A stretch of DNA of 49,134 nucleotides from Candidatus Curtissbacteria bacterium RIFOXYA1_FULL_41_14. Lineage in GTDB: Bacteria > Patescibacteriota > Microgenomatia > Curtissbacterales > GWA2-41-24. The position numbers were made by a program, and so were the translations under genes. Within the stretch, counting starts at the first letter, position 1, and each line of letters begins with the position of its first letter. Shown piece after piece: positions 1 to 49,134 of the stretch. The notes beneath the pieces are model-generated. The model did not search any database, had not been told where the DNA came from, and saw only the letters and a program-made list of their open reading frames with translations. The stretch covers positions 1 through 49,134 of the forward strand of contig MFCA01000029.1 of the NCBI GenBank assembly GCA_001775095.1, written 5' to 3'.

Positions 1-303
1 AAAAATTGCCTCGACTTCAAAGAATCCATTGTGAGTCTTTGGAGCATTAACGAGGGCATCTTCCTGACTTATAGATGGAGCTGTTTTATCCTCCCTGACG
101 ACATCAACTAAACCCGTTATATGACCAATCGGCTCAACTGTTTTAGTGTTAACTTCGTTGAGGTTTGAAAAATAGTTGAGGACTTCTTTAAGTTGTTTTT
201 CAAAAGTCTTTTTTTCTTCATCACTCAATGGCAAATTCGCCAATCTTGCCACATAATTGATATCAATTTTGAGTGATGAGTCGGATTTTGATTTATTTCT
301 CAT
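1..303 (-). CDS. gatC: Asp/Glu-tRNA amidotransferase subunit C (GatC), truncated by window edge
   Basis: Not in the ORF track because it is open at the edge. The minus frame from ATG at 303 reads MRNKSKSDSSLKIDINYVARLANLPLSDEEKKTFEKQLKEVLNYFSNLNEVNTKTVEPIGHITGLVDVVREDKTAPSISQEDALVNAPKTHNGFFEVEAIF, which matches the GatC pattern (LANLPLSDEE..., VREDK, NAP...GFFEV). Its ATG overlaps the htpX TGA (ATGA). Confidence 0.88.
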   Translation of the reverse strand, partial: MRNKSKSDSSLKIDINYVARLANLPLSDEEKKTFEKQLKEVLNYFSNLNEVNTKTVEPIGHITGLVDVVREDKTAPSISQEDALVNAPKTHNGFFEVEAIF

Positions 304-1229
304 TGCATTGCTCTTAACGCTTTAACTCGCTGTTCGATCGGGGGATGGGTATTAAATAAATTTGCAAAAGTACCGACTAATTTATGAGGATTTTTGAACG
401 GGTTAACAATGTACAAATGAGCGGTTGCTTTATTGGCAACTTCGAGGGGTTCTTTGTCTTTGAAAATTTTTAAAAGGGCATCGGCAAGGCCATCAGGATT
501 TCTGGTCAAAAGCGCGCCTGAAGCATCAGCCAGAAACTCCCGCTTTCTTGATATCGCCAACTGGATAAGAGTTGCAATAATCGGCGCGAGGATCGCCATA
601 ACCAAAGCAATAACCATTATAATGCCGCTGGCTGAACTATTCTCATCCCGATCACGGCGGCCGCCTCCTAACCAGGTAATTCTTATAAAAAAGTCGGTAA
701 GTAGAGCAACAGAGCCAACGAGAATCGAAACAATAGTCATCAGTCTGGTGTCATAATTGCCGACATGGGACAATTCATGGGCGGTGACTCCCTCTAATTC
801 CAGTTTTGATAATTTATCCAAAATGCCTGTCGTGAAGGCAATTGCGGCGTGCTTCGGATCGCGGCCAGTAGCAAAAGCGTTGGGTGCACTATCGTCAATT
901 ATGTAAATTTTTGGCATTGGCAATCCGGAAGCAATACAAAGATTTTCCACGGTTCTAAAGAGCGTAGGGTTATCTTTTTTTGGAATCTGTTTAGCGCCGG
1001 AGATAGTCATAATCATCTTGTCCGAGTAGTAATAAGAGAAAAAATTCATAATACCGGCAATGATTAAAGCGATCCCCGAAAAACCTAAGGCTGATGGTCC
1101 TCTAAAACCCAAAGCGTTTGTGAAAATAAAAACAATAAAAGTTATGAAAAATGCAAATATAAGCATTATTAGCCAGGTCTTAAGACGGTTTGATGATATT
1201 TGAGTATAGGCTGTCATTTGAATAAACAA
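300..1229 (-). CDS. htpX: Membrane zinc metalloprotease HtpX
   Basis: HELSHVGNYD zinc-protease motif, TM helices, downstream E (KREFLADASGA), C-terminal THPPIEQRVKAL. Confidence 0.95.
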   Translation of the reverse strand: MFIQMTAYTQISSNRLKTWLIMLIFAFFITFIVFIFTNALGFRGPSALGFSGIALIIAGIMNFFSYYYSDKMIMTISGAKQIPKKDNPTLFRTVENLCIASGLPMPKIYIIDDSAPNAFATGRDPKHAAIAFTTGILDKLSKLELEGVTAHELSHVGNYDTRLMTIVSILVGSVALLTDFFIRITWLGGGRRDRDENSSASGIIMVIALVMAILAPIIATLIQLAISRKREFLADASGALLTRNPDGLADALLKIFKDKEPLEVANKATAHLYIVNPFKNPHKLVGTFANLFNTHPPIEQRVKALRAMQ

Positions 1230-1328
1230 GTTTGTTGCTTTTTCTCTGGTATTAGCATAGATCGCAATAGAATTATACTTCGCTCAAGAAATTATACCTT
1301 AAGTGTGCGAGCATTTTCGAGTGATTAC

Positions 1329-1357
1329 TTGTATTTTGCCAGTTGTTAAAATATGAT
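1329..1357 (+). promoter_or_regulatory. Putative sigma70-type promoter upstream of the yjbQ-like gene
   Basis: ttgtat (1329-1334), 17 nt spacer, tatgat (1352-1357), followed by a short leader with aggaag before ATG 1370. Confidence 0.5.
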
Positions 1358-1369
1358 AAGTAGGAAGTT

Positions 1370-1903
1370 ATGAAAGCTTTTTTAAAAGAGCTGAAGTTTG
1401 AATCTACAAAGGCCACTTATCTTCGAGACATCACCGACAATATAAATAAAGCGATTAAGAAAGTTGCTGTTAGGCAGGGTTTTGTTTTTGTTAACACCAA
1501 ACACACTACCCTTGGGATTGTAATTAATGAAATGGCAGAACCAAACTTACTTGAGGACATCCTGCATCATACACTTCAATCAATCCCGGAAGACAGAAGA
1601 TCAACTAGAGTATCCAAAGGATATAAGCATCCGATTACTGATTACAGACACCGGTGCCAGGATAATCCCTTTTGCAATGAGGTTGATGAAGACTACAACG
1701 CTGCCGCACACATCAGATCCCTTCTGTATTCTCATCCAAGTGTAGTTGTGCCGATTCTTGCAGGAAAACTTGAACTTGGAAAATACCAGCAGGTAGCTGT
1801 TTTTGAATTCGACGGTAGAGACGGAAAAGGCAAAAATCCTGTAAGAAAAAGGACAATTCAAATTTGGATTTGCCCCGCCGAAAGTATTAGAAAGATTGAT
1901 TAG
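1370..1903 (+). CDS. UPF0047/YjbQ family protein (secondary thiamine-phosphate synthase-like)
   Basis: FVNTKHTTLGIVINE, DYRHRCQDNPFCNEVDEDYNAAAHIRSLL, GKLELGKYQQVAVFEFDG family signatures. Confidence 0.85.
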   Translation: MKAFLKELKFESTKATYLRDITDNINKAIKKVAVRQGFVFVNTKHTTLGIVINEMAEPNLLEDILHHTLQSIPEDRRSTRVSKGYKHPITDYRHRCQDNPFCNEVDEDYNAAAHIRSLLYSHPSVVVPILAGKLELGKYQQVAVFEFDGRDGKGKNPVRKRTIQIWICPAESIRKID

Positions 1904-2832
1904 AGTGTTTTTAGTTTTCCGCGGAAATCGGAAAGCTTGGTGTAGCCTTTTGCTTTCATAATCTGGGTAAGTTCATCCTGAACTGTTTCAAAAATTCCAA
2001 AACCCTTTTGCAAGAAAGCTGTTCCTATTTGAACGGCGCTTGCACCGGCCAAAATATATTCAAAAGCGTCGGTTCCTGTATAAATTCCGCCAACTCCGAT
2101 TATTTGAATTTTGTCATCCAAAAGCTCATAAAATCTGCGTACGTTGCCAAGTCCCGTAGGTTTTATATATTTGCCGGCGATCCCACCAAGACCATTCTTG
2201 GGTTTAATAATTGCCCTCTCCGTTTTAGGATCGATTGCCAAACCATGCCCCAGTGTATTAACGCAAGTTATGAATTTGACAGGATATTTTTTTAAGACCT
2301 TGGCCATTTGGTTAAAATGGATAGGTTCGAAAAAAGGAGGCAGCTTAATTCCAAATGGCTTTTTGGCAACTTTTGAAATAGCATTTAATAGTCTGTCCAT
2401 TTGGGTAAAATCATAGCCGACAATCGGTTTACCTATTGTGTTGGGAGAACCTGGATTAAATTCAATTAAGTCTATGGGTGTATTGTTAAACTCTTTAAAC
2501 ATTTTTATGTTATCGCTCAAAGTCATTCCACATATACTAGCTATAAATGGTTTTTTATATTTTTTCTTTATAATTTTTGAAAATTTTAGATAAGCTTTAT
2601 ATCCTGGATTGGGAAGTCCCATTGAATTGATAGAACCATACTCGAGATTGGCATAACGCGGTATCGGATTGCCTTTTCTCGCCTCTAAAGTACAGGATTT
2701 TGTGAGAATGGCTGCAGATTCTGACTTGGCAAGATTTTCAAGATCCGTTAGCGTCTCACATCTGATACCGGAGGCATTAAAAACACACCCGTCCAGTTTA
2801 ACACCAGCAATAATTGTAGAAACATTGATCAT
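1900..2832 (-). CDS. pyrD: Dihydroorotate dehydrogenase (class 1-like)
   Basis: NASGIRCETLTDL, LEYGSINSMGLPNPG, NTLGHGLAID, GGIAGKYIKPTGL, GVGGIYTGTDAFEYILAGASAVQIGTAF. Confidence 0.9.
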   Translation of the reverse strand: MINVSTIIAGVKLDGCVFNASGIRCETLTDLENLAKSESAAILTKSCTLEARKGNPIPRYANLEYGSINSMGLPNPGYKAYLKFSKIIKKKYKKPFIASICGMTLSDNIKMFKEFNNTPIDLIEFNPGSPNTIGKPIVGYDFTQMDRLLNAISKVAKKPFGIKLPPFFEPIHFNQMAKVLKKYPVKFITCVNTLGHGLAIDPKTERAIIKPKNGLGGIAGKYIKPTGLGNVRRFYELLDDKIQIIGVGGIYTGTDAFEYILAGASAVQIGTAFLQKGFGIFETVQDELTQIMKAKGYTKLSDFRGKLKTL

Positions 2833-3492
2833 TTATTCAAAGCCCATTTTCTTTCCCCAATTTTGGGGATCTTCTGTCCAGCCCTTTATAATTTGTACCT
2901 GATCACTCTTTAAAAACCCCTTCGAGACTGCTACTTTGATAACTTCATCAAGATTTGTAAGGGCGTGAAATTTGATCTTTGATTTTTGGAAATTCCTGTC
3001 GGCAGCTTTCATATTATGTGTATATATGGCAACTTCATCCGTAACTTGGGCACCAAGCTTTTTTAAAACTTCCAATACTCTTATTGACGAGCCGGCGGTC
3101 GAAATCATGTCTTCGACAATTATTACTTTTTGTCCCCTTTTAATATTGCCCTCTACTTGGTTTTTTCTTCCGTGGCTCTTTGGTTCTGCTCTAACATACA
3201 CCATGGGTATATCTAGCTTCTGGGCGATCCAGGCTGCGTGGGTAATTCCTGCAGTCGCCACTCCGGCGACCACATCCGGGATTCCAATCTTTCTGACTTG
3301 GTCTACCAGATACTTTATGATTATTTTCCTTTCTTTGGGTCTTGATATCAGAAGTCTGTTATCAACATAGACTGGGCTCAAAATTCCGGAATCGAACTTA
3401 AATGGCTGGCGGGGTCTAAAAATAACACAGCCCACATCGATAAGGATTTTGGCTACTTTTTTGGAAATATTATCTGTATTTGTTGATTTCAT
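2833..3492 (-). CDS. pyrE: Orotate phosphoribosyltransferase
   Basis: FKFDSGILSPVYVDNRLLIS, PRPP-binding VIIVEDMISTAGSS, GVATAGITHAAWIA. Confidence 0.93.
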   Translation of the reverse strand: MKSTNTDNISKKVAKILIDVGCVIFRPRQPFKFDSGILSPVYVDNRLLISRPKERKIIIKYLVDQVRKIGIPDVVAGVATAGITHAAWIAQKLDIPMVYVRAEPKSHGRKNQVEGNIKRGQKVIIVEDMISTAGSSIRVLEVLKKLGAQVTDEVAIYTHNMKAADRNFQKSKIKFHALTNLDEVIKVAVSKGFLKSDQVQIIKGWTEDPQNWGKKMGFE

Positions 3493-4267
3493 CTCTTAAC
3501 TGCCGGGCAGCAGATCCGGGATCTTCCCCATAAATTATACTTCTTGATGCATTGAACATGATCCCCGCACCTTTTTTATCTATGCCGGATTTTACTGCGG
3601 CTTTAATTTCTGCTGATTGAGCACCAACCCCTGCTGACAAAAAAATCCTGTCAGGAAAGATTTTGCGCATTTCGGCCAATTCTTTTGGGAATGTTGCTCC
3701 AACAAAAATTCCAATATTTTCATACTTCCAATTTTTAATCTTTTTTGCCATTGAGAGATAAAAAGCTCCATCTTTGGTTTTTAAATTTTGAAACATGTCC
3801 GCACCAGGGTTGGAAGTTTTAATAAGCAAAATTGTTAACTTATCCTTGTATTGTAAAAACGGCAGGATCGAATCCAATCCCAAATATGGATAAACAGTAA
3901 CTGCATCTGCTTCCCAATATTCAAAAGCTGCTTTTGCGTACATTCTGGCAGTATTTGGGATGTCCGCCCTTTTAGCGTCAAGAACTACTGGGATAGTAGG
4001 ATAGTTTTTTTTAAGGTAAGTTATTGTTTTTTTTAGCTCATTTAAACCTTTGATTCCTTGCGCTTCATAGAATGCACTGTTTGGCTTATAGGCACAGACG
4101 GAATCCGAAGTTTGATCGATTATTGATTTGTTGAATTGGAATATAGACAGCTTTTTGGAAAATTTTTGAGGCTCCGGGTCGAGACCTACACATAGTAAGC
4201 TATTATTTTGAGCTATAGCTTTTTCGAGTAAATCCTTAAATTTCACTAGATTTCTTTGGAAAGACAA
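3470..4267 (-). CDS. pyrF: Orotidine-5'-phosphate decarboxylase (PyrF, long type)
   Basis: LLCVGLDPEP, VVLDAKRADIPNTARMYAKAAF (DxKxxD motif), LSAGVGAQ, AGIMFNASRSIIY. Confidence 0.92.
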   Translation of the reverse strand: MSFQRNLVKFKDLLEKAIAQNNSLLCVGLDPEPQKFSKKLSIFQFNKSIIDQTSDSVCAYKPNSAFYEAQGIKGLNELKKTITYLKKNYPTIPVVLDAKRADIPNTARMYAKAAFEYWEADAVTVYPYLGLDSILPFLQYKDKLTILLIKTSNPGADMFQNLKTKDGAFYLSMAKKIKNWKYENIGIFVGATFPKELAEMRKIFPDRIFLSAGVGAQSAEIKAAVKSGIDKKGAGIMFNASRSIIYGEDPGSAARQLRDEINKYR

Positions 4268-5151
4268 TCGACTATTAGAGCATCGACTGAGACAATTTCA
4301 AGTTTCGGACTCTTTTCGGAAATCGGAACACTGTCCGTAACGAAAATTTTGTCGACTTTACTTGCTGTAAGTTTTTGAAGACCGTTTGAAGCGAAAACGC
4401 CGTGAGTTGCACAGGCGATCACCTTTTTAGCACCCCTCGCTTTAAGGGCGTTAGCACTTTCAATAATTGTGCCGCCGGTTGAGATTACATCGTCAACGAT
4501 AATTGCCGTATCCCCCACTATCTCGCCGGAAATTGACAAAACTTCAATATTATCCCTAACGGCAGTTGTACGGTGTTTCTCGATAACTGCCAATGGACAA
4601 CCCAAATGGGCCGCAAAATTTCTGGCTCTTCTAACTCCCCCTACATCCGGGGCAACAACAACAGCATTTTTATATTTTTCCTGTTTTATTCTTTTTGCTA
4701 ACACATCAAGTGCGGAAAGATAAATCACGGGAACATTAAAAAAGCCAACAATTGCGTCAGCATGCAGATCTAGACAAATGACTTTATTTATTCCGCTTGT
4801 AACAATCAGATCAGCAACGACTTTAGCCGAAATTGGCTCGCCCGGTCTTGATTGTTTTTCCTTACGGCTGTAACCGAAATAAGGAATTACGGCGGTTATG
4901 TGGTGAGCACCGCTTCGCCTGAGAGCATCGGCAATCAGAGCAAGTTCTACAATGTGATTGTTAATTGGCGGGGAGTTGGATTGGATAATGAAAACTTCAC
5001 TGTTGTTGACATCATCCTGAATCCAGACATCAATTTCGCCGTCTGCAAAAGTTCCGATATCAATTTTGCCTAGAGGGATTTTTGATTTTTGTGATACTTT
5101 TCTGGCTAGGTCGGGGTTTGATGTACCGGCAAAAATCTTCTGGGAGTTCAT
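4246..5151 (-). CDS. prs: Ribose-phosphate pyrophosphokinase (PRPP synthetase)
   Basis: FADGEIDVWIQDDVNNSEVFIIQS, PYFGYSRKEKQSRPGEPISAKVVADL, VVAPDVGGVRRARNFA, AIIVDDVISTGGTI. Confidence 0.95.
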   Translation of the reverse strand: MNSQKIFAGTSNPDLARKVSQKSKIPLGKIDIGTFADGEIDVWIQDDVNNSEVFIIQSNSPPINNHIVELALIADALRRSGAHHITAVIPYFGYSRKEKQSRPGEPISAKVVADLIVTSGINKVICLDLHADAIVGFFNVPVIYLSALDVLAKRIKQEKYKNAVVVAPDVGGVRRARNFAAHLGCPLAVIEKHRTTAVRDNIEVLSISGEIVGDTAIIVDDVISTGGTIIESANALKARGAKKVIACATHGVFASNGLQKLTASKVDKIFVTDSVPISEKSPKLEIVSVDALIVDCLSKEI

Positions 5152-5158
5152 TTGTTAG

Positions 5159-5713
5159 TTAGAATTTAACTTTAACTTCTTTTTTGGCCTCTTCCTCTGC
5201 CTCAAAAAAGTCCTCTTCAGAAAACCCCATCGACCGGGCAATAATAACGTTGGGGAAAACTTTTATCTTGGTGTTATAGTCCAGTACATTGGCATTATAA
5301 AATTGTCTTGAGGCAGCGATTTTTGTTTCTGTGTCAGAAAGTTCTTCTTGAAGCCCCTTAAAATTTTCCGAAGCTCTTAAATTTGGATAAGCTTCTGCCA
5401 CAGCAAAAAGAGTCTTTAAAGCATCCGCCAGCATATTATTAGCGCTGGCAGCTTCTTTAGGACCTTTGGCGCGAACGAGCGCTGAGCGGGCTTTAGTTAC
5501 GTTTTCAAAAACCGATTTTTCGTGCTTAGCGTAACCTTTAACTGTTTCAATAAGATTCGGGATTAGTGAGGATCTTCTTTTAAGCTGGACTTCAATCCCC
5601 GACCAGGCTTCTTTAATTCTAACGCGAGCAGTAACCAAACTGTTGTACATCAACCACAAATAGACGAGAGTAAAAGCAATAATTGCAACAATAATAATTA
5701 ATGTAACTGACAT
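5159..5713 (-). CDS. lemA: LemA family protein
   Basis: N-terminal [80 protein letters not shown] track starts at 5731; the internal ATG at 5713 is the likelier start. Confidence 0.92.
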
Positions 5714-5731
5714 TTTATTAAGACAGGACAA

Positions 5732-7471
5732 TCATAACCTAAAGAGCTTTCTAAATTCAACCCAAGACAAAGTATTGACAATGTCGTCTTTTGTTGCCCA
5801 ACCACGGCGGGCAACAGCGACACCGAATCGCATATTATCCATTTGACTTATCTCGTGGGAATCTGTGTTGATAATAAGCTTTATGCCAGCGCGAATTGCA
5901 TCCCTTACCAAAACATCCGGAAGATCAAGTCTATTTGGCCAGGCGTTTATTTCTAAAATCTTCTTGTTTATGATACAAGCGTCAAAAACAGCTGGCCAAT
6001 CAACTTCATAGGATTCCCTTTCTGATAAAAGCCTCCCTGTAGGATGAGCAACTACGTTAACGTAAGTTGATTTGCATGCGTTTAAGATTCTTTGAGTCAT
6101 TTTTCTTTTATCCTGATGATGGCTTGAGTGAACACCGGCGATTGACCCGTCAAGAAGTTTTAGTCCTTCCTCGGGAATCGAGAGTTCTCCGTTTGCTAAA
6201 ATATCTACTTCGAGTAAATTAAGTATCCCGATATTTTTGTGTGAGGATTTTAGTTGTTCAATTTTCTCTTTTCTTTTCTTTATTAGATCGACAACTTGTT
6301 TTTTTGTATGGTTCGAATAACTTGGGGAATGATCTGAAAAGCCAATATATTCATAGTTAAGGTTCTTTGCCTTCGTGATAATATCTTTAAAAGTATTTGC
6401 TCCAAGATCGTGACTTGGTTCAATCGGGAAATTTGAATGCAAATGAATGTCTCCTTTAATATCCTCTATGGATACAAGTTTTGGCAATTTATGATTGATT
6501 GCAGCTTCAATTTCACCGCTATCTTCCCTTAATTCAGGTTCAATCCAATCCAGGTTAAGGAACTTATAAAATTCTGCCTCGGTCCTAAATTTCTGAAGTT
6601 TACCTTTAACCCTAATGCCGTATTCGGATAAAGATAAACCCTTTTTAAGGGCAGTTTCCCTAAGATGAATATTATGGTTTTTTGAACCTGTAAAATGCTG
6701 CAGGAGAGCTCCAAAAGCCTCAGGAGGTTGAACCATAAGATCAACTTGCATACCATTTTTCAGGACAATTGACGATGTTCTAGATCCGGCCTCCAAGATT
6801 TTTTGTGTCTCGCGGAATTTTTTAAAATGGTCAATTATTTTCTGAGGGTTATTTGATGAAACAGCTATGTCAATATCGCCGACTGTTGCAACCATTCTAC
6901 GGAGCGAGCCTAGAGGCTCAGCTCTCTCGCATTCCTTTTGAGATCTCAAGTATTCCAGCACCCTTTGGGCTACTGGAAAGGCATCTGTTAAGAGATAACG
7001 GTTGCTTCTTTTTTTCAACCTCGCGATAGAGACCAGAATATCTTTTTCACTTTTTTCACCGAAGCCCTCAATGGTACGAATCTTACCGGCTTTTGCTTTA
7101 GACTTAAGATCCTCAATGCTTCTAAGTTTTAATAACTTAGCCAATTTATATGCGCTTTTAGGTCCCATTCCCGGGATATCCAAGAGTTCGAACATGCCCT
7201 CAGGCAGATTTTTTTTAATCTCCTGAAAATGTTTAACCTTGCCTGTTCTAAAAAGCTCATCCAAATAAGACTGAATGTTTTTTCCAAGACCAGGGATAGT
7301 ATCCAGCTTTCCGTCATCCCAAAGGTCTTTGGCTTCGCTGGTCGCGTGTTGGACACTGTCTGCGGCCTTATCATAGGCAATAATCTTAAAATAGTCTTCT
7401 CCTTTAGCTGCATAAGCAGCTGACATTGATCTCAGGAGCTTGGCAATATCCTTGTTGGATGTGAATTTCAT
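5732..7471 (-). CDS. polX: DNA polymerase/3'-5' exonuclease PolX (X-family polymerase plus PHP domain)
   Basis: HhH motifs (IPGLGKNIQSYLDEL, IPGMGPKSAYKL), GSLRRMVATVGDIDI nucleotidyltransferase motif, C-terminal PHP domain (GDIHLHSNF, GFSDHSPSY, LEVDILANGE, NTDSHE). Confidence 0.95.
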   Translation of the reverse strand: MKFTSNKDIAKLLRSMSAAYAAKGEDYFKIIAYDKAADSVQHATSEAKDLWDDGKLDTIPGLGKNIQSYLDELFRTGKVKHFQEIKKNLPEGMFELLDIPGMGPKSAYKLAKLLKLRSIEDLKSKAKAGKIRTIEGFGEKSEKDILVSIARLKKRSNRYLLTDAFPVAQRVLEYLRSQKECERAEPLGSLRRMVATVGDIDIAVSSNNPQKIIDHFKKFRETQKILEAGSRTSSIVLKNGMQVDLMVQPPEAFGALLQHFTGSKNHNIHLRETALKKGLSLSEYGIRVKGKLQKFRTEAEFYKFLNLDWIEPELREDSGEIEAAINHKLPKLVSIEDIKGDIHLHSNFPIEPSHDLGANTFKDIITKAKNLNYEYIGFSDHSPSYSNHTKKQVVDLIKKRKEKIEQLKSSHKNIGILNLLEVDILANGELSIPEEGLKLLDGSIAGVHSSHHQDKRKMTQRILNACKSTYVNVVAHPTGRLLSERESYEVDWPAVFDACIINKKILEINAWPNRLDLPDVLVRDAIRAGIKLIINTDSHEISQMDNMRFGVAVARRGWATKDDIVNTLSWVEFRKLFRL

Positions 7472-7570
7472 TTACCTAATTATATCTAATTGACACTTAC
7501 GATGCTTCAAGTGTAAACTACTATAGCCTCGAGTATATTAAATACCAAAATCGTAGGATTTTGGAGAGGA

Positions 7571-7624
7571 GCAATTGTGAAGCGATAAGCTCTGCAATGC
7601 AGAGCGGTAAGCGAAACTAATTGC
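7571..7624. repeat. Nested inverted-repeat element upstream of tRNA-Asp
   Basis: Outer gcaatt (7571-7576)/aattgc (7619-7624); inner 8-bp palindrome gctctgca-a-tgcagagc (7589-7605). Confidence 0.6.
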
Positions 7625-7631
7625 GACGAGA

Positions 7632-7706
7632 GGTCGCGTGGTGTAGCTGGCCTAACACGTCACCCTGTCACGGTGAAGATCGCCGGTTCAAATCCGGTCG
7701 CGACCG
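7632..7706 (+). tRNA. tRNA-Asp(GTC)
   Basis: Cloverleaf: acceptor ggtcgcg/cgcgacc, anticodon arm tcacc-ctGTCac-ggtga, T-arm gccgg-ttcaaat-ccggt; no encoded CCA. Confidence 0.95.
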
Positions 7707-7748
7707 CTTTTTTCTGCCCGTTAACCTTCTGCCTGAAAGGAGGTCAAG

Positions 7749-8309
7749 ATGGCAAAAAGCACTGTTTCACAACTTAAGAAATCCCTGACTAAAATCAAAT
7801 GGCAAGAGTCTTATGCGTCTTTTATTCTTGGTGCAATCATAGTTATTGTTCTGGGACTTTTGGTTGCTAACTTTTTCTCAAGACGGGGAGGTCAGCAAAT
7901 TGATACTGGTGAGCAGACTACTCAAAGCAAAGAACAAGCTATGGCTCAAGAGAAACAAGAATATAAGGTCGTGGCAGGTGACTCACTTTCAAAAATCTCC
8001 GAAAAGTATTATGGAAGCATGGATCTTTGGCCTGTTTTGGCTAGGGAAAATAATATAGCCAATCCCAATATAATATTTGTTGATTCAACCTTAAACATTC
8101 CTGCAAAGAGCGACGCTGAAAATGCACAAGGAGAAATGGCGGTTACCAGTTATCAGGTAACTGAAGGAGAAACTTTTTTCAAAATAGCAGAAAAGGTTTA
8201 TGGTAATGGTTCAAGGTGGACAGTTTTGCACCAGGCAAACGGTGGCAGAAGACTTCCTAACGGAAATCCCTTAGTGATGGCCGGAACGGCTATAGTCGTA
8301 CCCAGATAA
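7749..8309 (+). CDS. Membrane-anchored protein with two LysM domains
   Basis: TM helix near N-terminus; two LysM units (YKVVAGDSLSKISEKYYGSMDLWPVLARENNIANPN; YQVTEGETFFKIAEKVYGNGSRWTVLHQANG). Strong SD aaaggaggt. Confidence 0.88.
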   Translation: MAKSTVSQLKKSLTKIKWQESYASFILGAIIVIVLGLLVANFFSRRGGQQIDTGEQTTQSKEQAMAQEKQEYKVVAGDSLSKISEKYYGSMDLWPVLARENNIANPNIIFVDSTLNIPAKSDAENAQGEMAVTSYQVTEGETFFKIAEKVYGNGSRWTVLHQANGGRRLPNGNPLVMAGTAIVVPR

Positions 8310-8395
8310 CGGGAAGCTTGTCCCACCAAACGACCTGACTTAGAATCTACTCAAATCGCGTGTATAATCCAATGTGATAATCACGATATTACTCA

Positions 8396-8466
8396 GCGGG
8401 TATAGTTGAGTGGCTCAACGTTGCCTTCCCAAGGCAGAGACAGGGGTTCGATCCCCCTTACCCGCT
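8396..8466 (+). tRNA. tRNA-Gly(CCC)
   Basis: Acceptor gcgggta/tacccgc, anticodon arm ttgcc-ttCCCaa-ggcag, T-loop ttcgatc. Confidence 0.93.
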
Positions 8467-8655
8467 CTAGAGCGTAGTTCTTTCGTGTTTTTTTCAAATT
8501 TAGCATATAACTCGTTCTTCAAGCTGGTTCGGCCCGGGATTATTAACAATTTAGAGCTAGCCTTGAAACATCAAATACCAGGAACTACTCTTAATATTTA
8601 GGTGGTCTTTCAGAATATCAAGTTGTAAAATTAGCCTAGGAGTAATACCTCGCGA

Positions 8656-9138
8656 ATGAAGGCTATAGTTATTGGCACATCATTATCCGGTAAAACAACT
8701 TTGATTCGTTATCTCCGAAGAACAAGCAATTTACCGCTTTTGGAAGTAGATGAAGAACTTACTCGTTTAAATAATGGAATATACCCAATAGACGACGAGT
8801 ATAAACACACTGTACTTGCGCCTCAAATAATAAAGAACATTTTAAGTCGTGATAATGTCGTCTTCTTTTCTAATACTGATTACTTTACCTTTGAGGATAT
8901 AAAAGTAGCGAGGTATAATAATTTTCAGATAATTCAATTATCTTTAGACTTAAAAGAATTACAAAATAGAAATAAATCGCGCGTAGAGAAAGATGGTTAT
9001 TCAGACTTAAGTCAGTGGTTAGAAGGTATGGTCAATTACCAAATACAATTAAAAAAAGCGTGGCTTGTGGACAAAGTCATTGATGCAAATCAGTCTACTG
9101 AAGATATCGCCAAGGAGTTGATTGAATACTTAAGCTAA
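8656..9138 (+). CDS. P-loop kinase/AAA-like small NTPase
   Basis: Walker A GTSLSGKTT at N-terminus; small kinase-like length. Confidence 0.6.
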   Translation: MKAIVIGTSLSGKTTLIRYLRRTSNLPLLEVDEELTRLNNGIYPIDDEYKHTVLAPQIIKNILSRDNVVFFSNTDYFTFEDIKVARYNNFQIIQLSLDLKELQNRNKSRVEKDGYSDLSQWLEGMVNYQIQLKKAWLVDKVIDANQSTEDIAKELIEYLS

Positions 9139-9161
9139 TAGAAAAGTAACAATAAAAACAT

Positions 9162-9608
9162 ATGCAGAATTTAAAAAGAGACGAACAATGTCCACACTGC
9201 GGAAGGTTTGATAATCGAGGAGTTTCTATCGACGCCGTTATTATTAAAGACAGCCAAATTCTTCTTATTCAGAGAGGTGTTGAGCCAAATAAAGGCTATT
9301 GGGGAACGCCTGGCGGTTATGTAGGCTGGGACGAATCAACGGAACAAACTGTTAATAGAGAGGTCAAAGAAGAAACCGGCCTGGATGTTATTGAGGCGAA
9401 ATTAGTCGGTGTTTACAGCTCCCCTGCTCGTCACCCAAAACAAGTAATTAATCTTGTTTATCTTGTTAAAGTTAGAGATGGAGAAGTAACGCACGGCGAT
9501 GATGCGACGGATTCAAAATGGTTCTCTTTAGACAAACTACCAAAACAAATGGCACTTGACCACAAACAAAATATTCAAGATGCCAAAAAACTTTCGACTT
9601 CCAAGTGA
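9162..9608 (+). CDS. NUDIX hydrolase with N-terminal CxxC
   Basis: Nudix box GGYVGWDESTEQTVNREVKEETGLDV; N-terminal CPHCG. Confidence 0.92.
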   Translation: MQNLKRDEQCPHCGRFDNRGVSIDAVIIKDSQILLIQRGVEPNKGYWGTPGGYVGWDESTEQTVNREVKEETGLDVIEAKLVGVYSSPARHPKQVINLVYLVKVRDGEVTHGDDATDSKWFSLDKLPKQMALDHKQNIQDAKKLSTSK

Positions 9609-9669
9609 ATTGGGATCCCCAAGTCTCCAAGAACGGTCCTAAAAAGTGTGCTTAAGAATCTAAAGATTT

Positions 9670-9951
9670 CTAATTTGTACTATTGGGATTTTCTTTGACT
9701 TTTGGAGGTTTTTCTTTGATTACTTGCTTGTAAATCTTTTTTCGTAAAGTTGCTGCTCTTTCAATTACCCCTAACAATTGCTTCCTGGTCTCAGGATCAC
9801 TGGGTGCAGTTCTGGCAGCGCCCGCTAATGCTTGCATCATTCGTTCTTGTGACGCTTTAATTTTTTCAAAGATTTCCTCTTTCGTTGGCATGCGGCCGCC
9901 AAATTGTTTCATAATTTTTTCCCGCTGCTTTTTGGTGAGTTTTGATTTCAT
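9670..9951 (-). CDS. Hypothetical small basic protein
   Basis: 93 aa ORF filling the gap between NUDIX and tRNA-Thr; Lys-rich, no recognised domain. Confidence 0.5.
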   Translation of the reverse strand: MKSKLTKKQREKIMKQFGGRMPTKEEIFEKIKASQERMMQALAGAARTAPSDPETRKQLLGVIERAATLRKKIYKQVIKEKPPKVKENPNSTN

Positions 9952-9989
9952 ATATCTAATTTTAACATTTTATTTTTAAGAATACTTAT

Positions 9990-10018
9990 TTGAATCAGAA
10001 ACTTTAAAAGACTACAAT
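9990..10018 (+). promoter_or_regulatory. Putative promoter for tRNA-Thr / Ig-like gene
   Basis: ttgaat (9990-9995), 17 nt spacer, tacaat (10013-10018). Confidence 0.55.
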
Positions 10019-10030
10019 TAGGCTGTAATT

Positions 10031-10102
10031 GCCGGAGTAGCTCAGTGGTAGAGCAACTGTTTCGTAAACAGTAGGTCGTGAGTCCAATTCTCACCTCCGG
10101 CT
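10031..10102 (+). tRNA. tRNA-Thr(CGT); CCA follows at 10103-10105
   Basis: Acceptor gccggag/ctccggc, anticodon arm actgt-ttCGTaa-acagt, T-arm gtgag-tccaatt-ctcac (unusual T-loop). Confidence 0.92.
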
Positions 10103-10108
10103 CCAGAA

Positions 10109-10831
10109 ATGGCAAGAAAAATCTCCAGAATTGAGCGTTTATCGCAAAAAGAAGAAGGAAAAGTAGTCAAAAGGATCGTCTACTTATCTATCTTCAGTGT
10201 AATTCTGGCTATTTTCTTAATTACCCAGGGTATTCCCCTTTTGGGCAAATTTGCGGATTTTTTAAATGTTGTTTTTAGAAAAAATGAAGTTTCCCAAGTA
10301 GATTCAGGATCGGTACCTCTTGCCCCAAGACTTGATACTCTGCCCCAAGAAACTAACAGTAGCACTTTAACTATTTCGGGTTTCTCTCAGGACGAAACAA
10401 CAGTTACCGTCTTTATAAATATGCAAAAGGTCGGTGAAACCAAAGTTGTAAATGGTAAATTTCAGTTTGAAAATCTGACACTTTCCGAAGGTGAAAATGA
10501 AATTTCTGCTAAATCTATTTCTCAATCAGGCAAAGAAAGCGACTTTTCGGCAAGTATAAAAGTAATACTTGATAAAACTCCTCCAAAACTTGATGTTGAA
10601 AGTCCGTCTGACGGTCAATCATTTTCCCAGGACAACAGAATAAAAGTTATTGGCAAGACAGATAAAGACGTACAGGTTTATGCTAACGGTTTCTTGGCGA
10701 GTGTTAACAATGAAGGTAACTTTGAAGTTTTTGTGCCGGTTTCAGAAGGGGAGTCAAGTATCGAAATTAAAGCAGTCGACGAAGCAGGGAATACTAAGAC
10801 AGAAACGAGAAAGGTCAATTTCAAGAAGTAA
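10109..10831 (+). CDS. Membrane-anchored protein with bacterial Ig-like repeats
   Basis: N-terminal TM, two beta-rich repeats (VFINMQKVGETKVVNGKFQFENLTLSEGENEISAKS; VYANGFLASVNNEGNFEVFVPVSEGESSIEIKAVDEAGN). Confidence 0.72.
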   Translation: MARKISRIERLSQKEEGKVVKRIVYLSIFSVILAIFLITQGIPLLGKFADFLNVVFRKNEVSQVDSGSVPLAPRLDTLPQETNSSTLTISGFSQDETTVTVFINMQKVGETKVVNGKFQFENLTLSEGENEISAKSISQSGKESDFSASIKVILDKTPPKLDVESPSDGQSFSQDNRIKVIGKTDKDVQVYANGFLASVNNEGNFEVFVPVSEGESSIEIKAVDEAGNTKTETRKVNFKK

Positions 10832-10876
10832 GAGTATCACCAGTTCCAACATTTGTTACCTTTGTCCCCTTTACTA

Positions 10877-11971
10877 TCATGCTACCCAATAACCGCCTAC
10901 AAATTTTATTGCGAGAAACATCTGCAGCGATAAAAAAATAACCCAAATCAAAATTGATAATATCCTTCTATCTTTAAGAAACATGCCAATCAACACAAAT
11001 GCAGGGAGAGATGCCAAAACATAACGCGGCATACTGGTTAAAGTCCCGCTTGAAGCGGGAACTATAACTACTAAAAGCCCAAATAGTATCCACGATAAAG
11101 GGATTTTCTTTACACCCGCAATTAGTATCAGCACAAAAGAGACAGTTGCGATTATGTCAAGATAATCATTGTAAGGCTTGGAAGTGAAGTTTTGGGAAAG
11201 ATAAGAATATACAGTAGATAAAGGACTAACAACAGACCGATGCCAGGTAGACTGAACAGTAAAAAAATAAAAAGGGTCTTTAAATTTCAAATAAAGAAAA
11301 GCCCCATAACCTAAGACGCCTGATAAGGAAATGGGGATTGAGAGGAATCGTAAGTTGATTTTTCTCAATTTGAAATTGACAGACTTAAGCAGATAGAAGA
11401 TTAAAGGCAACACCAAGAAAATTCCAACAAATCTGGTAAGAGTCGCCAGAATTATCGTGATACTTGCCAAATACGGTTTATTTCTCTCGAGTAAAAGAAG
11501 AGTTAAGGCTGTTAATATCAGCAAAAGTGACTCGGAATAGAAGGCGACTGAAAAAAAACTTGTGGGGAATAAAACGACTGTAAATAGACTGGCAACAGCA
11601 GTTTTTTGGCCGAACTTGAGATGAACTAACCGAAAAAAGGTGTAGAGAAACGCTAAGTACAGGACATTGGCAATCAAAAGTCCTGAAAGTAAGTGGCTGC
11701 CTAAAAGCGGATAACTACCTATTTTTATAAATAGCGGAAAAAGAGGGAAGAATGCATATTGATTTGGTTCAAAATAACCAAATTTTGAAATATTGTAGAA
11801 ATGCCCGCCATCCCACTGTGCCCAGGAAGCCCAAAAATCGAACTTTCTATTTGGTCCTATCGCCCCGATTCCCCCGTTAGCGACTAGGGGGATTGTCATT
11901 GAGCCAAGATAAGTAATCAAAAATAAACCTAATCGCCAGAAAAGGAAAATTTTAAGTATCATAAACCTCAA
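10877..11971 (-). CDS. Polytopic membrane glycosyltransferase, PIG-V mannosyltransferase-like
   Basis: Many TM helices; WASWAQWDGGHFYNISKFGY, FFPLFPLFIKI, FYSESLLLILTALTLLLLER, motifs typical of PIG-V-like enzymes. Confidence 0.6.
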   Translation of the reverse strand: MRFMILKIFLFWRLGLFLITYLGSMTIPLVANGGIGAIGPNRKFDFWASWAQWDGGHFYNISKFGYFEPNQYAFFPLFPLFIKIGSYPLLGSHLLSGLLIANVLYLAFLYTFFRLVHLKFGQKTAVASLFTVVLFPTSFFSVAFYSESLLLILTALTLLLLERNKPYLASITIILATLTRFVGIFLVLPLIFYLLKSVNFKLRKINLRFLSIPISLSGVLGYGAFLYLKFKDPFYFFTVQSTWHRSVVSPLSTVYSYLSQNFTSKPYNDYLDIIATVSFVLILIAGVKKIPLSWILFGLLVVIVPASSGTLTSMPRYVLASLPAFVLIGMFLKDRRILSILIWVIFLSLQMFLAIKFVGGYWVA

Positions 11972-13157
11972 CCAATCCTAAAATAACCCACAAAAGTATC
12001 ATTATTTGCGGGAAAAATAAAGAATTTACAAATTGTGAATGGACCAGTAGCGCAAGAAAAATAGAAAGAGCCGAAAGATGCAAATAGTTTTTTGTTGCTT
12101 TTTTCGCAAAAAGGACAAATATTGAAAATAAGAAATATAGATAAAAAAATAAGCCAACAATTCCGGTTGTTGCAGCCACCAAAATCAAACTTGAATCAGA
12201 TCCGGATCCTGAATGTCCGCCTTCAGGCTCATCCGGTGAGAAAAAACTGTATTCTATTTGAGCATATCTATATGTATTAAAGCCCACCCCAAATAAAAAG
12301 TTATTCTTAAAAATTGTAAAGCCTCTTTGCCAGCTTGCAATTCGCGCCTGAGAAGTTTCATCCAAAGTAAATGCCCCAACAACCCTTGTTCTAACCTGTC
12401 CAATTTGCAAAAAAGCAACAACAAAGAGAACGAGAATGAAAAAAAGTAGTTTTGGCGACTTGAGAATACCAATGACCATAATTGCAATTAAGAAGGCCAA
12501 ATAAGAACTCCTGGAAAAAGTGAGAATTAACGCAATAAACGAAAGGACGGAAACAAAAGTATAAAAGTTTATCTGATAATTTTTACGCTTATATAAGTAT
12601 AAAGAAGTTGAAATTGTAAAAATTATTGTGAAAATGAGCCCAGAAAAATTTGGATCTAAAAGGGTGCTAACAACTCTCTGCTGATGTGGATCCCAACCGT
12701 AGATTGTTAAGAAAGAGAGGTCTGGAAAAATAACGTATTGACAGAATCCGAGGACAATAAACAAGAAACCAATAAATAAGATTATTTTTAGCCATTTATC
12801 TATATCTTTTTTATAAACAATATTGTAAATAACTATAGATAGGAAAAAATAAATAATAAATCTTGCCAAAAACAGAGACGAAATGCCTATTTGCATGATA
12901 TTAAAGACGCCGCTTGCCAAAATAGTTGACGCAACTGCTGAAAGTATAAAGAGTAAAGCTGGAAAAGATGTCTTGGGGAACAATTTTAGAGATCTTTTAA
13001 TTGATAGAGCATAGATTAAAAAAGTTAAATCGACAGCTGCAATTAAAATGTCTGTTGTTGTTAAGGCGCCTGATGCAGAAAAAAATGGTAATCTGACAAT
13101 TTGTCCAGGGATTAGTGAGGCTAAAGTAGCGATCAGAAGAAGCTTAATGAGTCTCAT
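11952..13157 (-). CDS. O-antigen ligase/polymerase-like membrane protein
   Basis: About 10 TM helices with a late periplasmic loop (FLFGVGFNTYRYAQ...GGHSGSGSDSSLILVAATTGIVGL) typical of Wzy/WaaL. Confidence 0.72.
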   Translation of the reverse strand: MRLIKLLLIATLASLIPGQIVRLPFFSASGALTTTDILIAAVDLTFLIYALSIKRSLKLFPKTSFPALLFILSAVASTILASGVFNIMQIGISSLFLARFIIYFFLSIVIYNIVYKKDIDKWLKIILFIGFLFIVLGFCQYVIFPDLSFLTIYGWDPHQQRVVSTLLDPNFSGLIFTIIFTISTSLYLYKRKNYQINFYTFVSVLSFIALILTFSRSSYLAFLIAIMVIGILKSPKLLFFILVLFVVAFLQIGQVRTRVVGAFTLDETSQARIASWQRGFTIFKNNFLFGVGFNTYRYAQIEYSFFSPDEPEGGHSGSGSDSSLILVAATTGIVGLFFYLYFLFSIFVLFAKKATKNYLHLSALSIFLALLVHSQFVNSLFFPQIMILLWVILGLVEVYDT

Positions 13158-13179
13158 GCGTGTCTGTCATTGCCTAATG

Positions 13180-13251
13180 TGGGCCCAGATGGATTCGAAC
13201 CATCGACTTCTCGTGTGTGATACGAGCGCTCTGCCCCTGAGCTATGGGCCC
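13180..13251 (-). tRNA. tRNA-Val(CAC)
   Basis: Reverse complement gggccca-ta-gctcaggggcagagc-g-ctcgt-atCACac-acgag-aagtc-gatgg-ttcgaat-ccatc-tgggccc-a. Confidence 0.93.
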
Positions 13252-13329
13252 AGATGCTTCCATCTTAAATAAATATCAGGCAATTTGCCTATGTACGATG
13301 ATGCAATTTTAGCATAAAATATTAGTAGG

Positions 13330-13878
13330 ATGGATTTTCGTCACGCGATTTGGGCAGTACTTCGGGAAATTATTCAAACAGCCTTAATTTCACTCGCAAT
13401 TTTTCTTTTCGTTTATGTTTTTGTAGTTCAGCCTCACAGGGTCAAAGGCGGATCGATGTTACCCAATTTTACGGATGGAGAACTTTTACTTACAGAAAAA
13501 ATAAGCTATTACTTTAGTAAACCCCAACGGGGGGATGTTTTGGTTTTTGAAGCTCCGAATTCACAGAAAGTTGATTTTATTAAAAGGATTATTGGCCTGC
13601 CGGGAGAATCAATTACTATAAAAGACGGGTCTGTTTTTATCAACGACCAAAAACTGACAGAAGACTACCTTAATTCTTCTACGTCGGGGAGTGTTTCTAT
13701 TATTCTAAGTGATGATGACTATTTCGTATTGGGGGATAATCGTAATTCTTCCTCGGATTCCAGGGCATTCGGACCGATTAAAAAGAATTCATTCCGTGGT
13801 AGGTCCTGGTTAGTCTATTGGCCGATTTTAAAGACCGATAAATCGAATGGGGCAAGATTTGTCTCAAGAACCCATTAG
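13330..13878 (+). CDS. lepB: Signal peptidase I
   Basis: GGSMLPNFTDGELLLTEKISYYF, RGDVLVFEAP, KRIIGLPGESI, VLGDNRNSSSDSRAFGPI. Confidence 0.95.
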   Translation: MDFRHAIWAVLREIIQTALISLAIFLFVYVFVVQPHRVKGGSMLPNFTDGELLLTEKISYYFSKPQRGDVLVFEAPNSQKVDFIKRIIGLPGESITIKDGSVFINDQKLTEDYLNSSTSGSVSIILSDDDYFVLGDNRNSSSDSRAFGPIKKNSFRGRSWLVYWPILKTDKSNGARFVSRTH

Positions 13879-14694
13879 GGCGTTTCTGATTCGCTCAATA
13901 ACCGCTGAAGTTGATTCAACATTACCTTTGGCTACGAATTGCAATTTTCCCTCAATTCTCGATTGACTAATTTTGACTCTCACATTTGAGCTGTCTGTCG
14001 ATAATCTTTGTGATAATTCTTCCTGGAATCTGTCCAGTTGCTCGCTTTCAATTCTTTGGGCGAGAGTCTTCTGCTTGGGAACAATATTTTCTCGGGCCTT
14101 CATCTTGCGGGAAAGTTCTTCCGCACCTCGAACTGATAAATTCTTACTAAGAATTAACTTGTATGCTTCAAGAATCAAATTGGGTTCTTCAAGAGAAGCT
14201 AGCGCCCGCACATGGCCCTCTGTTGTTGCCCCGGTTGCCAAAGCATCCTTGAGGACATCCGGAATAGTTAAAAGCCTTAAAGTATTGGAAACATAGGGAG
14301 CGCTTTTGCTAATCTTGATGGCAATTTCACCTGTTGAGAGATTAAATTCATCAATCAATCTTTTGAATGCCAGCGCCCGTTCAAGCGGGTTAAGATCGAT
14401 TCTCTGGACATTTTCGATAATTGCCATTTCCAGCATTCCCTGAGGTGTTGTTTCTTTAATAATTACAGGAACTTTTGGGTGACCGGCAATCTTGGCAGCC
14501 CGCCATCGGCGTTCACCGGCAATTATCTGATAGCCTGCCGGTGTCTTAGCAACTACAAGCGGTTCTAATACCCCGTGCTCACGAATCGAATCGACCAGTT
14601 CTACCAATGACTCTGTTGTAATCAGACCGCGGGGTTGCAACGGATTTGATTGGAGCATATCAATATCAATTTCAAAAATTTGAGTCTCCTCCAT
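13864..14694 (-). CDS. parB: Chromosome partitioning protein ParB
   Basis: NPLQPR, IREHGVLEPLVV, YQIIAGERRWRAAKIAG, IENVQRIDLNPLERALAFKRLIDE; central HTH-like KISKSAPYVSNTLRLL. Confidence 0.95.
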   Translation of the reverse strand: MEETQIFEIDIDMLQSNPLQPRGLITTESLVELVDSIREHGVLEPLVVAKTPAGYQIIAGERRWRAAKIAGHPKVPVIIKETTPQGMLEMAIIENVQRIDLNPLERALAFKRLIDEFNLSTGEIAIKISKSAPYVSNTLRLLTIPDVLKDALATGATTEGHVRALASLEEPNLILEAYKLILSKNLSVRGAEELSRKMKARENIVPKQKTLAQRIESEQLDRFQEELSQRLSTDSSNVRVKISQSRIEGKLQFVAKGNVESTSAVIERIRNALMGS

Positions 14695-14699
14695 TGTAT

Positions 14700-14945
14700 T
14701 TAAGTAACTTGGACGAATTTTTTGCCAAGTCGGCGTATGAACTTAACGGTACCAGAAGCCACCGCAAAGACTGTATGATCGCGGCCAAGCATTGTGCCTT
14801 GTCCTGAATAAAAAACTGTCCCTCTTTGACGAATCACGATGTTCCCGGGTTCAGCTTTCTGACCGCCGTAAATCTTTACTCCTAACCTTTTGCCAGCAGA
14901 ATCACGATTTTTGGCTGTTGCTCCGCCCCCTTTTTTGTGTGCCAT
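14700..14945 (-). CDS. rpmA: 50S ribosomal protein L27
   Basis: MAHKKGGGATAKNRDSAGKRLGVKIYGGQKAEPGNIVIRQRGT. Confidence 0.97.
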   Translation of the reverse strand: MAHKKGGGATAKNRDSAGKRLGVKIYGGQKAEPGNIVIRQRGTVFYSGQGTMLGRDHTVFAVASGTVKFIRRLGKKFVQVT

Positions 14946-15004
14946 TTTTGGAAACTTTCCTCTCTATTTTTTATTAATTAGAGTTTTCAAAAATATCAGA
15001 GGAG

Positions 15005-15050
15005 CGCCATTGCGAGGAATGAGTTGTAATCAACGAATTCTCGCAAGGCG
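15005..15050. repeat. Extended hairpin/palindromic element in the rplU-rpmA spacer
   Basis: cgcc-a-ttgcgag ... gttg-taat-caac ... ctcgcaa-ggcg. Confidence 0.65.
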
Positions 15051-15151
15051 AACTGCTGATATATATTCCCTTTGGATTCTACTTTTATTTTCACAAACTG
15101 TCAACGCTTCAGTTATTTATAGTTTGATATATTTTGATGGAAAAATGTTAA

Positions 15152-15469
15152 CTAGGATTCGATTTTTTCGATTAACAATCTAGTCTTTTTTTGACGATGA
15201 CTTTGGGTTCTTCGATAATGCGATTTTGATTTAAACTTGACTACCTTTATCTTCTTATCTTTAAAATTTTCTATAATTTTGCCTAAGATTTTGGCATTTT
15301 CAATAAACGGCTTGCCCAGGGTAATTCCGTTATCTTGTTTAACAAGAAGCACCTTGTCGAATCTAACTTTTCCACTATCTCCCGCCTTCAGTTTCTCGAC
15401 AGCGACAGTTTGACCCTCGCTAACTTTATATTGTTTTCCGCCTGTTTGGATAACGGCCCAAGTATTCAT
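15152..15469 (-). CDS. rplU: 50S ribosomal protein L21
   Basis: MNTWAVIQTGGKQYKVSEGQTVAVEKL, HYRRTQSHRQKKTRLLIEKI. Start moved from 15487 to the internal ATG that matches the family N-terminus. Confidence 0.94.
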   Translation of the reverse strand: MNTWAVIQTGGKQYKVSEGQTVAVEKLKAGDSGKVRFDKVLLVKQDNGITLGKPFIENAKILGKIIENFKDKKIKVVKFKSKSHYRRTQSHRQKKTRLLIEKIES

Positions 15470-15497
15470 AAGTGTAAATTCTATCACTAAAGGGGGT

Positions 15498-16574
15498 TCA
15501 ACTCAATGTGCGGGCTCTTTTAATTGAGAATATAATACCAAACAGAAAGAGCGTTGAGATCAAAGAAGATCCTCCATAAGAAACAAGCGGCAAGGTGATA
15601 CCGGTTATCGGCAGAAGTCCCATATTCATTCCGACGTTGACGACAAATTGGACTGAAAGATAAATAGCTGCGCCGACTAACACAAGTTGGGCAAATCCTT
15701 CCAACCCCCTTGCAAGTCTTACGAGTCTTAATACAAGCACAATGAAAAGAATTATCAAGATACTTGCCCCTAAGAATCCTAGTTGTTCGGAGATTGAGGC
15801 GAATATAAAATCGCTTTCTGATTCCGGCAGGAATTTCAGCTGCGATTGAGAACCCTGTCCGAGACCTCTTCCAAAAAGCTGCCCGGAACCGACAGCGATT
15901 TTTGATTGAATAATGTTGTAACCTGTCCCTAAAGGGTCAATATTAGGATTGAGGTAACTGGCAATTCTTTCCTTTTGGTAGCCGGAGAGACTTTGGTATA
16001 TAAGGATAATTGCCAGACCGCCTACAACTGCCAGAGTTAGCAAACGCTTGAAACTAATATTACGGAAGATGGACAAACCTAACCAAACCGCCAGCAATGC
16101 TAAAGTATTTCCTACATCAGGCTGAATAAGAATTAGGAAAATCGCAGGGAGAATAATCAGAAAGCTTATAAGAATATTTTTTAAATCCTTTGCCGACTTT
16201 TCGGTATAAAAGTTTGCCAAAATTAAGATTCCGGCTATTTTGGCAATCTCGGAAGGCTGAAACCGGAAAAGTCCTAAATCAATCCAGCGAACAGAACCGC
16301 GAACAGGGTCGCCAATAAAAATCAGGACAAGAAGGAAAAGTAGGGTTATCAAATAAAGGTGAAGGGAAAATTTTCGCCAAATCTGATACTCGAGAGAAGA
16401 AACGATATATAAAATCAAAAGACCAATTAACCAAAAAGATAGCTGGCTGACGGCAAGGTTTCTGTTTAATGAGAAAATAACTAAAAGAGAAAAGCTGCCT
16501 AAAGCAAGAATTATCAAAAGAAGTGCAAGATCCCAATGTTTTCGCATTAATAGTTTATTCCCCTCAACTGACAT
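15498..16574 (-). CDS. rodA: SEDS-family rod-shape protein RodA
   Basis: VRGSVRWIDLGLFRFQPSEIAKIAGILILA, LIQPDVGNTL, LGTGYNIIQSKIAVGSGQLFGRGLGQGSQSQLKFLPESESDFIFA, LVSYGGSS. Confidence 0.93.
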   Translation of the reverse strand: MSVEGNKLLMRKHWDLALLLIILALGSFSLLVIFSLNRNLAVSQLSFWLIGLLILYIVSSLEYQIWRKFSLHLYLITLLFLLVLIFIGDPVRGSVRWIDLGLFRFQPSEIAKIAGILILANFYTEKSAKDLKNILISFLIILPAIFLILIQPDVGNTLALLAVWLGLSIFRNISFKRLLTLAVVGGLAIILIYQSLSGYQKERIASYLNPNIDPLGTGYNIIQSKIAVGSGQLFGRGLGQGSQSQLKFLPESESDFIFASISEQLGFLGASILIILFIVLVLRLVRLARGLEGFAQLVLVGAAIYLSVQFVVNVGMNMGLLPITGITLPLVSYGGSSLISTLFLFGIIFSIKRARTLS

Positions 16575-16576
16575 TA

Positions 16577-16625
16577 CTCACCCCCAGGGTGAGCGTAGCT
16601 TCTTCATAGCGCACCCCGGGGGTGT
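16577..16625. repeat. Bipartite double-hairpin element, copy R1
   Basis: ctcacccccagggtgag ... gcgcaccccgggggtgt; aligns with R2-R4. Confidence 0.8.
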
Positions 16626-16649
16626 TCTGGGCTGCGTTTTTGATGAGCT

Positions 16650-19604
16650 TTAACTTGACTTGTCGATTTTGACCCGTACGATTCCTAGCTCGGGGCCCTT
16701 TATAATCGCTTTTGCTAGGGTTTCCTTTTTAATAAGATCTTCAAAATCTTTAGGCCAGGAAGGTAAGGTTACTGTGATTTGTTCGTCGAGCGCACATCCC
16801 GCTTCTTTTCTGGCTTGTTGGATCTGACGAACAATCTCCCGGGCCTGGCCTTCAGCTAAAACTTGATTGCCAGCACTTTTAAGATGAGTAATATTACCAC
16901 TAACAGCAAATTCTTTTTCGAAACCTTTAAGTATTCCCTCATATACTAATTCCTTAACATTGACTTCGTCTTTTAGTATTTCTAAAACGCTACTCGAGAT
17001 TTGTGTTGGTCCTTGATATGTAATTTTGACGAGAGGAATTCTTACTTTTATCTCGTGCATTTTTCTAAACGCATGAATTACGGATGCAAGTTTTACTGCG
17101 TTTTCCATATCTTCTTCTATTTTTGGCTCTGATTTTAATACTTCTAAATCAGGCCAATTAGCAAGGTGGACTGAAGGCTCACCCGTTATATTTCTATATA
17201 TCTCATCGCTTACAAATGGAACCATTGGTGCCAGTACCTTAGAATACTCAGACAGTGCAATATAAAGCGCTTGATAGGCATCCTCTTTGTCTTGGACATT
17301 TTCGGCTGTAGGACCAATCCTGTCTCTCGATCGTCTGACGAACCAATTTGATAGATCTCTAATTATAAAAATTTCTGCATTCCCAATCGCATCTACAGCA
17401 TCATATCGGCCTAAGGCTTCTTGGATATGCTTTATATTCCCTTTTAATCTTGAGAGTAACCACTGGTCTAGTACGTTTAAAGGTTGAAAACTCGCTTTAG
17501 GTGACCAATTTTCAGTATTTGCATAATTTACGAAAAATGCGTATACATTCCAAAGTCTTAAATAAAACCAACGTCTCACTTCATCTGCTCTATGATAACC
17601 AAATAATAAATTATCCACTGGATTTTGCCTTAGATACATCCAGCGCATAACATCAACTCCTATTTTGTCAGCCGCTTCGTTAAATTCGATGGCGTTGCCT
17701 TTGCTTTTGTGCATTTCCTCACCTTTCTCGTCCAGAAGAGTCGCAAACCCTAAGACGGTTTTGTAAGGAGGGGAGTTTTTTAAAACCGTTGCCATGGCAA
17801 TCATCGAGTAAAACCAGTTTTTAAACTGGCCGGGGAAAGACTCTGTTATAAAATCCGCGGGATACCAAGAGGGAGGGACTGTTGAAATTGGTACAATACC
17901 GGCATCCAGCCAGACGTTGCCAACATCCGGAACTCTTGACATTACTTCCCCGCATTTTGGACATTTTATTTTGACGGCATCTATTTGGGGTCTATGAGGG
18001 CTTTTACCTTCAAATTCGTCCCAACCCTCGATTGCTTTTTGTTTAAGTTCATCTTTGGATCCTATAACTTCAAAATGTGGGCACTTCGTACATTCCCAAA
18101 TAGGCAAAGCCAGACCCCAGTATCTTTTTTTGGAAATTAGCCAGTCATGCATGTTCTTGAGCCAATCTAGCTCCCGATCCAGCCCAAATTTCGGAATCCA
18201 GTTTATTTCCTTGGCAACATCAACCATCTGCTGCCTTAGCGTCATTTCGTCTTTAGTCTTTAGTCTTTCGTCTTTGGACTTTCTATCCATTGCGATATAC
18301 CATTCGTTAACCACCCGCCAGACAAGTTCAGTTTTGCAACGCCAGCAGGTAGGGTAGCGATGTTGGTAATTTTCTATTTTGAAAAGTGCCTTTTTCTCCT
18401 TTAGCTTTTCGATAACCAGATCCGGATTGTCTTTGGCATTTTGACCGGTTAAGTCGCCAAATCCGTCAATGTAGTTTGCTCCCTCGTCGATTGACTCAAT
18501 AACCGGCAGATTTTCTTTTTGGGCCAAATCAAAATCTTCTTCTCCTGCGCCAGGTGCAATGTGAACCAAGCCGGTTCCCTCTTCGGCCGTTACTAAATCT
18601 TTATCTTTTATAACTCGATGCTCTACCCCGTTTAGTGCCGGCAGCTCATCAAAAACCCCTTGATAGGGAAGACCGACCAGTTCTGATCCCTTGAACTTCT
18701 TCTGAGATTTTTGGTTAATTCCAATTATTCTGGCTCTTTGGACAGCCAAGATGACTGACTCCCCGTCTATTGTCCACAAACCGTATTCAAGTTCCGGGTT
18801 AACGGCTATTGCGACGTTTGACGGAAGTGTCCAAGGCGTAGTCGTCCAGACGAGAAGAAAGAGCTTACCTTTAACTCTTTGACTCTTTAACTCTTTGACT
18901 CTGTATTTTACGTATACCGCCTTGTGTGTGATCTCCTGATACTCCTCTGTTAAAATTTCGTGCTGGGAAATTGCCGTACCGCAACGTGGACACCAGGGGA
19001 CAGAATCCCTTCCTTTATATAAGTAGCCTTTTTGGCGACAAACCTTTAAAAAATTCCAAATTGCGTAGTTATTTTCGTCAGATGACGTGTGATAGGAGTT
19101 TTGCCAATCCATAAAATAGCCGAGACGTTTACTTTGTTCGGTCTGCATTTGGGAATATTTTTTGACGCGTTCTTTGCATAAATCAATGAATTTGCTGATG
19201 CCAAATTTTTCAATATCCTTTTTGTTTTTAAACCCAAGTTCCTTTTCAACCTCTACCTCTATCCATAAACCTTGCTCGTCAAAACCGTTCTGGAACCTTC
19301 CTTGATACCCTTGCATGTTGTAAAAACGCTGCCAGAGATCTTTGTAAGTTCTGCCCCAAGCATGGTGAACGCCCATCGGATTATTGGCAGTAATTGGGCC
19401 GTCCAGAAAGGAGAATTTTTTATTGAATCCGCCAGCTGGCGGATTGTTGCGCTTTAAATATTTTTCGATAATTCCGTTTTCGTACCAGTAATCCAAAAGC
19501 TTTTTCTCCATCGCCACAAAATCCTGCTTCGGATCGACAGGTTTAAATTTGCGAGTCTTTTCCATAGATTGGCTAATTATTGCAGATGACAAACCTTCAT
19601 TCAA
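16650..19604 (-). CDS. ileS: Isoleucyl-tRNA synthetase
   Basis: GPITANNPMGVHHAWGRT (HIGH region), WTTTPWTLPSNVA, HMSKGNAIEF-type KMSKS (MHKSKGNAIEF), CxxC zinc motifs (CPRCG, CTKCPHF, CPKCGEV). Confidence 0.96.
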   Translation of the reverse strand: MNEGLSSAIISQSMEKTRKFKPVDPKQDFVAMEKKLLDYWYENGIIEKYLKRNNPPAGGFNKKFSFLDGPITANNPMGVHHAWGRTYKDLWQRFYNMQGYQGRFQNGFDEQGLWIEVEVEKELGFKNKKDIEKFGISKFIDLCKERVKKYSQMQTEQSKRLGYFMDWQNSYHTSSDENNYAIWNFLKVCRQKGYLYKGRDSVPWCPRCGTAISQHEILTEEYQEITHKAVYVKYRVKELKSQRVKGKLFLLVWTTTPWTLPSNVAIAVNPELEYGLWTIDGESVILAVQRARIIGINQKSQKKFKGSELVGLPYQGVFDELPALNGVEHRVIKDKDLVTAEEGTGLVHIAPGAGEEDFDLAQKENLPVIESIDEGANYIDGFGDLTGQNAKDNPDLVIEKLKEKKALFKIENYQHRYPTCWRCKTELVWRVVNEWYIAMDRKSKDERLKTKDEMTLRQQMVDVAKEINWIPKFGLDRELDWLKNMHDWLISKKRYWGLALPIWECTKCPHFEVIGSKDELKQKAIEGWDEFEGKSPHRPQIDAVKIKCPKCGEVMSRVPDVGNVWLDAGIVPISTVPPSWYPADFITESFPGQFKNWFYSMIAMATVLKNSPPYKTVLGFATLLDEKGEEMHKSKGNAIEFNEAADKIGVDVMRWMYLRQNPVDNLLFGYHRADEVRRWFYLRLWNVYAFFVNYANTENWSPKASFQPLNVLDQWLLSRLKGNIKHIQEALGRYDAVDAIGNAEIFIIRDLSNWFVRRSRDRIGPTAENVQDKEDAYQALYIALSEYSKVLAPMVPFVSDEIYRNITGEPSVHLANWPDLEVLKSEPKIEEDMENAVKLASVIHAFRKMHEIKVRIPLVKITYQGPTQISSSVLEILKDEVNVKELVYEGILKGFEKEFAVSGNITHLKSAGNQVLAEGQAREIVRQIQQARKEAGCALDEQITVTLPSWPKDFEDLIKKETLAKAIIKGPELGIVRVKIDKSS
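18249..18276. repeat. 7-mer tandem repeat (GTCTTTN x4) inside ileS
   Basis: gtcttta gtcttta gtctttc gtctttg; encodes the KSKDERLKTKDE segment on the minus strand. Confidence 0.9.
18873..18902. repeat. 8-mer tandem repeat (RACTCTTT x~4) inside ileS
   Basis: aactcttt gactcttt aactcttt gactct; encodes RVKELKSQRVK on the minus strand. Confidence 0.9.
19426..19445. repeat. Perfect 20-nt palindrome inside ileS
   Basis: aatccgccagctggcggatt equals its own reverse complement; encodes N-P-P-A-G-G-F. The 16-nt core recurs at 29374-29389. Confidence 0.95.
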
Positions 19605-19641
19605 GATTAACTTATTAGTTTCTGTGAAGAGGAATTAATTT

Positions 19642-20055
19642 TCAGCTTTGGGTTATTCGTTCCCTGCTGTGGACTCTGATGTTTCTGGGAGCTGACATGT
19701 AAAAGACTCCCCGACCAAAACTTGTAATCCGACCAAGAGCAATCGCCACGTCATTTCCAATTAAAATTCGACCGCCATCCCGTCTCACACTTTCAATTCC
19801 AAACCCGTGGGAACTATCAGCTGATACTTGTTTAAATTCTAATTGAACACTCCTTGTTTCTGGAAGATGACCAATTACTGTCATCTGAATATTCTCTATC
19901 AAACGAGTATCGCCAGTAGAAAGATTAACAGTAATTATTGGGTGAGTTCCTTTTGCTTTATCAACAATGTCTACTCTGGCTTTTGTTTGACTAAGCTCAA
20001 ATGTTTTGCTAACAGATTCTTTCGTGTCAACGCACCTAGTTTCTGCCCTGCTCAT
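19642..20055 (-). CDS. CsrA-like protein, apparently two CsrA-like units in one chain
   Basis: C-terminal GGRILIGNDVAIALGRI...GVFYMSAPRNIRVHSRERI parallels E. coli CsrA [39 protein letters not shown]; upstream GDTRLI-ENIQMTVIGHLPETRSVQLEF aligns to the same CsrA segment. Confidence 0.55.
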   Translation of the reverse strand: MSRAETRCVDTKESVSKTFELSQTKARVDIVDKAKGTHPIITVNLSTGDTRLIENIQMTVIGHLPETRSVQLEFKQVSADSSHGFGIESVRRDGGRILIGNDVAIALGRITSFGRGVFYMSAPRNIRVHSRERITQS

Positions 20056-20099
20056 ACTTTTCTCGTGAACTAATTATAGCAGCATGTCAAGTAAAAAAC

Positions 20100-20453
20100 T
20101 TACTTTAGTCTTGAGGCAATGGCGGAGAAAATAGCAATTAGAATTGCGGCAGGAAGAGCCATCCAGATCGGGGAAATTGTAAAACCGCGCACCAAAAGGT
20201 CTGCTAGAAGTAGAATAATTGCGGAGTTGACCAAACTAAAAAGTCCCAAGGTCAGAATTGTTACGGGAAGCGTTAGTATCGAAAGTATTGGCTTAACTAA
20301 GGCATTCAATACTCCAACAATCAAAGCTACCACTATTGCTGTCCAGAAGGATTCAACCTGAAATCCGGGACGCAGTAGATATGAGGTGGCAAAAATGATA
20401 ATTGCGGAAATCAGAATATTTGCAAGCATCCCAACCGGATTCATTAATCTCAT
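20100..20453 (-). CDS. Phage holin family protein (4-TMS, PF04020-like)
   Basis: Four TM helices; NALVKPILSILTLPVTILTLGLFSLVNSAIILLLADLLVRGF. Confidence 0.88.
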   Translation of the reverse strand: MRLMNPVGMLANILISAIIIFATSYLLRPGFQVESFWTAIVVALIVGVLNALVKPILSILTLPVTILTLGLFSLVNSAIILLLADLLVRGFTISPIWMALPAAILIAIFSAIASRLK

Positions 20454-20502
20454 TTAAACATTTGTTAATTCAATCAGTCAATCAAATGTAGATCGGTCTG
20501 GA

Positions 20503-21366
20503 TTAAATGCTGAAGATGGAAAGAAGAATAATACCGATTAGGGTTATAACGATTCCAGAGATTTGTTGGCGGGTAATCGGATCCTTAAAGATAAAAAAAG
20601 CAAGAAGAACAAAAAGAACAGGATAGGCGCCTGCGATTGGGGTAACAATGGGGCTTGAACCCTTTTGCAGTGCAAAATTGAGACTGAAAGCACCCATCGG
20701 CAGGAGAATTGAATTAAGAATCAAAGGCGATAATGCACCTTTGTAATTGGGCCTCGTGATTTTTGTTTTCTTGAGCCATAAAAAAACTGGGATCAAAAGA
20801 CTTGGCGTAGATGCGATATAGCCCGGCCAGAACCATCCGACCTGAACTATTGGTACTTTAATAAATGCCCAATAGATTCCAAAAGCGATCATTGTTATAA
20901 CTGCTAAAAGAGTGCCTCTAGTCGCAATTATTTTTCTTTGCTTTAAGTTCTCAAACTTGATACTTGTTAAAATTACACCTGCGAAAATTACTATTATCGA
21001 AATCAGTTGGATGAGTGTAATACTTTCTTTTAAAAAGACTATTGAGAGTGGAACGCTGATTGCTGCAAATGATCCGCAGATCGTACCCACGAGCGCGGCA
21101 TTACCTTCTTTAAGTGCCTCGTAAAAAGTCACCAACCCAGCCGTGCCGACAGCACCAACTGCGAAAGTGAAAATCAGCAAACTCGGCGTAAAATTCTTAA
21201 GCTGGTCGAGAACTGTAAGGGCGTAAAAACCCTCGATCATCAGAGCGATAATTAAATACCAAAAGGTAGTTGAGTAACTGCCGATTTTTCGCGTCGTAAT
21301 TGTGCCGAAGATGTCGCCAATTCCCCATCCGAAAAAAGCAACAAGGGCAAAAAATATTGCCTGCAT
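20503..21366 (-). CDS. EamA/DMT-family transporter
   Basis: 10 TM helices in two homologous halves; APIAGAYPVLFVLLAFFIFKDPITRQQISGIVITLIGI. Confidence 0.85.
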   Translation of the reverse strand: MQAIFFALVAFFGWGIGDIFGTITTRKIGSYSTTFWYLIIALMIEGFYALTVLDQLKNFTPSLLIFTFAVGAVGTAGLVTFYEALKEGNAALVGTICGSFAAISVPLSIVFLKESITLIQLISIIVIFAGVILTSIKFENLKQRKIIATRGTLLAVITMIAFGIYWAFIKVPIVQVGWFWPGYIASTPSLLIPVFLWLKKTKITRPNYKGALSPLILNSILLPMGAFSLNFALQKGSSPIVTPIAGAYPVLFVLLAFFIFKDPITRQQISGIVITLIGIILLSIFSI

Positions 21367-21437
21367 TGGCTAATTGTAGCAAAGTTTACTTGATTTGTTT
21401 TAATATTGTTGTGTGGATCACGAATTTCGCAGTTGTC

Positions 21438-21473
21438 ATTCTGGGAATCCGGCGCAGCCGGAGACTCCAGAAT
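21438..21473. repeat. Nested hairpin of the ATTCTGG...CCAGAAT family, copy 1
   Basis: Outer attctgg/ccagaat, inner tccggc-gca-gccgga. Confidence 0.75.
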
Positions 21474-21586
21474 CTAATCAAGATATGGATTCTGGTCAAC
21501 ACCCTTTAAAGGAGACTCCTTGAAGTGGTTATTTCTTCAAAATTCAATCCCAGAATTTTTTGTCGGAAATAAATGGGGCGCATAGA

Positions 21587-22039
21587 CTACATTAGTTTTT
21601 GAAGTACACTATTTGCTGTTTTAACATTCATCTCAGGACCTAAAGTTCTATCAATATCATCTGGAGGAGAAGATTTTGCAGATTTTCGGGCCGAATTTGC
21701 CAGTAAATATAACTGGTCCTCAATCGGATCATTAGTCCTTGCATCAACAACTCGTGTAATCCTATGTTTTTCTCCTCCTTGATTGCTTATAAGTAAATGG
21801 AAAATAGGTTTTTTCCATCCAGTTTCCATTCCCCAAGGAATCCTTAAATTGAATCCACAATAGTCACTACAAAACGATAAATGCTCACCTCTGTCCGTAC
21901 GACTCCAATGAATTATCCCCTGCTCTGTTAACAGCCTGAATTTATAACAAATCTGGTTCTCGATTAGCCTTTCTTCTTCTGTGCGAGTTTTCCCTTCTGT
22001 CGAGAGTTCACGCTCTCCCATAGGCAGGAAGTATATCAT
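21587..22039 (-). CDS. Hypothetical protein
   Basis: 150 aa intact ORF; no recognised domain. Confidence 0.5.
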   Translation of the reverse strand: MIYFLPMGERELSTEGKTRTEEERLIENQICYKFRLLTEQGIIHWSRTDRGEHLSFCSDYCGFNLRIPWGMETGWKKPIFHLLISNQGGEKHRITRVVDARTNDPIEDQLYLLANSARKSAKSSPPDDIDRTLGPEMNVKTANSVLQKLM

Positions 22040-22059
22040 CAGGAAAAATTATGAGCAAA

Positions 22060-22575
22060 TTATTTGATAACTTTGTAGTGGAGTTGGATGAGATTTTTTG
22101 AAAGCATTTTGGTTTCGAGAAGTTCGAGTCTTGTTTCAAGGTCCGATTCGGCAAAAAGTTTTATACCCTTACCAAAAATCACTGGCTCAATGTCAAGGTA
22201 AATTTCATCAACTAGACTCTCTTTCATAAAACTTGCATTTAGTTCTCCCCCGCCGCCGATAAAAGCTGTTTTGAAACCTTTCTTTGCCAGCACTTCTAAG
22301 ACTTCTTTTGGAGATATGTCTGTAAAAATCACTTTATTCCCCCACTTATTCTCGATTTTCTGACTGGTCATTACAACATTGAAACGATCAAGGTATGGGA
22401 AATTACCATCGGCGAGATCTATCTTGAATGTTTTTCTTCCTGTGATTAAATTGCCAGCTCCTCTACTTAACTTATCCCAACTGTTCCAGGATGCATCTGA
22501 GACGAAGCTTGTGTTGCCATCTTCTTTGGCAATATATCCATTCGCGGTTATCGCCATGTAAATAATTACTCTCAT
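22060..22575 (-). CDS. Dihydrofolate reductase family protein (RibD C-terminal-like)
   Basis: MRVIIYMAITANGYIAKEDG, NLITGRKTF, KTAFIGGGGELNASFMKESLVDEIYLDIEPVIFGKGIKLF. Confidence 0.9.
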   Translation of the reverse strand: MRVIIYMAITANGYIAKEDGNTSFVSDASWNSWDKLSRGAGNLITGRKTFKIDLADGNFPYLDRFNVVMTSQKIENKWGNKVIFTDISPKEVLEVLAKKGFKTAFIGGGGELNASFMKESLVDEIYLDIEPVIFGKGIKLFAESDLETRLELLETKMLSKNLIQLHYKVIK

Positions 22576-23261
22576 TTCATTAAAATAAAATCTAGGTTCT
22601 CTCTAGACTTAAATTCTTTCGACTTTCTGCCTTTTGTAAAAACTTTCAATTTCCCCCTTCCTCCTACTTTTACTTTATTATCATCGAGAGTCAAATAAGT
22701 TTGTTCTTCCATAACAACAACCGGATTAGATTTGAAAACGTGATATTCGCCTATTCGCTCATCTCTAGTTTCCGCGGAAGTAAGCACCTTGTCCTGCGGT
22801 GCATTGTAGTGTGGATTGATGTTAAACGGAACTAAATTTAGCCCATTAAAATAGGTTGATCCGACTACATTCCAATCATTGGTAGTTAAAATATTTGGAC
22901 CGGCTATATTGGCGCCAGCGCTTATACCGATATATGCAGCGCCATCCAAAACTTTTCTTTTAATTTTATCCAGCATTCCGTTGGTTTTTAATTTCTTTAA
23001 AAGATGATAGGTATTTCCTCCGGCAACTAAAAATACCTGTGTCTTATTAATTAAGTCCTGAGGGCTTTTAAGATTTAAATGGTTGAGTTTTACTCCAACT
23101 TCTTTGAGACTTTCTTGCGCTTTTTGATAATACTCGTTTGGATCATAAATGGTGGCGGCAGAAATAAATGTAACCTCTTTATCACCGGCAAAATCAGCAA
23201 TTTCTTTCTTACACCACCAGTATAAGGGTTTCCCAGAATTACTTATTAAAAGTAGTCGCAT
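22572..23261 (-). CDS. Peptidase S51 (dipeptidase E-like)
   Basis: VFLVAGGNTYHLLKKL, YIGISAGANIAGPNI (GxSAG nucleophile), NPHYNAP. Confidence 0.88.
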   Translation of the reverse strand: MRLLLISNSGKPLYWWCKKEIADFAGDKEVTFISAATIYDPNEYYQKAQESLKEVGVKLNHLNLKSPQDLINKTQVFLVAGGNTYHLLKKLKTNGMLDKIKRKVLDGAAYIGISAGANIAGPNILTTNDWNVVGSTYFNGLNLVPFNINPHYNAPQDKVLTSAETRDERIGEYHVFKSNPVVVMEEQTYLTLDDNKVKVGGRGKLKVFTKGRKSKEFKSRENLDFILMK

Positions 23262-23394
23262 CTTCTTCAGAATTCTATCACTTGTAAAAAGGAGCGGGCA
23301 AATTGAGAAGAGAGATTATAGAACAATGTAAAGAAAAATTCATATTGACAGTAAATCGATCGTTGTAGTAGTTTAAGGCTACTGCTTACACTCT

Positions 23395-24771
23395 ATGGTA
23401 GTCACTGCAGAACTTCCACCAAGAACAGAACTTGGCCAACAGCTTTCTTCACTTGAATTAATTCGTTCAGGAGAAAGAGGCAAAAGAGACGAAACTATCC
23501 CGCTCGCTAGAGTTTCCACTGAACTTTCAATTGTTGATGATTCGCATGCGGAAGAGCTTGGCAATTCAATGACTCTAATAGGTGGATGGGGGCAATTGAG
23601 TAGCATCGTTGTTAGAGCGAGGGAAGAAGATGGGGAAGTTTATTACGACATTATTGATGGTTTCCATAGAGCTGAAGGAGCGAGGAGAAGGGGCATGGAA
23701 AATATCGAAGCCCGTGTTACATACGGTTGTGATGATGCAGAGATGTATGATCTTCGGATTTTGGCAGCAAGCTCTGTGAAGAGCGTTCAATATGCGCGAA
23801 TTGCGGAATGGATGACAAGAGCTTTTGAGTTGACACCTTGGAGGAAAAAGGGGTTGACAGTTGTTCAAGCTTTCGGTTTGGCCATTAATGATCGAGAAAC
23901 TTCATATAAAGGTTTGTCGCCTGAAGAGCTGCAAGGTCTAAAAGAATGGGTTAGGTTAAAGTGTGGCAAGTGGGAGAGAAGCATTACTGGAACCCATGCC
24001 ATATTAAGAGTCGTTGCTAATGCCGATCCTGATCTGGTTAAAAAGGTTAGACCATCCGGCTCATTGAAAGATCATGCAGGCAGAATAACTCCGGCAAGAT
24101 TGGCCGCTGTTGCACTTACAATGCCTGGGAATTTTGATGCCCAAAATGCAGTTCTAGAGTGTGCAGTTGATAACAAGCTGTCAGCCGCAGAAACGGAAGA
24201 CTTGGCAAGAGAAGTTGCACGTGCCATTGAATCGGGTGACTCGGGTGAGGGAGAAATAAATTACGCTCTTTTGATTGAGGACCTTATTGAAGTAAATACT
24301 ACCGTACCTATTGAAGCTGATGAAAGGGGGCCGGAACCGGAAGAACTTATAGTTGCTGGAACAGACGGGGAACCTGATGTATTTGTGGATCCCGATGAAA
24401 TCCCTCTACCCGTAAGAGAAACAAGACCAACTCACCACCGACGTATAAGTGCGGCACGTGTCACACCAGAGAATACTTCTGATCAAGTAGCTGATTTAAG
24501 AAGGGCGCTCCAAAAAGCACATGAAATAATAATAGCAGGTACTTGGGATGGAAGATGGTGGAGAACAGCACCATACCTAACGCCTTTTGAGAGAGACCTT
24601 ATGACACAAGCATTCGATGGTGAAGGTTTTGATATTACAGAGTTTGCCCTTGATCATAAACTTACTGAAATTAAAGTTGTGCAATATATGATAAGCACTT
24701 TTTTAAAGCATAATCTTATGAGTGTAAAAGGAACAGAAAAAGAAAAAATAGCGGCGTCAAGAGAAGTTTGA
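23395..24771 (+). CDS. Large ParB/sulfiredoxin-fold domain protein
   Basis: N-terminal HAEELGNSMTLIGGWGQLSSIVVRA...YYDIIDGFHRAEGARRRGMENIEARV (ParB-like GxHRxxGA motif); about 300 aa uncharacterised C-terminus. Confidence 0.75.
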   Translation: MVVTAELPPRTELGQQLSSLELIRSGERGKRDETIPLARVSTELSIVDDSHAEELGNSMTLIGGWGQLSSIVVRAREEDGEVYYDIIDGFHRAEGARRRGMENIEARVTYGCDDAEMYDLRILAASSVKSVQYARIAEWMTRAFELTPWRKKGLTVVQAFGLAINDRETSYKGLSPEELQGLKEWVRLKCGKWERSITGTHAILRVVANADPDLVKKVRPSGSLKDHAGRITPARLAAVALTMPGNFDAQNAVLECAVDNKLSAAETEDLAREVARAIESGDSGEGEINYALLIEDLIEVNTTVPIEADERGPEPEELIVAGTDGEPDVFVDPDEIPLPVRETRPTHHRRISAARVTPENTSDQVADLRRALQKAHEIIIAGTWDGRWWRTAPYLTPFERDLMTQAFDGEGFDITEFALDHKLTEIKVVQYMISTFLKHNLMSVKGTEKEKIAASREV

Positions 24772-26046
24772 TAAAACACCCCTGAAATAGAAATAGATTC
24801 CGGCTAGTAAGACCACTACTGCACCCAGGCCAATTGCGAAAAGCGAGGAAGTTTTTTCGGCTATTGCGCCTGCTAAAGCATTGCCAATTGGCATCATGCC
24901 CACAAACATTGTTAAGTAAACAGCCATAATTCTGCCCCTCATCCTGTCCGGACTCAGTATTTGTACCCACGTATTGAGAGTAGAAACAAACATAAGACTG
25001 CCTAAACCGGTCAGAAATAAAAGGACATGGGCCAGTATAAAATTGTGGTTTTGTGAAAAAGCGACAAGACTTAGTGCCGAAATTGCAATTCCCCAGTAAA
25101 TAAAGGGCAGTCTGTTTTCTTTTTTTGACATCGCTGAAGTAAAGATCGCACCGACAAGACTACCTGCTCCTGCTGCCGAAAGCAGTGAACCGAGACCTTG
25201 AGCACCGGCACCAAAAACTTGTTGGGCGATTGGCGGCATCAGGGTTTGGTAAGGCCAAAGGAATATAGAAGATACCGCCCCAAAAACAGATAAATAAAAG
25301 ATTTTCCTATCTTTAAGAATAAATGCGAGTCCATCTTTGAGAGATTGAAAGGGATGAACATCTTCGGATCTTTGTTTTATAACCGGTCTTATTACGGCGA
25401 CAGCCCAAATGCCCGGCAAAAAACTTATTCCGTTAAAAACAAATGCCCAACCGACTCCAAGCGTAGCGATTATCAGACCGGCTACAGTCGGACCGATAAA
25501 TCTGGCGGCATTAAAAAGGCCGGCGTTTAGTGAAACTGCAGATGCCAAATCGCGCTTACCAATCATTTCGACAATAAAGGCAAAACGCGCCGGCAGATCA
25601 AAGGAGCCGATGATACCGTTAATAAGAGCTAGTACTATGACTAAGGGAAGATTTATCTTTCCTGAAATAACCAGAAACCCTAAAACTGCCGCAATGAAAC
25701 CTTCAAAAATTTGAGTGATTACCAAAAGTTTTTGTCTGCTTACTCTATCGACTAAAACCCCGGCGGGCGTTGCCAAAAAAAGAAAAGGCAAGCCGGAAAT
25801 AGCGGCAACTGTACCCACCCAAAAAGCCGATCTGGTTAACTCGTAAACTAACCAACCTATACCAACTGCCTGCAGCCAAAACCCGACTAGGGAGATTGTT
25901 TGGCCTATGAAATAAATCTGGTAATTGCGGTGGGCGAGTGCCGGAAAAATCGAAACTACCTTACCGGGCAATTGCACCGGCACTGCGCCGGCAGTAACTG
26001 CTGTAATTTCCAGATCTTCCTCGGCTAAAATATCTTTCTCGGACAT
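24757..26046 (-). CDS. MFS transporter (EntS/DUF894-like)
   Basis: 12 TM; NYQIYFIGQTISLVGFWLQAVGIGWLVYELTRSAFWVG, GVLVDRVSRQKLLV, SLNAGLFNAARFIGPTVAGLII. Confidence 0.92.
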   Translation of the reverse strand: MSEKDILAEEDLEITAVTAGAVPVQLPGKVVSIFPALAHRNYQIYFIGQTISLVGFWLQAVGIGWLVYELTRSAFWVGTVAAISGLPFLFLATPAGVLVDRVSRQKLLVITQIFEGFIAAVLGFLVISGKINLPLVIVLALINGIIGSFDLPARFAFIVEMIGKRDLASAVSLNAGLFNAARFIGPTVAGLIIATLGVGWAFVFNGISFLPGIWAVAVIRPVIKQRSEDVHPFQSLKDGLAFILKDRKIFYLSVFGAVSSIFLWPYQTLMPPIAQQVFGAGAQGLGSLLSAAGAGSLVGAIFTSAMSKKENRLPFIYWGIAISALSLVAFSQNHNFILAHVLLFLTGLGSLMFVSTLNTWVQILSPDRMRGRIMAVYLTMFVGMMPIGNALAGAIAEKTSSLFAIGLGAVVVLLAGIYFYFRGVLSNFS

Positions 26047-26075
26047 GTCCCCTATTTTAACCGACCAGAGCGTTT

Positions 26076-26456
26076 TTAGCTTGCCTTGATTTGCACAAAC
26101 TGGAAATAATTGCCGTCGATGTCCTCATATGTGGCAATCAGGCCGTAACCCTCGATATGATATATATCCTGGATTTTTTTGACGCCTTCTTTGTCGAGTC
26201 TTTTTACTTCTTTTTCGATATCATCAACCTCAAGATTAAACATGACTCTTGACGGATCGTGGCTTTTACCTTTGACCTCCGAGTGATCCATTATGTAAAG
26301 ATTGACGCCAGACAGTTCAAATTCAAAGCCTTTTTCGTCATTCTCACCAATCTCCATTTCCTGACCAAGTTTCAGCCCGACTTTTTCCCTGTAAAAATCG
26401 GCAAGTTTTTGACCATCTTCTGAAGACAGTAAAATCGCTTCCACTCCTCTAATCAT
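26076..26456 (-). CDS. VOC/glyoxalase family protein
   Basis: EAILLSSEDGQKLADFYREKVGLKLGQ, VMFNLEVDDIEKEVKRLDKEGV, GLIATYEDIDGNYFQFVQ. Start set to ATG 26456, preceded by ggaggtgag SD, rather than the GTG at 26465. Confidence 0.88.
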   Translation of the reverse strand: MIRGVEAILLSSEDGQKLADFYREKVGLKLGQEMEIGENDEKGFEFELSGVNLYIMDHSEVKGKSHDPSRVMFNLEVDDIEKEVKRLDKEGVKKIQDIYHIEGYGLIATYEDIDGNYFQFVQIKAS

Positions 26457-26474
26457 ATTTCTCACCTCCCCTCG

Positions 26475-26530
26475 TCCTCCGAAACTTTAGTGTAGGAGGA
26501 TTTCCCCTCCGAAGCTTTAGCGTAGGAGGG
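26475..26530. repeat. Two tandem 26-nt hairpin repeats (30-nt period)
   Basis: tcctccgaaactttagtgtaggagga (26475-26500) and ccctccgaagctttagcgtaggaggg (26505-26530); each has a cctcc/ggagg stem. Confidence 0.85.
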
Positions 26531-26612
26531 CTTTTCAAAAAGATTAATTTAAACCATAAATGAGGGGAGTTCGTCAAGTCTTAGTTTATTATGAGGTCGA
26601 GATTGGGGAAAT

Positions 26613-26993
26613 TCATTTCATCTCTTTGATAGCCTTTATAGCACTTGATATGTTTTTAGCTTTTATGCGGATCCACCCCAAGCCGCCTCCATCCCCTCCT
26701 GTGAGTTCTGCTGAGTCTCTTGTCAGAATAAAATGTACACTCGCCTCTCCATTATTTACTACAAAACTATTTGCAAAAAATGCCCCGGTATGCCTATATT
26801 TCCGCTCCGCTTGCTGAATTGCGTCTAAAATGATTGCTGCTTTACCCGATTGAAATCCAACTCTATTTCTCCATCTATCTTCTCCGAGAATTCCCCCGTT
26901 CGGAACTCCTCGGAACGTAAAAGTCCCTGCGCAAAATGATTCGCTTTCATCTTGAAGTGTTGGTGATTCTCGTTCTTTGATAACTGTCCCCAT
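26613..26993 (-). CDS. Hypothetical protein
   Basis: 126 aa ORF with intact frame; no recognised domain. Confidence 0.5.
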   Translation of the reverse strand: MGTVIKERESPTLQDESESFCAGTFTFRGVPNGGILGEDRWRNRVGFQSGKAAIILDAIQQAERKYRHTGAFFANSFVVNNGEASVHFILTRDSAELTGGDGGGLGWIRIKAKNISSAIKAIKEMK

Positions 26994-27100
26994 ATTATGA
27001 AATTTGTGGTTTTAGTAAAGTCTTGTACACCTTCTCAGGTTAAAATTATATCATCAGAACTCCCTATTTTTTACGATTAACTTACCTAAAGATTCGTTTA

Positions 27101-27643
27101 TTACAATGTTTTTCGCCAGACTTGTGTATTTTGGCCATCGCCGTAAAAATTTGGGATTTTCCCAACTTTTTCGAACCCGGGTTGTTTGTCGTAAAAAGGA
27201 TAACCAGTTTCGATGTGTCTTGGACCACTTTCTACAAGTATCTCGGTTTTACCTTTTGTTCGTGCTGACTCTAGCACCTTATTCATTAGGGCAGTACCTG
27301 CACCTTTTCCCATCATATGATCAGGGTGTACATAAGCGACAATTATCTCGCAGGGGTTATTCAACTGGGCAAATGGCTTCAAAGCATCTTTGGGCTCATC
27401 TGATAGACCCATCATCCCGATCACCGTGCCATCTGGGCTTTCTGCTACAAACATAGTCTTACCACTTCCAGGTATTAAACTTCTTCTACAAGTTGCCATG
27501 TCGCCATCAACTTCTTCATCAGCTACGACATTGCCATCCCGTAACCAAAATTCGGAAATTGGTCTCAAATATGGGATATCATCTTTCCTTAAAAGCCGTA
27601 TGTTCCCTTTAAATCGCTCGCTTTCTTTAGTGGCTGTCTCCAT
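27101..27643 (-). CDS. GNAT family N-acetyltransferase
   Basis: VIGMMGLSDE, IIVAYVHPDHMMGKGAGTALMNKVLESARTKGKTEILVE, YPFYDKQPGFEKVG. Confidence 0.85.
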   Translation of the reverse strand: METATKESERFKGNIRLLRKDDIPYLRPISEFWLRDGNVVADEEVDGDMATCRRSLIPGSGKTMFVAESPDGTVIGMMGLSDEPKDALKPFAQLNNPCEIIVAYVHPDHMMGKGAGTALMNKVLESARTKGKTEILVESGPRHIETGYPFYDKQPGFEKVGKIPNFYGDGQNTQVWRKTL

Positions 27644-27669
27644 GGTTTAAGTATATTGCTAGATTTTAC

Positions 27670-27768
27670 GTGGGAATTCCTAAGTCATTAACCTCTTTTA
27701 GGTTCTAAATAGTTTGTAATCCTAAATAACGAATAATCTATTCCCAAGTCGTCAAAAAGCTAAAAAGG
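27670..27768. repeat. Flanking repeat copy A
   Basis: gtgggaattcctaagtc.....cctcttttaggttc (27670-27705) and ttcccaagtcgtcaaaaagc (from 27741); matches copy B at 29337-29446. Confidence 0.8.
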
Positions 27769-27822
27769 GATCATTAATCTACAAGAAGTATGGTAATATA
27801 AGCGCGAATCTGCCTTCCAAGT

Positions 27823-29310
27823 ATGAAATATGCTTTAACTGTAAAACAAGCGCTTCTATTCACTGACCTTAGTCTATTGGGATGCACAAGGTCACATTTT
27901 AAAAAGGTATTGGGTATTGACTATACTTTTCCCGAATGTTTGATCAGGGCAAACGATATATTTTGGAACTTTGATAATGATACCGAATTTAATGATACTC
28001 TTCTAAAAAACAAGACACTTGATCAGGCAGTCACTCACTTTAATACTTCGCTAGGTAAAGTAACACAGAATCTCGAAAATATTACCAAGAAAATTGTTAG
28101 CTCCAAAAAAATGCAGTCTTCAAATAAGAACGAACTTTTTTTACTATTCAAGAATTACTATGGTGCATACTCTCTCAACATGCCTTTTCTGTTTCATTAT
28201 TGGAATGTCGAGAGCCTCCTGATAGGACAATTAAAGGAAGATTTCCACGCAATTTTTGGTGAGGATTCTGAAGGCAATCTCCAACAAATGCTTATTCCTG
28301 CTCATGAGACATATTTTGCGAGAGAAAAGAATAGTATGCAAAAAATAGTAGATTATGTATATAAGAACAAGAAGTTAAAATCTTTTATACTAAAACACAA
28401 AATAGCTTCGATAATTCGCAGCCTGCAAGATTACTCAACACTTGAAAACCTCATTTCTCAACATATAAAGGACTTTGGTTTTACGACAACCTCATTGTAT
28501 TTAGGTAACGCGATGTCTAAAGACGATGTTGTTGAGCGATTAAAATCCAGCTTAGAAGATTACTCTTTAGTGAAAAAGAGTGAACAAAGTAAACTTGAGA
28601 AAAATGCCACGTTTTACAAAAGAAAACTTCTGAAACAGAGAAAATCTTATCCTGAGATTGAAAAAAGACTACAACTTGCGTGCGAACTTATGTATTGGAA
28701 AAATCAAAGGCTGGATGTCATGTTTAAGTCAGATTTTCTTATTCATCCCCTACTGGAAAACATTGCTGCAAAAATGCAATTAGGCTTTCACGAACTTGTT
28801 TACTTACGCTACGGAGAAATTCTTAAATGGTTTAAAACTGGAAAACTCCCAAAAAAGCAAGAGCTTGCAAAGAGAATTAAAAACTACGCGCTTTATTTAA
28901 AAAACGGCTCAATCACATTACTGACCAATGAGAAAGTTTATCCCAGGCTAGCTTCCGAGAAAGCTTTCCGCGCTATACGTGTATCATCGAAGCTTATAAA
29001 AGGGGACATTGCATGTCGTGGAAAAGTAAAAGGAAACGTACGAATAGTGCTTGTCACTGAAGATATTCAGTACGTTAAAAGAGGAGAAATCTTAGTAACG
29101 CCTATGACTCGTCCGGATATGATACTTGGTATGGAAAAAGCCGCCGCATTTGTGACGGATCACGGGGGAATGCTGAGCCACGCCGCGATTGTGGCAAGGG
29201 AGATGAAAAAACCTTGCATTGTCGGTACACAAAACGCGACAAAACTGTTAAAAACGGGGATGTTTGTCGAGGTTGATGCAAATAATGGGATAGTAAAAGT
29301 TTTGAATTAA
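27823..29310 (+). CDS. Orphan PEP-utilizing enzyme swivelling-His-domain protein with novel N-terminal region
   Basis: C-terminal GKVKGNVRIVLVTEDIQYVKRGEILVTPMTRPDMILGMEKAAAFVTDHGGMLSHAAIVAREMKKPCIVGTQNATKLLKTGMFVEVDANNGIVKVL; no ATP-grasp or TIM-barrel PEP domain recognised upstream. Confidence 0.78.
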   Translation: MKYALTVKQALLFTDLSLLGCTRSHFKKVLGIDYTFPECLIRANDIFWNFDNDTEFNDTLLKNKTLDQAVTHFNTSLGKVTQNLENITKKIVSSKKMQSSNKNELFLLFKNYYGAYSLNMPFLFHYWNVESLLIGQLKEDFHAIFGEDSEGNLQQMLIPAHETYFAREKNSMQKIVDYVYKNKKLKSFILKHKIASIIRSLQDYSTLENLISQHIKDFGFTTTSLYLGNAMSKDDVVERLKSSLEDYSLVKKSEQSKLEKNATFYKRKLLKQRKSYPEIEKRLQLACELMYWKNQRLDVMFKSDFLIHPLLENIAAKMQLGFHELVYLRYGEILKWFKTGKLPKKQELAKRIKNYALYLKNGSITLLTNEKVYPRLASEKAFRAIRVSSKLIKGDIACRGKVKGNVRIVLVTEDIQYVKRGEILVTPMTRPDMILGMEKAAAFVTDHGGMLSHAAIVAREMKKPCIVGTQNATKLLKTGMFVEVDANNGIVKVLN

Positions 29311-29336
29311 CTATCTCAGTGAATTTTGCCCCAAAT

Positions 29337-29446
29337 GTGGGAATTCCTAAGTCGTCTGCCTCTTTTAGGTTCATCCGCCAGCTGGCGGAAACAAGTACTC
29401 CCTAAGAATGATTTTCCATTCTTGGGTCATCAAAAGGCAAAAAAAG
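29337..29446. repeat. Flanking repeat copy B, carrying a nested palindrome
   Basis: gtgggaattcctaagtc.....cctcttttaggttc (29337-29372), tccgccagctggcgga at 29374-29389, ttcttgggtcatcaaaaggc (from 29419). Confidence 0.8.
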
Positions 29447-29556
29447 AATACGAAATACTAAGACGGTTTTACTAGGTTCATGAAAACTAGTGTCTGGAAG
29501 TTTTACTTTTGATTGCTTAAGATTTAGAATTTGCATGTGTTTTAAAAGAGGTAATT

Positions 29557-31047
29557 ATGAGGATGGAATGTAGGGATAAATCCCTGGATAAGCTTTACAA
29601 GAGAAGGTCAAAGATTGATATCCCTGAATATCAAAGAGAGAAGGTCTGGAGTTTAGAAAAGAAAAGGAAGTTTATTGATACGATCCTAAAAGGTTGGCAT
29701 GTTCCGAAACTTTATTTTCGATCTATGGATCCTGAAGACCAATCTTTCGAGTGCGTTGATGGTCAACAAAGGCTGAATGCAGTTTTTGAATTTTATGAAG
29801 GTAAAATTTCTTTACCAGTAGGTTCTGAAAAGCTATATGGTGGTTTGACATACGATACATTAAAAACATCATACTCGGACACTTTTGATGACTACTGTTT
29901 CCAAATTGAAGAAATAGAAGACGCTTCAGATCAAGAGCTTGAGGAATTATTTCTCAGACTACAATTAGGTACGCCATTAAACACGGCTGAAAAGTTAAAT
30001 GCAATTGGAGGAGAGCTTAGAGGGTATATCAAAGAACTTGCAGACCATTCCTTCTTCAAAGATGCAATAGGTGTAAAAAATACACGCTTTGCTCACTTCG
30101 TAATTTGTTGCAGATTCTTTTACCTTGAAATATTTAAGGTTCCAAATAAGTTGCGTCAAGAAGAGCTTGAGAAGATGTTGAGCGACAATAAAAAATTTAG
30201 TAGAAATTCTAGTGCGGCAAAAAAGGTCAAATTGATTCTAGGCTTTCTTTATGAGGTATTTAAAGAAAATAGTAAGCTTTTGACTAATCGAGCAAATATT
30301 GTTTCTTGTTACTACCTTATCTCACTTTTTAAAGACATAAAATCTTTGAACTCTAAAGTTGACGTATTTAGGGTCTTTTTCTTTGATTTCTTTACCGCTT
30401 TGCAAGCAGAGGTTGAAAAAGGTTCTCGCGCAAAGGATAGAGATCTTATAGCATATCAGGATGCCATTTCGCGAAATACTGACAGTAGAGAAGCAATCAA
30501 CACTCGTCAAAGAATTCTCCTAAAATATTTGGCGCAACAAATGCCGGACATTTTCAGATTGCTGGAAATTCCCGTATCGGAACGAGCGATCATTATAGAT
30601 GAATTTGTGGACAGCTTTAAAGAATCTATTCTTTTAATAAATAAAAATTACTTAGCTAAACATGGTACGCAAAAAATAAAATATACAAACGAAATAATTG
30701 CAGCGGACAAAATACTGAAGAAGTTAATTACAGACGAAGCTGATTTCGGTAACATGATAGATTCTTTGTACAAACTTTTATATGAAGGTTCTGGCAATGG
30801 TGTTCGTTTGTTAAATTCAAATAATGAAGTACTTGATGACATTAAATCATTTAGACTTGATTTAAGGCACGATATCGAGCATAGTAAAAGCCATGATATT
30901 AGAAAGAAGTCAAGAAAAATATCTGATACTTATTTCAAATATACAGGTAAAAAAGCTCTATCCCTGCTTGATAGTAATGATTTCTCAATTCTACAATTCT
31001 CAATTTATTCTAAAATAGCTGATTTTTTAAACACCGAGAAGGGGTAA
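29557..31047 (+). CDS. DUF262 (GmrSD N-terminal-like) protein
   Basis: IDIPEYQREKVWSLEKKRKFIDTILKGWHVPKLYF, FECVDGQQRLNAVFEFYEGKI, ELEELFLRLQLGTPLNTAEKLNA; uncharacterised C-terminal half. Confidence 0.88.
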   Translation: MRMECRDKSLDKLYKRRSKIDIPEYQREKVWSLEKKRKFIDTILKGWHVPKLYFRSMDPEDQSFECVDGQQRLNAVFEFYEGKISLPVGSEKLYGGLTYDTLKTSYSDTFDDYCFQIEEIEDASDQELEELFLRLQLGTPLNTAEKLNAIGGELRGYIKELADHSFFKDAIGVKNTRFAHFVICCRFFYLEIFKVPNKLRQEELEKMLSDNKKFSRNSSAAKKVKLILGFLYEVFKENSKLLTNRANIVSCYYLISLFKDIKSLNSKVDVFRVFFFDFFTALQAEVEKGSRAKDRDLIAYQDAISRNTDSREAINTRQRILLKYLAQQMPDIFRLLEIPVSERAIIIDEFVDSFKESILLINKNYLAKHGTQKIKYTNEIIAADKILKKLITDEADFGNMIDSLYKLLYEGSGNGVRLLNSNNEVLDDIKSFRLDLRHDIEHSKSHDIRKKSRKISDTYFKYTGKKALSLLDSNDFSILQFSIYSKIADFLNTEKG

Positions 31048-31048
31048 T

Positions 31049-32140
31049 TTAACGAATTTGCCGTAAAAATGTGGGGATGTCGAATTGGCTTTCGTCGATT
31101 TGGTCATCTTTGTCTTGTGGTTCTTCGCCTTCTGCGAGTACCTTTGTTTCAGCATCTTCGAGAGTAAGCGGAGCGAATTTTCTTCTTGTTTCATCAAATC
31201 CGGTGGCAACCACTGTAACCTTGATCTGATCAATAACTTTTTCATCGATAGCAGCACCAAAAATTATCTGGGCATCTGGATCAGCTTGCGAGGTAATCAC
31301 TTTGGCAGCCTCATCAACCTCATTCATAGTCATATCCTGACCGCCGGTAATATTGAAAAGCACTCCCCTGGCCCCGTCGATTGAGGAATCAAGAAGAGGA
31401 GAAGCAATAGCTTGGCGGGCGGCAATTGTGGCCCTGTTTTCACCGGAAGATGTACCAACCCCCATCAGGGTGGTGCCGGCATTGGTCATAATTGTCTTAA
31501 CGTCCGCAAAGTCAACGTTAATTAGCCCGGGCATGACGATAATGTCTGAAATCCCCTGAACTCCCTGTCCGAGAATCGAATCAGCCAGTTTAAAGGCCTC
31601 CAAAAGCGGGACGTCCTTCTCAACAACCTCTAAAAGTTTCTGGTTTGGGATAACAATAAGAGTATCTACTTTGTCACGAAGAGTTTCGATGCCTTCGTCA
31701 GCAATAATCATTCTCCTGGTTCCTTCAAACGCGAACGGTTTGGTAATGACCGCAACCGTTAAAATTCCCATTTTGCGTGCCATATCCGCAATAATCGGAC
31801 CCCCTCCAGTTCCTGTGCCTCCCCCGGCTCCGTATGTCAGGAAGGCCATATCTGCACCGGTTATTACCTCTTTTATACGCTCCAGAGATTCCTCGGCGGC
31901 TCTTCTGCCTATTTCCGGGTCTGCCCCGGCACCTAAGCCTTTAGTTATGCCGTCACCGATCTGGACCTTTGTCTGGGCAACTGAAGCTAAAAGGTGTTGC
32001 TGGTCGGTATTAACCGCCACAAAATCAACGCCTTGAATTTGTGCTTGGGCAATCATTGAATTGAGGGCGTTAGTCCCGCCTCCGCCAATTCCGAGGACTT
32101 TTATTTTGGCAAATCTATTAACGTCCGGTTTTATTAGCAT
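31049..32140 (-). CDS. ftsZ: Cell division protein FtsZ
   Basis: GGGGTNALNSMI, GAGGGTGTGGGPIIADMA tubulin signature, C-terminal peptide FDIPTFLRQIR. Confidence 0.98.
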   Translation of the reverse strand: MLIKPDVNRFAKIKVLGIGGGGTNALNSMIAQAQIQGVDFVAVNTDQQHLLASVAQTKVQIGDGITKGLGAGADPEIGRRAAEESLERIKEVITGADMAFLTYGAGGGTGTGGGPIIADMARKMGILTVAVITKPFAFEGTRRMIIADEGIETLRDKVDTLIVIPNQKLLEVVEKDVPLLEAFKLADSILGQGVQGISDIIVMPGLINVDFADVKTIMTNAGTTLMGVGTSSGENRATIAARQAIASPLLDSSIDGARGVLFNITGGQDMTMNEVDEAAKVITSQADPDAQIIFGAAIDEKVIDQIKVTVVATGFDETRRKFAPLTLEDAETKVLAEGEEPQDKDDQIDESQFDIPTFLRQIR

Positions 32141-32240
32141 TTTTCCCTATCAGTTTAGAGGTAGTCTGAAGCTGCGTCACAATTTAACACAGGAGAGATC
32201 TATTTGCAACAGCTGATTTGAAATTTCTAATCAGCGTGTG

Positions 32241-32264
32241 ACAACGAGATCGGACCTCGTTGTT
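32241..32264. repeat. Hairpin repeat at 3' end of the inserted EamA gene
   Basis: acaacgag-atcgga-cctcgttgt; its gacctcgttgtta part recurs at about 33204-33217. Confidence 0.75.
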
Positions 32265-33135
32265 AGCTTCCGGCTTTGATTAAATAAATTCCCAAAATCA
32301 TAATTAAACTGCCTATGAGGGTTTCCCTTTTCGGCCGATCTTTCAAAAACAGAAAGCCAAAAAGCAGAACATAAAGGCTTTGAGTTCTAAATATTGTTGC
32401 TGTTAAGCCAACGGGCCCTTCACTAATTGCCCAAAAGGCAAAAACCGAAGAGAATGCAACTAAAATCCCCAAAATCAGAAAAGATTTAAAATTAGAAGTG
32501 ATCTGCAAGATAAAAGATTTATTCCTCAGATAAAGAGCGGGTGCAAGAGCAGAGATTCCTAAATTTTCGAAAAATAAGGCAAAAATTGGGCTTCTTGGGC
32601 TGGTATTATTTATGGCCACTTTATCGAAAATAATGGCCACACTTCCAACTATTACAGATGCCAGCATAAGTAAAGGGGCCTTGTTCTTTAAAAGCACTTT
32701 CACTGGCGAGAAAATTCCTTCTTTTGCAGCTGAAACATTTAAAAGATATGTTCCTGTTAGTGTCACAAAAACTCCGACTGAGGATAAGATAGTCGGTTTT
32801 TCTGAAAGCGGAGGGAAAAGTGCAACTAAAAAAGTAAAAACCGGGCCAAGTGAAATTAGCGGGTAAACAAGCGACAGATCGGACATGCGAATAGATTTAT
32901 AACTTAAAATTTTGGAAAGAGTGTAGACGATAACCGAACCAAAAGTTGCAATAAAAAATCCTATCCCGAGTTGAGGAAAGCCTTCTTTGAATAGGAAAAG
33001 TGCGATAATTGGGGTCGACAAAACAATTTGACCCCAGGTAAGGACAGAAGCGCTGACTCCTTTAAGAAGTTCTTTACTGATAATTACTGAGATTGCCGCA
33101 ATAACAGCAGCCGCAAAGGCGAAGAAAAACCACAT
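32263..33135 (-). CDS. EamA/DMT-family transporter inserted between ftsA and ftsZ
   Basis: 10 TM helices; LVYPLISLGPVFTFLVALFPPLSEKPTILSSVGVFVTLTGTYLL, YVLLFGFLFLKDRPKRETLIGSLIMILGIYLI. Confidence 0.85.
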   Translation of the reverse strand: MWFFFAFAAAVIAAISVIISKELLKGVSASVLTWGQIVLSTPIIALFLFKEGFPQLGIGFFIATFGSVIVYTLSKILSYKSIRMSDLSLVYPLISLGPVFTFLVALFPPLSEKPTILSSVGVFVTLTGTYLLNVSAAKEGIFSPVKVLLKNKAPLLMLASVIVGSVAIIFDKVAINNTSPRSPIFALFFENLGISALAPALYLRNKSFILQITSNFKSFLILGILVAFSSVFAFWAISEGPVGLTATIFRTQSLYVLLFGFLFLKDRPKRETLIGSLIMILGIYLIKAGS

Positions 33136-33222
33136 GACTTTTCAGAAGTAAGCATACCGGTTTTGTGAGGATAAAGCCACATGATTTCAGTTACTACGAA
33201 GTCCGACCTCGTTGTTAACGTC

Positions 33223-34500
33223 TCAGGGGAGAATGGATTTGATGAGGCTTAAGCCTTTGTTAACAACACCTTTTATAGCTATTCTGCCGACTAGGGGAAG
33301 CCTGACTTCTTCCTGCTGGTAGCCTGCTCCGTAAATAACCAGTCCCAGACTGGCAGCGTATGCGGGCGAGGAGATTTCATCAATAAGTCCGGTGACGCCT
33401 GTAGGCAGGCCGATTCTTACCGGCATACCAAGTTCCTGTTTGGCCAGGTCAACCATTCCGACTGTAGCGGCCCCTCCCCCGGTCAAAACAACCCCGGAAG
33501 GAGTAAGTCCTGCAAAATTTGATTTTTGAATTTCCAACTTTATCATATTTAAAATTTCCCTAAGTCTTGGTTTCATAATCCCATCAATTAATGTCTTTTT
33601 GGATACGTTTCTGATACTTTCTTCAATTGAAAGACTGGCGATATCAAGTTGGTCTGAGTCGCGTTTGTCAATTGATTCTCCACTTTCGTTAATTTCGACC
33701 GCAACTCTTGGGGCAGTAGAAAGCGCGAGTTTAATCTTTTCCGCAGACTCCAGGGAAATTCGCATGCCTATCGCCAAATCATTGGTAACATTTCTGGCGC
33801 CAATTGGCAAAACCGAACAATATGCCGGTGCGCCTTCAACAAAAATACAAATATTTGTAGTACCGCCGCCAAAATCAACCAAAATAACCCCAAGTTCTTT
33901 TTCGGTATCGGTAAGAACCGAATAAGACGAAGCCAGACCGGAAAAAACCATGCCTTCAACGTCAATACCGATTGAACTTACGCACTTAGCAATATTTCTT
34001 AGGGCAGTCGTCGCACCTGTCACTATGTGAGTTTCGACTTCCATCCTGACGCCATTCATGCCAATAGGGTCCTTGATGCCGCTTTGAGAATCGACAATAA
34101 AGTATCTCGGGATAACGTGCAGGATCTCTCTTGAGGATGGCAGCGAGATAGCTCGCGCAGCTTCTATTACCCTCATTACATCTTCAGTTGAGATCTCGCC
34201 ATTGGGGTTTGAAACTGCCACAACACCCTTGGAGTTTTGAGACTCTATATGAGTACCGTCAACAGATACAAAGGCAGTCCCGGCCGAATAGCCTGCCATT
34301 CTTTCGGCAGCTTCAAGCGACTGAGTAATTGCTCCAACTGATTCATCTATATCGACGACCTGACCCTTTCTAAGCCCCTTTGAAGGGTGAGAAGAAACAC
34401 CAATAATGTTAACGGAAGATTCATCTGCGGCTGTGGCTACTATTGTGGTAATTTTGGAAGATCCGACATCGATTCCAACGATTACTTTGTCTTTAGGCAT
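33223..34500 (-). CDS. ftsA: Cell division protein FtsA
   Basis: VIVGIDVGSSKITTIVA, GVILVDFGGGTTNICIF, GVVLTGGGAATVGMVDLA; amphipathic C-terminus KGLSLIKSILP. Confidence 0.96.
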   Translation of the reverse strand: MPKDKVIVGIDVGSSKITTIVATAADESSVNIIGVSSHPSKGLRKGQVVDIDESVGAITQSLEAAERMAGYSAGTAFVSVDGTHIESQNSKGVVAVSNPNGEISTEDVMRVIEAARAISLPSSREILHVIPRYFIVDSQSGIKDPIGMNGVRMEVETHIVTGATTALRNIAKCVSSIGIDVEGMVFSGLASSYSVLTDTEKELGVILVDFGGGTTNICIFVEGAPAYCSVLPIGARNVTNDLAIGMRISLESAEKIKLALSTAPRVAVEINESGESIDKRDSDQLDIASLSIEESIRNVSKKTLIDGIMKPRLREILNMIKLEIQKSNFAGLTPSGVVLTGGGAATVGMVDLAKQELGMPVRIGLPTGVTGLIDEISSPAYAASLGLVIYGAGYQQEEVRLPLVGRIAIKGVVNKGLSLIKSILP

Positions 34501-34504
34501 ATAT

Positions 34505-34634
34505 AATTAAATTTCTAAATCCGAATTTCGAAATTCAAAACAATTTTCTAAATTCAAATTCTCAAAACGATTTTGGACTTTGGAAAATTTGAACATTTGT
34601 ATTTGTTTCGGATTTAGTATTTCGTGCTTCGGAT
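34505..34634. repeat. AT-rich imperfect inverted-repeat element, copy 1 (ftsQ-ftsA spacer)
   Basis: ctaaatccgaatttcgaaattcaaaac ... tttcggatttagtatttcgtgcttcggattta; resembles 41185-41360. Confidence 0.65.
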
Positions 34635-35315
34635 TTATTTGTAACTAATTACCGGTTTATCAAATCTTAGGTCAATTTTTGCTATTTTTGCAGAGTCTAT
34701 TTTAGACTTAGATATAACTTGCTGTAAAGAGTCAACCTGGTTTGTTACTTCTTCTTTAGCAGTAAAAATAGCAACGGCGCTCTGTTGGTTATAAACAGCA
34801 ATCTCCTGGGGTGAAATAATACGAATATTTGCTGGTAAAAAATCCGATTTTAAGAGTTGAGCTGCAAGATGTATGGCGAAAGCCACAGTCAAATCAGTTA
34901 CTTTTTCTCCCGAGGCCATTTTAACATTTGGCGGCGGGAAAAGAATTGGTCTTTCGGCATCTTTTACATCTTCCACAATATAACCGTCTTCGGTTACCGC
35001 AAGACTAGTTCCCTCTATTTTAACCACAGGTTCTTTAGCTTGTACGTCAAGCTGCAGTCTTGAAGGGTAGTTTTTCGTGATTTCAATCTTGCCAATGCAG
35101 GAGTATTTACTTTTGAGAGCATCTGCCAACTTTGCCGGTGATATAAAAAGCATATTCTGAGAGCTTCCAATTGTATCTAGCACATTTTGGCTGGTCAGAC
35201 AGCTCTGGTTTGGGATATCAACTTTTCGTAACTTAAATAAAGGTGCGTAGAGTACTATAAAAACTAAAGAAGCGATAAAAAGCAAAACTAAACTAAATTT
35301 GAAAATTGCAGGCAT
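34635..35315 (-). CDS. ftsQ: Cell division protein FtsQ (POTRA)
   Basis: N-terminal TM, LRKVDIPNQSCLTSQNVLDTIG, KIEITKNYPSRLQLDVQAKEPVVKIEG, KIAKIDLRFDKPVI; position in dcw cluster. Confidence 0.82.
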   Translation of the reverse strand: MPAIFKFSLVLLFIASLVFIVLYAPLFKLRKVDIPNQSCLTSQNVLDTIGSSQNMLFISPAKLADALKSKYSCIGKIEITKNYPSRLQLDVQAKEPVVKIEGTSLAVTEDGYIVEDVKDAERPILFPPPNVKMASGEKVTDLTVAFAIHLAAQLLKSDFLPANIRIISPQEIAVYNQQSAVAIFTAKEEVTNQVDSLQQVISKSKIDSAKIAKIDLRFDKPVISYK

Positions 35316-35363
35316 ACTTTAAGTATACCCGACCTGCTCCTCTTGGTCATCCTGAAATCTGTA

Positions 35364-35414
35364 GCTCACCCCCGGGGTGAGCATGGTTTTTTCCTTAGCG
35401 CACCCCGGGGGTGT
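35364..35414. repeat. Bipartite double-hairpin element, copy R2
   Basis: gctcacccc-c-ggggtgagc (35364-35382) and gcgcaccccgggggtgt (35398-35414). Confidence 0.85.
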
Positions 35415-35459
35415 TATCGGCACGTATATACTTCTTGCCATCTGCCTTTTTTTACTGTC

Positions 35460-35480
35460 ATCCTGAACTCGATTCAGGAT
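35460..35480. repeat. Hairpin atcctga-actcgat-tcaggat
   Basis: Perfect 7-bp arms in the murG-ftsQ spacer. Confidence 0.7.
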
Positions 35481-35511
35481 CTTGAAGTGAGGGGTGAGAA
35501 ATGGTCTAGAT

Positions 35512-36609
35512 TCAAATACTTGACAGAATATACCGGACTAATTTTGCTGTAGCATCTTTGGGGAGTGTTTTTTGAAATTTGTCGGCTGATGATTGGTAAT
35601 CTGAATAATTTTCTAAGATCTCGTCAATCGCTTTCTTAAGATGGGTAGGGCTTAAATCTGCCTGACTGATGATTTTGGCAAAATGGGCACCAGAAAGGAT
35701 TTGGGCATTTTCTAATTGCTCGCCGCCTGCCGATATGGGTAGAGGGATCAGTATTGACGGCTTTTTGCAAAGTGCCAGCTCCCAAACAGTATTAGCACCG
35801 GAGCGAGAAATGACAATTTTGGCTTTTGCCAAAACCGCCCCAAAATCCTGCGGGCCAAGATAATCGACCGCAAAATAATTATTTCTCTTTAGAGTTTTAG
35901 CCATATCAAAATCGCCATGATAGTTGACAGTCCCAACCTGGTGGATGAGAAAAAATTTATTAAATAGATCCAAGTTGGCAAAAACAAATTTGTTCAAAAA
36001 GTGCGATCCTTGGTTGCCGCCGGCAACTAGAATAAGATTTTTGGATTTTCTTAAAAAAGAGGAGAGATCTTTCGAGGCGGTGCGACTTGAGAATATTGAC
36101 TCTCTAAAAAGATTGCCTACCACCTGGCATTTTTCTTCGGACAAAAACTTGGCACTCTTGGCCCAGGAAAGAAATATTTTTTGAACAAAAAGAGAATTAA
36201 TTCTGGTTGCTAAACCGGGCTTGACGGTTTGCTCATGAGAGATCGAGGAAATTCCCAGAAGCCAGCCGGAAAAAACAACCGGCACAGATAAATATCCGCC
36301 GAATGAAATAATCAAGTTTGGACGATGAAGTATAAGATAAATAAAGCTTTGGATAAAGCCAAAAGGCAGTTTTAAAAGTGACGGAATTGTAAACCTGGTA
36401 AATTTTCGCTGCAGCCTTCCGGTGGTTATGGGGAAAAATCTGATTTTCTGGGAAGTTATAATCTGATACTCGGCTGAGAGAGACTGTGATCCTTCTGCAG
36501 TATATTTGCGCCCAAAAAAGAGTATCTCAAGATCTTTGACTTTTTGCAGGCGGTCGATTAGAGCAAGAGCGGGCGTTAAGTGTCCTCCACAAACTACAAT
36601 CTTTTTCAT
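35512..36609 (-). CDS. murG: UDP-GlcNAc:undecaprenyl-PP-MurNAc-pentapeptide transferase MurG
   Basis: GGHLTPALALIDRL, FGGYLSVPVVFSGWLLGISSISHEQTVKPG, AGGNQGSHFLNKF, ISRSGANTVWELALCKKPSILIPLPISAGGEQLENAQIL. Confidence 0.93.
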   Translation of the reverse strand: MKKIVVCGGHLTPALALIDRLQKVKDLEILFFGRKYTAEGSQSLSAEYQIITSQKIRFFPITTGRLQRKFTRFTIPSLLKLPFGFIQSFIYLILHRPNLIISFGGYLSVPVVFSGWLLGISSISHEQTVKPGLATRINSLFVQKIFLSWAKSAKFLSEEKCQVVGNLFRESIFSSRTASKDLSSFLRKSKNLILVAGGNQGSHFLNKFVFANLDLFNKFFLIHQVGTVNYHGDFDMAKTLKRNNYFAVDYLGPQDFGAVLAKAKIVISRSGANTVWELALCKKPSILIPLPISAGGEQLENAQILSGAHFAKIISQADLSPTHLKKAIDEILENYSDYQSSADKFQKTLPKDATAKLVRYILSSI

Positions 36610-37724
36610 GCTTGCCTTTTAATATTTAACAAAATTCCAATTGACGACATAGTTACTAAAAGGGATGAACCACCATATGAAATTAAAGGCAGGGGCACTC
36701 CGGTTAGAGGTACAAGGGCAACATTTGATGCCAAATTTAAAAGAACTTGAAGCGAAAGCATACCAATAATTCCCATTGCAAGAATCTTTCCCTGGTAATC
36801 AGAAGCATTCCTGGCGATGTTTAGAGCTCTTGTAATCAAAAACAGAAAGAGTGAAATCAGAAAAAGTGCGCCGATAAATCCTGTTTCTTCAACGAGTACG
36901 GCAAAGATTGCATCGCTGTGGACCTCAGGAATAAAAGCGAATTTGCTCCTAGAACTTCCAATCCCGACTCCAAAAAGCGGGTTGCCGGAAGAAATTGCAA
37001 TTATAATTTGGTTTATCTGATAAGAAGCTCCTTGAGGGTCATAGTTGGGGTCTATAAATGACTTGAGTCTTTCGAGGCGGTAAGGCTGGGTAATAACAGC
37101 TGCAATGGTAGATACTAACGCCATTGGGATTACCAGCATCAAATGCCAGATAGGCGAGTGGCCGACAAAATAAATTGCAAGTGTAATTGCCACTAGAATA
37201 AAAGCAGTCCCTAAATCCGGTTCAACCAGAACAAGAGCTGTAAGGATTGTTATTGGCAGAAATAAGACAGAAAGGACGTCTTTTAGGTAAATTTTGAAGT
37301 TCTCGAATTTGGCCATAATCGAAGCGGTGTAAAATATAACTGCCAATTTGGCAAATTCAGAAGGTTGAAATGTAAAATTGCCAATATTAATCCAGCGTCT
37401 AGCCCCATACGCCTCAGTGCCGATATGAGGTATTAAAACCAGAACCAAAAGCACTATAGCTAAACCTAAAATCGGCAGGCTTAATTTCAAGAGTTTGTGG
37501 TAGTTGAAAAAACTAAAAAAACCAAGTGCCGTAAGAGAAATTCCCGCCCATATTAGCTGGTTTTTAAAATAATATAGTTTGTCGCCAAAGTCACGAAATG
37601 CACTAACTACTGAAGCATCGTAAATTGCCAAAAGTCCAATAAAAACCAAAAGAATTGTTACACCCAAGAGAGGGATATCAATTCCCTTTTTGGCTGATTT
37701 TAAAGCCGGATTTCTATCTTCCAT
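36606..37724 (-). CDS. ftsW: SEDS-family glycosyltransferase FtsW
   Basis: GARRWINIGNFTFQPSEFAKLAVI, LVEPDLGTAF, GASYQINQIIIAISSGNPLFGVGIGSSRSKFAFIPEVHSDAIFAVLVEETGF, PLISYGGSSLL. Confidence 0.95.
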   Translation of the reverse strand: MEDRNPALKSAKKGIDIPLLGVTILLVFIGLLAIYDASVVSAFRDFGDKLYYFKNQLIWAGISLTALGFFSFFNYHKLLKLSLPILGLAIVLLVLVLIPHIGTEAYGARRWINIGNFTFQPSEFAKLAVIFYTASIMAKFENFKIYLKDVLSVLFLPITILTALVLVEPDLGTAFILVAITLAIYFVGHSPIWHLMLVIPMALVSTIAAVITQPYRLERLKSFIDPNYDPQGASYQINQIIIAISSGNPLFGVGIGSSRSKFAFIPEVHSDAIFAVLVEETGFIGALFLISLFLFLITRALNIARNASDYQGKILAMGIIGMLSLQVLLNLASNVALVPLTGVPLPLISYGGSSLLVTMSSIGILLNIKRQA

Positions 37725-37729
37725 GATTT

Positions 37730-39085
37730 TTACTTGAAGTTCTCTACCTCAAGGGCAAACTTTTCACCCCGGTCTTGATAATTTTTGAACATATCAAACG
37801 AAGCACAAGCGGGCGAAAGAACAATAATATCGCCGGGTTGTGCGCAAGATTTTGCTAAATTTACAATTTGGCGCATGTTTTTGGCGCCTTCTAGAATATT
37901 TGCTTTTGTGCCGCCTGCTGCTGTAATCGCTTCTTTGATTCTTTTTGCTTCCCGGCCAATAAGCAAAATTGTCTTGATACTATCGTCTTGATTAATTGTC
38001 CGGCCAAGACTTGTGAAGTTTGAATTTTTTGACGACCCGCCCAAGATTAGAATTTTCGGATTTTCAAATGCATCAATTGCCGCAATTGTCGTTTCGGGAA
38101 TTGTGGAGTAAGAATCGTTAATAAACTTGACTTCGTCTATTTCCCCAACTAACTGCAATCGGTGAGCCAAACCTTTAAATGTGGACAGAACTTTGACTAT
38201 ATTTGTTTTTTTTATATTTTGAATTTTAGCGACCGCGACAGCTGCCAGTACATTCTGAAGATTGTGTTTGCCTGGCAGCAGAATCTGGGATGTCTTACAA
38301 ATTTCTTCCGGACCTTCTATATTTGAAATTATTTTATCGGCGGATAAATATGTTCCGTTTGTTTGATTCTCAGTTGAGAAAAAGTAAACTTGCGCCTTTG
38401 TTTTTTGAGAAAAGCTTTTTGCTGCTTGAAAATCCTGATTAATAACTGCAAAATCATTTTTTGCTTGGTATGCGACGATTGATTCTTTAGCCTCTCGGTA
38501 CTCGTATGTATCTTTGTGCCAGTCAAGGTGTTCTGAGGTTAACATCAGAACTACAGCGATATGCGGGCTTTTCTTAAGGTCAAGAAGTTGAAAGGAGGAA
38601 AGTTCCAGAACGACAATACTGGCTCGGGTCAGTTTCGGCAAAATATCCAGGGCTGGTATGCCAATATTGCCAGCAAGATAAACATTTGAACTTTGAGTTT
38701 CCAACATCCTGTGGATAAGAGATGCTGTTGTTCCTTTTCCCTTTGTACCGGTTACGCCAACGATTGGGCAGGGACATAGATCGAAAAATATTTTTGTTGG
38801 GGAAGTCAAGGTAATACCTTTCTTGAGCGCCTTTTGGATAAATGGATGACTAAATTGGACACCCGGAGATCGGACAATTAAATCAAAATTGAGATCTTTT
38901 GGATACTTTGAGTCGAAGTAAAATTTTACATTCTTAATTCTTAAATTTGAAAAGAAAATTGGGTCAATTTCTTTTTTTGTTTTATCGTCGATTATCGAAA
39001 CGTCGTTATTTTGCCCCAGGAAATTAGCCGCTGAAACACCCTCTTTGCCAAAACCGTAAATTGCGATTCTTTTGCCTTTAATCAT
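37730..39085 (-). CDS. murD: UDP-N-acetylmuramoylalanine-D-glutamate ligase
   Basis: IVGVTGTKGKGTTASLIHRML, NIGIPALDIL, LTSEHLDWH, GLAHRLQLVGEIDEVKFINDSYSTIPETTIAAIDAF, LSPACASFDMFKNYQDRGEKF. Confidence 0.96.
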   Translation of the reverse strand: MIKGKRIAIYGFGKEGVSAANFLGQNNDVSIIDDKTKKEIDPIFFSNLRIKNVKFYFDSKYPKDLNFDLIVRSPGVQFSHPFIQKALKKGITLTSPTKIFFDLCPCPIVGVTGTKGKGTTASLIHRMLETQSSNVYLAGNIGIPALDILPKLTRASIVVLELSSFQLLDLKKSPHIAVVLMLTSEHLDWHKDTYEYREAKESIVAYQAKNDFAVINQDFQAAKSFSQKTKAQVYFFSTENQTNGTYLSADKIISNIEGPEEICKTSQILLPGKHNLQNVLAAVAVAKIQNIKKTNIVKVLSTFKGLAHRLQLVGEIDEVKFINDSYSTIPETTIAAIDAFENPKILILGGSSKNSNFTSLGRTINQDDSIKTILLIGREAKRIKEAITAAGGTKANILEGAKNMRQIVNLAKSCAQPGDIIVLSPACASFDMFKNYQDRGEKFALEVENFK

Positions 39086-39106
39086 AAGTCAAGTCACTCC
39101 TTTGTC

Positions 39107-39176
39107 ATTCTGGCCGTTCGATTAAACTCACGATCCTTAAACAGTCCTGAGCGAAGTCGAAGGACTTGTCCAGAAT
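39107..39176. repeat. Nested hairpin of the ATTCTGG...CCAGAAT family, copy 2
   Basis: Outer attctgg (39107-39113)/ccagaat (39170-39176), inner agtcct/aggact around gagcgaagtcga. Confidence 0.75.
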
Positions 39177-39267
39177 CATAATTGGGATCATAAACTAATT
39201 TTCCCATATTTGGCGATCTTACCGCCAATCCTAGCAACTGCAAATGATAAATCCGGCGGGGTACGCA

Positions 39268-40047
39268 TCAAATGTTTATTTTTTTAGCAATTATTTTGTC
39301 TTTGAGAAGAATCAAGGATATTTGGGAAAATACCTTGGGATCAGCGGTGGTGAAATAACGATCAGGAAGTTTTTTGGATGCATAAAGATGTTCCTTTCCA
39401 AGGGAAACTTTAACCCTTCTGGCAATTGCAGCACCGGAATCGATGATTCTGGCTTTCGAGCCAATCCTTTTTCTAATTTCGTCTTTAACAAAGGGAAAAT
39501 GAGTACAGCCTAAAACAATTACATCGGCGCCAAATTTTTCAATCTTGGCAACATAAATATCCAAAAGTCTATCTATTTCATTTTTCTTGAGATACTCAAT
39601 TGCGTCTTGTAATCCATCGCAGCCTAACCTTAAAACACGACTACTTTCTGCATATCGCAATACAAGATCTTTAAGATACGCACTTTTAGCTGTTGCAGGC
39701 GTAGACATGATAACGATCCTAGCGTTTTTCGATAGAGATACGGCTGGCTTTAGCGCAGGAACAACGCCAATAATTGGAATTTTAAATTTTGATCTTAAAT
39801 GTGCTAACGTGTAACAGGTAGCAGTATTACAGGCAATAACCAAAAGTTTAATATCACTCTTAAGTAAGAACCTAACAATTCTTTCAGATAAATCCTTGAG
39901 TCGCTTTGGAGATTTAGCACCATAGGGATTATGGGCTTGATCTGCCAGAAAAACAAAAGATTCTTTGGGCAATTTTTCTTTGATCTCAAGAAGGATTGAA
40001 AGACCGCCAACACCGGAATCAAATAGACCAATCGGCTTATTATTCAT
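39268..40047 (-). CDS. murI: Glutamate racemase
   Basis: IGLFDSGVGGLSILLEI, LADQAHNPYGAKSPKRL, LLVIACNTATCYTL, DVIVLGCTHFPFV. Confidence 0.95.
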   Translation of the reverse strand: MNNKPIGLFDSGVGGLSILLEIKEKLPKESFVFLADQAHNPYGAKSPKRLKDLSERIVRFLLKSDIKLLVIACNTATCYTLAHLRSKFKIPIIGVVPALKPAVSLSKNARIVIMSTPATAKSAYLKDLVLRYAESSRVLRLGCDGLQDAIEYLKKNEIDRLLDIYVAKIEKFGADVIVLGCTHFPFVKDEIRKRIGSKARIIDSGAAIARRVKVSLGKEHLYASKKLPDRYFTTADPKVFSQISLILLKDKIIAKKINI

Positions 40048-40074
40048 GATTCACTCAAGTCAATGCACATTACC

Positions 40075-40114
40075 AGAGTGCGCTAAGTTGAACCTTGACA
40101 CACTCCGGGAGTGA
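40075..40114. repeat. Bipartite double-hairpin element, copy R3 (inverted, second hairpin degenerate)
   Basis: gttgaaccttgacacactccgggagtga (40087-40114) is the exact reverse complement of 48213-48240; agagtgcgc half at 40075-40083. Confidence 0.85.
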
Positions 40115-40148
40115 ACCAGGATGGCTCACTCTCTCAAGGTTTCCCTCT

Positions 40149-41180
40149 TTAAAAGAACGAAAGCCAAAGACCTAAAACGGCAAATATAGTCTGGGCAAGC
40201 CAGAATCTAAACACTATTTTTGGCTCTTGCCAGCCTTTATTTTGCAACCAGAGATGAAAGGGGGCAACTTCGAAAACTCTTTTGCCTCTAAATTTTTTCG
40301 AGAGCAATTGAACCGCCGATGAGGAAACCTCGGCTACAAAAACCCCACCAATTACTGCCAGAGCAATTGGTTTACCCAAGAGTAAACCGCAAACTGCCAG
40401 TGTTGCTCCAAACGACAAAACTCCGACATCTCCAAGCCAAATCCTGGCTGGCCAAACATTAAAATACAAAAATGCTATCAGCGCTCCGATCCATAAACCT
40501 AGAAAGACCGAAAGAGTGGTATCCAAGATCGAACTCGACATAATTAAAAATGCTATCAAGCAAATTATTAAGAGCCCACTCGCGAGACCGTCCAGGCCAT
40601 CCGAAATGTTGACAGCATTGGCAAATGAAACTATGACAAAAGCCGCAAACGGGATATAGAAATATCCCAGATTGACAACGTCGAAAAATCGTATATTGAC
40701 AATACTTATCCCCAACTGAAAATAAAGCATAAAAGCAATTGATAAGGCCAGTATCCATTGGACTAAAAATTTATAGCGGAATCTAAGACCCCAAAACTTA
40801 GTTACTTTGAAACCGAAAGTTTTGCGAAGATCATCGTAGGCTCCGAGTACACCGAACGATAAAAATGTAAATAGTAAAATTTGAACTTCTTTTTTGTATG
40901 GATAAACTGATGTTATTTCGATTCCCAAGGCGGGCATTAGATTTATCATCATGAGGTAAAGCACCGTAACAACCAGAATGACCAATGCTCCTCCTCCGAC
41001 AGGGGTGCCAATTTTATGGGCGTGAAGTTTATCGAAAATTGGCGTTCGTGCTTCAAAAATGTCTCGAGTGACCTGTTTCTGACGCTGAAATTTTAATTTA
41101 TAAAGAAGGTTGATGAACGGAACTAAGAGAATGCTGATTACAACAAAAGAAAGTAGAAGAAGACCGAGAATTTGAGTCAT
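40149..41180 (-). CDS. mraY: Phospho-MurNAc-pentapeptide transferase MraY
   Basis: HKIGTPVGGGALVIL, GAYDDLRK, FANAVNISDGLDGLASGLL, ARIWLGDVGVLSFGATLAV, VFEVAPFHLWLQNKGW. Confidence 0.96.
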   Translation of the reverse strand: MTQILGLLLLSFVVISILLVPFINLLYKLKFQRQKQVTRDIFEARTPIFDKLHAHKIGTPVGGGALVILVVTVLYLMMINLMPALGIEITSVYPYKKEVQILLFTFLSFGVLGAYDDLRKTFGFKVTKFWGLRFRYKFLVQWILALSIAFMLYFQLGISIVNIRFFDVVNLGYFYIPFAAFVIVSFANAVNISDGLDGLASGLLIICLIAFLIMSSSILDTTLSVFLGLWIGALIAFLYFNVWPARIWLGDVGVLSFGATLAVCGLLLGKPIALAVIGGVFVAEVSSSAVQLLSKKFRGKRVFEVAPFHLWLQNKGWQEPKIVFRFWLAQTIFAVLGLWLSFF

Positions 41181-41184
41181 AAAA

Positions 41185-41360
41185 TAAAAAAATTCTAATT
41201 TCTAAATCCTAAATCCTAAATAAATCCAAATGAGGTAAAATACAAAATTCAAAACAACTTTCCTTTTTTGATTATTTGAACATTTGAATTTTGAAATTGT
41301 TTAGAGTTTAGAATTTAGAGTTTAGTATTTTTAAGTAATTAGATTAATTAGGTTAATTTT
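41185..41360. repeat. AT-rich imperfect inverted-repeat element, copy 2 (murF-mraY spacer), with terminal 7-mer arrays
   Basis: ctaaatc ctaaatc ctaaata at one end (41202-41222), gtttaga gtttaga atttaga gtttagt at the other (41299-41326), inner aaaattcaaaac/ttttgaaattg arms. Confidence 0.65.
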
Positions 41361-41371
41361 TATTATAGCAA

Positions 41372-42574
41372 CTACTCCAGTTCCCCGCAGTGATAGCAAT
41401 TAACCTGAGTTGATTTTCCAAGCAGGCCATAAACAATTCTTTCCAGGTGGGCGTGGCGTGAACCTTTGACGAGAATTAGGCTATTTGCGGTTTTAATCTT
41501 TTTAATTTTATCGATCGCATCCTTGGTAGTTTCTAGATTTGTTATTTCCCCACTAAATCCGTTTTTTTGGGCAACGTTTGCGATAGTTGAAGCAGTTTTG
41601 CCAATTGTTACCAGACTTTGAATTTTAGATTTTGCGATCTTTAAGCCAACGAGTTCGTGCGCCTCTTGGGAAAATTTACCTAAATCCTTCATTTCTCCAA
41701 AGACGGCGATTTTTTTCTGACGCTTACCAAGATCAAGTAGAGTGTTAACTGACTCAATTGCCGCTTTTGGTGAAGCATTGTAGGTGTCATCGATGATCCT
41801 GGCATTTTTGGTAACGATTAAATTGAGGCGGTGTTCAGGAGGTCTGGCGCCAGATAAACCTTTGGCAATTTGCTTTAAGGTCAAATTGCAGATAATACCA
41901 ACAGTGGCCGCGGCATAGGCAGAGGTAAGTTGATGCTTGCCGATGATTTTAGTCGAAACAGATGCTTTTTGTCCATTGTAATGCAAGCGGAATTTCGAGC
42001 CTTTAAGATTCTGAGAGAAATGGGAAATTTTGACACCACTTTTAGCTTTCCTGCCATACCACCAAACTTTCGCCTGGGTTTCGTTTGCCATTCTTACAAC
42101 AAATGGATCATCCGCATTTAAAACCACATGACCATCTTTGCCTAAAGCTTTAACAAGTTTGACCTTTTCTTCAAAAACACCTTCGATACCGCGAAAATAT
42201 TTGATGTGAGTAGGAGCAATAACCGTAACTACGGCGATTTTCGGTCTAACTAAGTTGAGGTAATGACCTATATCTCCAGGATGTTCGACGCCATATTCCA
42301 GGATTAGTTTTTGGTGCCAAGGTTTACTAGCTAAAATTGTCTGAGGAATTCGGAAAGTCGGGTCAAGATTTTCGCTTCCGACAACAACTTTATACTTTTG
42401 CGAAAGGACAGAGAAAATTGCGTTTTGGGTTAAGGTTTTGCCGACACTGCCAGTAATGCCAATAATTTCGAGGTTTGGTAAAAGTTTTAGATAATTTCTG
42501 GCAAGAAGAGTGCGAGATGCGTGGATTGGCTTTTTCCAGGTTTTAACTTCGCGGTAAACGTCTGAATTGGTCAT
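41372..42574 (-). CDS. murF: MurF-like Mur ligase (short N-terminus)
   Basis: IIGITGSVGKTLTQNAIFSVL, ILEYGVEHPGDIGHYLNLVRPKIAVVTVIAPTHI, PPEHRLNLIVTKNARIIDDTYNASPKA, LVKGSRHAHLERI. Confidence 0.9.
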   Translation of the reverse strand: MTNSDVYREVKTWKKPIHASRTLLARNYLKLLPNLEIIGITGSVGKTLTQNAIFSVLSQKYKVVVGSENLDPTFRIPQTILASKPWHQKLILEYGVEHPGDIGHYLNLVRPKIAVVTVIAPTHIKYFRGIEGVFEEKVKLVKALGKDGHVVLNADDPFVVRMANETQAKVWWYGRKAKSGVKISHFSQNLKGSKFRLHYNGQKASVSTKIIGKHQLTSAYAAATVGIICNLTLKQIAKGLSGARPPEHRLNLIVTKNARIIDDTYNASPKAAIESVNTLLDLGKRQKKIAVFGEMKDLGKFSQEAHELVGLKIAKSKIQSLVTIGKTASTIANVAQKNGFSGEITNLETTKDAIDKIKKIKTANSLILVKGSRHAHLERIVYGLLGKSTQVNCYHCGELE

Positions 42575-42623
42575 GAGTCCTTATTATATCAATTTATTAG
42601 GTCCAGAATCAAACTATGGGGCT

Positions 42624-43760
42624 TTAGATTACTTCTCTTTTGAGGGATATTTCCGATAGGTGGGTTAGGAGTTCATAAGGAATTCTTTCAATAGTTTGAG
42701 AAGCATTGGTAATCGAATTAGAATGGGCTGCATTGTCAGAAAAAATAATTACTTCTTGTCCCATCTTGGGATTTATTACAGGAGACAAGTCAATAGTTGT
42801 GATATTCATACTAATATTACCAATGATTGGACACGGTTTGTCGGCAACTATCACTACTCCTTTGTTGGATAGATTCCTGTCAACACCGTCATTGTAACCA
42901 ATCGGGAGAATTCCAATTGACATTTCCCGATCGCAAACAAAAGTCCCCGAATAGCCAACTTTGTCTCCTTTTTTAAGCTTTTTAATCTGAATTATTTTTG
43001 AGGTAACCTTTAATACCGGGTTGAGCTTCGGATGTTTGCCAGTTGGGTCAATACCATAAAGAGCCAAACCAACTCTTGCCATGTTTGATATTTTAGAGAT
43101 CTTAGCCATGTCTTTGGATAATACTCCACCGGATGCTGCAAGGTGCAACCATTTTAACTCAAAGCCCGCCTCTCTTAAGAAAGTCCTGGCTTTTTGGAAA
43201 TTAATAAGTTGCTTTTTTGAGAGTTCTTCTTTTATGCTTTCCTGGTAAGCAAGATGGCTCATAAGTCCTGTTACTTTTATATTTTTATAATCCCTTAGCT
43301 TTTCAATAAATTCCGGCAAGTCTTGCATCATTATCCCGAGACGATGCATACCTGTGTCAACCTTGATATGGACTTGACAGCCCTTTTGATATTTATTAAT
43401 TACTTCCAGTTGTTCGTGGTCAAAAACGGCATAAGCGAAGGGTAGTTTTTTAACCTTAAGACTGATGGGATGGATATAACCCATGATCAAAATTGGAGTT
43501 TTAACTCGTGCCTTCAAAAGCAAATATGCTTCATAAAGACTATCCACGCAAAACATTGGAGGCTTTTGGCTCTCTAAGATTTTTGCAGTTTGAACGATTC
43601 CATGACCGTAAGCGTTACTTTTTAGAACAGGGGCAATTTTGAGATTTTTTTGAAGTTTTTTTAAATATTGATAGTTACCAACTAATCTTTTTTGGGATAT
43701 TAAAATTTTATTGAGTGGAATATACTCTTTACCTAAAATTTTCCTGATGAATTTTATCAT
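42624..43760 (-). CDS. alr: Alanine racemase
   Basis: APVLKSNAYGHGIVQTAKIL (PLP Lys), VHIKVDTGMHRLGI, VGYSGTFVCDREMSIGILPIGYNDGVDR, ISMNITTIDLS. Confidence 0.95.
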   Translation of the reverse strand: MIKFIRKILGKEYIPLNKILISQKRLVGNYQYLKKLQKNLKIAPVLKSNAYGHGIVQTAKILESQKPPMFCVDSLYEAYLLLKARVKTPILIMGYIHPISLKVKKLPFAYAVFDHEQLEVINKYQKGCQVHIKVDTGMHRLGIMMQDLPEFIEKLRDYKNIKVTGLMSHLAYQESIKEELSKKQLINFQKARTFLREAGFELKWLHLAASGGVLSKDMAKISKISNMARVGLALYGIDPTGKHPKLNPVLKVTSKIIQIKKLKKGDKVGYSGTFVCDREMSIGILPIGYNDGVDRNLSNKGVVIVADKPCPIIGNISMNITTIDLSPVINPKMGQEVIIFSDNAAHSNSITNASQTIERIPYELLTHLSEISLKREVI

Positions 43761-44782
43761 TTCGAAAGAGCAAACATAACAATTTTATCCAATAACTCAG
43801 GGTAGGAAATGCCGGCAGCGACGGCCGATTTTGGGAACAGAGAAACCGGAGTCAGACCAGGAATTGTGTTGACTTCAAGAACGTAAATATTATTTCCCTT
43901 TGCTATCATGTCTACCCTACCGAATCCACTACAACCCAGTGATTGATACGCTGTCAAAGCAATTTGCTGAGCTTTTTTGGTCAGGGCTTTGCTGATTCTG
44001 GCCGGAACGATTTCATCACAAAGCTTGTCATTATATTTAGCCTTGTAATCAAAAAAGTCTCTTTTCGGAACAATTTCTACGACCGGCAGCGCTTTAGGCT
44101 TGTTGTTACCCAAGATCGGACAGGTAATTTCAATACCGTCGAGAAACTCTTCTGCTAAAGCTAAGTGACTAAAGTCAAATGCTAAGTTGAGTGCATCTCT
44201 TAACTTGTTTTTCTCCTTGACCAAAGTTGTGCCGACTGATGATCCTTGATTATGTGGTTTGACAAAAACCGGAGGTTTAAATTTTTTCCAAACGATTTGG
44301 GGACTATCATCTTTTTGGAGAACTAAATATTCAGGCACTTTTAAGCCTGCTTGGGTAAATAATTTCCTTGAGGAAATTTTGTCCATACCTAAAGCAGAAG
44401 CTAAAATGCCGGAGCCGGTGTAGGGAACACCAATTAATTCTAAAAAACCTTGAATAGTACCATCCTCGCCATTGGGTCCATGCATAGCAATGAAAACAAC
44501 ATCAACTTTGTGGTTTTTGATTATCGACACATGATCAGTTTTGATAAGCTTCCCCACTTTTGGCTTTTTACCCTTAACCCGCCTCTTGGCGGGGGAGTCT
44601 AAAAGAAACGCTGCCCTCTCGCCTATCTGCCAGGTAATACCGTTACGAGAAATGACAATTGGTAGAACATTATATTTTTTGAAATTTAGGTTCTTGACCA
44701 CTTCCCGTCCTGAAATCAGAGAGATTTCATGTTCGGCAGATTTGCCACCCATCAATACGGTGACAGTAATTCTTTTTTTCAT
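43757..44782 (-). CDS. ddl: D-alanine-D-alanine ligase
   Basis: VLMGGKSAEHEISLISG, MHGPNGEDGTIQGFLELIGVPYTGSGILASALGMDK, KPHNQGSSVGT, LEVNTIPGLTPVSLFPKSAVAAGISYPELL. Confidence 0.96.
   Translation of the reverse strand: MKKRITVTVLMGGKSAEHEISLISGREVVKNLNFKKYNVLPIVISRNGITWQIGERAAFLLDSPAKRRVKGKKPKVGKLIKTDHVSIIKNHKVDVVFIAMHGPNGEDGTIQGFLELIGVPYTGSGILASALGMDKISSRKLFTQAGLKVPEYLVLQKDDSPQIVWKKFKPPVFVKPHNQGSSVGTTLVKEKNKLRDALNLAFDFSHLALAEEFLDGIEITCPILGNNKPKALPVVEIVPKRDFFDYKAKYNDKLCDEIVPARISKALTKKAQQIALTAYQSLGCSGFGRVDMIAKGNNIYVLEVNTIPGLTPVSLFPKSAVAAGISYPELLDKIVMFALSK
44578..44593. repeat. Palindrome inside ddl
   Basis: cccgcc-tctt-ggcggg, in frame, encoding part of SPAKRRVKG. Confidence 0.8.
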
Positions 44783-45891
44783 TTAACGATTCGCTCCCAG
44801 GAAAAACCGGGTCGGCCAAAGTGGCCGTAAGTAGCTGTTTTTTGATAAATTGGATGAAGAAGATCAAGTCCCGCGATAATACTTTCCACTGACAGATCAA
44901 GTAAACTCCAGGCAAAATCTTCGATTTTAGTTAGAGAGACTTTTTCAGTTCCAAAGGTCTCAATGCTTTTTGCGATTGGTTTTTTTCGGGCTATAACATA
45001 GGCCAGTTGAACTTCAACTTTATCAGCCAATCCTGCAGCGACAATATTTTTGGCAATGTATCGTGCTGCATAAGCACCTGACCTGTCAACTTTTGTCGGA
45101 TCTTTACCTGAAAAGCAGCCGCCACCTGCCCTAGCAAAGGCACCGTAAGAATCCACCATTATTTTACGGCCGGTAACCCCAGTGTCTATAGCCGGGCCGG
45201 GTATTATCCAAATACCTCCACCATTGACAATAAAATTTCTCCTATCAATTTTTAGATTAAACTCCCCAAGTGTTGGGGTAACAACATACTTGAATAAATC
45301 CTCTTTGACTTGCCTATTTTTGATACCCTTATTGTGACAAGCGGCTAAAACTACACGTTCAATTGAAACTGGCTTGCCATTTTCGTATTTTATTGTGACT
45401 TCGCTTTTACCGTCAGGCTCAAGATAAGGAATAATTTTATCTTTGCCAACTTTATCTAAGTTCTCAACCAGCTTGTGAGCAAGGGTTATCGGAAGTGGCA
45501 TTAAATTTGGGGTTTCGGTAACTGCATAACCAAACATCATCCCCTGATCACCTGCTCCTCCAACATCCACACCTTTTGAGATCTCCTGATTCTGTTGGTG
45601 AATTAAGAGATCAAGGTGCGCCTCGTCGTCAAAACCAAATTTTACCTTCGTATAGCCTAAATCCCTGATAATATCCCTGATGATTTTTTCATAGTTTAGG
45701 ACAGTACCGTTTTTGACTTTAACCTCTCCGGCAACTGTTACATGATTTTTGGTAACTAAAGTTTCAATTCCCGTATGGGCGTTTGAATCAGAAGAAATAG
45801 CAGCATCCAGAATAGCATCCGAAATTTGATCACAGATTTTATCAGGATGCCCTGCGCAGACAGATTCGGAAGTAAAAAGCTTATAAACCAT
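44779..45891 (-). CDS. metK: S-adenosylmethionine synthetase
   Basis: LFTSESVCAGHPDKICDQISDAILD, GAGDQGMMFGYA, GGGCFSGKDPTKVDRSGAYAARYIAKNIVAAGL. Start reset to the MVYKLFTSES ATG, removing overlap with murA. Confidence 0.97.
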   Translation of the reverse strand: MVYKLFTSESVCAGHPDKICDQISDAILDAAISSDSNAHTGIETLVTKNHVTVAGEVKVKNGTVLNYEKIIRDIIRDLGYTKVKFGFDDEAHLDLLIHQQNQEISKGVDVGGAGDQGMMFGYAVTETPNLMPLPITLAHKLVENLDKVGKDKIIPYLEPDGKSEVTIKYENGKPVSIERVVLAACHNKGIKNRQVKEDLFKYVVTPTLGEFNLKIDRRNFIVNGGGIWIIPGPAIDTGVTGRKIMVDSYGAFARAGGGCFSGKDPTKVDRSGAYAARYIAKNIVAAGLADKVEVQLAYVIARKKPIAKSIETFGTEKVSLTKIEDFAWSLLDLSVESIIAGLDLLHPIYQKTATYGHFGRPGFSWERIVK

Positions 45892-45904
45892 TTGATAAGA
45901 AAGT

Positions 45905-47158
45905 CTACTCAAGCTTTTTAATCTCTGCGCCAAGATTTGTCAACCTTTGAACAACGTCTTCGTAACCCCGCTCAATAAGCTCTGCTCTTTCAATCGAGCT
46001 TTTACCCTTTGCCGCTAAGGCGGCAATCACTAAAGCGATTCCGGCTCTAATATCGGGAGTATCAAGTTTTTGACCTCGCAAATTAGTTGGTCCGTAAACC
46101 AAAACCCGATGGGGATCAGCAATAACAACTTTTGCACCCATTGAAAGAAGCTTGTCAACAAAAAACATACGAGATTCATACATCCAGTCGTGAAGAATGG
46201 TAGCGCCTTCTGCTTGAGTTGCCAGGACAATCATTGGAGCCATTAAGTCTGTCGGGAATCCGGGCCAAATGTCAACAACTACTTTCTCAACGGCTTTTAG
46301 CTTGCTGTCTGCGACAATTAAAGTACCATCCTCTATTTTGAAATTGACACCAAATTTGCCAAGAACCAACAAAATCATATCGAGATCCTCTTTAATAATC
46401 GGGGAGATCCGGACTGTTCCTTTTGTAATAGCAGCACATATAGCAAAAGTGCCAACTTCAAGATGATCGGGCCTGATCGTATGAGTCGCTCCCGAGAGTT
46501 GTTTTTTTCCTCTAATTTTTAAAACGTCTGAGCCTATTCCGCGAATTTCCACTCCTAACTTAGCTAAAAAATTACAAAGATCAACAACATGTGGTTCAGA
46601 CGCTGCTCGTTTTATCACAGTTTGATCATCTATCAGGCTGGCGGCCATAAGTACATTCTCGGTAGCAGTAACAGAAGCCTCCTGAAGAAAAACCTCGGTT
46701 CCCTTAAGGTGCTGGGTTTTGGCTTGAAAAAAATCATCGTCTTCTTTTATTGTGGCTCCTAAGGAAGTCAGCGCTTGAATATGCGTAGTGAGAGGCCTTC
46801 GTCCAATAACATCACCACCGGGATAACCCATTTTGATTGATCCTGCTCTGGCAAGCATTGGCCCCAGAAGAAGAACAGATGCCCTTAATTTTTCGGTAAG
46901 CGTAGAGGGAAATGTGGCAGATTTGATATTTTTGCAGTCGATTGTTAATTTTGACGAGCCGATGCCTTTAACTTTAGCCCCACATTTTTCAAGAAGGTCG
47001 GCCAATACTGAAACATCCGAAATTTTCGGGACATTTTCCAAAATGCAAGGTTGGCCGGTCAGAAGACATGCAGCCATTATCGGCAAAATGGAATTCTTAT
47101 TACCGGCTACTTTAATTTCACCGGAAAGACGCCTGCCGCCTTTAATATCGAATCTCAT
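45905..47158 (-). CDS. murA: UDP-N-acetylglucosamine 1-carboxyvinyltransferase
   Basis: MRFDIKGGRRLSGEIKVAGNKNSILPIMAACLLTG, MGYPGGDVIGRRPLTTHIQAL, TATENVLMAASL, WPGFPTDLMAPMIVLATQAEG. Confidence 0.97.
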   Translation of the reverse strand: MRFDIKGGRRLSGEIKVAGNKNSILPIMAACLLTGQPCILENVPKISDVSVLADLLEKCGAKVKGIGSSKLTIDCKNIKSATFPSTLTEKLRASVLLLGPMLARAGSIKMGYPGGDVIGRRPLTTHIQALTSLGATIKEDDDFFQAKTQHLKGTEVFLQEASVTATENVLMAASLIDDQTVIKRAASEPHVVDLCNFLAKLGVEIRGIGSDVLKIRGKKQLSGATHTIRPDHLEVGTFAICAAITKGTVRISPIIKEDLDMILLVLGKFGVNFKIEDGTLIVADSKLKAVEKVVVDIWPGFPTDLMAPMIVLATQAEGATILHDWMYESRMFFVDKLLSMGAKVVIADPHRVLVYGPTNLRGQKLDTPDIRAGIALVIAALAAKGKSSIERAELIERGYEDVVQRLTNLGAEIKKLE

Positions 47159-47162
47159 CTTT

Positions 47163-48155
47163 TTAAAAATTGCCTACGTAAAATATTTCTTCTTTAAGAT
47201 CAAGATTATAAGTTCTTTTAGCTTTTTCCTTGATTAATTTTATCAATTGTATCACGTCTGAAGCTTTCGCCCCACCCGTATTGATAATAAAATTAGCGTG
47301 ATGTGTTGAAATTTGGACACCGTCAATTTTTGTGCCTTTAAGTCCCAGGCTTTCGATTATGTAACCTGCTGAGGTAGTTAAATTCGGCGTTTTCAATCGT
47401 TTGGCGCATTGTACGGAAATATTTCTGAAAGTACAGCCTGAACAGGCAACTCCTACAGGTTGCTCTTCGTTTCTGCGTTTGACATTATCCATCGCCTTTT
47501 GCCAAAGAGCGCCAGGATCAGGAGAATTATCTAAGCGAAAAACCGCTTCTAAAACAACTTCGCCAGTTTTCTGGATTTTTGAATGGTCGTACGCAAAATT
47601 AAAATACTCATGATCAACATTTTTAACCTGGCCCGTCTTTGAATCAAAAAGAGCCGCGGAAACAAGCCGATTACCAAGAAATTCACCTTTTTCTACTTCG
47701 AAATGTGAATTAATTTTAATTCCACCGCCGACAGTACCTGGAATCGAAAGTAAGAATTCTAAACCTTCCAAGCCCTGATCCATAGTGAAACGGCCCAGCT
47801 GATTCATTAAAGTTCCGGAAGCCGTCCAGACTAAAGCACTTTTAATACCTTTGCCGATCTTGTTAATTGTTCCTTTAATACCTACGAGTTTCACACCTTC
47901 TGCCCTATTTCTAATGACTAATCCTTCAAAGCCTTGATCTGAAACCAGTACATTGGCGCCTCCACCTAATACAACAAAGGGAATTTTATGCTCTGTTGCA
48001 GTTTCAAGGGCAAGTTTTAGATCTTCGACGTTTTTGGCTTCAAAAAATAATCTGGCAGAACCACCTATTTTAAAATAAGTGTATTTATAAAGTGGCTCGT
48101 TTTCAAAAACCCTTAGGGGTCCTAAAATATTTTTAATTTTAGTGAAGTCTTCCAT
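47163..48155 (-). CDS. murB: UDP-N-acetylenolpyruvoylglucosamine reductase
   Basis: YTYFKIGGSARLFFEAKN, VVLGGGANVLVSDQGFEGLVIRN, GLEGLEFLLSIPGTVGGGIKIN, CSGCTFRN, ISTHHANFIINTGGA. Start set to ATG 48155. Confidence 0.96.
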   Translation of the reverse strand: MEDFTKIKNILGPLRVFENEPLYKYTYFKIGGSARLFFEAKNVEDLKLALETATEHKIPFVVLGGGANVLVSDQGFEGLVIRNRAEGVKLVGIKGTINKIGKGIKSALVWTASGTLMNQLGRFTMDQGLEGLEFLLSIPGTVGGGIKINSHFEVEKGEFLGNRLVSAALFDSKTGQVKNVDHEYFNFAYDHSKIQKTGEVVLEAVFRLDNSPDPGALWQKAMDNVKRRNEEQPVGVACSGCTFRNISVQCAKRLKTPNLTTSAGYIIESLGLKGTKIDGVQISTHHANFIINTGGAKASDVIQLIKLIKEKAKRTYNLDLKEEIFYVGNF

Positions 48156-48212
48156 ACTATTATTACTTGCCAATTCATCCGGGTTTACTCCCGGAGGGTG
48201 TACTCCCCCGAC

Positions 48213-48267
48213 TCACTCCCGGAGTGTGTCAAGGTTCAACTATTGCGCACTCCGGGAGTGTGCAATA
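48213..48267. repeat. Bipartite double-hairpin element, copy R4, overlapping the murC 3' end
   Basis: tcactcccggagtgtgtcaaggttcaac (48213-48240), then tattgcgcactccgggagtgtgcaata; the second hairpin lies within murC. Confidence 0.85.
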
Positions 48268-49134
48268 GGCTTTTTCAGCATGTCGAATATTTTATAAACA
48301 TTCCCTGCACCCATTGAAAGAATCACATCAAATTCTTCTAGGTTAGATTTTAGATACTCCACTGTCTGATCTAAAGAACCAGTATATTTTGCTTTAAAGC
48401 CGATACTACTGGCGAGTTTGCCGGCTAATATTTTATTATCTCCTCTTTCGCGGGCAGCGTAAATGTCGCAAATTAGTGCTCGATCAACTATTGTATTCTT
48501 AAGACTCTCAACAAAATCATCAAAGAACGTTTTAATTCTGGAAAATGTGTGTGGTTCAAAAACCAAGACCACTTTCTTGTTTTTAAATTTTTCCTTTAGG
48601 GCATTGGCAGTAGATAATACTGTATAGGGCTGAACCGCATAGTCATCATAAACCTTAACCTTGCCAATCTGACCTTTGAATTCAAGTCTTCGACCCAGCC
48701 CTTTAAAGTTTTTAATAGACCTTTTAGCTAAGTTCAGATCAAGATTCAGAGTTTTCGCAACCGTTAGTGCGGCGTTGGCATTTTCCCTTCGAAAATCGCC
48801 GATAATCGAAAGCGGCACATTACCAAAATCCTGGATTTTGATAACTTTAGGGTCGGACCCTTTTTTTGGAGTTTTTGAGACCATTATCAGCTGATTTAGC
48901 TTAGGGTCGGACCCTATAACTAGTGTCCCATTTGGCCTGATTTTTTTTATAAACTCTCGATAAGAACCGGCTACTGATTCTTGTGTCTTAAAATAATCCG
49001 GATGGTCCCAGGCAATATTTAGAATAACAGCGATATCGCTTTGGTAATTTAAAAAATTGTCATTATACTCATCAGCTTCGCAGACATAATATTTCGACTT
49101 GCCAATACGAAAATTCTTCTTCCATGACAAAACT
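48240..49134 (-). CDS. murC: UDP-N-acetylmuramate-alanine ligase MurC, N-terminus beyond window
   Basis: YYVCEADEYNDNFLNYQSDIAVILNIAWDHPDYF, GLGRRLEFKGQIGKVKVYDDYAVQPYTVLSTANALKE, VVLVFEPHTFSRIKTFFDDF. Frame remains open at the right edge. Confidence 0.95.
   Translation of the reverse strand, partial: VLSWKKNFRIGKSKYYVCEADEYNDNFLNYQSDIAVILNIAWDHPDYFKTQESVAGSYREFIKKIRPNGTLVIGSDPKLNQLIMVSKTPKKGSDPKVIKIQDFGNVPLSIIGDFRRENANAALTVAKTLNLDLNLAKRSIKNFKGLGRRLEFKGQIGKVKVYDDYAVQPYTVLSTANALKEKFKNKKVVLVFEPHTFSRIKTFFDDFVESLKNTIVDRALICDIYAARERGDNKILAGKLASSIGFKAKYTGSLDQTVEYLKSNLEEFDVILSMGAGNVYKIFDMLKKPIAHSRSAQ
48847..48915. repeat. Two identical 15-nt palindromic repeats inside murC
   Basis: ttagggtcggaccct at 48847-48861 and 48901-48915, 54 nt apart; each encodes GSDPK. 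Confidence 0.92.

Follow-up and report, generated by a model that had tools for sequence, protein, structure and literature searches.

The window analysed here is the whole 49,134-nucleotide stretch of contig MFCA01000029.1 from Candidatus Curtissbacteria bacterium RIFOXYA1_FULL_41_14. It carries the isoleucyl-tRNA synthetase (IleRS) gene ileS with a short perfect palindrome inside its reading frame, and the core of that palindrome occurs a second time in a spacer:

16650..19604, minus strand: ileS, isoleucyl-tRNA synthetase, the host gene of the palindrome (match to PDB 1ile, E 5e-158)
19426..19445, no strand assigned: 20-nt perfect palindrome AATCCGCCAGCTGGCGGATT (the core plus two flanking bases on each side), in ileS, read on the minus strand as N-P-P-A-G-G-F
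19428..19443, no strand assigned: 16-nt element core TCCGCCAGCTGGCGGA, with stem TCCGCC/GGCGGA and loop AGCT
29374..29389, no strand assigned: second 16-nt core, in the spacer between the ORFs at 27823-29310 and 29557-31047

The first-pass annotation, made from sequence alone, had placed the 20-nt palindrome in ileS and a repeat of its 16-nt core in the spacer, and both claims held exactly: aatccgccagctggcggatt lies at 19426-19445 within the minus-strand ileS ORF, and the core recurs without mismatch in intergenic DNA. These are the only 2 core sites in the window at ≤3 mismatches, against a mean of 0.12 in 100 dinucleotide shuffles, none of which ever yielded 2. Folded in isolation, the 20-mer forms a hairpin (−12.2 kcal/mol as RNA, −7.8 as DNA) that no shuffle equaled. 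All six frames of TCCGCCAGCTGGCGGA are free of stop codons, and the sequence is translated as PPAGG, SASWR, or RQLA.

The protein context of the ileS palindrome is ...IIEKYLKRN-NPPAGGF-NKKFSFLDGPITANN. In an alignment with Thermus IleRS (1ile), PPAGG falls within a gapped stretch that runs from the N-terminal helix to the strand preceding the active-site motif, which bears out the earlier placement of NPPAGGF in a loop joining that helix to the strand leading to the HIGH region. The same annotation had proposed the conservation of PPAGG among IleRS proteins as a test of its own idea. The residues are not conserved, being shared with just 1 of 13 sampled relatives (G013 only) and absent from the Thermus enzyme. 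IleRS (16650-19604) has two more length-variable, low-complexity inserts, ELKSQRVKG and SKDERLKTKDE, which differ among relatives. Elsewhere in the window, at 44578-44593, a further GC-rich hairpin, CCCGCCTCTTGGCGGG, lies in a D-alanine-D-alanine ligase-like ORF (43757-44782); that it is a related insert is no more than a possibility.

The 1.15-Mb source genome (Microgenomatia, Patescibacteria) holds 7 exact copies of TCCGCCAGCTGGCGGA and 20 at ≤3 mismatches, compared with 0 and 2 for a reversed-pattern control. Several near variants retain the TCCGCC/GGCGGA stem and have the loop altered to AACT, GGCT, AGCC, or GGCC. The exact 16-mer was found in 39 of 94 relatives, the richest of which have 47 (in 0.5 Mb), 18, 16, 14, and 13 copies, and in 80 of 380 genomes sampled across the phylum, with a maximum of 22 copies. 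Because the reversed control was found 0 times in every one of the 94 relatives and 380 phylum genomes, the abundance of the 16-mer is not attributable to chance. Genome-wide over-representation was the other test that the first-pass annotation had named, and the strength of the excess favors the element idea. Presence is patchy, even within genera. A scan of named genomes gave at least 119 stretches, 52 of them in Patescibacteria and 31 in Bacteroidota, with the rest scattered; isolate genomes (Mucilaginibacter flavidus and Pedobacter psychrophilus), and not only metagenome-assembled genomes (MAGs), contain copies.

Counts of this kind need some care. Native codon runs, such as VIRQLAEE in ABC ATPases, account for some matches in GC-rich genomes and have to be excluded from copy counts. 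Longer lineage-specific repeats contain many of the copies in G054, G028, G057, G070, and G053, and part of the copy number in those genomes is therefore not due to the 16-mer itself. G053 and G070 copies (e.g., L232-L234, L217, and L218) sit within AAAATC-type AT-rich tandem repeats, which are themselves in frame in long ORFs.

Most source-genome copies are genic. Five of the 7 lie in frame in ileS, ispH, tmk, pgk, and a large repetitive ORF, and the remaining two are in a spacer and in a tRNA-linked element. In the relative G071, all 16 copies are inside ORFs of ≥120 codons, 3 of them at ORF ends. The surroundings beyond the palindrome are unrelated among copies in both genomes. A structured RNA gene can also be the host: in Wolfebacteria MAG NORP124 (L151:1695-2219), the palindrome is the P3 hairpin of a class A RNase P RNA (RF00010, E 4e-21). 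A candidate second RNase P RNA, at L057, was set aside: it resembles one on visual inspection, but the contig stops at that point and the covariance model gave no confirmation.

Relatives without the element show empty sites for the source-genome copies in ileS, ispH, tmk, and pgk. Each of these copies adds four amino acids, two codons having become six, and each insertion is missing from nearly all aligned relatives. Base-level empty sites for the G071 copies came from ten congeneric genomes. The middle four bases of TGTGA[TAAA]TGC in leuS, GATAA[TATA]CAA in yebC, TTTGA[GAAA]GTT in gatA, and TTTAA[AGGT]TGG in a GT4 glycosyltransferase gene have each given way to TCCGCCAGCTGGCGGA. Across the eight genes (ileS, ispH, tmk, pgk, glycosyltransferase, leuS, gatA, and yebC), the net change is the replacement of ~4 nt by the 16-mer, a gain of 12 nt that usually encodes xPPAGG. 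In the mvaD and eno genes of G071, ~7 nt were replaced, for a net gain of 9 nt and three amino acids, and at the G071 pheT site, a variable loop, the net length change is not clear-cut. The exact extent of the replaced bases depends on an ancestor inferred from sister species. The nearest comparisons are between species within one genus; no movement was watched and no population-level presence or absence was seen. These data show dispersal to unrelated places, a block-replacement geometry, and a filter for copies that keep the reading frame.

Several of the same sites have other occupants. At the exact spot of the ileS palindrome, G012 and G008 (L333 and L335) carry another insert, and a different insert likewise occupies the ispH spot in relatives; the gatA loop in G094 (L379) is occupied by CCCTTCGACAGGCTCAGGG instead, and the eno loop in G097 and G103 (L404 and L405) holds other hairpins. 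These gene loops are tolerant, several short repeats having settled in them, and the pattern suggests that several tiny palindromic families share sites. A second perfect palindrome, CTGCCTGCGCAGGCAG, is present in 19 copies in G028 (L441 plus 18 places), in 5 copies in G033 (L439 plus 4), and singly in five other relatives. It is real and has a far narrower distribution than TCCGCCAGCTGGCGGA.

Two further ideas about the target were tried and not adopted. Abutting direct repeats of ≥3 bp are in excess (25 versus 6.5 expected), but mostly in the AT-rich repeat contexts of G053, G070, G028, and G054; we do not claim target-site duplication because the clean gene sites show replacement. Insertion solely into pre-existing hairpin loops could describe only a minority of cases, given that flanks are paired over ≥4 bp in 11 of 151 copies (~2.5 expected) and unpaired in 120 of 151.

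Other evidence bears on whether the unit is protein or nucleic acid. Of 48 bare sites, 43 have an A next to the stem on one or both sides (0.50 expected, P = 1.5e-8); T accounts for only 6% of the bases there. Three copies are common to two genomes: ileS in the source genome and G013, pgk in the source genome and G004, and mvaD in G071 and G094. In each of these genes, the 4-fold synonymous sites of the stem are identical (4/4 per gene, 12/12 in total), compared with 50% (ileS), 25% (pgk), and 50% (mvaD) of the 4-fold sites elsewhere in the same stretches; the sole changes are in the loop, from AGCT to AGCC and ATCT. Either the stem is preserved as a DNA or RNA feature, or the same element entered the same site on two occasions; both are nucleic-acid explanations. 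The preference for a flanking A, the unchanged synonymous stem sites, and the RNase P P3 hairpin together lead us to read nucleic acid, not protein, as the unit.

The palindrome also recurs in a composite arrangement at tRNA genes. At tRNA-Asn loci of the source genome, Wolfebacteria, and Daviesbacteria, it takes the place of the D-loop in a partial, duplicated copy of the tRNA 5′ end, which is followed by a GIY-YIG ORF of ~85 to 90 residues that runs into the tRNA gene and then by the intact tRNA-Asn:

L002:1483-1853, source genome (copy C7): composite element at tRNA-Asn
L085:2094-2600, Wolfebacteria MAG: composite element at tRNA-Asn, in two tandem copies
L159:1425-1812, Daviesbacteria: composite element at tRNA-Asn
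L048:1478-1860, G032: similar element at tRNA-Lys, with the palindrome in or near the D-loop

A Kaiserbacteria locus (L075) apparently has the same start, its contig ending before the tRNA, and at a Bacteroidetes tRNA-Met locus (L169) partial tRNA copies containing the palindrome lie close to a GIY-YIG ORF. The palindrome is thus a regular constituent of one tRNA-linked element, which looks like a tRNA-targeting homing element. Insertion into working tRNAs can be ruled out because the tRNA-like matches are partial duplicates beside intact tRNA genes.

We consider it likely that Patescibacteria harbor the 16-mer as a dispersed palindromic insertion element of very small size, one that behaves like a Rickettsia palindromic element (RPE). 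The mechanism is inferred. The spreading unit would be a DNA hairpin which, extruded or single-stranded, may be copied into a break or gap with the loss of a few target bases. This copying would be mediated by a trans-acting factor recognizing TCCGCC/GGCGGA, although no enzyme has been tied to the element. Selection would then purge insertions that are out of frame or in active sites, leaving the net +12 and +9 events in tolerant loops, and the PPAGG residues would be a by-product of the DNA element. Because all six frames are open, in-frame loop copies can survive in essential genes.

Two rival explanations assign the movement to a known enzyme family. The palindrome might be akin to a REP and depend for its movement on a RAYT (Y1, HUH) transposase whose gene lies elsewhere in the genome; REPs are 20- to 40-nt palindromes thought to be moved by such enzymes (PMC3733652, PMC3116915). 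Y1_Tnp genes are indeed present in 73 of 94 relatives, including the source genome, and correlate weakly with palindrome count (rho 0.22, P = 0.03). However, G053 and G070 have 13 and 14 copies with no Y1_Tnp match, neither a GTAG nor a CGTC tag is apparent from the flank composition of bare sites, and the copies are largely genic in the source genome and G071. Insertion of the IS200/IS605 type, moreover, is not known to delete 4 target bases. We regard this rival as unlikely. The other possibility is that small GIY-YIG homing-type elements carry the palindrome as one of their parts and that it is inserted when GIY-YIG cuts are repaired. In its favor are the composites of partial tRNA, palindrome, and GIY-YIG ORF in several lineages and the presence of GIY-YIG genes in 92 of 94 relatives, with a weak correlation to 16-mer copy number (rho 0.30, P = 0.003). 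Against it, G057 has 10 copies and no GIY-YIG (PF01541) match, a motif scan of copy-bearing loci found just 8 GIY-YIG-like ORFs, and neither ORF flanking the window's second copy (29374-29389) encodes a GIY-YIG protein. This rival, too, is improbable. Given the carriers without a GIY-YIG match (G057) or a Y1 match (G053 and G070), neither enzyme family accounts for all carriers.

The remaining rivals do without mobility. A sequence recognized by the cell or a host, such as a DNA uptake signal or a nucleoid or regulatory site, could be held in place by selection, and the exact sequence is kept across the phylum with its synonymous stem sites conserved. Yet copies originate through the replacement of a whole block rather than through base substitutions; density is patchy, ranging from 0 to 47 copies among related genomes; and 7 copies per 1.15 Mb would be thin for an uptake code. 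This reading is unlikely. That PPAGG is simply a native IleRS loop and its repeat a coincidence has some precedent in the native codon runs of GC-rich genomes noted above, but it is all but excluded by alignments in which most close relatives and the Thermus enzyme lack PPAGG and by a reversed control that was 0 in all relatives and phylum genomes.

The preferred reading, a dispersed palindromic insertion element, admits a bolder form: that TCCGCCAGCTGGCGGA represents an undescribed class of ~16-nt hairpin elements that move by replacing ~4 bases, are open in six frames, are spread phylum-wide and possibly exchanged with Bacteroidota, and are joined by unrelated palindromes in the same tolerant loops. 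Taken as one joint claim, this is something we would bet slightly against. If it were true, unrelated palindromes in the same loops would point to a general hairpin-copying machinery, not to one selfish sequence. Protein-rewriting selfish palindromes have so far come mainly from Rickettsia, and the means by which so small a sequence moves has yet to be explained. The present unit is nearly minimal in length, congeners reveal its empty sites base by base, and the many genomes with 0 to 47 copies make the mechanism directly testable. The element would also account for recurrent PPAGG, SASWR, and RQLA inserts in CPR proteins, which are able to mislead alignments and structure predictions. The open-access literature that we searched contained no mention of TCCGCCAGCTGGCGGA or of any CPR palindromic element. 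This silence lends novelty only weak support, given that a large share of publications, including subscription papers and preprints, lay outside the search.

Several known systems resemble the element in part. Like REPs and REPINs, it is a short GC-rich palindrome with patchy copy number between relatives and is sometimes genic. It differs from REPs in lacking the GTAG/CGTC tag and showing an A preference at −1 instead, in not being mainly extragenic (5/7 genic in the source genome and 16/16 in ORFs in G071), and in having carriers (G053 and G070) without a detectable Y1 transposase; on none of these criteria (tag, location, and RAYT linkage) does it count as a REP. It differs from a GIY-YIG homing element in that one carrier (G057) has no match to the nuclease, which rarely lies beside copies. 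Highly iterated or uptake oligonucleotides (HIP1 and DUS) arise by substitution without length change, whereas these copies replace 4 to 7 nt with 16. Cyanobacteria have small dispersed repeats (SDR; Elhai et al. 2008, as cited in PMC3116915) that are likewise very small, with mobility proposed from genome comparison; SDR are known from cyanobacteria and not from CPR, and no sequence comparison with TCCGCCAGCTGGCGGA was made. The GC clusters and double-hairpin elements of fungal mitochondria are also short GC-rich hairpins strewn across AT-rich genomes, in genes and RNA genes. Those elements, unlike the present one, are organellar, and no sequence link was tested.

The closest parallel remains the RPEs (Ogata et al. 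2000, 2002), which the first-pass annotation had invoked. The likeness holds in behavior: a hairpin-forming palindrome is found in spacers and in frame in conserved protein genes, the reading frame is kept, the insertion is missing from orthologues (ileS, ispH, tmk, pgk, leuS, gatA, yebC, and GT4), and a structured RNA gene (RNase P RNA) is also a host. It does not extend to size or geometry. RPEs, described from Rickettsia, are 105 to 146 bp long with 12-bp terminal inverted repeats (PMC2229807), whereas the patescibacterial element is 16 to 20 nt, is open in six frames, occurs across a phylum and beyond, and swaps out ~4 nt rather than purely adding sequence. By size, it is not a member of the RPE family. 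The earlier interpretation is supported, and the observation is stronger than was claimed. By analogy, the 16-mer is likely to be a phylum-wide counterpart of the RPEs and to rank among the smallest dispersing DNA elements known.
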